Virus record (IMG/VR): IMGVR_UViG_3300042261_001253
Span: 1 to 40,309 of that record
Strand: one strand, 5' to 3'
From: a virus
DNA: 40,309 nt
Shown here: piece by piece, positions 1 to 40,309 of the stretch
Layout of the letters: each line of letters begins with the position of its first letter
Position numbering within the stretch: the stretch's first letter is position 1
Translations under genes and position numbers: made by a program
Notes under the pieces: generated by a model
Database searches by the model: none
The model's input: the letters and a program-made list of their open reading frames with translations, nothing else
What the model was told of the DNA's origin: nothing

Positions 1-92
1 CACGCTCTTTTATAGAACATATTATCTGTATTACCAGACTTTTCAAAAGTTTCCTTTATCTTAATCCAGTTTTTAAAAGTATGTTCATCCAT
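1..92 (-). CDS. Partial small phage protein, N-terminus only
   Basis: An ATG at 92 opens a frame that reads MDEHTFKNWIKIKE and runs off the window edge after 30 residues. It is charged and helical in appearance. I recall similar short proteins in cyanomyoviruses, but no function is known to me. A CTGACA/TAGTAT promoter candidate lies just upstream (119-146). The C-terminus is not visible, so length and domain content are unknown. Confidence 0.55.
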   Translation of the reverse strand, partial: MDEHTFKNWIKIKETFEKSGNTDNMFYKRA

Positions 93-118
93 AAAATTTA
101 GTCCGAATACTAATAGTT

Positions 119-146
119 ATACTAATCAGTATTTTGAACCTGTCAG
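119..146 (-). promoter_or_regulatory. Candidate sigma70 promoter (CTGACA-16-TAGTAT)
   Basis: On the minus strand CTGACA (146-141) is followed after 16 nt by TAGTAT (124-119). It sits between tRNA-Ser and the partial gene ending at 92. The -35 box lies in a short inverted repeat, AACCTG-A-CAGGTT. It is weaker than the other promoters here because of the 5/6 -35 match and 16-nt spacer. Confidence 0.4.
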
Positions 147-215
147 GTTTGTGTTGATACAAAAATATAGATTAAGAAAATTTAAAGTTTTTAATATTTC
201 CTAACTATTATAAAC

Positions 216-296
216 AGAGGGTAATAGAATCGAACTATCAGGCGTGAACCTGGCATCGCTTTCAAGGCGAATTACCAACCATCGGTGCTACCCTCT
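216..296 (-). tRNA. tRNA-Ser (anticodon TGA)
   Basis: The acceptor stem AGAGGGT/ACCCTCT pairs fully. The anticodon loop CTTGAAA gives TGA, reading serine UCA. The T-loop is canonical (TTCGATT). There is a long class II variable arm, as expected for tRNA-Ser. No CCA is encoded. The gene is 81 nt. Confidence 0.88.
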
Positions 297-306
297 ATAA
301 AAGTCC

Positions 307-564
307 TCAACGGACTTCAAAATCCAATCGTCTTACTTTACGCTGACGCCTTGCCTCCTGAAAAGCAAGATCTTCGCTTGTAAGAACGCTAGATTTTATT
401 TTAGTATTTAGAGAGTTTATCATAACTATATTTCCCAAGTCAACTGCCGAAATAACTCCCCCACGAATCGTTGCCATATTTGGACAACCGCAAGTTACAG
501 TTTTTGTAGAATTTCCTTCTAACTCTTTGTTACAAGACTTGCAACGAATATGTAAATTTTCCAT
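307..564 (-). CDS. Conserved phage protein with a CxxC/CxC zinc-ribbon-like motif
   Basis: This 85-residue protein starts at ATG 564. Its N-terminal part has cysteines in CKSCNKE (near residues 8-14) and TCGCPN (near 24-29), spaced as in a small zinc ribbon. The C-terminus is strongly basic (RRQRKVRRL), which suggests nucleic-acid binding. I recognise it as a recurrent cyanomyovirus protein without assigned function. It lies between tRNA-Ser and the Dps-like gene. Metal and nucleic-acid binding are inferred from the motif only. Confidence 0.75.
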   Translation of the reverse strand: MENLHIRCKSCNKELEGNSTKTVTCGCPNMATIRGGVISAVDLGNIVMINSLNTKIKSSVLTSEDLAFQEARRQRKVRRLDFEVR

Positions 565-591
565 CTTTAATATTAAACAAATTAATAAAAT

Positions 592-1182
592 TTATTGTTG
601 TTGAACGAATGGTTGCACTTGATATGAATCTGCCGGTTGTTCTTCTGGAACTTCAATAGGAGTTTGCTCAGAATCTTCTATTGAAAGTTTAGCAGTCTTT
701 TCAGTAAATGATCTTAGCATCCAAACAAATTTACCATGAGATTCCATCAAATCTTGAGAAATACTAGCAGTTGCATATTGCTTCTGTAATTCTGCTTCTT
801 CAGATAAACTAGTAAGTAGTTCGATTAAAGTGAGATTATCAATCATCAAACGCTTGATCATCTCATCAGATTTTGTAATTGGTTTGCCGGGTATAATTTG
901 TTTTTGTCCCATTTCGTCAATTTGAGAGATGTTAGATCCCTCACCAACCATCGAAACCTCAACCATTCTCGTAAGAGTTCCAATTGGACGAACATTCATA
1001 AAACGCATATGTTCACTAATACGATCAATCTCTTCAAACATAGTTTCATATTGTTCACCAAAAAGTGTATGAAGTTGTTGAAAATCAGGACCTACTACAT
1101 TCCAATGAAAAACCCAAGTCTTATGAAAAAGGACAAAAAGATTTGCCTGCACATCACTAATTAGTTTGTACAATTTTTCCAT
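592..1182 (-). CDS. Dps/ferritin-like protein
   Basis: The core matches the Dps family: FHWNVVG, then LHTLFGEQYETMFEEID and ISEHMR, which follow the family pattern of helix A histidine, tryptophan and the H..D..E ligands of the inter-subunit ferroxidase site. Dps proteins form 12-mers that oxidise and store iron and can protect DNA. The frame is open to a TTG at 1200, but a late promoter TATAAATAC at 1201-1209 would place the transcript start at about 1195, so ATG 1182 (196 residues) is the better start. The acidic, Gln-rich tail after about residue 160 is unlike bacterial Dps. Function in the phage (virion protein or protection during lysis) is inferred. Confidence 0.8.
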   Translation of the reverse strand: MEKLYKLISDVQANLFVLFHKTWVFHWNVVGPDFQQLHTLFGEQYETMFEEIDRISEHMRFMNVRPIGTLTRMVEVSMVGEGSNISQIDEMGQKQIIPGKPITKSDEMIKRLMIDNLTLIELLTSLSEEAELQKQYATASISQDLMESHGKFVWMLRSFTEKTAKLSIEDSEQTPIEVPEEQPADSYQVQPFVQQQ

Positions 1183-1200
1183 TACATCAATACTTTTCAA

Positions 1201-1209
1201 GTATTTATA
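1201..1209 (-). promoter_or_regulatory. T4-type late promoter (TATAAATAC)
   Basis: The minus strand reads TATAAATAC, identical to the T4 late consensus core. It lies 19 nt upstream of ATG 1182 of the Dps-like gene. This argues that the gene is expressed late, with virion genes, and argues against the upstream TTG start. Confidence 0.7.
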
Positions 1210-1214
1210 ATAAG

Positions 1215-1288
1215 TGCCCGATACAGGTAACGCTCCCGTCGATGTCTGAGTGTAAATCAGGTCCCTTCACTAGCTGGGTCATCGGGCA
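1215..1288 (-). tRNA. Atypical tRNA-like element, anticodon TAC (Val?)
   Basis: An acceptor stem TGCCCGA/TCGGGCA closes a 74-nt element; it can extend to 8 bp with T/A. On the minus strand there is a 3-bp D stem CCC/GGG, an anticodon hairpin CTGA-TTTACAC-TCAG giving TAC (valine GUA), a 5-nt variable loop and a T stem ACGGG/CCTGT. The T-loop AGCGTTA lacks the TTCRA motif and the D-loop lacks GG. It is two bases from the next tRNA-like gene. It may be a functional non-canonical tRNA or a decayed one. Confidence 0.5.
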
Positions 1289-1289
1289 A

Positions 1290-1361
1290 TCCGCCGACCA
1301 GGAATCGAACCTGGTTTCCAAGTGCATTGTCTGCCTGTCCTTACCAATAGACTACCGACGG
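1290..1361 (-). tRNA. tRNA-like gene with unpaired anticodon arm (identity unclear)
   Basis: Acceptor CCGTCGG/TCGGCGG pairs with GU wobbles and A73. The D arm GTCT/GGAC with GGTAA loop and the T arm CCAGG-TTCGATT-CCTGG are canonical. The 21 nt between them do not form a 5-bp anticodon stem with a 7-nt loop, so no anticodon can be assigned with confidence. The spacing is right for a class I tRNA. It is either a damaged tRNA or one whose anticodon arm is unusual. Confidence 0.6.
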
Positions 1362-1415
1362 AGGAACCCCGATATCGCTCGGGGTCAGCGTCACACGAAT
1401 CATCAGGTACAAAAG

Positions 1416-1580
1416 TCAAAATTGACTCATAAGGTATTCTACAGTATTTGCTACATCGTTCATAGCATCTCGTAGATTTTGTCTTTGACCAGATTCTTGT
1501 TTGACAATTGGACGATATGAATCTGTAAGAGTCCAACGCCATTGATTCATTTCTTTACAGAACCAGAGATTAATTTTCAT
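1416..1580 (-). CDS. Small conserved phage protein (54 aa)
   Basis: An ATG at 1580 opens MKINLWFCKEMNQWRW and ends in MSQF at 1416. The start overlaps the stop of the upstream 51-aa gene by 11 bases, so the two are probably translated together. Aromatic residues are rich at the N-terminus. I know no function. A hairpin without a U-tract (CCCCGA/TCGGGG, about 1367-1384) lies downstream, before the tRNA-like elements. Confidence 0.65.
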   Translation of the reverse strand: MKINLWFCKEMNQWRWTLTDSYRPIVKQESGQRQNLRDAMNDVANTVEYLMSQF

Positions 1581-1725
1581 TCTTATTATATTCGATTTTA
1601 ATCCAGTTTAGAAGTGCATTAATTTCCATTCTCTTTTCTTCAGTAAAATCAAATTTTTTATTAAAGAGATAGAAATCCAATGCTTCAATGGCAACTTCTC
1701 TGTCTCGTTGTGAAATTAGTGACAT
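1570..1725 (-). CDS. Small conserved phage protein (51 aa)
   Basis: The frame starts at ATG 1725 (MSLISQRDREVAIEAL) with an AGG six bases upstream; ATG 1731 would put that AGG against the start codon. It ends in the overlap with the next small gene. The sequence looks helical (acidic/basic alternation, LLNWIK near the C-terminus). A perfect sigma70 promoter at 1746-1774, inside the terminator of the SLH gene, would give a leader of only about 14 nt. Function is unknown. Confidence 0.6.
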   Translation of the reverse strand: MSLISQRDREVAIEALDFYLFNKKFDFTEEKRMEINALLNWIKIEYNKNEN

Positions 1726-1745
1726 AAACATCCTGATTTGTTCCT

Positions 1746-1774
1746 ATACTACATCAAAAAGGGGAGTTTGTCAA
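1746..1774 (-). promoter_or_regulatory. Sigma70 promoter nested in a terminator (TTGACA-17-TAGTAT)
   Basis: On the minus strand TTGACA (1774-1769) is followed by exactly 17 nt and TAGTAT (1751-1746). The -35 box is formed by the last two bases of the 5' arm and the GACA loop of the terminator at 1756-1780. It should drive the two small genes at 1725-1416 and the RNAs beyond. Confidence 0.7.
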
Positions 1775-1780
1775 CTCCCC
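1756..1780 (-). terminator. Rho-independent terminator of the SLH gene
   Basis: On the minus strand GGGGAGTT-GACA-AACTCCCC is an 8-bp perfect stem with a 4-nt loop followed by TTTTT. It ends transcription of the SLH/porin gene, which stops at 1810. The loop doubles as the -35 box of the next promoter. Confidence 0.9.
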
Positions 1781-1809
1781 CCTTCTCTACTCAACTTATG
1801 AGTGATTTA

Positions 1810-2694
1810 TCAGAATTTAATTCCGATACCAGTGGTAAACACAGGAGAATAGGTTCCTTTGGTAGCACCGTAACTATTAGCAGCATTGGTGGTAGGGAAC
1901 TTCAGATCAGCAAATCCAACGAGTGAGTTGCTGATGCGTCCTTCAAGACCCAGAGCAAACACTACTTGACCACGATTGCCAACAGCAGACTGATAGTTGG
2001 CAGCAGTTTCATTCACGAAAGGAATCTGATAACCAACACCAGTGTAGATGTTAGCACGACTTACACCAGACTTAGCACGGGAAACGCTCCAATCATAAGA
2101 AACCAGAGCACCACCACCAGCACCGATCTGACCAGCAGGAGTACCGACAAGGTTGGCATAAGGTCGAACAGCAACAGCATTCTGATTGCTGAAGGTCTTC
2201 AGTGTATAACGACCCTGAATGGTAGCACCAGCAACAGTACGCTGAGCACTGTAACCATTGCCAGCAGTACCTTGCTGATTCAGAAGAACACCAGCACCCA
2301 GATAGTTACCAACACCTTGTACCTTTTGAGCAGCAGCAACTTCCAGAGCACTTACACGGGCATTGGTAGCACCAAGTTCACGGGAGAACTCAGATCGAAG
2401 AGCAGCAGCAGTCTGAGCATCAGCAGCAGTATAAAACTCAGTGATGCGATCAAGACAAGCATTAGTCAGTGCAGCAAGTTCGGCACGAGTAGCAGGTTGT
2501 CCAGGACGGAAAGTACCATTAGGATAACCAGCAACACAACCATAACGAGAAACCAGATTGGAAACTGCTTGATAAGACCACTCGGTTGGTTGAACATCAC
2601 GCAGTTGAGAAACACTGGTGACTTGTGCCATAGCAGGAGCAACAATAGAGGTTGCAGCAACTACACTAGCAGCAATAATATTTTGAAAAGTCAT
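1810..2694 (-). CDS. Secreted SLH-domain outer-membrane porin-like protein
   Basis: The 294-residue product begins with a signal peptide (hydrophobic stretch ending APAMA-Q, about residues 1-23). Residues 25-80 form one SLH domain (LRDVQPTEWSYQAV, then GYPNGTF and TRAEL). The rest is Gly/Ala/Asn-rich with alternating hydrophobic strands and ends GIGIKF, as expected for an outer-membrane beta-barrel. Cyanobacterial SomA/OprB-type porins pair SLH with a barrel, but those are usually larger. It looks host-derived: the coding sequence is visibly richer in GC than its neighbours. There is no clear Shine-Dalgarno. It may alter the host surface during infection; that role is inferred. Confidence 0.8.
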   Translation of the reverse strand: MTFQNIIAASVVAATSIVAPAMAQVTSVSQLRDVQPTEWSYQAVSNLVSRYGCVAGYPNGTFRPGQPATRAELAALTNACLDRITEFYTAADAQTAAALRSEFSRELGATNARVSALEVAAAQKVQGVGNYLGAGVLLNQQGTAGNGYSAQRTVAGATIQGRYTLKTFSNQNAVAVRPYANLVGTPAGQIGAGGGALVSYDWSVSRAKSGVSRANIYTGVGYQIPFVNETAANYQSAVGNRGQVVFALGLEGRISNSLVGFADLKFPTTNAANSYGATKGTYSPVFTTGIGIKF

Positions 2695-2753
2695 ATTGTA
2701 TTAAGAATTACAACTACGATGTTTATTTAGTAGCCCTGAGTTTTATAGGGCAA

Positions 2754-2824
2754 GCGGAAGACGAGATTCGAACTCGCAACAACCTGCTTGGAAAGCAGGG
2801 ACTCTACCGTTGAGTTACTTCCGC
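2754..2824 (-). tRNA. tRNA-Gly (anticodon TCC)
   Basis: All four arms are canonical: acceptor GCGGAAG/CTTCCGC, D arm ACTC/GAGT, anticodon hairpin CCTGC-TTTCCAA-GCAGG and T arm GCGAG-TTCGAAT-CTCGT. It reads glycine GGA/GGG. A promoter at 2872-2900 lies just upstream, and its leader contains a GAAA-capped hairpin (GGGAGA/TCTCCC, 2831-2846). Confidence 0.95.
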
Positions 2825-2871
2825 AAGTGTGGGAGATTTCTCTCCCAACGCACTTCCTTCACACAAAAGAA

Positions 2872-2900
2872 AGTATATGACATATTGAGTATTATGTCAA
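2872..2900 (-). promoter_or_regulatory. Sigma70 promoter of tRNA-Gly (TTGACA-17-TATACT)
   Basis: TTGACA (2900-2895) and TATACT (2877-2872) are separated by exactly 17 nt on the minus strand. The -35 box begins right after the 3' end of tRNA-Thr, so this promoter is squeezed between two tRNA genes. It should drive tRNA-Gly. Confidence 0.75.
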
Positions 2901-2901
2901 G

Positions 2902-2983
2902 CTGGAGACAGGATTTGAACCTGTGATGTCCTTTAGGATCCGCATTACAAGTGCGGTGCGTTCGACCTCTACGCTAACTCCAG
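2902..2983 (-). tRNA. tRNA with Thr anticodon (TGT) and a class II variable arm
   Basis: The anticodon hairpin CCGCA-CTTGTAA-TGCGG gives TGT (threonine ACA). The T arm ACAGG-TTCAAAT-CCTGT and D arm GCGT/ACGC are canonical. The variable region is about 15 nt and forms TCC-TAAA-GGA, a class II feature of Ser, Leu and Tyr tRNAs but not Thr. The D-loop (GGTCGAA) is also Ser-like. Total length is 82 nt. Aminoacylation identity is therefore uncertain. Confidence 0.85.
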
Positions 2984-3018
2984 CAAATGGATAACGGGGG
3001 TGTTGCCACCCCACTTGA

Positions 3019-3216
3019 TTACCTAGAACTTACAAATTTATTAATTTTCTCTGCAAGTTGTTCAATATATTCATAAGAAGGAAAATTTGGATAATTCGTT
3101 TTTACAGAACTATTCTCATTCCACATTGAAATAGCATGATACTTTGCCTGATATTCATCATTAGCGTGAGCATAAGCTTGTTTGAAAATTTCAAAGCGCA
3201 GTTCGTAAGGTGTCAT
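3019..3216 (-). CDS. Small conserved phage protein (65 aa)
   Basis: ATG 3216 has a good Shine-Dalgarno (AAGGAG, 8-nt spacing). The product begins MTPYELRFEIFKQAYAHA and is rich in aromatic residues; the C-terminal half (EYIEQLAEKINKFV) looks helical. I recognise the type as a small protein repeated across cyanomyoviruses, with no known function. It sits between tRNA-Thr and tRNA-Met and is probably co-transcribed with them from the promoter at 3384-3412. Confidence 0.7.
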   Translation of the reverse strand: MTPYELRFEIFKQAYAHANDEYQAKYHAISMWNENSSVKTNYPNFPSYEYIEQLAEKINKFVSSR

Positions 3217-3251
3217 TTGTTTTACTCCTTGTGTGTTTGTGTGTTATTGGG

Positions 3252-3322
3252 GGCAGGGGTAGGATTTGCACCCACGATCTCTAGGTTATGAGCCTAGCGT
3301 CTTACTACTTGACTACCCTGCG
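3252..3322 (-). tRNA. tRNA-Met (anticodon CAT), possibly initiator-like
   Basis: The anticodon hairpin CTAGG-CTCATAA-CCTAG gives CAT. With CGCAGGG as the 5' acceptor strand the 3' strand is CCCTGCC, so positions 1 and 72 are a C:C mismatch, reminiscent of the unpaired 1:72 of bacterial initiator tRNA. The D-stem pair T11:A24 is elongator-like, and only two of three GC pairs of the initiator anticodon stem are present. It could instead be an elongator or an Ile tRNA with modified C34. Confidence 0.82.
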
Positions 3323-3383
3323 ATGATGGATTAGGTGTGATATGCTTCAAGAGCATTCAGGGACCTAACCTCTATCTCTTTAT

Positions 3384-3412
3384 ATATTAGAATATTTTTG
3401 AGTTTTTGTCAA
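3384..3412 (-). promoter_or_regulatory. Sigma70 promoter of tRNA-Met/tRNA-Thr (TTGACA-17-TAATAT)
   Basis: On the minus strand TTGACA (3412-3407) and TAATAT (3389-3384) are exactly 17 nt apart. It lies 30 bp beyond the tRNA-like element at 3443-3510 and reads into tRNA-Met, the 65-aa gene and tRNA-Thr. Confidence 0.75.
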
Positions 3413-3442
3413 GTGTTTCGGAGGAACTGTTATTCATTTAGT

Positions 3443-3510
3443 CCAGAATAGAAGATTCGAACTTCCATGGGCAATGCCCGACAGATTTTCTTACCACTTT
3501 CTCATTCTCC
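3443..3510 (-). tRNA. tRNA remnant or aberrant tRNA-like element
   Basis: The T arm GGAAG-TTCGAAT-CTTCT is canonical, the acceptor pairs over five bases (AGAAT/ATTCT) and a GGTAA D-loop motif is present. Neither a D stem nor a 5-bp anticodon stem forms. The central part (CATTGCCCATGGAA) resembles the equivalent part of the element at 1290-1361 (CAATGCACTTGGAA). It is most simply a decayed tRNA. Confidence 0.4.
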
Positions 3511-3513
3511 GTA

Positions 3514-3585
3514 GTTGATTGACATTATTTTTTATACTAGAAAAGGAGGATTTCTGCTCTCTCTACCTTAAAGACGCCAATCAAC
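3514..3585 (-). tRNA. Acceptor-closed tRNA-like element without T arm
   Basis: A perfect 7-bp stem GTTGATT/AATCAAC closes exactly 72 nt. Inside are a D-loop-like AAGGTA and a perfect anticodon-type hairpin AGAAA-TCCTCCT-TTTCT whose loop has C instead of T at position 33. The T-arm region is AT-rich and does not pair. It may be a degraded tRNA. Confidence 0.35.
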
Positions 3586-3611
3586 TAAGATATAAGTATT
3601 TAGATGTAAAC

Positions 3612-3687
3612 GAGGACGGAAAGATTCGAACTTTCGACCGACGGGGTAGAAACCCGCTGCTCTTTAATTCCACTGAGCTACGTCCCC
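3612..3687 (-). tRNA. tRNA-Arg (anticodon TCT)
   Basis: Acceptor GGGGACG/CGTCCTC, D arm GCTC/GAGC with a long D-loop, anticodon hairpin GCGGG-TTTCTAC-CCCGT and T arm GAAAG-TTCGAAT-CTTTC are all present. It reads AGA/AGG codons, which suit an AT-rich phage. A perfect promoter lies upstream at 3717-3745. Confidence 0.92.
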
Positions 3688-3716
3688 AATAGACCCTCAG
3701 GTTTGTGCGTCACTTC

Positions 3717-3745
3717 ATAATACTCAAACTATCTAGAATTGTCAA
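3717..3745 (-). promoter_or_regulatory. Sigma70 promoter of tRNA-Arg (TTGACA-17-TATTAT)
   Basis: TTGACA (3745-3740) and TATTAT (3722-3717) are exactly 17 nt apart on the minus strand. The expected start is near 3710, giving a leader of about 20 nt before tRNA-Arg at 3687. Confidence 0.8.
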
Positions 3746-3775
3746 GTATTACTTTGTTGAAGGATAGGCATAGAG

Positions 3776-3880
3776 GGTTGTGAGAGAACGGAGGTGATCA
3801 AATCTCCGACCTAAGAAATCTTAGGATTTAGACAAAAGACCCAGATATTTCCAGAACTTCTGTGTGGTGGTCTCTCAACC
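3776..3880 (-). ncRNA. Candidate structured small RNA, tRNA-like multibranch fold
   Basis: On the minus strand GGTTGAGAGA (3880-3871) pairs with TCTCTC-AC-AACC (3787-3776), a 10-bp closing stem with a 2-nt bulge. Inside are CCTAAG-ATTT-CTTAGG and CGGAG-(10 nt)-CTCCG hairpins and a CAGA/TCTG stem. The layout recalls a class II tRNA, but the T-loop, D-loop and anticodon loop are not canonical. A perfect promoter ends 9 nt upstream of the closing stem (3889-3917). An alternative 5' hairpin GGTGGT/ACCACC competes with the closing stem. No open frame of note lies here. Confidence 0.5.
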
Positions 3881-3888
3881 ACCCCTAA

Positions 3889-3917
3889 AGAATACCGCAT
3901 CCATCAAAGACTGTCAA
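3889..3917 (-). promoter_or_regulatory. Sigma70 promoter of the structured RNA (TTGACA-17-TATTCT)
   Basis: TTGACA (3917-3912) and TATTCT (3894-3889) are exactly 17 nt apart. The TGA stop codon of the upstream 63-aa gene lies inside the -35 box. The start point is expected near 3882, at the first base of the structured RNA. Confidence 0.7.
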
Positions 3918-4105
3918 CCCCCCTTTGCTTCCTTGCGGGCGTTCTTTTCTTCAGTAATCTCCCCTCTCCTTGCTTTAACAAGTCTAGCGACTTCTTGAAG
4001 CATTTTACGAGCACGAGTGCCTGCTGCATTGTTTCCTGCAGTGAATTTTTCGTCTTCTACTTTCCAAGCTTCAACAGCATTCAGTAGTTCTTGTGATACG
4101 GACAT
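3914..4105 (-). CDS. Small basic protein, histone H1/Hc1-like
   Basis: The 63-residue product starts MSVSQELLNAVEAWK at ATG 4105, chosen because GGAG lies six bases upstream; the upstream ATG at 4111 abuts that site. The middle contains GNNAAGTRARK and LVKARRGE, resembling the KGNKAA..R.R pattern of bacterial Hc1-like histone proteins. It is Lys/Arg-rich at the C-terminus. DNA or RNA binding is inferred. I recognise it as a common cyanomyovirus protein. Confidence 0.75.
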   Translation of the reverse strand: MSVSQELLNAVEAWKVEDEKFTAGNNAAGTRARKMLQEVARLVKARRGEITEEKNARKEAKGG

Positions 4106-4139
4106 AATCATCTCCAAAAAATAAGATATGTTTATATAG

Positions 4140-4547
4140 TCAATTTTTAGGGCAATCTTCAACCCAAGAAGCACAGATTCTCATTTCTCCACCCAAAAGT
4201 TTTGATTCTCCTGTTTGTAGATTCTGATCAATTGGTTTTTCAGAATATCTTGGTCGGTATTTTTGATCTGCCTCCCAAATGATTCTATCATACTCAGGTG
4301 TTACATCACGAATTGCTTTATTCACATCTCTTTGAATTCTTCTATTTAATTTTTCAGAATCTTTAATTATAAACTCATTAATAATCGTTTGTGGAAAATA
4401 TTTTCTTTGAATTTCGTCCAATAAATCCCAAATATTATTTTGCGATATTCCAGTGCATTGAGAAAGTGTTGCAATAATAGAACTCAACACAATTCCTATA
4501 ATTGCATATTGTTTGATATCTGGTTTCTTTTTGCCAAAATTAAACAT
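4140..4547 (-). CDS. Conserved phage protein with N-terminal membrane helix (135 aa)
   Basis: Residues about 14-32 (AIIGIVLSSIIATLSQC) form a hydrophobic helix; the remainder is charged and helical with several Arg/Asp/Glu-rich stretches and ends CASWVEDCPKN. A cytoplasmic domain anchored in the inner membrane is the simplest picture. The ATG is preceded directly by the U-tract of a terminator-like hairpin (4549-4570), which is unusual for a start site. I do not know a function. Confidence 0.65.
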   Translation of the reverse strand: MFNFGKKKPDIKQYAIIGIVLSSIIATLSQCTGISQNNIWDLLDEIQRKYFPQTIINEFIIKDSEKLNRRIQRDVNKAIRDVTPEYDRIIWEADQKYRPRYSEKPIDQNLQTGESKLLGGEMRICASWVEDCPKN

Positions 4548-4548
4548 A

Positions 4549-4570
4549 AAAAAGAGGAGTATTACTCCTC
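4549..4570 (-). terminator. Terminator-like hairpin abutting a start codon
   Basis: On the minus strand GAGGAG-TAATA-CTCCTC is followed by TTTTTT and then directly by the ATG of the 135-aa gene. It lies 30 bp after the stop of the 72-aa gene, so it may end that transcript. A TATAAATA motif lies just upstream at 4573-4580. Confidence 0.75.
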
Positions 4571-4572
4571 AA

Positions 4573-4580
4573 TATTTATA
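4573..4580 (-). promoter_or_regulatory. Candidate T4-type late promoter (TATAAATA)
   Basis: TATAAATA on the minus strand between the 72-aa and 135-aa genes. The expected start is about 4567, inside the hairpin at 4549-4570, so a transcript beginning here would lack most of the 5' arm and escape termination. Confidence 0.5.
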
Positions 4581-4599
4581 ATTTACTGAAGAATTTATC

Positions 4600-4818
4600 T
4601 CATTCAGGTAATTCTCCACCATCAATAGATTCTTCTGTTTCTGCAATTTCAGTTTCTGAAATCGTTGTACCAATTTGTTGAAGGTATTCAATTGCACCTT
4701 GAACTTTGAAAAAAAGTTCTCTTTTAGCATTAATCTGTTCTTGAAAGGAGTTAATTTCTTCTAGAAGAGACTTTCTTTGATTTAAAAGATTTGTAAGATG
4801 TTGTTGCTGTTCTTCCAT
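4600..4818 (-). CDS. Small coiled-coil protein (72 aa)
   Basis: It starts MEEQQQHLTNLLNQRKSLLEEI, with leucines and isoleucines at heptad spacing through residues 1-50, consistent with a coiled coil; the C-terminal 20 residues are acidic (ETEIAETEES). No domain is recognised. It lies between the tail-lysozyme gene and the membrane protein, each separated by a hairpin. A structural or chaperone-like adaptor role would be a guess. Confidence 0.6.
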   Translation of the reverse strand: MEEQQQHLTNLLNQRKSLLEEINSFQEQINAKRELFFKVQGAIEYLQQIGTTISETEIAETEESIDGGELPE

Positions 4819-4845
4819 AATTTTTTACAAATAAACATTTTTAAT

Positions 4846-4866
4846 AAAGGAGGACTTTATGCCTCC
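4846..4866 (-). terminator. Terminator of the tail-lysozyme gene
   Basis: On the minus strand GGAGG-CATAAAGT-CCTCC is followed by TTTATT. It lies 17 bp after the stop at 4883. The stem is only 5 bp, so efficiency may be modest. Confidence 0.65.
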
Positions 4867-4882
4867 ATTTCAGAAGTATATA

Positions 4883-5524
4883 TCAAACTTCCACTTGAAT
4901 TAGTCGAGAAGCATAATCGTAAGCAAAATCAGTTCTTGCTCCGTGATGCCCCCAACGCACCCATTTTCTTGCAAGTCGCATATAATCATTAATAGACTTA
5001 CCGGGGGACTTCATTTGATTCTCAATCATCTTCCAATCACCTTCATACATAATGTATTGCAATTGAGTATCAAGTGTGGAAGGGTCTCCACCAATACGGG
5101 CAGCAAACTTACCAAGACCATAATATCTTGGAGCATCAGTAAATTGAATTAGTCCATATCCACCAGAACGACACTGGTGATAAGGAACTCTAGCACCACC
5201 TTCACAAATATTAGGAACAAAAGTAGATTCCTGTCTAATGTTGCCCATAATGGTGGCAATGGCATTTTTGTCACGAATACCCTTGTCCTGCAGGAATTCA
5301 AGAGTAAAAGATTCATAAGAATTACATCCCTTACAAATCAGTCGTTTTTCTTTTGTTTTATCGGGAGCAACCTCGCGGATTGCTGTCTTTGTTTCAAACT
5401 CCTTAATAATTGAAAATGGTGTGGGAACATTCACTGGAGGAGGTGGAAACACGGGCAGTATTGACGCTGTGGTTGTAACCGATGCCAAAAGAGGAACGGC
5501 TACAGTTGTAAAGTTAAAAAGCAT
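4883..5524 (-). CDS. Phage tail-lysozyme-domain protein
   Basis: The 213-residue product has a hydrophobic N-terminus (residues about 1-28, ending in a Pro-rich stretch) that may act as a signal or anchor. From about residue 70 it matches the phage tail lysozyme family: a GIRDKNAIATIMGNIRQES helix with candidate catalytic Glu99, a GGYGLIQFTD segment, and WVRWG near the end. Such enzymes cut the peptidoglycan glycan strand during DNA injection. It could also act in lysis. A perfect sigma70 promoter (5655-5683) and a structured leader lie upstream. Confidence 0.8.
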   Translation of the reverse strand: MLFNFTTVAVPLLASVTTTASILPVFPPPPVNVPTPFSIIKEFETKTAIREVAPDKTKEKRLICKGCNSYESFTLEFLQDKGIRDKNAIATIMGNIRQESTFVPNICEGGARVPYHQCRSGGYGLIQFTDAPRYYGLGKFAARIGGDPSTLDTQLQYIMYEGDWKMIENQMKSPGKSINDYMRLARKWVRWGHHGARTDFAYDYASRLIQVEV

Positions 5525-5648
5525 TTAAATTAATTGAATTCGGCATCCGTATAAAAGATGGGGTATAACCTTTTCTCAAAGGGCATCTTCCACGGCTCTG
5601 TGTGTCACGATCAAATTCTCATGATGAGTACCCTGCTCATAACAGGGA
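5525..5648 (-). ncRNA. Structured leader or small RNA upstream of the tail-lysozyme gene
   Basis: From the promoter at 5655-5683 the minus-strand transcript should start near 5648. It then forms CCCTG-TTATGAG-CAGGG, CTCAT-CATGAG, and a long hairpin CCGT..AAGATG / CATCTT..ACGG enclosing CCTTT-GAGA-AAAGG. No coding frame is evident. It may be a regulatory 5' leader of the gene at 5524 or a separate small RNA. Confidence 0.45.
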
Positions 5649-5654
5649 TTTTTC

Positions 5655-5683
5655 ATAATAAGTTAATATTTATCATTTGTCAA
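5655..5683 (-). promoter_or_regulatory. Sigma70 promoter (TTGACA-17-TATTAT)
   Basis: TTGACA (5683-5678) and TATTAT (5660-5655) are exactly 17 nt apart on the minus strand, in the divergent gap between the minus gene at 5524 and the plus gene at 5723. A TATAAATA-like motif sits in the spacer region. Confidence 0.75.
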
Positions 5684-5722
5684 GTGGTCGGTTTTCCTAC
5701 TGGCACATCTAAATACAGATAA

Positions 5723-5929
5723 ATGCAAAAAATCCCAATGGGAAGGGAATTTAATACTCCTCACAGAGAGCACTGGAACGCTCCGATACATCAGATGCTT
5801 AAGGCGATAGATAATCATACCCAAGAATACTTCAAGAGTGGTGATATATGGCATCTGCAAAAGTCCGATCAACTTAGGCAATATTTGCATGAGTTGAAGG
5901 CATGGATTCATCATAAAGAAGGAAGATGA
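5723..5929 (+). CDS. Small conserved phage protein (68 aa)
   Basis: This opens a short plus-strand island. The product begins MQKIPMGREFNTPHREHW and is rich in His and Trp (EHWN, IWHLQ, WIHHKEG), with a helical C-terminal half. CTAAATAC at 5710-5717 resembles a cyanophage late promoter. Its stop overlaps the next start (ATGA), so the two genes are coupled. Function unknown; I recall similar proteins in cyanomyoviruses. Confidence 0.65.
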   Translation: MQKIPMGREFNTPHREHWNAPIHQMLKAIDNHTQEYFKSGDIWHLQKSDQLRQYLHELKAWIHHKEGR

Positions 5930-6165
5930 AACCTAATTTAAACAAACTTATTTTTATTGTTTGTGTATCAGCAGTTGGATTTGTTGGTCTTAACTTTATT
6001 GCCTGCAACTTTATGATTCCCGGATCTATTATTAGTGCCAATGTATTGGGCGGATTAAAAAATCCTCCACCCTTAGATTGCAAAGAATCTGAAAGAAGAG
6101 GATATGAAACTTTGCTGGCAATTCTAACGACGGTAATTGCTTTAAGAACGAAAGTTGAAGATTAA
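5926..6165 (+). CDS. Small membrane protein (79 aa)
   Basis: The N-terminus has a hydrophobic helix at about residues 8-30 (LIFIVCVSAVGFVGLNFIAC) ending in Cys, so it could be an anchor or a lipoprotein-like signal. The C-terminal segment (GYETLLAILTTVIALRTK) is amphipathic. It overlaps the upstream gene by 4 bp. Size and topology would suit a lysis-accessory protein, and peptidoglycan enzymes flank it, but nothing in the sequence proves this. Confidence 0.6.
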   Translation: MKPNLNKLIFIVCVSAVGFVGLNFIACNFMIPGSIISANVLGGLKNPPPLDCKESERRGYETLLAILTTVIALRTKVED

Positions 6166-6196
6166 AATAAATATTATAAACAGTGTAGAAGAATAA

Positions 6197-6550
6197 ATGA
6201 AATCATTTAAAGAATTTATAACTGCTTGCGAAGGATATAAACCGCTTCCAAAAAGAAGAATGGATAGAGAAGCGGGTGAAAATGCGGCTGCTGCTGTTGG
6301 AAATCTTGGAGTTGCTGCAATTCCTCTTGGAATTGAAGGTGCTGTTGGTGAATTGGGAGATGCCCCAGAGACTGTTGCTTCTAGATTCATTGATAAATCT
6401 TCTAGAAGAATAAACAGGGCAGCAACAATAATCAAAACTATATTGACGCATTCGCCAGAGAGAGTTCAACAACAAGAAAGGGAAAATAGAAATCGTAAAC
6501 AACCAAGATCTCGTTCAGTTAGATCATCTGGAGGTAAAGGATTCGGGTAA
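6197..6550 (+). CDS. Small basic protein with capsid-targeting-like N-terminus
   Basis: It begins MKSFKEFITACEG. This matches the pattern of the T4 capsid targeting sequence (MKTYQEFIAEA), which directs internal proteins into the prohead before cleavage by the gp21 protease. The middle is Ala/Gly-rich (AAAAVGNLGVAAIPLGIEGA) and the tail is strongly basic (NRNRKQPRSRSVR). The product (117 aa) may be packaged with the DNA and injected. The typical I/LxE cleavage triplet is not obvious right after the leader, so this is an inference. Confidence 0.65.
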   Translation: MKSFKEFITACEGYKPLPKRRMDREAGENAAAAVGNLGVAAIPLGIEGAVGELGDAPETVASRFIDKSSRRINRAATIIKTILTHSPERVQQQERENRNRKQPRSRSVRSSGGKGFG

Positions 6551-6560
6551 TCATATAATT

Positions 6561-7175
6561 TTAAGAAACCCAAAGTTTTCCTTCAGCAATTCTTCTTCGC
6601 AACAAACCTTTTTCAACAGAACTTCCAGGATTCTTATAAAGTTCTAGTACCTTTGGAACTTCATTCCATTTTTTCTCACGAAGGACTCTAGTTATGGTAT
6701 TAAAATCGGGATGTCCATAAAAATCAGCACCCAAATTATAACTAAAACTCAAAAGTGCTCCTTGCATATCTTCAGTCATCTCATTCCAATGTGGAATCTT
6801 TTGTAGTGATGGTAGAAACTCTCTCCTCAACTGAAAGTATAAAAGATCATCTGCTTCTTCTTGAGTAATCTTATTACCGATCATAAATCTTGTACCATCT
6901 TTTCTGCGAGTGCTCCCCCATCCAATTGTAATAGGTAATGATCCTGTCAGAGGATCATAATATGCTTTGAGATGGCACCCTTCAAATTCTTTAATCAGAT
7001 TAATTCCTGATTCTGGAAGATCTTCAAATGTTAGTTTTACCTTTTGACTTCTAAATCTTTTTGCAAACTCTTCAAGAACTTCTTTACTTACTGCGTTTTG
7101 AAGATACTCCCAAGCATCTATTTGATGATCTAGGTCCTTATGATTTTTTGCGGCATCAATAAATTTGATGGTCAT
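6561..7175 (-). CDS. GH24 lysozyme (endolysin)
   Basis: Residues about 57-170 match T4-type GH24 lysozyme. The catalytic triad aligns as Glu65 (KEFEGC), Asp74 (AYYDP) and Thr83 (PITIGWG), corresponding to T4 E11, D20 and T26. The first 55 residues are a helical extension not found in T4 lysozyme. ATG 7175 is chosen because GGAAGG lies six bases upstream; a TTG at 7181 is also open. It follows the YkuD gene with a 3-bp gap and is probably translated with it. No signal peptide, so a holin would be needed for release. Confidence 0.88.
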   Translation of the reverse strand: MTIKFIDAAKNHKDLDHQIDAWEYLQNAVSKEVLEEFAKRFRSQKVKLTFEDLPESGINLIKEFEGCHLKAYYDPLTGSLPITIGWGSTRRKDGTRFMIGNKITQEEADDLLYFQLRREFLPSLQKIPHWNEMTEDMQGALLSFSYNLGADFYGHPDFNTITRVLREKKWNEVPKVLELYKNPGSSVEKGLLRRRIAEGKLWVS

Positions 7176-7177
7176 AA

Positions 7178-7690
7178 TCAACCTTCCTGAAATACAGAGA
7201 CATAAACCTTTCCTGTTTTAGTAAGGGGAAGTAATTTATCTCTCAAATCTTGATTGTACATTCTAACGCAACCATGAGTGGAGAATAATGATTGTTTTGC
7301 TGCCCAGGCACCAGGCCATCCACAGGCACTACCTCCACCATGAATCATAATACCTGCACGATCATATTTTGCTTCTTGATTTTCTAGTTCTACTAAGTCA
7401 AAAGAATACCATCCATATGCCATCAGAGTTCTATCATAAGATGGATTTGCACCGACTCTTTCATAATCTTTATATACTTCTCCAATTTTATAAAGACCAG
7501 GAGGTGTATCAGTTCTTGCTAGATTAAATTCAAAGTCACTTCCTTGACCTCTTGCAAGTGCTGGAACTTCCCACAAAAGTTTTCCATCAAAATCAAATGC
7601 TTTTGCAGTTTCAGAAATATCGTTCACAATGATGTGTGAATCACCTTTTTTAAATCCAAAGTCTTGTGGTTTTTTCTTTGGTCCTATCAT
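7178..7690 (-). CDS. L,D-transpeptidase (YkuD family)
   Basis: The product (170 aa) carries the YkuD signature: His117 in IMIHGGG and STHGCVRM with His139, nucleophile Cys141 and Arg143. In bacteria these enzymes join peptidoglycan stem peptides through 3-3 links. There is no signal peptide, so periplasmic access would need membrane lesion or virion delivery. GGAG precedes ATG 7690. Pairing with a lysozyme gene suggests a role in wall remodelling, control of lysis, or superinfection exclusion; which of these is not visible from sequence. Confidence 0.85.
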   Translation of the reverse strand: MIGPKKKPQDFGFKKGDSHIIVNDISETAKAFDFDGKLLWEVPALARGQGSDFEFNLARTDTPPGLYKIGEVYKDYERVGANPSYDRTLMAYGWYSFDLVELENQEAKYDRAGIMIHGGGSACGWPGAWAAKQSLFSTHGCVRMYNQDLRDKLLPLTKTGKVYVSVFQEG

Positions 7691-7691
7691 T

Positions 7692-7871
7692 TTATTCTCC
7701 TATGTACTCTAGCGAAAAAATATCGTGTTCTGGAATATTTGGATTCAACCATTCACTAAACTCAGATTGAATTGCCTGAGCATCTTCATAACTAACATTC
7801 CCATAAAGAAAATCAATTCTATCTACTGCCCAATCATGTGCAGTTCTGAGAGTTTGTTCCAATGTCACCAT
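7692..7871 (-). CDS. Small conserved phage protein (59 aa)
   Basis: It reads MVTLEQTLRTAHDWAVDRIDFLYG and ends IFSLEYIGE; the pattern of acidic and aromatic residues suggests a helical protein. ATG 7871 and ATG 7901 (10 residues longer) are both possible; neither has a clear Shine-Dalgarno. It lies 1 bp upstream of the YkuD gene in the same direction. Function unknown. Confidence 0.6.
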   Translation of the reverse strand: MVTLEQTLRTAHDWAVDRIDFLYGNVSYEDAQAIQSEFSEWLNPNIPEHDIFSLEYIGE

Positions 7872-7955
7872 AGTATTTAGAATCTGATTTGATTTTTTCA
7901 TTCTATCATTTTTAGGAATCAAAGACAAGTCTATATAAGAAAATAAGGTATTCTT

Positions 7956-8381
7956 ATGAATTGGCAATACAATGGTGAAGACTTTACCGATGTTCCCAAA
8001 GGCATGGAAGGTTTTGTTTATATGATTACAAATCTTACGAATCATAAAAAATACATTGGTAAAAAACATTTCTGGACAAGACAAAAGGATAGAAAAACTG
8101 GACGAAGAAAGACGGAAGAATCTGATTGGAGAAATTATCTAAGTTCTTGCGATGAGTTAAATCAAGATGTAAAGACTTTAGGTAAAGAACATTTTCTTCG
8201 TGAGATACTATATCTTTGTCCTCATAAGAAATCAATGAGTTATTATGAAACTTATGAACAATTTAATCGTAATGTATTAATGAGTGAAGAGTATTATAAT
8301 ACTAATATTGGCGGCACTTTTTACATGAGCGAATCTGAAAGAATCTACGGTGCGGTCCTTAAGAGCTCTAAGTATTATTAG
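7956..8381 (+). CDS. Putative GIY-YIG-type endonuclease
   Basis: The N-terminal half contains FVYMITNLTNHKKYIGKKHF, which fits the GIY-YIG core (VYMI...KYIG) and is followed by a basic stretch (RQKDRKTGRRK). Later residues include EHFLREILYLC and a Tyr-rich segment. AAGG lies 8 bases before ATG 7956. It is alone on the plus strand, facing a minus-strand operon, as expected for a free-standing mobile nuclease. Another reading is a non-homing phage nuclease with the same fold. Catalytic Arg and Glu positions were not verified. Confidence 0.65.
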   Translation: MNWQYNGEDFTDVPKGMEGFVYMITNLTNHKKYIGKKHFWTRQKDRKTGRRKTEESDWRNYLSSCDELNQDVKTLGKEHFLREILYLCPHKKSMSYYETYEQFNRNVLMSEEYYNTNIGGTFYMSESERIYGAVLKSSKYY

Positions 8382-8412
8382 CTAAGCCTTATCCTTCATC
8401 CTTAGCAAAGCG

Positions 8413-8441
8413 ATTCTAGCAATAAAAAAGGGTCTTGTCAA
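8413..8441 (-). promoter_or_regulatory. Sigma70 promoter nested in a terminator (TTGACA-17-TAGAAT)
   Basis: TTGACA (8441-8436) and TAGAAT (8418-8413) are exactly 17 nt apart. The -35 box spans the tip of the terminator hairpin at 8424-8449. Transcription would run antisense through the whole GIY-YIG gene before reaching the genes at 7871-6561. Confidence 0.7.
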
Positions 8442-8449
8442 GACCCTTA
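8424..8449 (-). terminator. Rho-independent terminator of the 651-aa gene
   Basis: AAGGGTCTT-GAC-AAGACCCTT, a 9-bp perfect stem with a 3-nt loop, is followed by TTTTATT on the minus strand. It ends the gene stopping at 8475. The tip of the hairpin doubles as a -35 box. Confidence 0.9.
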
Positions 8450-8474
8450 GAGTTATGTTAAAATTCAATCAATT

Positions 8475-10430
8475 CTAAAATCCAGAATTACTCATAGCAT
8501 CTCTTCCTGTTTTATGAAGTGCTTGTCTTTTTGCAGTCATTTCTTTGTGTGCTTTATTCAAGATTGGATCACTATTATCTGCTTTTTTTCTTCTATTTGG
8601 ATTAGTACCATAAAATATAGGTTTACTAGTGTATTGGTGGAGATTTCTTGCTCTCTCACGTTGTCTTGAAGTTAAACCAAGCATTCTTTCTGCTTTATTT
8701 GCTTCAGTAACATAATACTCAACGATGTCATCCCATGAATATTCGGAGAGATCATATCCCTCATCAATTAAATCATCAACCCATTCAGAAATCTCTTCTG
8801 CAAGAACATAATTCTTATACTCTTGCATAATTGTACCAATAGCATCAGTATCCATTTCTAACATAACATATTGTGCTTCTTCGATAGTATCTGCATGTCC
8901 TCTGTCCATGAGATACTCAAGAATGATTTCATAAGGTTCATGCGATTCTTTCATTGAAGATGCTGCTTTTTCTGCATCTCTTTTTGCTCTTTCTTTATCT
9001 CTTTCTTGTTGTGCTTCCAATGCTTTATCTGCTGCTTTGGTGTCAATTTGAGTATTTGCAGTCCCCTGAGTTGGAGTTTGATCTTGCTTTTGTTCGGGTC
9101 TTGGTTTATTTAATTGTGGCAAATCTAATTTCTGAATATCCTCATATCCAGATTGACCTGGTTTTACTTTAGCAGCAAGATTTGGATTTGCTTTTGCCCA
9201 CTGCTGCATTCCAAGTTCTTCTGCGCCTTTAGTTTTTCCTTGTTTGATTAAATCCCTATACTTTTGCGATTCAGAACCTGCAGAGGAAGGTCTTGAAGGC
9301 GCTGCAGGAGCAGCAGAAGGTGGTCTTGAAGGCGCTGCAGGAGCAGGTTTAGATGGAGCAGCAGGTGCTGCAGCAGCTGGTTTTTTACCAGTACGAGAAT
9401 TATGTGCTGCTAATGCATCATTATAATTCTTGTAATACTTTTTATCCGATGATGCAAAATATCTTTGACCTTTTCCTGGAACATTTACCATCCCAGCGCC
9501 TTTTGGTGGTTTTGGTGCTCCTGCTGGTGGAGTTTTAGCAGAAGGACCTTTTTTGCTCCTATCTCCAGTAAGACCCATAGCATCAGTTGCCATTTGGATT
9601 CCAGCAGGAGCAAGACCAGCGACTAGTCCAGCACCAGGAATAGCAGAAGTTATTGCACCAGCAGTGCTTAAAAGACCACCACCCCAATCACCTTTTTTGA
9701 ATCTATTAGCAGCATCCATACCATAAGTAGCAACACCAAGACCAGGAAGAACTCTACTACCAATTTTACCAGTAAGTTTTCCAACTGGACTTTTTGCTAT
9801 TTTGCTCCCAATATCAGCAGCTTTTTGAACACCAGGAATTGCTTTTAATGCACTTTTTCCTTTGCTAAGTAAATTTTTACCCCAATCAACAGCCTTTGAA
9901 AAAAGTCCAGGACTTTTTGCAGCAGGGGGTAGTTTTGGCCCCATTTGTGATGCTGGAACTGAATAATTAGTTGTAACCTTTGCACCTGATGGAACTTTTG
10001 GTTTTGCTGGCGATGGTATTGGTGTAGATCTTGGTACTGGATTTGGATTTGCCGCTCTTTGTGCTGCTAATTTTGCTTTTTGAGATGCCATAAATCCAGC
10101 TTCTGAAAGCATCTCTGATGCTCCCAAAAGATCTTCTAAAATAGAAAATTGTTGTATGATGTGCTCATCAGGAGCAACAAAATTTTCAGAAATATATGTT
10201 TGCCCTTCTGCAAAACTAAAATAATCTTCAGAAATTACTTCTGCATCTGCTTCTTCAAAGTAATCGCATAGGTCATCTATATCATATCCCTGAGTGAATA
10301 AAACACCAGCGGCATTTTCAATAATATGAAGTGCAAGTTCTTCTACTTGTGCTTGCTCTTCTTGTGGAGCATATACTGCACTATATGCCTCCATTAAACC
10401 TTTCGCGTCATTACCTGTAATTCTAGACAT
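8475..10430 (-). CDS. Large modular Ala/Pro/Lys-rich protein, likely virion component
   Basis: The 651-residue product starts MSRITGNDAKGLMEAYSAVY at ATG 10430; the open frame extends further but runs through a terminator and promoter. It shares three modules with the proteins at 10516-11577 and 37050-38570: an N-terminal MEAYxAVYAPQE segment, an EGYDLSEYxW segment and a helical EEAQYVMLEM-type segment, here in the order N-term, VMLEM, EGYDLSEY. The middle is a glycine/alanine-rich hydrophobic region (about 255-335) and Ala-Pro-Ser repeats (about 395-430). A late promoter precedes it. I expect a structural or injected protein; no enzyme motif is seen. Confidence 0.75.
   Translation of the reverse strand: MSRITGNDAKGLMEAYSAVYAPQEEQAQVEELALHIIENAAGVLFTQGYDIDDLCDYFEEADAEVISEDYFSFAEGQTYISENFVAPDEHIIQQFSILEDLLGASEMLSEAGFMASQKAKLAAQRAANPNPVPRSTPIPSPAKPKVPSGAKVTTNYSVPASQMGPKLPPAAKSPGLFSKAVDWGKNLLSKGKSALKAIPGVQKAADIGSKIAKSPVGKLTGKIGSRVLPGLGVATYGMDAANRFKKGDWGGGLLSTAGAITSAIPGAGLVAGLAPAGIQMATDAMGLTGDRSKKGPSAKTPPAGAPKPPKGAGMVNVPGKGQRYFASSDKKYYKNYNDALAAHNSRTGKKPAAAAPAAPSKPAPAAPSRPPSAAPAAPSRPSSAGSESQKYRDLIKQGKTKGAEELGMQQWAKANPNLAAKVKPGQSGYEDIQKLDLPQLNKPRPEQKQDQTPTQGTANTQIDTKAADKALEAQQERDKERAKRDAEKAASSMKESHEPYEIILEYLMDRGHADTIEEAQYVMLEMDTDAIGTIMQEYKNYVLAEEISEWVDDLIDEGYDLSEYSWDDIVEYYVTEANKAERMLGLTSRQRERARNLHQYTSKPIFYGTNPNRRKKADNSDPILNKAHKEMTAKRQALHKTGRDAMSNSGF
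9285..9375 (-). repeat. Ala/Pro/Ser codon repeat tract
   Basis: A 25-nt unit beginning ggtcttgaaggcgctgcagg occurs twice here, followed by degenerate gcagca copies. It encodes APSRP-type repeats in the 651-aa protein. Similar tracts occur in the neighbouring gene. Confidence 0.7.
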
Positions 10431-10459
10431 TTTTTCTATTTTTTTAGTCTTTATAAATT

Positions 10460-10467
10460 TATTTATA
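10460..10467 (-). promoter_or_regulatory. Late promoter (TATAAATA) of the 651-aa gene
   Basis: TATAAATA on the minus strand lies 30 nt before ATG 10430. Its first bases are the end of the U-tract of the terminator at 10467-10493, so termination and late initiation are fused. The same arrangement is found upstream of the next gene. Confidence 0.7.
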
Positions 10468-10493
10468 AAAAAAGAGGGTTGGTTAGACCCTCT
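10467..10493 (-). terminator. Terminator of the 353-aa gene
   Basis: AGAGGGT-CTAACCA-ACCCTCT is followed by TTTTTTT on the minus strand, 23 bp after the stop at 10516. The U-tract leads directly into TATAAATA. Confidence 0.9.
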
Positions 10494-10515
10494 GTGGAAA
10501 GTTTGAAAAGTGGAC

Positions 10516-11577
10516 TCAAGCAGTTTGTGAATTATTAGGTTTAGATTTGCTAGCCAAAGGCACAATCATCATACCAGGATTTGATGGATAATTAATTTCT
10601 GGACCTCCAGTTGTATCTTTTATACCTTGAGGTCCTTTAAGATTTGGACCTTTCAGTTGATTTAGACGATTTCTTGCGTCGCTTCCACTAACTCTTCCAC
10701 CACCACCAAATAAACCTTCATTAACAATACTCTGCTTCCACTCTTCACTCATATTTGCCATAATTTGAAGTGCTGCCTCTTCATTATCAGCATAACCTTC
10801 ATCAAGAAGATGGCCCATTACAACATCAAATGGATCAAAAGATTGATTAAGATTTATTGCAGGTAAGTTAAGTTTTTTTCTTACCTCTGGATTAGCAGCA
10901 GCACCAAGAGCAGAACCTGATGGAATTGGTCTACCAGCAGACGCTGCAGCAACTTGGTCAGGAGCATTTCCAGTTTGATACCCAAAAGTTCTCTGCATCA
11001 AAGGATTAAATGTTCTTGTTGGTGCTGTTGATGTTGATGAAACTGCAGCAGGAGCAGAAGGTCTTACAGATGTTGTAGAAGGTCTTGTAGGTGCTGCAGA
11101 AGGTCTTACAGGAGCAGCAGGTCTTGCAGGTGCTACAGGAGGTCTTACAGAAGCAGCAGGAGGTCTTACAGGAGTAGCAGGTCTTGTAGGTGCCGGTTGT
11201 CCAGGTCTTTGGAAAATAGGAGACATATCTTGCTGAACCGGTTTGCCTCCAATATTAAATCCACCAGGACCAATAGAAAGACCTTTTTGTGGTACTGTTG
11301 GTCTTGGTCTATTAAAAATAGGAGACATACCTTGTTGAACCGGTTTGCCTCCAATATTAAATCCGCCAGGACCAATGGTAAGAGGTGCTTCAGTTACAAA
11401 ATACTCATACATCTCTTCCCAAGTATACTCACTCAGATCATAACCTTCTTCAACAAGTGAATTTACCCAGTTTTCAACTTCTTCCCAAACTTGCTCTTCA
11501 GTGAGTTCTTGAGGAGCATAAACAGCATTATATGCTTCCATCAAATTTGCAACTTCATTACCCGTAAGTCTAGACAT
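10516..11577 (-). CDS. Modular Pro/Ala/Arg-rich protein, likely virion component
   Basis: The 353-residue product starts MSRLTGNEVANLMEAYNAVY, closely matching the next gene downstream. Module order: N-terminal MEAYxAVYAPQE, EEGYDLSEYTW (about residues 39-55), two copies of a 34-residue IGPGGFNIGGKPVQQ unit (about 67-120), an RP-rich repeat tract (about 120-180) and EGYADNEEAALQIMANMSEEW (about 255-280). A late promoter precedes ATG 11577. It is a paralogue of the 651-aa and 506-aa proteins, probably a structural or capsid-internal protein. Confidence 0.75.
   Translation of the reverse strand: MSRLTGNEVANLMEAYNAVYAPQELTEEQVWEEVENWVNSLVEEGYDLSEYTWEEMYEYFVTEAPLTIGPGGFNIGGKPVQQGMSPIFNRPRPTVPQKGLSIGPGGFNIGGKPVQQDMSPIFQRPGQPAPTRPATPVRPPAASVRPPVAPARPAAPVRPSAAPTRPSTTSVRPSAPAAVSSTSTAPTRTFNPLMQRTFGYQTGNAPDQVAAASAGRPIPSGSALGAAANPEVRKKLNLPAINLNQSFDPFDVVMGHLLDEGYADNEEAALQIMANMSEEWKQSIVNEGLFGGGGRVSGSDARNRLNQLKGPNLKGPQGIKDTTGGPEINYPSNPGMMIVPLASKSKPNNSQTA
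11045..11200 (-). repeat. Minisatellite encoding (A/V)RP repeats
   Basis: Degenerate 12-18 nt units (ggtcttacagg, ggtcttgtagg and variants) follow one another for about 155 bp within the 353-aa gene. They encode a Pro-Ala-Arg tract such as ARPAAPVRPSAAPTRP. Such tracts can change length by slippage. Confidence 0.75.
11213..11377 (-). repeat. Two 63-bp direct repeats, 102-bp period
   Basis: Copies at 11213-11275 and 11315-11377 differ at only a few positions and are exactly 102 bp (34 codons) apart. Each encodes IGPGGFNIGGKPVQQ(G/D)MSPIF. This is a recent in-frame duplication inside the 353-aa gene. Confidence 0.85.
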
Positions 11578-11601
11578 TTTTTTGCAATACTTTTATAAAT
11601 T

Positions 11602-11609
11602 TATTTATA
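11602..11609 (-). promoter_or_regulatory. Late promoter (TATAAATA) of the 353-aa gene
   Basis: TATAAATA on the minus strand lies 25 nt before ATG 11577 and starts where the U-tract of the terminator at 11609-11633 ends. The whole terminator-promoter block is nearly identical to the one at 10450-10480. Confidence 0.7.
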
Positions 11610-11633
11610 AAAAAAGAGGGTTCAAAGACCCTC
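11609..11633 (-). terminator. Terminator of the nrdA-nrdB operon
   Basis: GAGGGT-CTTTGA-ACCCTC is followed by TTTTTTT. It overlaps the stop codon of the 53-aa gene, so it closes the nrdA/nrdB transcript. Confidence 0.9.
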
Positions 11634-11793
11634 ATTTCATATCATCATTACATTTACCCAACCATTCTTTGGAATAATCATAATCACCGAACAAGAACTC
11701 ATCAGACTCTGCAGAATCCTTATATGCGTTCAGAATTTCCTGTTCGCACCATTCATCATAGTTGGAATCCTGAAAAAGTATAGTTGGGGTCAT
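11632..11793 (-). CDS. Small acidic protein downstream of nrdB (53 aa)
   Basis: It starts MTPTILFQDSNYDEWCEQEI at ATG 11793, 5 bp after the nrdB stop, and ends CNDDMK against the terminator. It is very acidic (DSAESDEFLFGDYDYS) with two cysteines. Upstream in-frame starts exist but would lie inside nrdB. Co-transcription with nrdB is clear; function is unknown. It is not a glutaredoxin: no CxxC motif is present. Confidence 0.6.
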   Translation of the reverse strand: MTPTILFQDSNYDEWCEQEILNAYKDSAESDEFLFGDYDYSKEWLGKCNDDMK

Positions 11794-11797
11794 TGAA

Positions 11798-12931
11798 TTA
11801 CAACTGGAAATTTGTAAATGAATCTGGTCTGATGTCCTGATTGATTCCTCCAATTATATAGGATTCTAAATTTTCTTCCTGTGGAGGGTTCTGAACATTT
11901 TTACTATTAAGCCAATCATCAGTCCAAGGAAGTGGATTATTGCTGGCGGAAATATCATACATTGGTTTAAGTCCAATTGCCTTCATTCTACGATTTGCAA
12001 TCCATTCAACATAATTGAATAAGAGTTTATCGTTAAGACCAATCATTGAACCATCCTTAAAAAGATATTCCGCCCAACGCTTTTCTTCATTTACGGTTTT
12101 TTCAAACATTGAATAAACATATTGTTCCTCTTCCTTGGCAATCTTTTGCATATCAGGATCATCAGATCCGTTTTTCCATTTTGTAAGAATATTCTGTGTC
12201 AAAGTGAGATGATATCTTTCATCAAGAGCAATCTTAGAAATGATTTTGGCAGATCCTTCCATGAGATTGAGTTCACCAAAGGCAAAAGAACATGCAAAAG
12301 AAACATAGAATCTAATACCTTCAAGAATATTTACATTGGAAATTGCACGATACAGTTTTCTCTTTACTTCATACAGTTCATTTTTACCAAGATCAACCCC
12401 TTCTTGATTAAACTTCCACATATTTGATGAACTATAATTCTGTGCAGACTGCAGATAGTCATCATAAGATTCAGTTACACTATTTGCCCTCTCTAGAATA
12501 TTTTCATCATCAATAATTTTATCAAAAACATCAGAAGGATTTGAATAGACATTCTTAATAATATAGGTATAGGAATAACTATGAATCATCTCCATAAATT
12601 CCCACACAATCATACAAGATTCTAGTTCTGGAAGAGAACAGTAAGGAAGAAATGCCAACCCAGGCCCACGACCCTGAACAGAGTCGAGCATAATCTGATA
12701 TTTCAAGTTGGAGGTAAAAATATGTTTTTGTTCTGGTCGAAGTTTTTGATAATCTGCCCTATCTTTTGTTAGTGGATATGCTTCCGGTCTCCAAAATGCT
12801 CCAAGTTGTTCCTGAGTAAGTTTATAAAAGACCGGAAACTTATGAACATCATAACGCTGAACTCCAAGAGGAGCGCCAAAAAACATTGGTTGTTTTGTGG
12901 ATTCAACTTTATTTTTATTAAAAACGGTCAT
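11798..12931 (-). CDS. nrdB: Ribonucleotide reductase class Ia small subunit
   Basis: This 377-residue product is the diiron-tyrosyl radical subunit that reduces NDPs with NrdA. Metal-ligand helices are visible: WEFMEMIHS (Glu, His), then EGIRFY and LDERYHLTL (Glu, His). The C-terminal tail, which docks on NrdA in this family, ends DSFTNFQL. ATG 12931 is chosen because AAAAGG lies just upstream; the frame extends 12 codons further. It follows the nrdA C-terminal gene by 10 bp, forming an operon that supplies dNTPs for phage replication. Confidence 0.93.
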   Translation of the reverse strand: MTVFNKNKVESTKQPMFFGAPLGVQRYDVHKFPVFYKLTQEQLGAFWRPEAYPLTKDRADYQKLRPEQKHIFTSNLKYQIMLDSVQGRGPGLAFLPYCSLPELESCMIVWEFMEMIHSYSYTYIIKNVYSNPSDVFDKIIDDENILERANSVTESYDDYLQSAQNYSSSNMWKFNQEGVDLGKNELYEVKRKLYRAISNVNILEGIRFYVSFACSFAFGELNLMEGSAKIISKIALDERYHLTLTQNILTKWKNGSDDPDMQKIAKEEEQYVYSMFEKTVNEEKRWAEYLFKDGSMIGLNDKLLFNYVEWIANRRMKAIGLKPMYDISASNNPLPWTDDWLNSKNVQNPPQEENLESYIIGGINQDIRPDSFTNFQL

Positions 12932-12941
12932 TCCTTTTACC

Positions 12942-14009
12942 TCAGATTTTGCAACTGTCACAATCACCTTCTCCTTCTTCTAAAATTTCATTTATCAAGT
13001 TTTCTAGTTCTGTATCATCTTTTTTACCATCATAGGTATTCATATAATAGGCCGTCTTATTCCCTTTTTTGTATGCACTAAGAAAATCATTAACAACAAC
13101 ACTCATTGGAACTTTTTTGTCTGGATAATTTTCTGGATTATAACTCCAGTTTGCACTAATTGCCTGATCAAAAAACTTTTGCATTGCGGCAACAATATTG
13201 AAATATCCTTCATTAGATTTCATGTCCCACAGAAGAGTATAATTGTTCTTGAGTGTTGAATATTGTGGAACAATTTGGCGAATTTTTCTTTTCACCGATA
13301 GATATCCTCTTGGAGGTTCAATACCATTAGTAGCATTAGAAGTTTTTGATGATGTCTCTGATGGCATTGCTGCCGTGAGTGTTGTGTTTCTTAGACCATA
13401 AGAAACAATATCCTTCCTAAGGGATTCCCAATCATGATGAAGAGGTTCTGTAATAAATTCGTCAATATCTTTTTTATAAGTATCAATTGGTAGAATTCCC
13501 TGAGAGTACTTTGTATCTACAAATCCTTCACATACACCTTTTTCCTTTGCAAGTTGGTTAGATGCCTTTAATAAGTAATACTGAAGACTTTCTGAGAATT
13601 TGTGTACGGCATTACATGCTTCTGGATCATCATACTTAAGACCAAGTTTTGCAAGATAGTGTGCAAGACCAATAACACCAACTCCTAGAGAACGATACTT
13701 TTTAGTAGAAATTTCCGCCGCTTTTACTGGATATTCTTGAATATCAATGAGTTCATCTAGACTTCTTACTACAAGATCGCAGCACTCTTCAATTTCTTTT
13801 TCAGATTTGATGATACCACAATTGAGGGCAGAAAGAATACAGAGGGCAATAGAACCATTTGTATCGTCAATATGCTCAATTGGTTCTGTGAGAAGAAGAA
13901 TTTCCATGCAGTTGTGAATTAGTATATCATTCGCAAAGAAATTATGAGTTCCCTCTACGGTAATGTCATAAACTGGAATTTCTTCTTCTAAATGTTCAAT
14001 TTTTATCAT
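12942..14009 (-). CDS. nrdA: NrdA C-terminal half with split-intein C-part
   Basis: The gene starts with its own strong ribosome site (AAGGAGAG) at ATG 14009. Residues 1-33 are the C-terminal part of an intein: block F (VYDITVEGTHNFFAND) and block G (ILIHN, then C). Residue 34 onward is NrdA: CMEILLLTEP at the active-site loop, the barrel, and a C-terminal redox pair (CDSCKI). The C-extein is 322 residues. It must be joined to the product of 14045-15730 to give active enzyme. The gene begins 35 bp after the stop of that gene, with no endonuclease between. Confidence 0.93.
   Translation of the reverse strand: MIKIEHLEEEIPVYDITVEGTHNFFANDILIHNCMEILLLTEPIEHIDDTNGSIALCILSALNCGIIKSEKEIEECCDLVVRSLDELIDIQEYPVKAAEISTKKYRSLGVGVIGLAHYLAKLGLKYDDPEACNAVHKFSESLQYYLLKASNQLAKEKGVCEGFVDTKYSQGILPIDTYKKDIDEFITEPLHHDWESLRKDIVSYGLRNTTLTAAMPSETSSKTSNATNGIEPPRGYLSVKRKIRQIVPQYSTLKNNYTLLWDMKSNEGYFNIVAAMQKFFDQAISANWSYNPENYPDKKVPMSVVVNDFLSAYKKGNKTAYYMNTYDGKKDDTELENLINEILEEGEGDCDSCKI
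13911..14009 (-). other. Split intein, C-terminal part (33 aa)
   Basis: Codons 1-33 of the downstream nrdA gene encode intein blocks F and G, ending in the conserved His-Asn. The Asn is the residue that cyclises. The next residue, Cys34, is the +1 nucleophile and also the NrdA radical cysteine. Confidence 0.93.
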
Positions 14010-14044
14010 TTTGTTCTCTCCTTAGAAATTACACTTCCTATAAA

Positions 14045-15730
14045 TTAATTAATCAATAATTCATCTGTTTCTACTAAATCTTTCGCAATAACATATCCAC
14101 GATTTTTTGTAAATACTTTGTGCTCTGGTGTCACCACAATACTCTTACCACTTTCTTCATCAGTAATTTTCATTACTTTTGCTTTTGGTGAAGTTTCTGC
14201 AAAGTCGGTTATTGTTGCCCATTTCTTTTCACCAGTTTCAATATCATATGAAAGAACTTCAATTTGAGGAGCATTTGAGTCATACATTTCACCCTGCCTC
14301 ATAATAATATAATCTTCCAGGTCTTCTATTTGAATTTCTTTTTCAAGAACATTCCAATACCAAACACCATATTGGTCTCCAACAGATTCTGGATATCTAA
14401 TTTTAATTTTAGTATCACCAGCAACACAGAGGTTACTCATCCGAATATTCTTTAGATAAGGACTATGAGTATTTGCATGGTCAATGTTCAGAATGTAAAT
14501 TCTACCAGTATCACTTCTTTCATTTAGAATTTCTAAAATGAGTTCTTGGGCGCCGACAGTTTTCTTAGGAATAGACTCATCTCGTTCGTAACGAACATAT
14601 AACTCATCAAATCCATCAGTACCAAAAGAATCATAAAGACCAGGAACATCGTGCGGAGAGAACAAAGTAATTTCTTCATTTTTAATGAACCTTTCGTAAA
14701 AAAGTTTAGAAATTGATACTGCATAATCTAGAGATCTCGCACGATTCTCATCATTACCCTTTTCATTTTTGAGGACGATTAGTTCTTTGATTTCTTGATG
14801 CCAAATTGGGAAGAATAGTGTTGCCGAACCTTTTCTCAGTCCACCCTGTGAACAAGAATTAAGATCGCCTTCAAATGATTTGATAAAGGGGACAATTCCA
14901 GTATGAACAACTTCACCATTGCGAATCTTGCTACCAAGACCACGAATTCTACCAACATTAAGACCAATACCAGACTTTGCAGAGACATAACGCATCATAG
15001 CACTTTTAGTTGCAATAATAGATTCCATAGAATCTCCACAATCTAGAAGTGTGCAACTGGCGTACTGTTTCTTTTTAGTTCTTACTCCAGCCATTACTGG
15101 TGTTGGAATATTAATCTTGTGTTTACTAATAGCATCATAATATCGTCTAACATAAGACATTCTAGTATCTTTTGGATATCTGGAGAATGTAACCAAAGAA
15201 ACCAACATGTACATGTATTGTGGGGTTTCATATACAGTCTTCGTTGACCTATCTTGCACTAGGTATTTGTCTACAATTTCTCTGAGTCCTGCATAGGTAA
15301 ACAAATAGTCTCTGTCATGATTAATAAATCCATTGGCAAGATCAAGTTCGTCTTCAGTATAAAGATCAAGTACCTCAGAATCATAAAAACCAAGTTTAAT
15401 TGTTCTATTGATATGATCAATCAGATGAGGAAGTTCAATTCTTCCACCATAAAGACGCTTACGAATAGCAAATAAAAGAAGACGAGCAGCAACAAACTGA
15501 TAATTTGGATGATCAAGACTAATCAAATCAGATGCAGATTTAATAAGAATCTCTTGAACTTCTGCAGTCGTAATACCATCATAAAACTGAATACCAGACT
15601 GCATCTCTACTTGGGATGCGGATACACCAGAAAGATCTTTACATGCCTCTTCTACCATCAAGTGAAGTTTGTTTAGGTCAAGACCCTCAATCGATCCGTC
15701 TCTTTTAATAACCTTTGTTCCGTTACTCAT
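14045..15730 (-). CDS. nrdA: NrdA N-terminal half with split-intein N-part
   Basis: Residues 1-95 form an ATP-cone (MSNGTKVIKRDGSIEGLDL), the allosteric activity domain. The catalytic domain includes YASCTLLDCGDS (first redox cysteine) and KSGIGLN; it runs to residue 434 (IRMSNL). Residues 435-561 are intein: block A CVAGDTKIKI and block B VVTPEHKVF, then the frame stops at DELLIN. N-extein (434) plus C-extein (322) gives 756 residues, about normal for NrdA. Its ATG overlaps the stop of gp61 (ATGA). Confidence 0.94.
   Translation of the reverse strand: MSNGTKVIKRDGSIEGLDLNKLHLMVEEACKDLSGVSASQVEMQSGIQFYDGITTAEVQEILIKSASDLISLDHPNYQFVAARLLLFAIRKRLYGGRIELPHLIDHINRTIKLGFYDSEVLDLYTEDELDLANGFINHDRDYLFTYAGLREIVDKYLVQDRSTKTVYETPQYMYMLVSLVTFSRYPKDTRMSYVRRYYDAISKHKINIPTPVMAGVRTKKKQYASCTLLDCGDSMESIIATKSAMMRYVSAKSGIGLNVGRIRGLGSKIRNGEVVHTGIVPFIKSFEGDLNSCSQGGLRKGSATLFFPIWHQEIKELIVLKNEKGNDENRARSLDYAVSISKLFYERFIKNEEITLFSPHDVPGLYDSFGTDGFDELYVRYERDESIPKKTVGAQELILEILNERSDTGRIYILNIDHANTHSPYLKNIRMSNLCVAGDTKIKIRYPESVGDQYGVWYWNVLEKEIQIEDLEDYIIMRQGEMYDSNAPQIEVLSYDIETGEKKWATITDFAETSPKAKVMKITDEESGKSIVVTPEHKVFTKNRGYVIAKDLVETDELLIN
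14048..14428 (-). other. Split intein, N-terminal part (127 aa)
   Basis: It begins with Cys1 (CVAGDTK), includes the TPEH of block B and ends at the natural stop codon. No LAGLIDADG or other endonuclease motif is present. The length is typical of the N-half of naturally split inteins. The extein junction is SNL/C. Confidence 0.93.
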
Positions 15731-16737
15731 ACTTTCTTCCAGTTGTTAAACTTAATTTTTGCTTCTAAACCTGAATGTGTATTTAATTTTAACATATCCA
15801 TAACTTTATGTCCAGATAGAACAAGATCATTAATATCTTTTTCTATTATGTTACTAGGCCAAATCACTACCTTATCACCCCTGTTGATGGTTTTTGATAT
15901 TCTTTCGACAATTTCACGATTGCGTGGTTCATTATCAAAAACCCAAATATAATCTCTCCAACCAAACGACCGAATATCAATATCAGACCCACACATAGCA
16001 ACAGCATTTTCAACGAGCGTAGAATCAAAAGGTCCTTCAACAATATAAATCGATTTTGAAGAATCCACCTTTTCAAGACCATAAATTTTTGGTGCATTCT
16101 CAGAAAGCATCACGGTGATATATTTATTTGGTGAGGATCCAAGTGCTCTTCCCTGAAATCCTATTAAGTTAGAGTCAATATCATACATTGGTATAATAAT
16201 GCGTTCCTCTTCCATACCAATAATGTTAAAAGTATGTTTTTGAGTATTTGTCCACTCCTTAAATTTATCAGCAAAATAAAACTTTTCTGGATTTAGTTTT
16301 CGCTTTTCTAGATACTCTCTGGCGATGGGAACTTCTGAAGCTTTGGGCAAATCAAGTTTTTTTTTAAAAACAGGTTTAACAAACTCAAATTTAGGTTCCT
16401 CAACCACAAAGTTTCTACCAGTATGCCCCTCCTTAAACTTATCCATAATGTATTGCTTATGGAGTATAGGATCCATCTCTTTGAGAAAGTTATTAAAGGA
16501 TAAACTTGCTCCACAATTATGGCACTTAAAATTTGTATTATTCTTAACCGAATATAAGTATCCTCTCGTTTTATTCTTATTTTTTTTAGAATCTCCGCAA
16601 AGGCAACATCTGAAGTTATACAAATCTTGTTTTACTCTCTTAAATTTTTGCAATCTTGAAGAAACTAGGTTTATATATTTTAAATCAATAAAATCCAAAT
16701 CAACCTCTTTTACAATTTTTTCCGTGCCACCTAGCAT
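15727..16737 (-). CDS. 61: DNA primase, T4 gp61-like
   Basis: A Cys4 zinc ribbon (RCCLCGDS and KCHNCGAS, about residues 43-76) is followed by a Toprim domain (YIVEGPFDS near 230; DNEPRN further on). The protein makes RNA primers with the gp41 helicase. ATG 16737 gives 336 residues, but its first 38 bp overlap the endonuclease gene. A TTG at 16698 (LDFIDLKYINL) with AAAGAGG just upstream is an attractive alternative start that removes the overlap. Confidence 0.88.
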   Translation of the reverse strand: MLGGTEKIVKEVDLDFIDLKYINLVSSRLQKFKRVKQDLYNFRCCLCGDSKKNKNKTRGYLYSVKNNTNFKCHNCGASLSFNNFLKEMDPILHKQYIMDKFKEGHTGRNFVVEEPKFEFVKPVFKKKLDLPKASEVPIAREYLEKRKLNPEKFYFADKFKEWTNTQKHTFNIIGMEEERIIIPMYDIDSNLIGFQGRALGSSPNKYITVMLSENAPKIYGLEKVDSSKSIYIVEGPFDSTLVENAVAMCGSDIDIRSFGWRDYIWVFDNEPRNREIVERISKTINRGDKVVIWPSNIIEKDINDLVLSGHKVMDMLKLNTHSGLEAKIKFNNWKKV

Positions 16738-17221
16738 AATTTCCAGGCGAGACCATTATGCCACACTTTTCACATTCTATCAACCTTTTATTAATGTGAT
16801 CGAAACAACCTTTTTTACCATAGTTTTGATTTTTTTCTCCAATCATAGATTCACTCACTTTTTTATTTCTCTCTTTTGTAATTTTTGGTTTATCACCTTT
16901 CTTAAAACTTCCCCCATTAGTCATTCCAGGTTTCATAGGATTATTATTTTTCATATATTCAGATATTTTTTTTCTAACCTCAGGCATATCGCAATTGTTG
17001 TGTATTACTTTATTTTCACCATTATTAATGGTATTAAGTTGATTTATCCAATATCTTTCTCTTTCATAGAGAATATCATTAGTAGTCTCTTCCAATATCT
17101 CATACTCACAATCAAGAAATCTACCAAATCGTTTATGTTGTTTTCTCCTTCTTTCCAAATCTATACTACATCCAACATAAATTGGATTAGTATCTCTATA
17201 ATAACAATATACACCTACCAT
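16700..17221 (-). CDS. GIY-YIG homing endonuclease
   Basis: The N-terminus is a clear GIY-YIG nuclease: GVYCYY, IYVGCSIDLERRR (YVG with downstream Arg) and a catalytic Glu in the YERERYWI region. The C-terminal half has modular DNA-binding repeats (KKISEYMKNNNPM, KKVSESMIGEKNQNYGKKG) like NUMOD3, and ends with a CEKC..H..C zinc-type motif. It overlaps the annotated gp61 start. Free-standing nucleases of this type spread between T4-like phages by cutting intein- or intron-like target sites or unoccupied loci. Confidence 0.85.
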   Translation of the reverse strand: MVGVYCYYRDTNPIYVGCSIDLERRRKQHKRFGRFLDCEYEILEETTNDILYERERYWINQLNTINNGENKVIHNNCDMPEVRKKISEYMKNNNPMKPGMTNGGSFKKGDKPKITKERNKKVSESMIGEKNQNYGKKGCFDHINKRLIECEKCGIMVSPGNYARWHGKNCKRG

Positions 17222-17231
17222 TATAAGGGTT

Positions 17232-17675
17232 TTACTTTGCTCTTTCTATTTTAATCTGTTCCGAGTCTGGTGTCAAGACATCCACCACCATAGATGACTG
17301 AGAAAATACAAAAGAAATTATTACTAAAGCACCCACAACTAACCAACGAAACTTAACGACATCATCAACTTTTTTATCTACCGCTCCTATACGACCATCT
17401 ATCTTTTCTTCCAGTGCCTCAAATCTTTCAATTACTCTACTGTGCTCTTCTGTATTTTTAACTTCTATCGTCTTAATTCGGTCAATAATTAATTCATCAT
17501 TTTTACTATTATGTTCTAATTTTTCTTCGTGAACTGCCAACATTTTAGAAATGCTTTGACTTGTCTTTCCCATTATCTGGATTGCTTCATCTATCTTTTT
17601 CATCATAACCTCATAGGAAGTAAGACGCTCTTCGAGAACCGCAATTTTTGTTTCGTTGGATGATTTGTTAAACAT
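17232..17675 (-). CDS. Coiled-coil protein with C-terminal membrane helix
   Basis: Residues 1-105 are a long helical coiled coil (KIAVLEERLTSYEVMMKKI and later heptads); residues about 108-128 (FRWLVVGALVIISFVFSQ) are a membrane helix, followed by a short exposed tail. The layout recalls XhlA-type holin-associated proteins, but length (147 aa) and sequence do not prove that. A TTGACA/TAAAAT pair inside its 3' end might serve the endonuclease downstream. Function unassigned; lysis control is one possibility. Confidence 0.65.
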   Translation of the reverse strand: MFNKSSNETKIAVLEERLTSYEVMMKKIDEAIQIMGKTSQSISKMLAVHEEKLEHNSKNDELIIDRIKTIEVKNTEEHSRVIERFEALEEKIDGRIGAVDKKVDDVVKFRWLVVGALVIISFVFSQSSMVVDVLTPDSEQIKIERAK

Positions 17676-17738
17676 TTTTTTGTTGGTGGATGTTGGGTTC
17701 TACAAAACAAAAAAATCAAGTAGTGATTATATTATTAT

Positions 17739-17951
17739 TTATTTCCCCGGTCTTCTTTGGATTCTCGCAAGATTCTTAAAGAAAGGATTCCAATTTCTTC
17801 TTCTTCCTTTTCTCAAATCAACCGGAGGACTATCACCCGCTTCTACTGTACCCGCAATCTTTCCACCAACAAGACTATTAGTGGGAGCACCACCAGACTC
17901 ACCTTCTTCTTTGAGAGTATGAATAATATCAATAATCTTGTTTATATCCAT
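17739..17951 (-). CDS. Small basic conserved phage protein (70 aa)
   Basis: It starts MDINKIIDIIHTLKEEGE at ATG 17951, which overlaps the stop of the upstream gene (TAATG). The product has a central GGKIAGTVEAGDSPPVD and a basic C-terminus (RKGRRRNWNPFFKNLARIQRRPG). It resembles a protein found next to structural genes in cyanomyoviruses. Function unknown; the basic tail could bind nucleic acid or a membrane surface. Confidence 0.65.
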   Translation of the reverse strand: MDINKIIDIIHTLKEEGESGGAPTNSLVGGKIAGTVEAGDSPPVDLRKGRRRNWNPFFKNLARIQRRPGK

Positions 17952-18322
17952 TAGATTTTTTGTAATTGAGATAAACATTCGATATCTTCTAGAATGTCAT
18001 GAATTTTAGTTTTTGGATATTCTGGAAGTCGATTTAAAAAGACAAGAAAACTTTTTATATAAGACCAAAGATCTTCATCCAGATTATAAAAAAGTAAAGG
18101 AACTGCCGCATCATCAAAAACATTAAAGAGAACTGTAAGATGATTTAAAATTAAATGAACCTTTAATTCCCCAGTGTTTTTATATCTTTTTAAGAGTCTT
18201 TTAATATATTTAATTCGCTTCAAATCATCCTCAAAATCTTCTTTAGTCAATGATTGAGGATTATCGTAGAATTTTATGGCAAATAATAAGTAATTATCTT
18301 CGTTCAACTCATCAAATTTCAT
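17951..18322 (-). CDS. Conserved phage protein (123 aa), unknown
   Basis: It starts MKFDELNEDNYLLFAIKFYD and is helical and rich in Leu, Phe and Asp, with a basic cluster at residues 34-45 (KRIKYIKRLLKRYK). No known domain is recognised. It is translationally coupled to the 70-aa gene and follows the structural-type gene at 18332 by 9 bp. In this position of cyanomyovirus genomes an assembly or tail chaperone role is conceivable, but I have no sequence evidence for it. Confidence 0.65.
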   Translation of the reverse strand: MKFDELNEDNYLLFAIKFYDNPQSLTKEDFEDDLKRIKYIKRLLKRYKNTGELKVHLILNHLTVLFNVFDDAAVPLLFYNLDEDLWSYIKSFLVFLNRLPEYPKTKIHDILEDIECLSQLQKI

Positions 18323-18331
18323 ATCATATTA

Positions 18332-18898
18332 TCAACTATTTGGAAATCTTAAATCATCTGCAGCATCTGGAGAAGTAGAAATTCCTCCAGCAACTAATAC
18401 TTCAGATTTAACTCTAAAATTGCCATGATTATCGACATATGTTGTTACACCAACCCATCCAGAATGTGCAACTGCATATGCTGCATTTTTCCCCCCAACC
18501 GTTCTTCCAGCCGCTACAGATACTTCGGTAGCATCTACACCAAAGACAGCAGAGAATCTATTTAATTTTTGATCGGGGGCAAAGTATTGTCCATCTTCGA
18601 GGGTATACTTTGGTTTTTGAGTTACTGTGTAAGCAACACCAATAGTTGCACCATAACCAACCGTTCCAATTCCCGTAATAAATTGAGTTGATCCAATAGA
18701 AAGTTGGGTTGCAGAAGTTACTCCAGTAATTACTGCTTGTCCGTAGGTAGCACCTACACCAATGACCAAAATATCACCGGTCGAAATTCCTGCAGTTACA
18801 AAAGTTGTTCCACTTCCAGTTACTACTTCGGTAGCAAGATTAATTGTTATGGTTCCAGTTAAATTGTTTAATGAATCTTTATTGCCCCAGAGAGACAT
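18332..18898 (-). CDS. Beta-rich virion structural-type protein
   Basis: It begins MSLWGNKDSLNNLTGTITIN and is composed of short Gly/Thr/Val-rich beta segments (VVTGSGTTFV, GQAVITGVTSATQLSIGS) with few charges, as in phage neck, tail or decoration proteins. MSLWGNKD starts are shared by a family of cyanomyovirus virion proteins. It has 188 residues. A late promoter at 18931-18938 supports virion-phase expression. The exact structure it belongs to cannot be told. Confidence 0.75.
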   Translation of the reverse strand: MSLWGNKDSLNNLTGTITINLATEVVTGSGTTFVTAGISTGDILVIGVGATYGQAVITGVTSATQLSIGSTQFITGIGTVGYGATIGVAYTVTQKPKYTLEDGQYFAPDQKLNRFSAVFGVDATEVSVAAGRTVGGKNAAYAVAHSGWVGVTTYVDNHGNFRVKSEVLVAGGISTSPDAADDLRFPNS

Positions 18899-18930
18899 GT
18901 TTCTTACCTGTGAATTCTTTTTCTATTGAT

Positions 18931-18938
18931 ATTTATAA
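18931..18938 (-). promoter_or_regulatory. Late promoter (TATAAATA) fused to a terminator
   Basis: TATAAATA lies 32 nt before ATG 18898. Its first T's are the end of the U-tract of the terminator at 18938-18966, as in the two cases near 10.5 and 11.6 kb. Confidence 0.7.
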
Positions 18939-18966
18939 AAAAAGGAGACCTTTAATTTGGTCTCCT
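18938..18966 (-). terminator. Terminator of the 61-aa gene
   Basis: GGAGACC-AAATTAAA-GGTCTCC is followed by TTTTTTT on the minus strand, 20 bp after the stop at 18986. Confidence 0.9.
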
Positions 18967-18985
18967 CATTTTTTATAATTTTAAC

Positions 18986-19171
18986 TCAAGGAGTAATATC
19001 CTTAGCACCTCTACCCTTCAACTGTGCTTGAACTTGAAGAAGAATGAGTGAGAGAATTCCGTTTGCTTTAATTTTTGGATTTGCCCCAAGTGCTTCCGAA
19101 ACTGCAAAAAGAACAGTTGCGATAAGTGCTTGATTAGCATTTGCCCAAGCGATAATTGCTGCGAGTGTCAT
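18986..19171 (-). CDS. Small hydrophobic protein (61 aa)
   Basis: It starts MTLAAIIAWANANQALIATV with GAGGAC five bases upstream. Two hydrophobic stretches (residues about 2-27 and 36-49, ILSLILLQVQAQL) flank a polar turn (GANPKIKANG), so it may be a two-helix membrane protein. Size and topology would suit a class II holin, with lytic enzymes elsewhere in the window, but it sits among structural genes. I recognise it as recurrent in cyanomyoviruses without function. Confidence 0.65.
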   Translation of the reverse strand: MTLAAIIAWANANQALIATVLFAVSEALGANPKIKANGILSLILLQVQAQLKGRGAKDITP

Positions 19172-19204
19172 AATGTCCTCCGTGTGAAGAGTATCCTGTC
19201 TTAT

Positions 19205-20497
19205 TTATGCTTGAGAAATCATTACAATGGGATTTATTTTTCCTTTAAATCTTGCAGCAGTTTTGGCAAGATTTGCTGCAGTTTTGATGGATCGTGGGTC
19301 CATATTTTTATCTTTAATATTCCATTCATCTTCAGTTTCACATTCAGATCCTTCTTTCATTGCTTGCTTGCGAATTGATGCAAAATACACCTTTTTCCCC
19401 TTTTCTGTACCATATTCTTTTTGCATTGATGCCTTCATGTCAGAAGGATCATACTTTGCCTTTAGTTTTTTCTCTCTCTTTTTTGCTGCTTTGGTCATCT
19501 TTTTTTCCCGAAGCATTCCAAGAAATTTTGAATATCCGGTTTCAGCAATGGTTTCACCATTAAGTTCAGTATGAGATAAAACGGTATTTGTTGGATTTAC
19601 AACTACTCTGTTTTTTTTATTTGGGGGAAGAATGTCAATTTGATTGATATTAGTATCAGGATTGATCAATTGTGAAGGGTCAGTTTGTGGTAAATTTGCG
19701 GTTGCAGATATCTCATCTAAAAAAAAATTTTCTTTCACATTTGAAGTGTCTTTTCCGTCAGGAGTTCCACCTCTTTTGCGTTGAATTGCATTATGAACTG
19801 CACCAGCATGTTCCTTTGCACCGGATTCTATTTCTCCATCACCATCATAATCTCTTTTTGCTTTTTGACCTAAAACTTCAGAGGTTTTTTCTCCTTTAGT
19901 TCTTTCACCCTCATATGGAGTACCATATTCAGTCATCTCAACCTCAAGACCCTTTGCCCTAAGTTGACTAATTTTTTCACGAGTTGCATATCTAACATAA
20001 GTAACGCCACTTTCTCTATCAGTTACTCTGACTTTATATTTTCTAGATTCTGATGAATTAGAATTATTAAAGTTTGCTTTTTCTTCTAAATCCAATTTAA
20101 GTTCATCAAGATCAACTATTTGATTTTTCTGCTCCACAAAAACTTTATAAAGTGCTTTTGCCATCGAATCTGAAGCAGATCTCTTCATATCCATTTCAAA
20201 ATTTTCTGCTTGCATTCCACCACCGAAAAGTTTTTTTCTTACTTCTGACTTCTCTGCTTCACTCATTGAACTGTTTTGCATAAACTGAGAGTATGCAGAT
20301 CTTAGAGGAAGATTTTCTCTTCTTGCACGATAGCGAATATCATACACTGCTTGTCTAATTCTTTGTTCTGGAGTTTTTTCTCCTCCAGTATTATCATCTC
20401 TTCTCGAATATTTACTTTCCGGTTTTTTGTTCTGAGAAGATAGTTGTGCTTGTGGGTGACTTCTTGCAGGAAGATCTTCAGCAATATGCTTTTTCAT
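19205..20497 (-). CDS. Large charged virion-type protein with DxDxDG loop
   Basis: The product (430 aa) is very rich in Lys, Arg and Glu. It contains RDYDGDGEIESGAKE (about residues 217-231), an EF-hand/dockerin-like calcium loop that recurs in cyanomyovirus structural proteins, a YKVRVTDRESGVTYVRYATRE beta segment, and KKAKRE-type helices near the C-terminus (LKAKYDPSDMKASMQKEYG). No catalytic motif is visible. The position between other late genes suggests a virion component. Start ATG 20497 lacks a clear ribosome site. Confidence 0.7.
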   Translation of the reverse strand: MKKHIAEDLPARSHPQAQLSSQNKKPESKYSRRDDNTGGEKTPEQRIRQAVYDIRYRARRENLPLRSAYSQFMQNSSMSEAEKSEVRKKLFGGGMQAENFEMDMKRSASDSMAKALYKVFVEQKNQIVDLDELKLDLEEKANFNNSNSSESRKYKVRVTDRESGVTYVRYATREKISQLRAKGLEVEMTEYGTPYEGERTKGEKTSEVLGQKAKRDYDGDGEIESGAKEHAGAVHNAIQRKRGGTPDGKDTSNVKENFFLDEISATANLPQTDPSQLINPDTNINQIDILPPNKKNRVVVNPTNTVLSHTELNGETIAETGYSKFLGMLREKKMTKAAKKREKKLKAKYDPSDMKASMQKEYGTEKGKKVYFASIRKQAMKEGSECETEDEWNIKDKNMDPRSIKTAANLAKTAARFKGKINPIVMISQA

Positions 20498-20514
20498 AAG
20501 AAGAATTTAACGCT

Positions 20515-21741
20515 TTATTTTTTCCTATGTTTATTTATCATATTTACACCATAAGGTTTTCCAGGCAATCTGATCATTCTTGACATTGCTTTTTCGGAAT
20601 AAGATTCTTGAACATCTTTAATCCAAGATTTAAACATCATTCCATTTTCAGTAACACAAATCAAATAGTTTGTACCTCTACGAATAATGCGCCCAATCAA
20701 TCCCGTATTCAAATTTTCAACAAATTGTCCAACTTTAAAAATGTTTCCATCAATATAATTTTCTCTTAGAGATTGTTGATCAAATTTTGGTGCAATCTCC
20801 CAAATATTATAACCCTCCCGTTGAATTTCTTGAATTCCCATTCCTTGGCGAACGAGATCAAATAGTTCAAGTGCTTGCTTATTTCGAACTCCCTTAGGAA
20901 GACCTGAACGAAATGTCATAAAATCCCCTTCAGCAGCAGCAAGTCTTAAACGAGATGCAGAAACACCTTCAACACCTTTATTACTATCAGGATCTCTATC
21001 TTTAGAAGAAATTACCTCAATTCCATCAAATTGATAAAGTTGACCATTATAATCATTTGATAATCTTTCAAATTCTTTAACTCTATCTGCCCCACCAACA
21101 ATTCTTACATTAGCATATCCATCATTATGTGCCTTCTTAAGAACATCAAAAATAGTTCTAAAGTTTGAATCATTGACAATTTTTTCACTATGATCAGGGA
21201 ACATCCTTCTCATATATGAAATCTTAGTATCGGGATCCAAAGGATTCTTATCTTTATCTTGACTGCGAGAAGGAACAATTAAATAATCTCCACCATCTTC
21301 CATCGCTGCCATTGCTGCAGTGTCCATCAACTGTTGATGACCGACTGTTGGTGGATTAAATCGACCAAAAGCAATTGTAAGAGTTCCTTTTGTCTTTTCT
21401 ACTGGAAGATAACTAGGTGGTGGTGCTTCTTGAGGAACTTGTTGTTCTGGTGCAGGTTGTTGATCCACAGGAATTTGTTCTTGTGGAACTTGACCTTGAA
21501 GAACAGGTTCTTTTGATGATCCAAGAGGAATATTTTTTTCAAACTCAGATTGTTTTGGATCCTTTCCTCCAATAATCTGTCTCTTGTTATAAAACTTCAG
21601 TTGGTTGCCCAATGTTTTTGCTTCGAATTCCCCAGTGGCCCTGTTATACCATCCTCCGTGCCCATCGCCAACAAGTCCAAGTCGTTTTGCCTGAACTGAT
21701 GCAGAAGTTGCTTCTGAGATAAATTGAAGAAAACTTTTCAT
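20515..21741 (-). CDS. Nucleotidyltransferase with capsid-targeting-like leader
   Basis: Residues 1-12 (MKSFLQFISEAT) closely match the T4 capsid targeting sequence MKTYQEFIAEA. A Pro/Gln-rich linker (residues 80-113) leads to a cytidylyltransferase-like fold: GRFNPPTVGH (127-136), then VRIVGGADRV and the VSASRLR motif, corresponding to HxGH and ISxTxxR. These enzymes join a nucleotide to a small phosphate compound, as NadM does for NAD. The C-terminus (VGQFVENLNTGLIGRIIRRG) looks like a small SH3-type domain. It may be packaged and injected; substrate unknown. Confidence 0.78.
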   Translation of the reverse strand: MKSFLQFISEATSASVQAKRLGLVGDGHGGWYNRATGEFEAKTLGNQLKFYNKRQIIGGKDPKQSEFEKNIPLGSSKEPVLQGQVPQEQIPVDQQPAPEQQVPQEAPPPSYLPVEKTKGTLTIAFGRFNPPTVGHQQLMDTAAMAAMEDGGDYLIVPSRSQDKDKNPLDPDTKISYMRRMFPDHSEKIVNDSNFRTIFDVLKKAHNDGYANVRIVGGADRVKEFERLSNDYNGQLYQFDGIEVISSKDRDPDSNKGVEGVSASRLRLAAAEGDFMTFRSGLPKGVRNKQALELFDLVRQGMGIQEIQREGYNIWEIAPKFDQQSLRENYIDGNIFKVGQFVENLNTGLIGRIIRRGTNYLICVTENGMMFKSWIKDVQESYSEKAMSRMIRLPGKPYGVNMINKHRKK

Positions 21742-21809
21742 TCTTTACTTACTACTGTTATAGAACAGTGTTTATAGCATCTATATTATTATGTATTTAT
21801 TAATTTTAG

Positions 21810-21883
21810 TGTCCGTGAGAAGATTCGAACTTCCACTGTAATGATCCTAAATCATTTGCCTCCTGCCGTTGGGCTACACGGAC
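21810..21883 (-). tRNA. tRNA-Leu anticodon (TAG) in a class I body
   Basis: GTCCGTG/CACGGAC acceptor with A73, D arm GCCC/AGGC, anticodon hairpin AATGA-TTTAGGA-TCATT (TAG) and T arm GGAAG-TTCGAAT-CTTCT are all well formed. The variable loop is only 5 nt (ACAGT), whereas bacterial tRNA-Leu normally has a long class II arm. Confidence 0.92.
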
Positions 21884-21888
21884 AAAAT

Positions 21889-21959
21889 GGAGTATAGCGG
21901 TTCTGCCCCGTTTTCTTATCTGTGCAAGAGATAGATTTTACTAATTAAACTAATACCCC
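21889..21959 (-). tRNA. tRNA-Ala (anticodon TGC) with an atypical T-loop
   Basis: Acceptor GGGGTAT/ATACTCC contains the G3:U70 pair that defines alanine tRNAs, with A73. The anticodon hairpin TATCT-CTTGCAC-AGATA gives TGC. The T stem AACGG/CCGCT has one mismatch and the T-loop GGCAGAA lacks TTCRA. A perfect promoter ends 9 bp upstream, so it is likely transcribed. Confidence 0.75.
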
Positions 21960-21968
21960 AATAAGACC

Positions 21969-21997
21969 ATTATATCACCGAAGTGGCATAAGGTCAA
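21969..21997 (-). promoter_or_regulatory. Sigma70 promoter of the tRNA-Ala/tRNA-Leu pair (TTGACC-17-TATAAT)
   Basis: TTGACC (21997-21992) and TATAAT (21974-21969) are exactly 17 nt apart. The spacer is the last codons of the metallopeptidase-like gene, whose TGA stop touches the -10 box. The start is expected 2-4 nt before tRNA-Ala. Confidence 0.78.
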
Positions 21998-22373
21998 ACA
22001 GTTCTGGATGAAGTTGTCCATACTTTCTCATTATTTCTCCTGCTTTAGCATTTGCTTCATTTTCTGCAGGACTTCCTGGGTGTGATGTAATTTTTTTACC
22101 ATCCAATACTTGCTTATAGTGTATAAACTCGTGAGATAAGGTCCTTAAAATATCTATAGGATGACGATTAACTATACTAATATAAAGTATATTTTCATTC
22201 ATCATTCCAAAAGTCTTATTATTCTTCGCAAAATCAGAGTCATCTATTAAGACATATGGAATATCATATGTCAAACGAAGTTCTCTTTTGAGGAAGACTA
22301 GAAATCTTTTAAGAATTAAGTCAAACTGAATTCTTGTGGTTGGTCTTCCTTTTCTTTTTCCTAGAAGGGACAT
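21975..22373 (-). CDS. Zincin-like protein with HExxH motif (132 aa)
   Basis: The product contains LSHEFIHYKQ (His81, Glu82, His85), the zinc-metallopeptidase signature, followed by GSPAENEANAKAG, where a downstream Glu could be the third ligand. The N-terminus is basic (LGKRKGRPTTR). It is small, like SprT/WSS1-type minimal proteases. I recognise the family in cyanomyoviruses; substrate unknown. Its 3' end doubles as a promoter for the tRNAs downstream. Confidence 0.75.
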   Translation of the reverse strand: MSLLGKRKGRPTTRIQFDLILKRFLVFLKRELRLTYDIPYVLIDDSDFAKNNKTFGMMNENILYISIVNRHPIDILRTLSHEFIHYKQVLDGKKITSHPGSPAENEANAKAGEIMRKYGQLHPELFDLMPLR

Positions 22374-22446
22374 TTTTTTTATTTATTCTTCATCAACATT
22401 TTATCTATTTTGATTGCCACCAATAATAGAAAGGATTATTTAGTTA

Positions 22447-22860
22447 TTAAATATCGCCATCCACTCTATTCTCAGACCTATAAACACTAAATGTTCCTTC
22501 TGGATATCTTGCAGATAGTTTTTCGTAGTTAATTTGCATAATTTCTTCAAAAGTAGTATCCATAGCAATACATAGTTGTGCAAAATACCAGAAACAATCG
22601 GAACATTCCCTAAGCAAATGGACCTTTGCATTATCATTAAATGATTTTCCCTGTAAGAGGCACTTTTTAATAATCTCAACTGTTTCTCCAAGTTCAGCAG
22701 AAGCACCCAAAGCAAAGGTAAGCAAATGTGCAAGTTTTACACCTTCCCCATCAAGTTCTTTGATACGATCAATAAGAGAATTTACATCACTACTTGCAGG
22801 ACTTGTCGTTTGACGAACAAAATCAATATATTTGTTTGAATCGATAATTTTATTTTCCAT
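22447..22860 (-). CDS. mazG: MazG-like nucleotide pyrophosphohydrolase
   Basis: The four-helix MazG pattern is visible: ASAELGETVEIIKK (E..E) and LLRECSDCFWYFAQL (E..D), the residues that hold Mg2+ in this all-alpha NTP pyrophosphatase family. Cyanophage MazG is a standard auxiliary gene, proposed to hydrolyse NTPs, dNTPs or related nucleotides during infection. The start overlaps the stop of gp41 (TAATG), so it is translated with replication genes. It has 137 residues. Confidence 0.87.
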   Translation of the reverse strand: MENKIIDSNKYIDFVRQTTSPASSDVNSLIDRIKELDGEGVKLAHLLTFALGASAELGETVEIIKKCLLQGKSFNDNAKVHLLRECSDCFWYFAQLCIAMDTTFEEIMQINYEKLSARYPEGTFSVYRSENRVDGDI

Positions 22861-24239
22861 TAAAATTTAAATCCCTCAAATGATTTTTTAGGTTTTTTTT
22901 CTTCTGTATCATTATACTCGTCTTCGTTTCCAGAGTCAAGTATGTCCTTTTGTGCTGACTGTTCAACATCATAAAGTCTCATTTTAGCACGGTCAATTCC
23001 GACCACAAATCTCTTATTAATAGATTTATCACTAAAACGATTTTTGAGTTGTTTGATCATGATTTGATTCATGTTATCAAGTTCTTCGGTTGAAATAAGG
23101 GCAAGAAGTAAGTCTGCCGTTGCTGCCGTGCCAAAACTTTCAGAAATATCAGTCATCTCAACATCTGATGATCCAAACCCCGATCTTGTCGTTTGAGTAG
23201 CGGTGATTAGTGGAACATCAAGTTCCACAACCATACCTCTAACCTCTTCCGTAATGGATTTTACATAAGAATACGAATTTACATTTGCACCAGCCTTAAA
23301 TCTACTGGAAGCACAGATATTGAGGTAATCAATAAAAATAACATCCGGTTTAAATGATTTTTTAAGGGCAAGTTCATTAACTAGTGCTTTAAAGTGTCCG
23401 GAATGTGCCGATGCAGTTGGATATTGTTTAATAACCAAATTTCCCGTAGTTTTTTCTATAATCTTTGAAACCTTATTTTTGAATACTGATTTTTGAAGAT
23501 CGCCCAACTGATTGATTGGAACATTGAGAATGTTAGCATCGATTCTTTTTGCAATCTCTTCTTCTGCCATTTCAAGAGTAATGTACAGAACATTCTTCGA
23601 TTGTAACAAATATGATGAGGCAATATGACACATTGCCAATGTCTTACCCACATTTGGTCCCGACATCAAAATATTGAGTGTCTTGTTTGGAAGTCCACCA
23701 CCAGTAATTTTGTTGAGATATTCTAGATCGAAAGGAATCTTATTTTCCTTTTTATGATAATATGCATAACGCTCTTCATAATCTACAAGATAATCGTGAC
23801 CGATGTTATTGTCAAAACTAACAGCAAGAGCATCAGAAAGAATACTTGGAATTGCATCACGATTTTTCTTTTCATTATTTCCATCAGCAATATGAATTGA
23901 TTCCATCAAAGCAAGATAAATCGCACGATCACGGCACCACTTTTCAGTGGTATCAAGCAACCATTGCTTTTCTACAGCAGCATCATTCAAAGATGCATTG
24001 ATTTCTCGAATCTCTTTGACTTCAGTTTCATTCAGGTCAGTGCGATTTTCTATCTCAATGTTGAGTGCTTCAATGGTGATTGCTGAACCATACTTAACAA
24101 TAAACTTAACAATTTCTTCAAATATGACCCTTTCAGATCTTTTTTCAAAATAATCTGGTTGTATGAAAGGTATAACTTTGCGCGAGTAGTCTTCATTAAA
24201 TACAAGATTTCTTAAAATAGTAGTTTCAATTCTTTCCAT
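22860..24239 (-). CDS. 41: Replicative DNA helicase, T4 gp41-like
   Basis: Residues 1-150 form the N-terminal domain; a DnaB/RecA-type helicase core follows. Walker A is GPNVGKT (194-200), Walker B is in VIFIDYLN (about residue 300), and TATQTTRSG is the arginine/sensor segment. The hexamer unwinds DNA 5'-3' and works with gp61 primase. It has 459 residues, close to T4 gp41 (475). It overlaps neighbours at both ends (TAATG), in the order uvsX, oxygenase, 41, mazG. Confidence 0.93.
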   Translation of the reverse strand: MERIETTILRNLVFNEDYSRKVIPFIQPDYFEKRSERVIFEEIVKFIVKYGSAITIEALNIEIENRTDLNETEVKEIREINASLNDAAVEKQWLLDTTEKWCRDRAIYLALMESIHIADGNNEKKNRDAIPSILSDALAVSFDNNIGHDYLVDYEERYAYYHKKENKIPFDLEYLNKITGGGLPNKTLNILMSGPNVGKTLAMCHIASSYLLQSKNVLYITLEMAEEEIAKRIDANILNVPINQLGDLQKSVFKNKVSKIIEKTTGNLVIKQYPTASAHSGHFKALVNELALKKSFKPDVIFIDYLNICASSRFKAGANVNSYSYVKSITEEVRGMVVELDVPLITATQTTRSGFGSSDVEMTDISESFGTAATADLLLALISTEELDNMNQIMIKQLKNRFSDKSINKRFVVGIDRAKMRLYDVEQSAQKDILDSGNEDEYNDTEEKKPKKSFEGFKF

Positions 24240-24796
24240 TACTTATAATGCAAATAAGTACTCATAATATACTTTGGATTACTGATTGGAGGTTCTCCAC
24301 GATGAGGATACATCCATAATGGAGGGAACATCATTAGCATACCTTGTTTTGGTTGTATTTCAATTTCTTTAAATACGGTTTTTCCACCATCATTAACATC
24401 ATTAAGATACCAAAGAAAAGACAGATATCTTCTGGCAGAAGAATATTCTACCACATCAACATGTGTATCGAACTGATCAGTTCCATTTGTTTCGTATTTT
24501 TTAATTCTAAATTGCTCTAGTGCATGTTCTTCTGGAAATACTCTTTTATCAACAAACTCATAATACTTGTCCCGATACTCAAAAACTTTTTTTATGATGT
24601 GATTGTGAACATTATTTACTTCTGAGGAAATTTCTCTATTTTCCGTAAAATTAAATTGTGTAAAATTTGGTTTTCCACCATTATCAAATCTTTCATGCTT
24701 ATCTGATACTGCCTCATATAGTGTAATTAAAAAATCGCATACATCTGGTTCTAATGCATTTTCATAAACATGTATTAGATCTTTTAGTTCATCCAT
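24239..24796 (-). CDS. 2OG-Fe(II) dioxygenase
   Basis: The metal ligands are visible as FDTHVDVV (HxD) and MYPHRGEP (distal His), with LSFLWYLND and GGKTVF between them, as in prolyl-4-hydroxylase-type enzymes. A basic residue for 2-oxoglutarate binding follows (SNPKYIMS). It has 185 residues. Such oxygenases are common in cyanomyoviruses and may hydroxylate proteins or modify DNA/RNA bases; the substrate is unknown. It overlaps uvsX by 8 bp and gp41 by 1 bp. Confidence 0.87.
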   Translation of the reverse strand: MDELKDLIHVYENALEPDVCDFLITLYEAVSDKHERFDNGGKPNFTQFNFTENREISSEVNNVHNHIIKKVFEYRDKYYEFVDKRVFPEEHALEQFRIKKYETNGTDQFDTHVDVVEYSSARRYLSFLWYLNDVNDGGKTVFKEIEIQPKQGMLMMFPPLWMYPHRGEPPISNPKYIMSTYLHYK

Positions 24797-25793
24797 AAGA
24801 GAATTGTTGTTTTGCTATGGCGTCAAGTTTGTTCATAATTTCTTCAGTGAAATATTCCTCTGGATTAGCAAGGATCTGTTTGGCATAAATCTTCTTACCA
24901 TTCATCTCATAACGACCCGCTACATTCTTCCAGAGTCCACCAATCTCACCAAGTTCTAGAAGACCATAATAACGATCAAGGCCGCGTTCATCATAATATA
25001 ATCTTGTTTCAACTTCCTGATTTTCTTTACTCAATCGTGACTTATATGTTTTTGCCTTGATGATTACTCCAACAACACCAGTTCCTTCTTTTTCTTTTGA
25101 TTTTGAAAGATATACAATTGTCGATGCTGAATATTTGAGACCACTTCCACCCGAAATTTCTTTAGGAGAATACATCGACATCGAATCATAAACGTGATTC
25201 GTAATGATCATAGGAATATTTGCCTGACCCAATTTAAGAGTAAGCATACGGAACGCTCCTTTAATAAGTTGAGATTTGGTCATATCTCTTGTATCTTTTT
25301 CAGCAAGAGTGTCTGTAATCTCTTTTGTGGTTGAAAGCATTCCCAAAGAATCAAGAATAAACATACAAGGTTTTCTATCTTCTTCAGATTTTTTTAGATA
25401 AAGATCAACTGCCTTAAGTGCCTTTGTTCTGAATTCTTCTACAGTTACAACATTCAAAACTACAACTCGACTAATATCAATTCCCCGACTTATGAGCAAA
25501 GATTTAGTAATTGCCGATTCTGTATCAAAATATAGACAATATCCATCTGGATTATTGTTTAAAAAATTCTTAAGAACTGCAAGAGCATAAAAAGTTTTTC
25601 CACATCCTGATTCCCCAACAAGTGCAGTAATTTTATTACTAGATACACCACCAAATATGCTACCTGAAACCAGTGCATTAAAAATATGAGATCCAGTATC
25701 TACATAAATTTCATCTTCTTTTATTTCAGATGCAAGTTGGGCATATTCTCTTCCCACCTCTTCCAAAATATCCTTAAGGAAATTTTCCATCAT
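24789..25793 (-). CDS. uvsX: RecA-like recombinase UvsX
   Basis: Walker A is GESGCGKT (60-67); LYFDTESA and MFILDSLGML are the RecA-type motif and Walker B; GGSGLKYSASTIVYLSK matches the L2/core region of UvsX. It drives strand exchange for repair and recombination-dependent replication. GGAG precedes ATG 25793. The start overlaps the stop of the upstream 45-aa gene (ATGATG). It has 334 residues, compared with 391 in T4. Confidence 0.93.
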   Translation of the reverse strand: MMENFLKDILEEVGREYAQLASEIKEDEIYVDTGSHIFNALVSGSIFGGVSSNKITALVGESGCGKTFYALAVLKNFLNNNPDGYCLYFDTESAITKSLLISRGIDISRVVVLNVVTVEEFRTKALKAVDLYLKKSEEDRKPCMFILDSLGMLSTTKEITDTLAEKDTRDMTKSQLIKGAFRMLTLKLGQANIPMIITNHVYDSMSMYSPKEISGGSGLKYSASTIVYLSKSKEKEGTGVVGVIIKAKTYKSRLSKENQEVETRLYYDERGLDRYYGLLELGEIGGLWKNVAGRYEMNGKKIYAKQILANPEEYFTEEIMNKLDAIAKQQFSYG

Positions 25794-25927
25794 TTACTCT
25801 CCTGGTTTTGTTTATTAAAATAATTCATTTTATAAGTCCATAACTTTTGATACAGTGCAGTGTTTCCACCAAATCTCACCGCATTGATAATTGTGTTGAG
25901 TTCTTTTTCGTTGATGGGCAATTCCAT
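25790..25927 (-). CDS. Small conserved protein between gp43 and uvsX (45 aa)
   Basis: The frame MELPINEKELNTIINAVRFG begins at ATG 25927, overlapping the gp43 stop (TAATG), and its TGA overlaps the uvsX start. Such tight coupling on both sides argues that it is real despite its size. It is helical with LYQKLWTYKMNYF. It recurs beside the polymerase in cyanomyoviruses as far as I recall. Function unknown. Confidence 0.75.
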   Translation of the reverse strand: MELPINEKELNTIINAVRFGGNTALYQKLWTYKMNYFNKQNQESK

Positions 25928-28434
25928 TAGGTAAAAAAAGAATCAAGGTTTACAGTATGTTCCGTTTTCCATCCTATTGCATCAAGAATGGACTTAAGTG
26001 GTTCTACAAAACTCTTTTCAAATTGTAAGTCATAGTCAATGTATTTGTCAAGTCCAAGTTCTTTCGGAAACTCTTGAATAAATGAGATGATATTTTCCCG
26101 AATAATATTCGGTTTTTTCAGATAGATAAACTTAATCTTTTCACCATTCGCAATCAGTGAATACTTGTTGGTCAGTTTCTTCTCTTTTATACAATGATTG
26201 AAGAGAAGTGCTCCACGAATATGAATGGGAGTTCCTTTGATGTAAATATCTGATGTTGAATAATATTTACGAACATCAGAGGCAGTTCTTGGAAAAGCAA
26301 TCTGTTCTGGTGGAAGTTTTTTAAATTCCGCACGACACTTATCAATAAACTCAATTACATCCTCTTCCGTTCCACTCATCATAAGTTTAAGTGCATCCTT
26401 GATCATTTGACGACAAGGTGCTGGAGTAGAAGATTTGATTGCCTCAATTCCCATCATCTTTAGTTTGGGTTCTTCATAACGAACACCTTCATTATCCCAG
26501 ACATTGAGAATGTAGCGTTTCTTTGCAGTCCAGATTCCACGCTCGGCAATACATTCACGCTTCATAAACATTTTTTGTTCGTAAGCGTTTAAGTATTCTG
26601 CCAGTTCTTGGTAGCAACTTTCAATATACTTTTCAAGTTCCATCTTACAGACCTTATCAAGGAACGAAACAACGCTTTGAGTAGTTTTCTCTCTTCCTTT
26701 GTATACACTTTCAACCAGAGGACCCATATTAAGATAGATAGCGTCAGTATCAGAAGCAATAACATAATCAATCTCATCAGTTTTCAAAAGTTTATTAAGA
26801 TAAGCATTCATCTTGTTTTCAATCCAACGAATTGCAACTTGACCCGACAAGGTGATTGCCTCTGCGTTTGCTAGTTTATAATATCTAAAATATGGAGTCC
26901 CAATACTTCCGTAACAAGAATTTAAACTTATCTTTTTTGCCATTTGAATATTATTACATCTTGCAATTTCCTTCTCAAGTTCTTTTGTTTTTTTCTTTTC
27001 ATACTGTTTCTTTGCTTCAATCATCTTATTTTTAAAGATGACACGATCTTGATACATCTTTTCCATCAGTTCAGGAAAAAATCCACGAACATCTTTACGA
27101 TACATTGCACCATTCGCACAGACAGCATAGTCACTATACATTTCAAAAGTAAGTTCTTGATTGAGAATCTTATCTACAGTAATCGTTGGGTGCCTTTCAC
27201 TCACAAGAGTCTCTGGAGATATGTTAAATTCCATCAAAATATGAGGATACATAGAATTTAAATCAAAACTTACAATCCAATCATACTTACCAGGAATTGG
27301 TTCCTTTACATAAGCACCAGCATACTTGGAGTCCTTATCGGACTTTTCTTTCGGAGGAATCACAATGTTCCTCTTTTTCAAATAGTTGTAGATAATTGTA
27401 TCCCACATTCGGACTTGTGAAAACACATCCGTATAGTTTACTTTGGCGTCATATGCCATTGTCAGAGTAAGTTCAATCAGTTTCATCTTGTCTTCCATAC
27501 GGTCAACAAGTTCCACGTCCTTTATGTTATATTCGCAAAATTTTTGCCAACCCTTCGTATAAAAATCTTTAAAAGTATCAAACTCGGAGTGATCAAGTTT
27601 TTTCTGTCCGAGTTCAACTTCGGCAATATAGTCAAGACGATAAGATTCCTGTGCCTTATAAGTAAACTTCTTATAAAGATTCAAATAATCAAGTTGACTA
27701 ATACCACCAACATCATAAGAAATATGCTTACGACCATTGAGAATTACTTCTCTTTCAGTCACAAGACCCCAAGGTGAAAAACGCTTCATTAACTTTTCAC
27801 CAAGAATGCGATCCAGACGACGAATCAAATATGGAATATCATACAGTTCGATGTTCCAACCAGTCACAACTTCTGGTGTATTGTCCTCAATCATCCACCA
27901 ATGAATAAAGTCAGAGAGTAAGTCATATTCAGTTGAAAAAGAACGATATTCTACATTCTTCTGTTTATTTTCAAAAGGACCAAGACCCCAAGTTCTAATC
28001 TTCTTAGAAGCATAATCTTGTATCGTAATCAAAAGAACTTCTTCAGCAGCAGATTCTACATCTGGAAATCCATTTTCTGATGCAACCTCAATATCTAAAG
28101 TTGTAATTTTAATTTTACTCGTATCAAACTTTAATTCTTCTTCTGGATAATTTTCAGATATATACTGGTAAATGTAATAGGTATTTCCATAAATTTTAAA
28201 GTTTTCTACACCATCATATTTTTTAATGAACTCACGACAATCACGAACAGAACCAGGTTGAACTGCTTCTACATATTCACCATTTAAAGTTTGATATTTA
28301 GTTTTCTTTTGAGAAGGGACAAAAAGAGTCGGGTTAAACTTCTCACGGGTCATGAAATGCTTTCCATTTTCATAACCACGCACCAAGAAGTGATCCCCGA
28401 CCATTTGAACGTTTGTATAAAATCTTTGAGACAT
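25927..28434 (-). CDS. 43: Family B DNA polymerase, T4 gp43-like
   Basis: Exonuclease motif I is TTLDIEVASENG (about residue 110). Polymerase motifs follow in order: SFDLNSMYPHI (motif A), KISLNSCYGS (motif B) and IASDTDAIYL (motif C, the DTD catalytic pair). The C-terminus ends in a clamp-binding-like TVNLDSFFT. It has 835 residues, near the 898 of T4. It is intact, with no intein. It lies in a coupled string 28983-25790 headed by a sigma70 promoter at 29005-29033. Confidence 0.95.
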   Translation of the reverse strand: MSQRFYTNVQMVGDHFLVRGYENGKHFMTREKFNPTLFVPSQKKTKYQTLNGEYVEAVQPGSVRDCREFIKKYDGVENFKIYGNTYYIYQYISENYPEEELKFDTSKIKITTLDIEVASENGFPDVESAAEEVLLITIQDYASKKIRTWGLGPFENKQKNVEYRSFSTEYDLLSDFIHWWMIEDNTPEVVTGWNIELYDIPYLIRRLDRILGEKLMKRFSPWGLVTEREVILNGRKHISYDVGGISQLDYLNLYKKFTYKAQESYRLDYIAEVELGQKKLDHSEFDTFKDFYTKGWQKFCEYNIKDVELVDRMEDKMKLIELTLTMAYDAKVNYTDVFSQVRMWDTIIYNYLKKRNIVIPPKEKSDKDSKYAGAYVKEPIPGKYDWIVSFDLNSMYPHILMEFNISPETLVSERHPTITVDKILNQELTFEMYSDYAVCANGAMYRKDVRGFFPELMEKMYQDRVIFKNKMIEAKKQYEKKKTKELEKEIARCNNIQMAKKISLNSCYGSIGTPYFRYYKLANAEAITLSGQVAIRWIENKMNAYLNKLLKTDEIDYVIASDTDAIYLNMGPLVESVYKGREKTTQSVVSFLDKVCKMELEKYIESCYQELAEYLNAYEQKMFMKRECIAERGIWTAKKRYILNVWDNEGVRYEEPKLKMMGIEAIKSSTPAPCRQMIKDALKLMMSGTEEDVIEFIDKCRAEFKKLPPEQIAFPRTASDVRKYYSTSDIYIKGTPIHIRGALLFNHCIKEKKLTNKYSLIANGEKIKFIYLKKPNIIRENIISFIQEFPKELGLDKYIDYDLQFEKSFVEPLKSILDAIGWKTEHTVNLDSFFT

Positions 28435-28688
28435 TAGGCAGTCAATTCAAGATACTTTTCAATAATTTCTGGTTTTGGATCAACGATAGTCAAAATACTA
28501 TCAGAATGAATCATCATCTCCTTTTGATCTGTTACATCAGGCCAAGGAGATAAATTACCTTCAACATCAATTTTATAAGGATTAATCAATTTACAATCTG
28601 GTTCTCCAAGTTCAGAACCAATCTCAACAATTTCAGTGACAATTACATTGTCAACTTTCAGTAAAAGACACTTCACCGTTTTCGACAT
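28434..28688 (-). CDS. Conserved phage protein, tandem paralogue 2 (84 aa)
   Basis: It starts MSKTVKCLLLKVDNVIVTEI and is predicted mostly beta. It shares a pattern with the upstream 110-aa product: a two-strand start, a central INPYKIDVEGNLSPWPD and an ILTIVDPKPEIIEKYLEL ending. It overlaps the upstream gene by 38 bp and gp43 by 1 bp. The compact beta fold recalls Sm-like or RNA-binding barrels, but this is only an impression. Function unknown. Confidence 0.72.
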   Translation of the reverse strand: MSKTVKCLLLKVDNVIVTEIVEIGSELGEPDCKLINPYKIDVEGNLSPWPDVTDQKEMMIHSDSILTIVDPKPEIIEKYLELTA

Positions 28689-28983
28689 TTACTTTCTCCT
28701 CATACATTTCTTTTATAGTTTTAATGGGTTCAACAATTGTAACAACCCAATCTGGCGGAACAGGAATTTGTTCATCACTTGTTAGAACAATCCAAGGGGA
28801 CAGAGAAATTTCCAAATCACCTTTTGGATTTTCAGTTTCTTCAATCAAAAGCATAGTTTTTCTCACTTCTACCTTATGCGGTTTAGTAAACAAATACCCA
28901 CAAAGTTTTTCATCAGAAATAAGTTCCTTTGCATCGGAAATAATAGTTTCACCAGATTTTAATAGTGCTAACTTGATTGACAT
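28651..28983 (-). CDS. Conserved phage protein, tandem paralogue 1 (110 aa)
   Basis: It starts MSIKLALLKSGETIISDAKE. A start four residues earlier (ATG 28995) abuts GGAGG and would lie only 3 nt from the predicted transcript start, so ATG 28983 is preferred. The LSPWIVLTSDEQ and WVVTIVEPIKTIKEMYEE segments align with LSPWPDVTDQKE and ILTIVDPKPEIIEKYLE of the next gene. It follows a TTGACT-17-TATAAT promoter. Function unknown. Confidence 0.72.
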   Translation of the reverse strand: MSIKLALLKSGETIISDAKELISDEKLCGYLFTKPHKVEVRKTMLLIEETENPKGDLEISLSPWIVLTSDEQIPVPPDWVVTIVEPIKTIKEMYEEKVNVENGEVSFTES

Positions 28984-29004
28984 TTTTCCATTCATCCTCC
29001 AACC

Positions 29005-29033
29005 ATTATAGAACAAAAAAAAGGGGAAGTCAA
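29005..29033 (-). promoter_or_regulatory. Sigma70 promoter nested in a terminator (TTGACT-17-TATAAT)
   Basis: TTGACT (29033-29028) and TATAAT (29010-29005) are exactly 17 nt apart. The -35 box lies in the 3' arm of the hsp20 terminator hairpin. It should drive the paralogue pair, gp43 and genes beyond. Confidence 0.82.
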
Positions 29034-29058
29034 CCTGGTTTTTGCCAGGAACTTCCCC
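29014..29058 (-). terminator. Terminator of hsp20
   Basis: On the minus strand an outer stem GGGGAAGT/ACTTCCCC encloses CCTGG-CAAAAA-CCAGG and is followed by TTTTTTTT. It lies 21 bp after the hsp20 stop. Confidence 0.9.
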
Positions 29059-29078
29059 GCAGCGACGATACTTAATAT

Positions 29079-29513
29079 TTATAGATAATCTTTACGAGTA
29101 TGATGCTCTGGTACTATTTTCCCAAGTACGATCCGTAAAAGTCCGTCTTCAAATGTGACCTCGCGGACTTCTGTGTCGTCGGATAAAGTCCACGCTCGTT
29201 TAAAACTTCTGCTAGCCACTCCCTTGTGGATAAACGTCCTATCCGATTCTGCATCCGATTTTTGTCCTTCGACAAAAAGTTTTCCATACTCTGTGAAGAC
29301 ATTGACCTCTCCTTTTTTGAATCCAGCGAGTGCAAGTTCCAGATGGGATTCAACATTATTTATCTGGACCAGGTTATATGGGGGATAGTTGGTTGTAGTT
29401 TCGTGAAGATTGAAAAGACGATCAAAATATTCGTCCATTCCAATGCTATTGCGAGTAATTCTTTCCATTAAAGCAGGAAGATCCGCAGCAGTATACCTTG
29501 TTAGGTTAGTCAT
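29079..29513 (-). CDS. Small heat shock protein Hsp20
   Basis: The alpha-crystallin domain covers residues 45-135: LELALAGFKKGEVNVF, GKLFVEGQK, a FIHKGVASRSFKRAWTL segment and the conserved DGLLRIVLGK. ATP-independent chaperones of this family hold unfolding proteins; cyanomyoviruses usually encode one, perhaps to help virion assembly. GGAG is seven bases before ATG 29513. It has its own terminator. The 150-bp gap upstream holds a weak TTGCTA-17-TTAAAT candidate promoter. Confidence 0.9.
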   Translation of the reverse strand: MTNLTRYTAADLPALMERITRNSIGMDEYFDRLFNLHETTTNYPPYNLVQINNVESHLELALAGFKKGEVNVFTEYGKLFVEGQKSDAESDRTFIHKGVASRSFKRAWTLSDDTEVREVTFEDGLLRIVLGKIVPEHHTRKDYL

Positions 29514-29638
29514 TATAGTAGCTCCTTTAAAAGCGAGGTTTGATTGTGTGATCCCTATAAGGCGATCAATATTATTTAATCACAAAATAAAAATAATAGC
29601 AAGTTGAAAACCGAACCTCTTTTTAGGGTTTCCCGACT

Positions 29639-29664
29639 TTTGTGGGGTGTTGAACTCCCCACTT
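29639..29664 (+). other. GC-rich hairpin with plus-strand T-tract
   Basis: gtgggg-tgttgaa-ctccccac is followed by tttttt on the plus strand. It lies just after the regA stop on the minus strand, but the T-tract is on the wrong side for a regA terminator. No plus-strand gene precedes it. It may slow transcription in both directions. Confidence 0.5.
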
Positions 29665-29666
29665 TT

Positions 29667-30110
29667 TTATTCGGTTTCCTCTTCTGTACGCTTCTTTTTA
29701 GCACCAATATTATACTTGGTTTCCAGAATCCAATCTCCCTTGTCCTTATAAGCAAGGACTTTGATTTGATTCAGTGGAGCAATATCCTGAATCTTAGTTA
29801 CATCAGCAATCTCAATCAAACCCCAATCTGCAAGAAGTTGGGCAATACGATTGCGCCGCTGAACATCATTCACAGTCAGGTTTGCATGTTTTCCATCGAG
29901 TGCAAAGAGCTCTTTGAAACTCACCAGATAATATTTACCTTGCTTATGCAAAATATGACAAGACTGGTAAAGTTTTTTTTCTTTTCTTGAAGCAACTCCG
30001 ATACGTGTCAAAGTCTCACGAACCTTAAGAAAATCATCAGGTTCATTCAGCAAAACTTCAATCATCATATTAGGCGTCCAATTTACTACAGGTTCTTGAA
30101 CGACACTCAT
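29667..30110 (-). CDS. regA: Translational repressor RegA
   Basis: It aligns well with T4 RegA by eye: IEVLLNEPDDFLKVRETLTRIG, LYQSCHILHKQGKYYLVSFKE, RRNRIAQLLADWGLIEI and KYNIGA all match. RegA binds mRNA start regions to lower expression of early phage genes. It starts at ATG 30110 with GGAGG upstream and overlaps the stop of gp62, as in the T4 order 44-62-regA. The tail (KKKRTEEETE) is longer than in T4. Confidence 0.92.
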   Translation of the reverse strand: MSVVQEPVVNWTPNMMIEVLLNEPDDFLKVRETLTRIGVASRKEKKLYQSCHILHKQGKYYLVSFKELFALDGKHANLTVNDVQRRNRIAQLLADWGLIEIADVTKIQDIAPLNQIKVLAYKDKGDWILETKYNIGAKKKRTEEETE

Positions 30111-30493
30111 TTTTTTCCTCCAGTTTCAAATTTTGATTTTATAAAAGTAAGTTGTTCTTTAGTAAGAATTCTCAAAGCCTGTTTTGCCTTTTCATCATTA
30201 AAACCATAATATTGTTTGACATAATCAAGATCTTTGATTTTATCTTGTCGGAGCCAGGGAGAATATCTCTTCTTTTTCCTCAGACTATTTATAAAAAAGT
30301 CATATTGCATCTTCTTTGGAAGAAAATGATACTGATTCATTTCGTTCGCAAACATAATACAATCAATGTGTCCAGACAGACATTTATTGATGATATATGG
30401 GGGATATTCCTTCTCAAGTGAAGGATCTTCATCAATCAGATGTTTCTTCGTCTGATTGATCGAGTTTAACCAATCTTTCAATTCAATTGTCAT
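30107..30493 (-). CDS. 62: Clamp loader small subunit, gp62-like
   Basis: The 128-residue product has the typical gp62 middle segment YHFLPKKMQYDFFINSLRKKKRY and is placed between gp44 and RegA. It is shorter than T4 gp62 (187 aa). With gp44 it opens and loads the gp45 clamp. Its ATG overlaps the stop of the accessory gene at 30490-31548, so the inserted cassette has kept translational coupling. Confidence 0.85.
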   Translation of the reverse strand: MTIELKDWLNSINQTKKHLIDEDPSLEKEYPPYIINKCLSGHIDCIMFANEMNQYHFLPKKMQYDFFINSLRKKKRYSPWLRQDKIKDLDYVKQYYGFNDEKAKQALRILTKEQLTFIKSKFETGGKK

Positions 30494-31548
30494 CTAATAA
30501 TCTCCATATCATTACCATGTTTCCACAATTCAAGTTCTGTCCTCAATCGATTCTCAGATTTGAGTTTTTCATACCTTTTAGACGCCTTTTTTTTCCACCA
30601 TTCAATAACTTCTTCTGGTTCATATCCAAATTTAGAAAGATAATATCTTTTCTTTTCAGTCAATGTTTTTGCATGTTCAATACAGGAATTAAACTCATCC
30701 AACTTTGAATGACCTTTTAAAGAATTTCTAATAATGGAAATCATCTTGGTTTGAATTTTCAATTTTTTTGATGACTTATCTGCAGAAATAAGTCTTTCCC
30801 CACCATTTGCAGTATTATTAAACCACCAGAACATTTCCTTAAAGTAATCGTCATGAAAAAGAGGAAGAAAATTACTTTCAGTATCTCCTATGTGTCGAAT
30901 ATAAGGTTTAAGACCATCATACATGGATACCCCTTTTGTTGTACCGTACAATGAAGTTGTTTCGAAGTATTGAAGATCAATTCCATATTTACGATCAAAT
31001 TGTCGTTTGAGTTCATTAGAAGACGCCAATAGAGCAAGAAGTTTCCCACCAAGATAATTATATCCAAATGGCTGTACAGGAACAATATTAAATCCCATTA
31101 CAAACTCACTGTTAATTCTTGAAAGTGAAAGTACTTCACCAAAATAATCATTTCTTGGTTTTGAATTGATAGTTGGTGATCCAAAACGAACAACACCTAC
31201 TATTTTATTTGTACTATCCTCGGTCACAATCCACTTTAAAGTTCTGCCAGGAATTGCTTCCTCAATAGGATTTGAAGCAGTATCATTTAAGATTTCCGAA
31301 TAAAGATCTTGATTATACTTGGATGTTGTTTTTGGGTTAGTATCTACCTCATGAATTGAAAATGACATTTCATTTGGATGAAGATTAAAATTTGAAAATA
31401 TTTCATCTTCAGGTCCAAACAATTTTCCAGATGCATTATCAATTCTACTCTTTTTAACATATCGAAGATAATCATCAATACGATTAAATTTGGAATAATA
31501 TTCTATGAACTGATCTGCTGCCCAAATGGCATTTTCAGGAGATAACAT
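30490..31548 (-). CDS. Accessory protein, DUF4338/DruA-like (tentative)
   Basis: The 352-residue product has a middle region (about 105-230) whose layout resembles DUF4338: KIVGVVRFGSP, a RNDYFG element, NIVPVQPFGYNYLGGKLLALLAS, then FETTSLYG and HIGDTES. DUF4338 occurs in DruA of the Druantia defence system and in other accessory proteins. The C-terminus is basic and Trp-rich (EVIEWWKKKASKRYEKL). The match is by eye and must be tested. It is not part of the usual clamp-loader cluster and forms a two-gene cassette with the gene upstream. Confidence 0.55.
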   Translation of the reverse strand: MLSPENAIWAADQFIEYYSKFNRIDDYLRYVKKSRIDNASGKLFGPEDEIFSNFNLHPNEMSFSIHEVDTNPKTTSKYNQDLYSEILNDTASNPIEEAIPGRTLKWIVTEDSTNKIVGVVRFGSPTINSKPRNDYFGEVLSLSRINSEFVMGFNIVPVQPFGYNYLGGKLLALLASSNELKRQFDRKYGIDLQYFETTSLYGTTKGVSMYDGLKPYIRHIGDTESNFLPLFHDDYFKEMFWWFNNTANGGERLISADKSSKKLKIQTKMISIIRNSLKGHSKLDEFNSCIEHAKTLTEKKRYYLSKFGYEPEEVIEWWKKKASKRYEKLKSENRLRTELELWKHGNDMEIIR

Positions 31549-31609
31549 AATTAAAACTCATTTTGAAAATATTTAAAGTAAATTTTTAAATATTTTTTAT
31601 AAATTTTCA

Positions 31610-32152
31610 TTACAAAATTTCCTCAACCATATTCAAAAGTTGGCAAGAATCAATTTGTTTTTCAGATGGAACAATATTAGAGTGAACCATTTGATAATCG
31701 CCCAATTTAAGTTTAAAAGTTGCTCCAGCACCATCACATTCGACTCGTGAATACACAGTATCCCAATTTGTATATGCGATAGACATAGTTTTAGTATCCA
31801 CCAAAAACATATATTCAAATGTTTTTTTAATATCTTGTTTTGTTAGTTCTTTAATTTTTCTTTTTCCTGGGCGCTTATTAATTAAAACGACTCTCTTACA
31901 ACTTCCATTTTTATTAAACAAACCTAGAGATCCTTTCATTTCATAATAAATTCCAGAATGATCTACAAAGTCTCTACCATCTTCATAGTCACCAACATAA
32001 ATTAGTTGACCATTGCTCCATTTTGCAAAAGACTTTTCTTGCAAATATGTGCGAAAAGTTTTAAATGCATTAGATTTCATTTGAGTTGTGTTTGTGGCAT
32101 TTACACATCCAAAGAATTCTTCAAGGTTTATGCGAGAAAAATCAATATTCAT
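31610..32152 (-). CDS. Accessory protein with PD-(D/E)xK-like motif
   Basis: The product has 180 residues. Asp61 and Asp64 followed by Glu71-Met-Lys73 (FVDHSGIYYEMKGS) fit the metal-binding core of PD-(D/E)xK nucleases; RVVLINKRPGK and a FEYMFLVDTKTMSIAYTNW beta-rich segment follow. A restriction-like or other DNA nuclease is possible. Its ATG overlaps the stop of the upstream small gene by 11 bp. The 61-bp gap to the next gene is AT-rich. Without a profile search the nuclease call is tentative. Confidence 0.5.
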   Translation of the reverse strand: MNIDFSRINLEEFFGCVNATNTTQMKSNAFKTFRTYLQEKSFAKWSNGQLIYVGDYEDGRDFVDHSGIYYEMKGSLGLFNKNGSCKRVVLINKRPGKRKIKELTKQDIKKTFEYMFLVDTKTMSIAYTNWDTVYSRVECDGAGATFKLKLGDYQMVHSNIVPSEKQIDSCQLLNMVEEIL

Positions 32153-32348
32153 AATCAGGTTTGTTATACTTCATATATTCCCAAAAAGTCAATTTCATTT
32201 CCTTCTGAGTCATACCACAATGCTTTGCAGCAGCAGGCAAAGTCATTTTAGCGCGAAAAAGACCTTCGTTTGCTTCTTTAACATTCTCAGGAGTTGTTTT
32301 AACTGGAATTTCTTTCAGATCTTTATAGTTAATTTTATACTGATTCAT
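32142..32348 (-). CDS. Small HTH-like conserved protein (68 aa)
   Basis: It starts MNQYKINYKDLKEIPVKTTP and contains RAKMTLPAAAKHCGMTQKEMKLTFWEY, whose central part (AAKHCGMTQKEMKL) has the spacing of a helix-turn-helix. I recognise it as a conserved protein next to gp44 in cyanomyoviruses. Its start overlaps the gp44 stop. DNA binding is inferred. Confidence 0.78.
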   Translation of the reverse strand: MNQYKINYKDLKEIPVKTTPENVKEANEGLFRAKMTLPAAAKHCGMTQKEMKLTFWEYMKYNKPDYEY

Positions 32349-33304
32349 TTGAACTCAACCTCACACATCATCTCCGTAAGTGCTGCTAGAAGATTTATTT
32401 CTTGGTCAGCACAGAACGAACTTTGATACTGATACTTAGCAATAACAAGGACAGCAGCAGGAATACTAGCAGGAACAAGGGCATCGTAAAGTGCGTCATA
32501 AACCCTCCGAAGAATAACACTAGAATCGTTATCCAAATTAGCAACAACCCATTTGCGAACCTCCGTAAAGTTTTTTTCCTTAAGGTGTTTAAGAAGATCA
32601 TTTATCGAAACATCTGAGAAAGATGCAAGAATTCCCGAGTCAATTTTCCCACCAGTAGCATATCGTTGAAGAGTGTTGATAAGTTGCCTTGTATCTGGAA
32701 AATAGTTTTTGATGAGTTCTGCTATAACTTTCTTATCATACTCAATATTTTCCTCGTCAAGAATGTGAGACATTCTATTAAAAATAGATACCATCAACTC
32801 AGGTTTTTCATTCTTTGGAATAGGAGTATATTTAAGAACAACACACCTTGATTGGATTGGTTCAATAATTTTATTAAGATTATTGCAAGTAAAAATGAAG
32901 CATACATTATTGTGAAGTTGTTCAATCACTCCACGAAGGCAAAGCATTACATCATTAGTTGTTCCATCAAACTCATCAAAGAACACTACTTTTTTCTTAT
33001 CATTAAACATAGAGACAGTAGTTCCAAAGTTAATGACTTGATTACGAATAGTATCCAAATACCTACCCTCAGACGAACCATTCAAAAACAAAACATCTTG
33101 TTTTGTAATCTTACAGAGAGTTTTAATAGTTTGAGTTTTACCACAACCCTGAGAACCTTGTAAGATAAGATTTTGATTTAGTTGCCCTTTACTTACCACA
33201 TTAGTAAAAAACTCTTTTACACTTTTAGTAAGAATCAAATCATCAACAGATTCTGGTGCCCATTTTTCCACCCACAAAAATGGTTTACTATCAGTGATTT
33301 CCAT
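32345..33304 (-). CDS. 44: Clamp loader large subunit, gp44-like
   Basis: AAA+ ATPase of 319 residues, the length of T4 gp44. Walker A is GSQGCGKT (50-57); Walker B is VVFFDEFDG; the SRC motif (IQSRCVVLKY) supplies the arginine finger in trans. With gp62 it loads gp45 on primer ends. It lies 3 bp downstream of the gene at 33308 and overlaps the HTH-like gene. Confidence 0.93.
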   Translation of the reverse strand: MEITDSKPFLWVEKWAPESVDDLILTKSVKEFFTNVVSKGQLNQNLILQGSQGCGKTQTIKTLCKITKQDVLFLNGSSEGRYLDTIRNQVINFGTTVSMFNDKKKVVFFDEFDGTTNDVMLCLRGVIEQLHNNVCFIFTCNNLNKIIEPIQSRCVVLKYTPIPKNEKPELMVSIFNRMSHILDEENIEYDKKVIAELIKNYFPDTRQLINTLQRYATGGKIDSGILASFSDVSINDLLKHLKEKNFTEVRKWVVANLDNDSSVILRRVYDALYDALVPASIPAAVLVIAKYQYQSSFCADQEINLLAALTEMMCEVEFK

Positions 33305-33307
33305 AAT

Positions 33308-33838
33308 TTAATTTATCCATGAAGGTTTTCTAGATGGGATGCGAAGATAATTATCATTCACCCAAGGTTTGGAAGCAATATATCTTTTATATGCCTCAAA
33401 TGTATCAATTTTCGTATCAAGTTTATACTCATCGGGCATTGCCCTCGTAAATTCTACCACATTTTTGTGGATGGAAATTTCTTTTCCACTTTTAGTGGCA
33501 AAGATATTCTCAGCAACTTCAAGACTCCTGATACAAGAGTGTTCTTTTTCATAACGATGCCGATACTCATTACAAAGAGCATACCCGTGACGAATCAACC
33601 AAGCAAGGTTCTCATGGGATTTTGCTGCCCATTGGGTACAGGGATGATTGCGAAAGGCACCCTTTTCTGTACTATATGGAAGACCATCTTTCTTTGGAAT
33701 GTAACCCCAATCATAATACCATTTAGAGAAAATGATAGAAACCATCTGACAGGTCTCAACAGGCATTTTTATTACTAATTTGTCAGGAAGTACAATTGCA
33801 CTCTCTGCTGGAAATGGCGAAGTGACAAATATGTTGAT
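33308..33838 (-). CDS. Phage protein of the pyrimidine-dimer glycosylase-annotated family, ATC start
   Basis: The first ATG (33766) gives only 152 residues, but the frame is open upstream and reads (M)NIFVTSPFPAESAIVLPDK, the expected N-terminus for this family. The codon there is ATC (33836-33838), with GAGG exactly 8 nt upstream, so translation probably starts at ATC, giving 176 residues. NHPCTQWAAKSHENLAWL and ALCNEYRHRY are typical. Homologues are often labelled pyrimidine dimer DNA glycosylase; the activity is not proven to my knowledge. An HNH gene ends 11 bp upstream. Confidence 0.75.
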   Translation of the reverse strand: MNIFVTSPFPAESAIVLPDKLVIKMPVETCQMVSIIFSKWYYDWGYIPKKDGLPYSTEKGAFRNHPCTQWAAKSHENLAWLIRHGYALCNEYRHRYEKEHSCIRSLEVAENIFATKSGKEISIHKNVVEFTRAMPDEYKLDTKIDTFEAYKRYIASKPWVNDNYLRIPSRKPSWIN

Positions 33839-33848
33839 GGTAGGTTCC

Positions 33849-34193
33849 TCAATTCATTAATTTAGAATAGTATTCTACCAGCATTCGTAAGTCCTCAACA
33901 GAACCGTTATTTTTCATAACAATTGCTTTTCTTGACACAACAACAATATTTTCGGGAATATAACCTTTTGTATTATCAATTCTATCAAGAGAGGGCGCAT
34001 ACTCTGTTCTCTTTACAAGAGGAACTTTAAATACTGGACACAATTCTGGAATGTGAATATCATTTTGAGTGATTGTACATTCCATATCTTTTTGTTTTGC
34101 TCTTTGTCTGGCACTTCTCAACAACTGACTTTCAGGACATTTTTTAGTCCATTTTTTTTGATAATCTGGATTGTTTTTTCTCCATTCAGTCAT
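33849..34193 (-). CDS. HNH endonuclease, probably N-terminally truncated
   Basis: The C-terminal half shows the HNH core with CPVFKVPL, SLDRIDNTKGYIPENIVVVS and AIVMKNNGS, as in homing HNH enzymes. The region before it (SARQRAKQKDMECTIT) is also typical. The frame is open a little upstream of ATG 34193 (SNKEHYKQL) without a start, which suggests loss of an N-terminal zinc-finger module. It sits between the zincin-like gene and the ATC-start gene, a likely insertion. Confidence 0.75.
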   Translation of the reverse strand: MTEWRKNNPDYQKKWTKKCPESQLLRSARQRAKQKDMECTITQNDIHIPELCPVFKVPLVKRTEYAPSLDRIDNTKGYIPENIVVVSRKAIVMKNNGSVEDLRMLVEYYSKLMN

Positions 34194-34249
34194 CAGTTGT
34201 TTATAGTGTTCTTTGTTAGATCCTCAAAGTAAAAAAGTTTACATATGTA

Positions 34250-34672
34250 TCAAAAACAATACTTTTGAATTACATACTTAACTTTTTCTGGTTTATCTTC
34301 CATCCAGTATGCTTCATGTTCAATTTGAGTAGAAGCAGTTGATGCTTTTACTGAATTTTTAATACCTTGATATTTTATAGATGAAAGAGGCATGTCATTT
34401 TTAGAAATACCAAAAGGTTTATATCCATTACATAAATGTGCAACATGCGCTCCTTCATGATAAACAGTTTGATTGATATAAAAATTTGTTTCAAATCCAC
34501 TATTTTTAATATTTTTAGTGCAAATTACAAACTTTTTACCAAAATCTGCATAACCAAAAAAATCTTTGTTTCCTTTACAATACCCAATATTTTCATAAAC
34601 TGAATATTTTGCCCGATAAATTTGATCGAGAATGTCTTTTGCTTGAGGAGTAAGATAAAGAAGAAATTCCAT
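34250..34672 (-). CDS. Zincin-like protein with HEGAH motif (140 aa)
   Basis: TVYHEGAHVAHL (His72, Glu73, His76) is a HExxH zinc site, with EHEAYWMED near residue 118 as a possible third-ligand region. ATG 34672 overlaps the TGA of gp45; the apparent extra residue upstream is a TTG. It is unrelated in sequence to the other HExxH protein at 21975-22373. A protease role is inferred; substrate unknown. Confidence 0.75.
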   Translation of the reverse strand: MEFLLYLTPQAKDILDQIYRAKYSVYENIGYCKGNKDFFGYADFGKKFVICTKNIKNSGFETNFYINQTVYHEGAHVAHLCNGYKPFGISKNDMPLSSIKYQGIKNSVKASTASTQIEHEAYWMEDKPEKVKYVIQKYCF

Positions 34673-35337
34673 CAATTGAAAGTAGAATCAGGTTCCAGAG
34701 CAATCCAATAAGAAAGATTATACTTAGTATTCGTGAACTGTGACAGAAGTTTTTGTGACACTACCACATCATAAGCACCAGGAATAATCTTGATGTTTTC
34801 TACCTTGAAGTTGAAAGTAAACTCAGCATCCGTTTCACCAACCACAATGGCATATTCGTTGGAAGTATCATTCTTCTTATCACGAACTACCAGTTTGATA
34901 ACGCCATTTTCACCAACAGCAGAAAGGTCTGGAAGTTGGTACACTGCTGCTGCCTTGACCAGTTTCTCCAAAGAAGTGCTGTCCAGTTGGAAGCAAACCT
35001 CTTGTGAAGGCAGTTGAATGCCTTTATCTGGAGGAGAAATGATCACATTCGGATCGGCAAAGAAATACTTTACTCGACGCTTGCCCTCTTTGATGCTCAA
35101 ATATGATTCTTCAGTAAAATCAAGATCAGGATCCTGATGAAGACTCAGACCATTCAGAAATTGGTTAAGATCATAAATTGCAAAGTCGCGGGGGAACTCC
35201 TCAGTAATTTCTGCTTCTGCCAATATATTTTTTGCCACAGAAATTGTACGAAGGCGATTACCTTGCTTCACAAGAATAGAGTTGTTGATGCCAGCAAAGT
35301 TCTTGAGAAGTGCAAGAGTGTTATCAGAAAGTTTCAT
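34672..35337 (-). CDS. 45: Sliding clamp, gp45-like
   Basis: It aligns with T4 gp45 from MKLSDNTLALLKNFAGINNSIL, so ATG 35337 (221 residues; T4 has 228) is chosen over in-frame codons 21-27 bases upstream. The two-domain beta/alpha clamp layout is seen (FAIYDLNQFLNGLSL, VKYFFADPN). The trimer holds gp43 on DNA and, in T4, activates late promoters. A TTGACA-17-GATAAT promoter lies upstream at 35382-35410, at the head of the 45-44-62-regA string. Confidence 0.92.
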   Translation of the reverse strand: MKLSDNTLALLKNFAGINNSILVKQGNRLRTISVAKNILAEAEITEEFPRDFAIYDLNQFLNGLSLHQDPDLDFTEESYLSIKEGKRRVKYFFADPNVIISPPDKGIQLPSQEVCFQLDSTSLEKLVKAAAVYQLPDLSAVGENGVIKLVVRDKKNDTSNEYAIVVGETDAEFTFNFKVENIKIIPGAYDVVVSQKLLSQFTNTKYNLSYWIALEPDSTFN

Positions 35338-35360
35338 TGTTTTGTTTTGGATTTTCATAA

Positions 35361-35777
35361 TCAACGGAATTCGGTCAGACCATTATCTTTACGGGAATAA
35401 TGTTTGTCAAAGTGAAGAAGCAACATAGCATAGTGAATGACTTTCATCAAATCACGCTTATTGCGTCCATCCTTGTCCCCATAGCGAGAACCATACTTTA
35501 AGATGTTTGCCTGACAAAAACCTGCTGCCAGTTTCTTTGCTGCCATCAGATCAATTGTTTGAATGTCATCATAACCAGATTCATCTCCACAATAATGACC
35601 ATGATAAGTACTGGTTACATAATCCTGAACATCTTTCAGAATTTTATCTTCGTTGTATTTCCAGAGATGGTTTTTTGATTCGGTCATAGTCACGGGAGTT
35701 TTTGTAAGGTTTAACATTCCTGTCTCTTGATTTTGAGACAGGGTAAATTCATATTGAGAATAAGGATACTCATCCAT
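35361..35777 (-). CDS. DUF3310-type conserved phage protein
   Basis: The C-terminal half (IDLMAAKKLAAGFCQANILKYGSRYGDKDGRNKRDLMKV split by Gly-rich turns) matches the DUF3310 layout, where a helix pair holds KY..R...K...DL.K. These are short proteins of unknown role in many phages. ATG 35777 (MDEYPYSQYEF) is used, because the longer frame would run through a terminator hairpin. It has 138 residues. Its 3' end contains the gp45 promoter. Confidence 0.78.
   Translation of the reverse strand: MDEYPYSQYEFTLSQNQETGMLNLTKTPVTMTESKNHLWKYNEDKILKDVQDYVTSTYHGHYCGDESGYDDIQTIDLMAAKKLAAGFCQANILKYGSRYGDKDGRNKRDLMKVIHYAMLLLHFDKHYSRKDNGLTEFR
35382..35410 (-). promoter_or_regulatory. Sigma70 promoter of gp45 (TTGACA-17-GATAAT)
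   Basis: TTGACA (35410-35405) and GATAAT (35387-35382) are exactly 17 nt apart on the minus strand, inside the last codons of the DUF3310 gene. The start near 35375 gives a leader of about 38 nt before ATG 35337. Confidence 0.62.
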
Positions 35778-35780
35778 AAT

Positions 35781-35811
35781 AAAAAGGGGGGGGAGATAGT
35801 TTACCTCCCCC
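35781..35811 (-). terminator. Terminator of the AAA+ gene, overlapping a new start point
   Basis: GGGGGAGGT..ATCTCCCCC is followed by TTTTT on the minus strand. The promoter at 35813-35841 would start inside the 5' arm (about 35806), so transcripts begun there cannot form the full hairpin. Confidence 0.85.
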
Positions 35812-35812
35812 A

Positions 35813-35841
35813 ATTATATCAGAACGGAGCGGGTTGGTCAA
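35813..35841 (-). promoter_or_regulatory. Sigma70 promoter (TTGACC-17-TATAAT) at the end of the AAA+ gene
   Basis: TTGACC (35841-35836) and TATAAT (35818-35813) are exactly 17 nt apart. The stop codon TGA of the AAA+ gene touches the -10 box, the same design as at 21969-21997. It should drive the DUF3310 gene. Confidence 0.78.
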
Positions 35842-36949
35842 GGTCGCAAGTTACATGCTCACCCTCAGCAGGCATCGTGAAATCAGCATCAACCTTATCA
35901 TAAAGTTCAAGGAATGCTTGTTTGGTCTCATCATCAAATCCAGAAATAGAATATTTGATCGATTTTTCTTTACTATTAAAGATAGAATATGCCTTTAGAA
36001 TATGAACTAGGCGGCGAGTAGAAACAATTTCATCAATACCACCATCATAAAAGGTTTTACGAATAATGTCGCTCCAATCGCACAATTTTTTAATAAAATC
36101 ACCACTTTCAAGAATACCAATAGAATCTGCAATTCCCTGTAGAATTTTTTGCTCAATCGCACTTGTAGGATATTCTTGCTCCAGTGTAATAGCAAACCTA
36201 TCAAGAAAAGCAGCATTGAGAACGTTGGTGCCGATGAAGCGCCCATCATCAGAACCCTTACCCTTGGTGTTTGCGGTTGCAATCACATTAAAACCAGGAG
36301 CAGGTTTGACAAACTTACCAATCTTTTTCAGAAAAACACCTTTACCTTCCAGAACAGATTGCAGACACATAATCTTGTTTGAGGCAAGATCAATCTCATC
36401 AAGGAGCAGAATCGCTCCACGCTCCAGTGCTTCAATTACGGGACCATTTTTCCACACAGTAGAACCACCAAAAAGGCGGAATCCACCAATCAGATCATCC
36501 TCATCAGTCTCAATCGTGATATTGACACGAATCAATTCACGACCAGTTTGAGCACACGCTTGCTCCACACCGAATGTTTTACCGTTACCCGAAAGACCCG
36601 TAATAAATGTAGGATAAAAGAGACGGGACTGAATAATCTTTTTAATATCAGTAAAATTACCAAACTTGACGAAGGTATCATCTTTTTCAGGAATAAGGTT
36701 TTGTTTTACTGCTTCAATAATATCAATGCCACGAACAGAAGGAGAGTTGAAAGTGTTCTCCAAAGTTTCAACTGCCTCACTAGTTACTTCAAGATTCCAC
36801 CTTCCACGATTAGTTTTAAATTGTTCAAGGCGACGAGTCACAGTAGGATATGAGAGATTCTTGGCGGCACAAAATCCTTTAATATCAGAAGCAGTCAATT
36901 CTGTACCAAAATTTTCTTTAAGACTAGAAATAATTTGATCATCAGTCAT
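35819..36949 (-). CDS. cobS: MoxR/CobS-type AAA+ ATPase
   Basis: Walker A is GLSGNGKT (about residue 97-104), Walker B ILLLDEIDLA (about 178), followed by ATANTKGKG (sensor I) and LDRFAITLE. The N-terminal 90 residues are an added helical domain. In cyanophages this gene is usually called cobS after the cobaltochelatase subunit, but the family is a general MoxR-type chaperone that works with a VWA partner. The VWA protein at 38721-40301 is the likely partner. A TATAAT at 36993-36998 lies upstream. The name reflects convention, not proven function. Confidence 0.87.
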   Translation of the reverse strand: MTDDQIISSLKENFGTELTASDIKGFCAAKNLSYPTVTRRLEQFKTNRGRWNLEVTSEAVETLENTFNSPSVRGIDIIEAVKQNLIPEKDDTFVKFGNFTDIKKIIQSRLFYPTFITGLSGNGKTFGVEQACAQTGRELIRVNITIETDEDDLIGGFRLFGGSTVWKNGPVIEALERGAILLLDEIDLASNKIMCLQSVLEGKGVFLKKIGKFVKPAPGFNVIATANTKGKGSDDGRFIGTNVLNAAFLDRFAITLEQEYPTSAIEQKILQGIADSIGILESGDFIKKLCDWSDIIRKTFYDGGIDEIVSTRRLVHILKAYSIFNSKEKSIKYSISGFDDETKQAFLELYDKVDADFTMPAEGEHVTCDLDQPAPF

Positions 36950-36992
36950 TTTGGTGCGAGTAATAATTTAGTTTGTTTGTTTAACTGAAATT

Positions 36993-36998
36993 ATTATA
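36993..36998 (-). promoter_or_regulatory. Candidate -10 box (TATAAT) of the AAA+ gene
   Basis: TATAAT lies 43 nt before ATG 36949. Seventeen nt upstream is TACAAA (3/6 match), in the loop of the terminator at 37003-37027. It resembles the stronger terminator-nested promoters elsewhere. Confidence 0.45.
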
Positions 36999-37002
36999 CA
37001 CG

Positions 37003-37027
37003 AAAAAAGGGGGCATTTGTACCCCCC
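37003..37027 (-). terminator. Terminator of the 506-aa gene
   Basis: GGGGG-GTACAAATG-CCCCC followed by TTTTTT on the minus strand, 23 bp after the stop at 37050. Confidence 0.9.
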
Positions 37028-37049
37028 GTAGACAGTTCAAAAAGTGTCC

Positions 37050-38570
37050 TCAATCTCCAGACATATATCCCCGAATTCCAAAATCACCTCTGGAATAAAC
37101 ATCTCCTGGATAAGGATATGCTTGTGGTCTACGCTTCATTGCGACTTTTTTAGCTGGAGTTGGTCCTTCACTTTCTGGTCTAATTCTTGTTCTTTTTCCA
37201 GTTGTTGGGTCTATTTCAATTTCTTGAGATTGTCTTTGAAGTTTTCCAACACCCCTTCGTGCTTCATGATCAGCAATAGTTCCACCACTTTTTGTCATTA
37301 TACCAGGATTCATAGATCTAACAAATTCTAATGGTCGATCTCTTCTGCGTCTCGGTCTTCCCTTATCTTCACGCCTTCTTTCTAAGAGAAATGTGTCAAT
37401 ATCGTTTCTCCACTCTTCACTCATATTTGCCATAATAATAAGAGCATCCTGATTTGTATCAGCATAACCTTCAGCAACTAGGTGCTCAAGAATGTAATCA
37501 AAATAATCATAAGATTCTGGAAGACCCTTTGTCTTTACTCCTCTTCTATCTCTATGTCTTTGAACTCTTCCTTTACTCAATCCTTGTGTTATTTGATTCC
37601 CAGTTTCCCAACTTGGTCTTCTTTGTCTATTAGAGACGAAGGTGTTTTGGTGACTTGTACCTCTTAGCCCAGGGTTATCTCTTGCAGTTCTATTATAAAC
37701 TTTATCCCAATTTGGAACATCATATTCTCTTTCTAATCTATTCCCCTCATCAAGATTCATATAAATCTCATACATATCATCCCAAGTATATTCACTCAAA
37801 TCATAACCTTCTTCGACAAGAAAGTTTACCCAGTTTTCAACTTCTTCACCAATACCAAATGCCTTTTTAACTTTTTGACCAGTTTCACTATTACCTGCTT
37901 CTCTGCCTAAACGATAAACAAATTCAGGAGCATCTCCAATTTTTTTTCCAATTTCACTCTGAGATGCACGACGCATTGCTTCACCAGCAGTAGAAATGAC
38001 TCTTCCTACCGTTTGACCAGTTTGTTTGGCAAGATTCATTCCAGTACGATGTCGTTCTATACCAGCAAGAATTCCTCTTGCAATGGCATCACGAATTGGT
38101 TTTTTCTTTGGTTGCTGTGCCTTTGCTTCCGTATCAGGACCTTTTGATTCCGGTTCTTTTTTTTCAGTTTCAGTTCTTTGTTTTGCTTCTTCTTTTGCTT
38201 TTTTCATTGCTGCTGCTCTTGCCGCTGCTCTTGCCGCCTTCGCGTCATCATGAGCAAAAATTGTTGCCTGCAGTTCTTTATAAGAAGGTCCACCAGGTCT
38301 TGCTCTTCTTGCTCTTCTTGCTTCTGTAAGAACATAAAGATCTTCGGAAAGACTATAAACAAATTCTACAAAGTTATCAAGACCAACTTTTTCGATCAGA
38401 ATATTAACACCATCTCCATTAAGTCCATAAGTATAAAAATACTCAGTTGCAACTTCCACAATATCTTGATCTGAGATCATATTATTATATTCATCTGCCT
38501 TTTCTCTCAATTCTTCATTATAAACCGCCTCATACATAAGGCGAATGTCCTGAACTTGTTGTGAATTCAT
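37050..38570 (-). CDS. Modular basic protein, likely virion component (506 aa)
   Basis: Third member of the modular family. It starts MNSQQVQDIRLMYEAVYNEE and has an Ala/Lys/Arg-rich middle (AARAAARAAAMKKAKEEAK). It carries EEVENWVNFLVEEGYDLSEY (about residues 242-261) and later HLVAEGYADTNQDALIIMA with MSEEWRND. The C-terminus is Arg-rich (RRRDRPLEFVRSMNPGIMTK). A late promoter lies 19 nt before ATG 38570. A DNA-associated or capsid-internal protein is plausible; no enzyme motif is seen. Confidence 0.75.
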   Translation of the reverse strand: MNSQQVQDIRLMYEAVYNEELREKADEYNNMISDQDIVEVATEYFYTYGLNGDGVNILIEKVGLDNFVEFVYSLSEDLYVLTEARRARRARPGGPSYKELQATIFAHDDAKAARAAARAAAMKKAKEEAKQRTETEKKEPESKGPDTEAKAQQPKKKPIRDAIARGILAGIERHRTGMNLAKQTGQTVGRVISTAGEAMRRASQSEIGKKIGDAPEFVYRLGREAGNSETGQKVKKAFGIGEEVENWVNFLVEEGYDLSEYTWDDMYEIYMNLDEGNRLEREYDVPNWDKVYNRTARDNPGLRGTSHQNTFVSNRQRRPSWETGNQITQGLSKGRVQRHRDRRGVKTKGLPESYDYFDYILEHLVAEGYADTNQDALIIMANMSEEWRNDIDTFLLERRREDKGRPRRRRDRPLEFVRSMNPGIMTKSGGTIADHEARRGVGKLQRQSQEIEIDPTTGKRTRIRPESEGPTPAKKVAMKRRPQAYPYPGDVYSRGDFGIRGYMSGD

Positions 38571-38588
38571 TTTTATATACTTTTTAGT

Positions 38589-38596
38589 TATTTATA
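38589..38596 (-). promoter_or_regulatory. Late promoter (TATAAATA) of the 506-aa gene
   Basis: TATAAATA on the minus strand, 19 nt before ATG 38570. It matches the late motif at the two paralogous genes near 10.4 and 11.6 kb. Confidence 0.7.
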
Positions 38597-38656
38597 AATT
38601 AACAATTTTGTTTCTTGTTATCTTTCACATTTTATAATAATAAGATTGATTTATAC

Positions 38657-38680
38657 AAAAAAAGCACCCGAAGGTGCTTT
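38657..38680 (-). terminator. Terminator of the VWA gene
   Basis: AAAGCACC-TTCG-GGTGCTTT with the stable TTCG loop, followed by TTTTT on the minus strand, 41 bp after the stop at 38721. Confidence 0.92.
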
Positions 38681-38720
38681 ATTCCAACCTAAAAAGAACC
38701 ACCAAATTAGGTATCAGTAT

Positions 38721-40301
38721 TTATGCTACCAGAGAAATAAACTCTTCAAGAATTTTTTTGTTCATTTTCTTGCACTTCAAACTCTTCACAAAAGCAGATT
38801 TAATTTGAGATTTAGTAGCATCTTCGGCAACATCAAACTCTGTATTTTGAGAAAGAGTACTTGCAGAAAGTCCAAAATAAGAATGATAACCGGAATTTTT
38901 AATTGTAAATGCTTTTTCTTTCTTCCAAGAATTCATAACACTTTCATAGTCTGGGCCATAATACCCATAGTAACGGCGAATAAAATGTCCAGCATCACGA
39001 GACTCAAGAACACGAATGCCGATAAAGTTAATATCAGTAAACTTGTCCCGAAGGTTGCGAAGAAACACATCGGTCATTTGATTCCATTCACAATCTAGAG
39101 AATAGGTGTTTCCAGTTTTACGATCACGCAAAAATGTTCCACTTCCAATATGAGAAGTTCCAATATAAGAATCTTTTTCCCAATGACGCTTCACTTCACG
39201 ATGATAATTAATAGCACATGCCTCACCATCAGTCAAAATCACACACTGAACTTTTTGAAGTTTGTTTTCTTTCTGAAATTTGGGCAAAATTTGATGAAGT
39301 GAAATCAGTGCTTCATTCAAAGGAGTTCCAGAAAGAGAAAGACCTGGAGGAGTAGAATAAAAAGAATAAGAATTACACCTAAAAGAATGAGCGAGGCGGA
39401 AAATATTCTTCATCTGATCTTCCAATGTTTTACCATTCACTTGACTGGTAAGAAGATTCATCATCGAGAACCATTCACCAACCTGAATCAAACCATCTTT
39501 CTTTTGGTAGGCAAGTTCACGAAGATTTGATTTACCATTCTCATCATAAGAAACCAAAGGATAGTCAGTTGTGAAAGCATAAACCTCAAAAGGAATCGCA
39601 ACTTTCCTACAAAACCAGACAAGATTAAAGAGTTGTTTGACTGTATCCAGCATCACGTCACCCATAGAACCAGACCAGTCTAGAACAAACACCAGACCAT
39701 GATTCTTACCTGTAGCAAGAGTTGTAACTTTCTTGAAAAGATCTTCATTGTATTTGTAGGTGTGAAGTTTAGAGCAGTCCAGAACACCAGTACGGGCAGT
39801 GGTGGCACGGGCATAAGAATCTGCTGCCTTGCGACATTCAAACTCTTTCACCAGATAATTCACTTCCTTTTGAGCAGAACGCTTGAATTCTACAAACTTC
39901 TTATCAACTGCACCAAAAACATCTTCGTGCTTATAATCACGATCTTCAATAAAATTGTCCCAAGATTCTTTGCATTTGGAATGAATCTCAGCATTCGGAA
40001 CAATTACTTTTTTCAGATCAAGTTTAGGTAGTTCCAGATAAACATTTTCTGGACCACTATTATTGGCTAGTTCTTTAAGTGCTTCTTCCAGAGATTCCAT
40101 CGTCTTCACTTCAGGTTCTTCATTCTTCTCACCACCCATTTCTGGGGTGGTTTCACTCTCTTCTTGAGTAGTTTCATCAGAAGTAGGAGCATCTTCAGAA
40201 TCATTGAACTCAGGTTGATTGCTTTCACCTTCCTGCTGATCACTAAAATCAGAAGCAGGTTGATTATCAGCACCACTCTGCTGGGACTCAAGATTATTCA
40301 T
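38721..40301 (-). CDS. VWA-domain protein, CobT/ViaA-like
   Basis: The N-terminal 80 residues are acidic and Glu/Ser/Gln-rich, likely disordered. The VWA domain (about 205-420) has the complete metal site: VFVLDWSGSMGDV (DxSxS), LSGTPLNEAL (Thr) and VILTDGEAC (Asp). CobT of the cobalt chelatase and ViaA-type proteins share this layout and pair with MoxR AAA+ ATPases such as the one at 35819. The start MNNLESQQSG at 40301 is 8 bp from the window edge, so an upstream start cannot be ruled out. It has 526 residues. Confidence 0.83.
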   Translation of the reverse strand: MNNLESQQSGADNQPASDFSDQQEGESNQPEFNDSEDAPTSDETTQEESETTPEMGGEKNEEPEVKTMESLEEALKELANNSGPENVYLELPKLDLKKVIVPNAEIHSKCKESWDNFIEDRDYKHEDVFGAVDKKFVEFKRSAQKEVNYLVKEFECRKAADSYARATTARTGVLDCSKLHTYKYNEDLFKKVTTLATGKNHGLVFVLDWSGSMGDVMLDTVKQLFNLVWFCRKVAIPFEVYAFTTDYPLVSYDENGKSNLRELAYQKKDGLIQVGEWFSMMNLLTSQVNGKTLEDQMKNIFRLAHSFRCNSYSFYSTPPGLSLSGTPLNEALISLHQILPKFQKENKLQKVQCVILTDGEACAINYHREVKRHWEKDSYIGTSHIGSGTFLRDRKTGNTYSLDCEWNQMTDVFLRNLRDKFTDINFIGIRVLESRDAGHFIRRYYGYYGPDYESVMNSWKKEKAFTIKNSGYHSYFGLSASTLSQNTEFDVAEDATKSQIKSAFVKSLKCKKMNKKILEEFISLVA

Positions 40302-40309
40302 AGGAGTCT

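Follow-up and report, generated by a model that had tools for sequence, protein, structure and literature searches.

Within the tRNA cluster of phage T4, two small non-tRNA RNAs, species 1 (RNA C) and species 2 (RNA D), are encoded in tRNA sense and adjoin tRNA-Arg. They are 139 and 119 nt long, species 1 ends in a T-arm-like 3' end, and to our knowledge the role of the two RNAs is not known. Bacterial tRNA operons also yield spacer-derived RNAs, for example the 3'ETS of leuZ in E. coli, that act as base-pairing sponges; these have little structure, lie between or behind tRNAs and are freed by tRNA processing. In T4-like cyanophages, the RNA CfrI is antisense to psbA. The non-coding RNAs known from these phages include CfrI, PhotoRC-II, wcaG, manA and glnA (PMC9964418). 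The abiF RNA, which in C. difficile serves as an antitoxin by binding the AbiF toxin and neutralising it (PMC12373285), has also been reported in cyanophage S-CREM1 (PMC9964418).

We examined a window of 40,309 nt (the whole stretch of DNA analysed), a 40-kb fragment of a T4-like cyanophage genome from an uncultivated virus contig. Among named phages it is closest to Synechococcus phage S-SRM01 (Kyanoviridae), with 79% identity over part of the window. The RNA element described here lies on the minus strand, as do all of its parts given below, between its upstream neighbour, the small conserved gene P0001 (4105-3914), and tRNA-Arg(UCU) (3610-3688, minus strand), the next gene of the same array 3' of the element, which both ARAGORN and Rfam recognised. 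The ARAGORN calls bore out the location among tRNA genes given in an initial annotation of this DNA. Two other tRNA-like sequences were seen in the window: a remnant at 3440-3515 (minus strand) with the T arm GGAAGTTCGAATCTTC, called by neither ARAGORN nor Rfam and perhaps a decayed tRNA, and an extra tRNA beside tRNA-Leu at 21888-21959 (minus strand), found by Rfam (38 bits) and missed by ARAGORN.

The minimum-energy fold of positions 3882-3776 had a free energy of -32.2 kcal/mol (z = -2.4; 2 of 200 shuffled sequences were as good) and contained the three internal hairpins that had been proposed. Hairpin 1 (3833-3862; CAGAAGUUCUGG AAAUAU CUGGGUCUUUUG) is the usual 5' companion of a 43-nt conserved core (3789-3831), and can be replaced or absent. 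The core opens with a CUAAAU linker (3831-3826), followed by hairpin 2 (3825-3810), a joining UC and hairpin 3 (3808-3789), and the element includes the stretch CUAAAUCCUAAG...UAGGUC. The 10-nt apical loop of hairpin 3 (AUUUGAUCAC, 3794-3803) carries the palindrome UGAUCA, in which GAUC becomes GGCC in relatives. Covariance model R1 scored the window core at 68.7 bits (E 1.6e-20).

Several assignments were considered and rejected. No Rfam 15 family matched the core, in the window or in its homologues, at the gathering score or at E <= 1; this distinguishes the element from CfrI, PhotoRC-II, wcaG, manA and glnA and rules out GOLLD, ROOL and other large RNAs found near tRNAs. A short coding gene was ruled out by stop codons in all frames of both strands over 3776-3890, and was also disfavoured by loop lengths that differ by 1-5 nt. 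Hairpin 3 is not a terminator, as a U tract is absent and no terminator was called nearby on the same strand. A pseudoknot between the CUAAAU linker and the loop of hairpin 3 was rejected by eye because a variable loop position lies opposite an invariant A. The GAUCACCUCC of the window copy is also found at the 3' end of bacterial 16S rRNA. The case for anti-Shine-Dalgarno mimicry by this motif is weak, since most homologues have GAUCACCCCC and two groups have GGCCUCC. No close relatives whose hairpin 3 contains GGAG/CUCC were detected when these were sought.

A BLAST search of phage records with the window copy returned no match. Homologues were reached first through the neighbouring protein P0001, which gave 80 viral loci whose DNA was compared, and further ones came from two pattern scans with patterns derived from the core itself. 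Among the matches listed, the core was present in dozens of cyanophage contigs, mostly directly 3' of tRNA-Asn. The covariance model, used in place of fuzzy pattern counts that were set aside as too permissive, found it in 26 of the 80 loci fetched with P0001, always (26/26) on the strand of that gene. It was single-copy in all 14 of the long contigs or isolates that carry it, the remaining ones giving a marginal match or none. The isolate S-PM2 carries the core beside tRNA-Thr (NC_006820, 164,546-164,626), where no RNA is annotated and no psbA annotation surrounds it, and S-SRM01 has hairpin 1 only, without the core. No core copy turned up in two pattern scans covering the genomes of 84,980 species of bacteria and archaea, and we found no description of the element in the literature searched. 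Comparison at the sequence level establishes that the element belongs to an RNA family of T4-like cyanophages (Kyanoviridae) that is conserved, structured and present in single copy.

The covariation supports this assignment. Across the 11 pairs of the core, 99.1% of 330 cells were paired and 5 of 11 pairs were changed on both sides. Cells with two-sided changes numbered 32, against 8.7 in shuffled alignments, and the covariation score, 0.307, exceeded the 0.139 of shuffles and collapsed to at most 0.145 once the pairing was slid along the alignment. Hairpin 1 also showed two-sided changes; over the whole element, 7 of 21 pairs were affected. In hairpin 2 the CCUA/UAGG base is invariant and the top varies in length. 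Compensatory base changes thus exceeded both the shuffled and the slid controls, as expected of a structured non-coding RNA. The initial annotation had named such changes as its test, which hairpins 1 to 3 passed, whereas the closing stem discussed below failed it. The same covariation separates the element from the spacer RNAs of bacterial tRNA operons, which it resembles in position.

Among the matches listed, the 67 distinct instances behind tRNA-Asn had a mean pairwise identity of 86% in the core, a figure inflated because many loci were fetched by the core pattern, compared with 67% in tRNA-Asn and 26-34% in the flanks. Hairpin 1 was 83% identical where it is the sole spacer; this value and the covariation are less affected by this way of fetching. 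Both the core and hairpin 1 surpass tRNA-Asn and the flanks (20-44%). These values bear on the idea that the element is a decayed tRNA gene. It has tRNA genes on either side and, in most genomes, the length of a tRNA, but neither the Rfam tRNA model nor ARAGORN matched the window copy or its homologues, in agreement with the annotators' view that it does not fit a tRNA. The core is better conserved than the adjoining tRNA, the opposite of decay, which refutes this origin for the family and makes it hardly credible. The element represents a new and genuine RNA family in the tRNA arrays of cyanophages, absent from Rfam and under selection.

Among the matches listed, 66 of 87 distinct instances of the element follow tRNA-Asn(GUU) at a nearly fixed distance, with about 30 nt to the core when hairpin 1 intervenes or 59 nt when an extra hairpin is added, and nearly all of the 87 have a downstream tRNA (Thr, Val, Leu, His or Arg). 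In most genomes the element starts about 2 nt past tRNA-Asn and the next tRNA is often only a few nt away; the core is always in tRNA sense. In L202, L114 and L100, tRNA-Asn is absent and a TTGACA/TAATAT-like promoter lies directly before hairpin 1; in the window group (L058, L253, L255, L257, L260, L261), a promoter and leader hairpin directly precede hairpin 1 or the core. Hairpin 1 is missing in L253 and L261 and in L079 is replaced by an unrelated top on a similar base stem. Modules are shuffled among array positions, as they might be in a mobile or recombination cassette (a repeat or attachment site) whose hairpins act as DNA. The single copy per genome and the orientation fixed relative to transcription argue against such a cassette, as does hairpin 1, which in many sequences retains G-U pairs that the opposite strand would turn into A-C mismatches, and we regard it as very improbable.

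Other structured modules were observed in these arrays. Just upstream of the core, L196, L200, L203, L204, L197 and L090 carry a module resembling a circularly permuted class II tRNA, in the order anticodon-like arm, variable arm, T arm, 3' acceptor strand, UUAU loop and a fully pairing 5' acceptor strand; ARAGORN recognised it in neither the encoded nor the rejoined order. Downstream of the core, L033 (from about 4222), S-SRM01 (L002, about 4640-4590), L114 and L167 have two adjacent hairpins whose loops, AGUGUC and GGCACU, are complementary while the stems differ among contigs, making them a candidate for kissing hairpins. L058, L255, L253, L261, L019, L139 and L101 share a conserved module, GATAAGGTAAGGAAAG.AAAAGGAG.ATGGGAAC...GATACC.CACCTGCCTTATC, just downstream of the core, which has no Rfam match and is apparently deleted in the window. 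ARAGORN identified permuted (cyanobacterial) tmRNAs in the cyanophage tRNA arrays of L228 (1562-1861), L222 (1356-1650) and L035 (835-1134), with tag peptides such as ANNIVAFSRSKSTALV, and Rfam gave a sub-threshold cyano_tmRNA match in L074 (about 4708-4930). A related contig, L064, has a group I intron (RF00028, 63 bits) among its tRNAs at 3327-3522.

In the window, the element is preceded by a -35 hexamer TTGACA (3912-3917) and, after a 17-nt spacer, a -10 hexamer TATTCT (3889-3894), with the folded element directly after them. The initial annotation called this promoter perfect, which overstates a site matching the consensus at 10 of 12 positions (TTGACA exactly, TATTCT at 4 of 6). A match of this type is unremarkable by itself, as 35 promoter-like sites occurred in 9 kb where 26.8 were expected. 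The promoter is credible because it is conserved: TATTCT stood at the identical distance, 6 nt upstream, in 31 of 31 matches to the leader hairpin in the loci fetched with P0001, a search made without requiring TATTCT. With a pattern that demanded TTGACA, another 14 contigs proved to have it at an identical spacing. The leader hairpin itself (GGUGGU-UGAGAG-ACCACC, 3866-3883) recurs as GUGGU-UGAGAG-ACCAC at the head of tRNA arrays in many contigs without an adjoining core, which shows it to be an independently conserved leader of tRNA arrays. The evidence supports the proposal of a new candidate small RNA driven by its own promoter: the homologues covary, promoter and leader are conserved, and Rfam has no match.

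The overall shape proposed for this RNA fared less well. The initial annotation described a tRNA-like multibranch fold closed by a bulged 10-bp stem (5' arm 3871-3880, 3' arm 3776-3787), with a 5' hairpin competing with that stem. The stem was present in the minimum-energy folds of both 3776-3882 and 3768-3885, but when the 3' flank was shuffled, 256 of 2000 sequences paired with the 5' arm at least as stably. Its 3' arm is absent from L253 and L261, relatives with the same layout, and in L058 contains a mismatch and wobbles; an acceptor-like closing stem is therefore not conserved among the homologues, and in most relatives the hairpins follow one another linearly, and no helix closes them. 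The 3' arm also borders on, and shares bases with, the stem of the abiF-like element that comes next. We could confirm neither the closing stem nor the multibranch fold.

The competition between the 5' hairpin and the closing stem did hold in energy models of the window sequence. The two are mutually exclusive, and the balance flips with the 3' end: in transcript models ending at 3768-3720 the closing stem prevails (97%), and extension to 3690 favours the 5' hairpin (91%). The homologues do not support a switch, because of the two folds only the 5' leader hairpin is conserved. As that hairpin is a conserved tRNA-array leader, a switch would at most be private to the window sequence, with the modelled energies alone in its favour. 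We therefore judge a closed, tRNA-like RNA that alternates between the two pairings to be very unlikely.

The slot before tRNA-Arg has a probable identity of its own. In L048, L064, L019, L006 and S-SRM01 it is occupied by abiF RNA (RF03085, 42-54 bits). The corresponding slot of the window (3777-3694, minus strand) retains AUGCCU.UC and GA.GCACAAAC within a CCCUC/GAGGG stem and has about 51 nt inserted in the loop. The Rfam abiF model gave no match in the window even at E 10, and none at the element; since the model is blind to this slot, its putative abiF-like identity is drawn from alignment and position. Like our element, abiF RNA is a small structured RNA of the same cyanophage tRNA regions, but it differs in sequence and fold, and in the window the two are neighbours and not one RNA.

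Among known systems, T4 species 1 and 2 are the best functional parallel. Like the cyanophage element, they are small non-tRNA RNAs that a T4-like phage encodes within its tRNA cluster, in tRNA sense. The T4 RNAs are longer, the T-arm-like 3' end of species 1 has no counterpart in the element, and core model R1 gave no match at the T4 locus (L083), so that the parallel is drawn by analogy, without evidence of common descent. We consider it probable, though well short of certain, that the element gives rise to a small stable RNA that acts in trans and is either freed from tRNA arrays as the tRNAs are processed or transcribed from a promoter of its own. The essential part of the element is the 43-nt core, with two hairpins after the CUAAAU linker and usually hairpin 1 ahead. 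In arrays, an RNA of about 75-80 nt would be freed when RNase P and 3' tRNA nucleases excise the flanking tRNAs; in the window, transcription would start at its own promoter and an RNase P cut at tRNA-Arg would release the product. The stable product could then bind a protein or a second RNA by way of its invariant CUAAAU linker, its UAGGUC joint and its UUGAUC loop, perhaps as a homodimer held loop to loop, and so would work like T4 species 1 and 2. The covariation, the close flanking by tRNAs, the conservation above that of tRNA-Asn and the retention of the core behind promoters where tRNA-Asn is missing (the window group, L202, L114 and L100) count for this reading.

The main rival is that the element acts in cis, as a processing, stability or antitermination signal on the tRNA-array transcript that contains it. 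The constant location within tRNA arrays, in tRNA sense and usually at a fixed place after tRNA-Asn, fits a cis role as well as one in trans, and the hairpin 1 slot is spacer-like in tolerating unrelated tops on a similar base stem (L079). A cis signal accounts less readily for one copy per genome when arrays reach about 22 tRNAs with many similar junctions, for retention in three settings (after tRNA-Asn, after a tRNA-Phe-like module and behind promoters), or for the conservation of the single-stranded linker and loop. We hold the cis role to be possible but distinctly the less likely explanation.

A more speculative version of the trans-acting RNA treats the arrays as counter-defence RNA islands that group tRNAs, abiF RNA (with no toxin gene seen nearby), permuted tmRNAs and the new RNA. 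The element might then be a decoy or antitoxin against a host defence toxin or RNA-sensing protein, possibly as a homodimer through its palindromic loop; we think this unlikely. The hairpin 3 loop has GAUC in most copies and GGCC in five, a two-sided change by which the palindrome is kept, and copies such as L257 have it broken. The dimer idea thus draws on one two-sided change in 5 sequences, at most a few independent events.

The element adds a well-supported RNA family, new to Rfam, in abundant viruses of cyanobacteria. As it exists in the cultured phage S-PM2, its expression and the need for it are directly testable. Because its neighbours include abiF RNA and a phage tmRNA, protection of phage translation against host defence is a concrete hypothesis, and the family suggests that phage tRNA arrays may carry more than tRNAs.

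What the first reader, a model, noticed from the sequence alone, without database searches (positions are those of the whole stretch)
13911..14428. Naturally split intein breaks nrdA into two adjacent genes at the radical cysteine
The upstream gene ends SNL followed by a 127-aa intein N-part (CVAGDTK, TPEH); the downstream gene opens with a 33-aa C-part (NFFAND, ILIHN) before CMEI. Joining the exteins gives a 756-aa NrdA with SNL-CMEI, so the +1 nucleophile of splicing is the same cysteine that carries the thiyl radical. Enzyme activity therefore requires trans-splicing. Only 35 bp with a strong ribosome site lie between the halves and no endonuclease gene is present. Split NrdA inteins are known from phage-like metagenomic sequences; the compact layout here deserves comparison.
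Basis: partly seen in the sequence, partly recalled or inferred. Interest (0 to 1): 0.85.

Follow-up and report, generated by a model that had tools for sequence, protein, structure and literature searches.

The report
Split-intein nrdA that lost its endonuclease
An uncultured T4-like (probably cyanobacterial) phage makes its DNA-building-block enzyme NrdA as two proteins that a split intein should stitch together at the catalytic cysteine, and the 35 bases between the genes look like the scar of a lost homing-endonuclease gene that all but one of 44 related split alleles still carry intact.

Summary
nrdA is broken into 14045-15730(-) and 12942-14009(-). The first gene ends in a 127-aa intein N-part and the second begins with a 33-aa C-part. 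The splice point is SNL|C, where the +1 Cys aligns with E. coli NrdA Cys439, the thiyl-radical cysteine. All class 1 splicing motifs are present, the halves match intein profiles, and a continuous relative is predicted to fold like NrdJ-1. Trans-splicing is well supported but not shown. The kind is known: split NrdA inteins ('fractured genes') are reported from ocean metagenomes, and Yersinia phage TG1 has one at the same site. What is new comes from comparison. In all 44 other distinct split alleles that I could collect, the halves are separated by 701-750 bp holding a GIY-YIG endonuclease gene (frameshifted in one). That gene follows a hairpin with a T4-type late promoter in its loop. The window's spacer is the 5' arm of that hairpin joined to the endonuclease's tail and downstream ribosome site: a deletion scar. 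The intein is 88% identical to endonuclease-bearing copies whose NrdA is only about 65% identical, so it arrived horizontally and later lost its endonuclease. The compact state rests on one contig.

The parts
14429..15730 (-). nrdA-N, N-extein: residues 1-434 of NrdA (ATP cone, all-alpha domain, first part of barrel), ending SNL
14048..14428 (-). intein N-part, 127 aa, Cys1 (CVAGDTK) and block B TPEH; stop codon 14045-14047
   Evidence: relatives
14010..14044 (-). 35-bp spacer, read as the scar of an endonuclease-cassette deletion
14023..14041 (-). left part of scar: ATAGGAAGTGTAATTTCTA, the 5' arm of the hairpin that precedes the GIY-YIG gene in relatives
14010..14022 (-). right part of scar: AGGAGAGAACAAA, like the last codons of the relatives' endonuclease gene, which hold the ribosome-binding site of the intein C-part
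13911..14009 (-). intein C-part, 33 aa, block F YDITVEGTHNFF and terminal His-Asn
12942..13910 (-). nrdA-C, C-extein: Cys+1 (= E. coli C439) MEI to the C-terminal CDSCK thiol pair, 322 aa
11798..12931 (-). nrdB, small subunit (probable ATG at 12931; the longer ORF starts at GTG 12967 and would overlap nrdA-C)
15727..16737 (-). gp61-like DNA primase, 4-bp overlap with nrdA-N; same gene order primase-nrdA-nrdB as in cultured cyanophages

Best explanation
This is a naturally split class 1 intein inserted in phage NrdA immediately before the radical cysteine, in its endonuclease-free state. The two half-genes sit in one operon (primase, nrdA-N, nrdA-C, nrdB). The intein halves of the two translated proteins should associate into one HINT fold. 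Cys1 would make the thioester, the radical cysteine of NrdA would act as the +1 nucleophile, and the terminal Asn would cyclise, giving a continuous 756-aa NrdA. The locus arose when a split-intein cassette carrying a GIY-YIG homing endonuclease entered an intein-free nrdA by horizontal transfer. The endonuclease gene, together with its late promoter and half of its regulatory hairpin, was later deleted. The deletion spared the ribosome site of nrdA-C, and the two halves stayed split. Shown here by sequence: the anatomy, the motifs, the transfer signature and the scar. Inferred: splicing activity, homing as the route of transfer, and the order of events.
For: Intein profiles match both halves. 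The N-part matches the NrdJ-1 intein in the PDB (E 5e-11). AlphaFold2 of the nearest continuous relative (L088, 76% identical to the window intein; pLDDT 86) matches NrdJ-1 first in Foldseek (E 1e-10; 52 matches with E <= 0.001, those listed nearly all inteins or other HINT domains). NrdA catalytic residues are kept: C226, N433, C435, E437, C458, the YY pair and the CxxC tail. The intein is under purifying selection (dN/dS 0.08-0.11 against L085-L087). Transfer: against L085 the intein N-part is 87.9% identical in DNA while the exteins are 65.4 and 64.4%, with third positions 76 versus 44%. The extein tree puts the window with empty alleles L004 and L006 (97/91 and 95/88); the intein tree puts it with endonuclease-bearing L085-L087 (98/94). 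Scar: the first 22 nt of the spacer match the relatives' hairpin arm at up to 21/22 (shuffles reach 17 at most). The full hairpin folds at z -7.5, the scar at -0.7. The 3' end keeps the AGGAGA...ATG of the endonuclease tail.
Against: No splicing assay exists for this pair. An assembly error that skipped the endonuclease gene cannot be excluded without reads. The donor-recipient direction and the word 'homing' are inferred; the flanking exteins show no co-conversion at protein level.
Confidence: 0.85

Rival explanations
1. The compact split is ancestral: the split intein existed first, and the endonuclease cassette later inserted into its spacer in other lineages.
For: The window spacer lacks every trace of the endonuclease coding region except its last codons. 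Mobile endonucleases are known to enter intergenic spots (PMC2988022).
Against: The spacer holds exactly one arm of a perfect inverted repeat that makes sense only with the other arm and the late promoter. The window's intein is nested among endonuclease-bearing ones and not basal.
Confidence: 0.07
2. Assembly artefact: the real virus has the endonuclease, and the assembler jumped over it.
For: The endonuclease is about 90-100% identical among most of the collected viruses, a repeat that can break assemblies. Only one contig shows the compact form.
Against: The junction is not at a shared long repeat. The right-hand side (AAGGAGAGAACAAAATG) differs from every collected relative and is a plausible ribosome site, and both arms are read in the right order and register.
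Confidence: 0.06
3. Genes in pieces: NrdA-N and NrdA-C work as a non-covalent complex and the intein parts are vestigial.
For: Aeromonas phage Aeh1 NrdA, split by mobE, works without splicing (PMC3653736 citing Friedrich 2007).
Against: Here the break lies between the active-site residues N433 and C435/E437, and the unspliced proteins would carry 127- and 33-residue tails at the catalytic centre. All splicing residues are kept and the intein evolves under purifying selection.
Confidence: 0.03

Closest known systems
Fractured genes with split inteins in ocean metagenomes (Dassa et al. 2009, NAR 37:2560; 7 nrdA and 2 nrdJ cases according to PMC3653736; NrdA-2 used in PMC7090010)
   Same: nrdA broken in two by a split intein; phage-like; no continuous gene
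   Different: Those loci hold a free-standing endonuclease gene between the halves (recalled from the abstract; the paper is not held here). The window has none, only a scar. I could not align the window with NrdA-2 itself.
Uncultured viral contigs L010-L087 and others of this report (IMG/VR)
   Same: Same SNL|C site, same split point, intein up to 88% identical
   Different: All 44 other distinct split alleles hold a 701-750 bp insert with a GIY-YIG gene (frameshifted in L007) behind a hairpin and late promoter
Yersinia phage vB_YenM_TG1 nrdA (KP202158)
   Same: Cultured phage, T4-like, nrdA split at the same SNL|C site with intein halves of 101 and 33 aa
   Different: HNH endonuclease gene between the halves; intein N-part only 38% identical
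NrdJ-1 split intein (PDB 8ubs)
   Same: HINT fold, closest solved relative by sequence and fold
   Different: Different host gene (class II RNR, from general knowledge); about 30% identity
Regulated T4 homing endonucleases (I-TevI, I-TevII, I-TevIII, segB, Aeh1 mobE; PMC2988022)
   Same: Hairpin upstream of the endonuclease gene with a T4 late promoter inside, as in the window's relatives
   Different: Those reside in introns or intergenic spots, not in a split intein; the window has lost promoter and 3' arm

Membership tests
Naturally split class 1 intein | Two separate genes carrying complementary N- and C-parts | tested here: met
Naturally split class 1 intein | Block A Cys1, block B TxxH, C-terminal His-Asn, Cys+1 | tested here: met
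   CVAGDTK, TPEH, IHN|C read directly; invariant in the ten continuous relatives aligned; the penultimate His is Ser in L375 and L382
Naturally split class 1 intein | HINT fold | tested here: met
   By proxy: continuous relative L088 (76% identical) modelled and matched to inteins; the split pair itself cannot be joined in the tool
Naturally split class 1 intein | Protein trans-splicing activity | not testable with these tools
   needs co-expression
Fractured gene (Dassa 2009) | Conserved enzyme gene broken in two by a split intein | tested here: met
Fractured gene (Dassa 2009) | Free-standing endonuclease gene between the halves | tested here: not met
   35-bp spacer; no match of the relatives' endonuclease in the window
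Class Ia NrdA | Radical Cys, redox Cys pair, Asn/Glu of the active site, Tyr pair, C-terminal thiols in the spliced product | tested here: met
   C435, C226/C458, N433/E437, YY after KTA, CDSCK
Fractured gene without endonuclease, by loss | Scar matching the ends of the endonuclease cassette of relatives | tested here: met

The most novel reading that the evidence does not exclude
The locus records the birth of a stand-alone split intein. An endonuclease-driven split intein lost its endonuclease but could not rejoin its halves, so the virus is now locked into trans-splicing for dNTP synthesis, as cyanobacterial DnaE is. The compact form would be a lasting lineage and not a single-contig accident.
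Probability: 0.4. Interest if true: 0.6.

Novelty: new member of a known kind. Interest (0 to 1): 0.45.

Why it matters
Split inteins without an endonuclease (such as DnaE) have been proposed to descend from inteins broken by endonuclease genes, but intermediates are hard to find. This locus, with its relatives, gives the successive states in one gene at one site: empty, continuous intein, split with a regulated endonuclease, split with a frameshifted endonuclease, and split after endonuclease deletion with a legible scar. It also gives a compact natural split pair whose splicing nucleophile is the catalytic radical of its host enzyme, a family absent from the cultured-phage records searched (except a distant one) and possibly useful as a new trans-splicing tool.

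Tried and rejected
Upstream GIY-YIG gene (16700-17221) as the displaced endonuclease: rejected, no similarity (BLASTP E 0.83). Other copies of the scar in viral contigs: none. A window query of 33 aa alone was too short; a 65-aa query brought almost the same contigs plus L367, L375, L382 and L384, none of which shows a compact split. The six apparent endonuclease-free split loci (L027, L031, L044, L063, L338, L344) start too close to the contig end to show the whole gap; L027 and L044, read, hold endonuclease sequence. Bacterial genomes: no close relative. Whether continuous or split is ancestral for the whole family: left open. Continuous alleles sit in several places of the intein tree and five of them share one linker (SNEKTSTLI and variants), which points to recombination inside inteins. 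L054 might be a re-fused allele (AAAAAAGTTTTAAAG where split relatives have AAAAAAATGCTAAAG or similar), not proven. Dassa 2009 and Carvajal-Vallejos 2012 are not held, so direct comparison with NrdA-2 failed.

Full report
Observation. The window is an IMG/VR virus record. On the minus strand the genes run primase, nrdA-N, nrdA-C, nrdB, the order of cultured cyanophages, where nrdA is one gene. nrdA-N (14045-15730) is 434 residues of NrdA ending SNL plus a 127-residue intein N-part. nrdA-C (12942-14009) is a 33-residue intein C-part plus 322 residues of NrdA beginning CMEI. Intein and NrdA profiles cover both proteins on the expected sides of the junction, and E. coli NrdA aligns up to 436-439 with the first and from 438-439 with the second, so the +1 residue of the intein is the radical cysteine. 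In the 756-aa spliced product the other NrdA residues are in place. The frames differ and stops intervene; dozens of contigs share the same two ends, so this is not a sequencing error.

Comparison. Scans of 2.9 million viral contigs brought more than 80 contigs with this intein. Collapsing identical copies left 45 distinct split alleles including the window. In the 44 others the gap is 701-750 bp and holds a GIY-YIG gene of 221 aa or more; in L007 it is broken by a frameshift. The gene is preceded by a hairpin, AUAGGAAGUGUAAU...AUUACACUUCCUAU. Across 17 variants 95.8% of the cells pair (slid controls 39-49%) and two pairs show a change on both sides, both in L007. The loop holds TATAAATA, the T4 late-promoter sequence, in 42 of 44. 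This is the layout described for I-TevI, I-TevII, I-TevIII, segB and Aeh1 mobE, in which early transcripts fold the hairpin and late transcripts escape it (PMC2988022). Predicted RNA folds agree: z -7.5 for the whole hairpin, no structure from a late start. In most relatives the endonuclease gene overlaps the start of the C-part, whose ribosome site lies in the endonuclease's last codons.

The scar. The window's spacer is TTTATAGGAAGTGTAATTTCTAAGGAGAGAACAAA. Its left part is the 5' arm of that hairpin: 21 of 22 bases in the best relative tested, against at most 17 in 2000 shuffles (alignment). Its right part has the form of the end of the relatives' gaps (AGGAGAAACAAAATG and similar). The loop with the promoter, the 3' arm and the whole coding region are gone. 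One arm of an inverted repeat has no evident purpose alone, so I read this as loss of the endonuclease, not as an ancestral state. The deletion had to leave the ribosome site of nrdA-C, which it did. No other contig has this scar.

Transfer. The window's NrdA is closest to intein-free alleles L004 (86% over 756 columns) and L006. Its intein is closest to L085-L087, all with endonuclease, 86-88% identical, while the exteins of L085 and L087 are 66-68% identical to the window's and those of L086 57-64%. In DNA the N-part is 87.9% and the exteins about 65% identical to L085, with third positions 76 against 44%. dS is about 0.7 for the intein and near saturation for the exteins; dN/dS of the intein is 0.08-0.11. 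Trees of exteins and inteins disagree with good support. Horizontal movement of the cassette is therefore well supported; that it moved by homing is inferred from the endonuclease in its relatives.

Mechanism. Sequence motifs, the NrdJ-1 match, the model of a continuous relative and purifying selection make trans-splicing the likely fate of the two products. It is not shown. The break lies between active-site residues N433 and C435, so an unspliced complex is unlikely to work, though Aeh1 shows that a NrdA in two pieces can function (PMC3653736).

Known or new. Split NrdA inteins are known (Dassa 2009, through PMC3653736 and PMC7090010), and Yersinia phage TG1 has one at the same site with an HNH endonuclease. 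The tblastn search of 50,697 phage records with the intein N-part found only TG1. The window adds an endonuclease-free member whose origin by deletion can be read. I rate it a new member of a known kind with above-average evolutionary interest.

Noticed in passing
16700-17221 (-): GIY-YIG homing-endonuclease-like gene whose end overlaps the start of the primase gene by 38 bp; unrelated to the endonuclease of the split-intein relatives.
   Followed up: partly
1202, 4573, 10460, 11602, 18930, 29076, 30286, 38589 (-): TATAAATA, the T4 late-promoter sequence, occurs 8 times, all on the minus (coding) strand; 2 of 100 shuffles reach 8. Several lie just upstream of ORFs.
   Followed up: no
30490-31548 (-): Protein with a DruA-like domain (Druantia; Pfam E 1.5e-13) in a phage of the T4 kind; full-length match to phrog_19197.
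   Followed up: no
L007/L008 (gap between halves): Endonuclease gene with a frameshift in an A-run and a hairpin in which two GC pairs are changed on both sides to UA: a possible decaying intermediate.
   Followed up: partly
L088, L146, L062, L101, L111, L091, L134, L054, L078, L005, L375, L382: Continuous mini-inteins at the same NrdA site scattered among the split ones; five share the linker SNEKTSTLI (or variants) although their N-parts differ, which suggests recombination within inteins.
   Followed up: partly
L101, L111, L134, L375: The C-extein of these continuous alleles is interrupted or altered again (stop about 50 codons after the junction in three; unrelated tail in L375): perhaps a second intervening element.
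   Followed up: no
L375, L382: Penultimate intein His replaced by Ser (...ILVSN|C...VLVSN|C).
   Followed up: no
L229 (Yersinia phage TG1, KP202158): Cultured phage with nrdA split by intein halves and an HNH endonuclease at the same SNL|C site; annotated only as two NrdA genes and an endonuclease.
   Followed up: partly
L232:4842-5513 (Synechococcus phage DSL-LC02): Putative endonuclease gene between an uninterrupted nrdA and nrdB.
   Followed up: no
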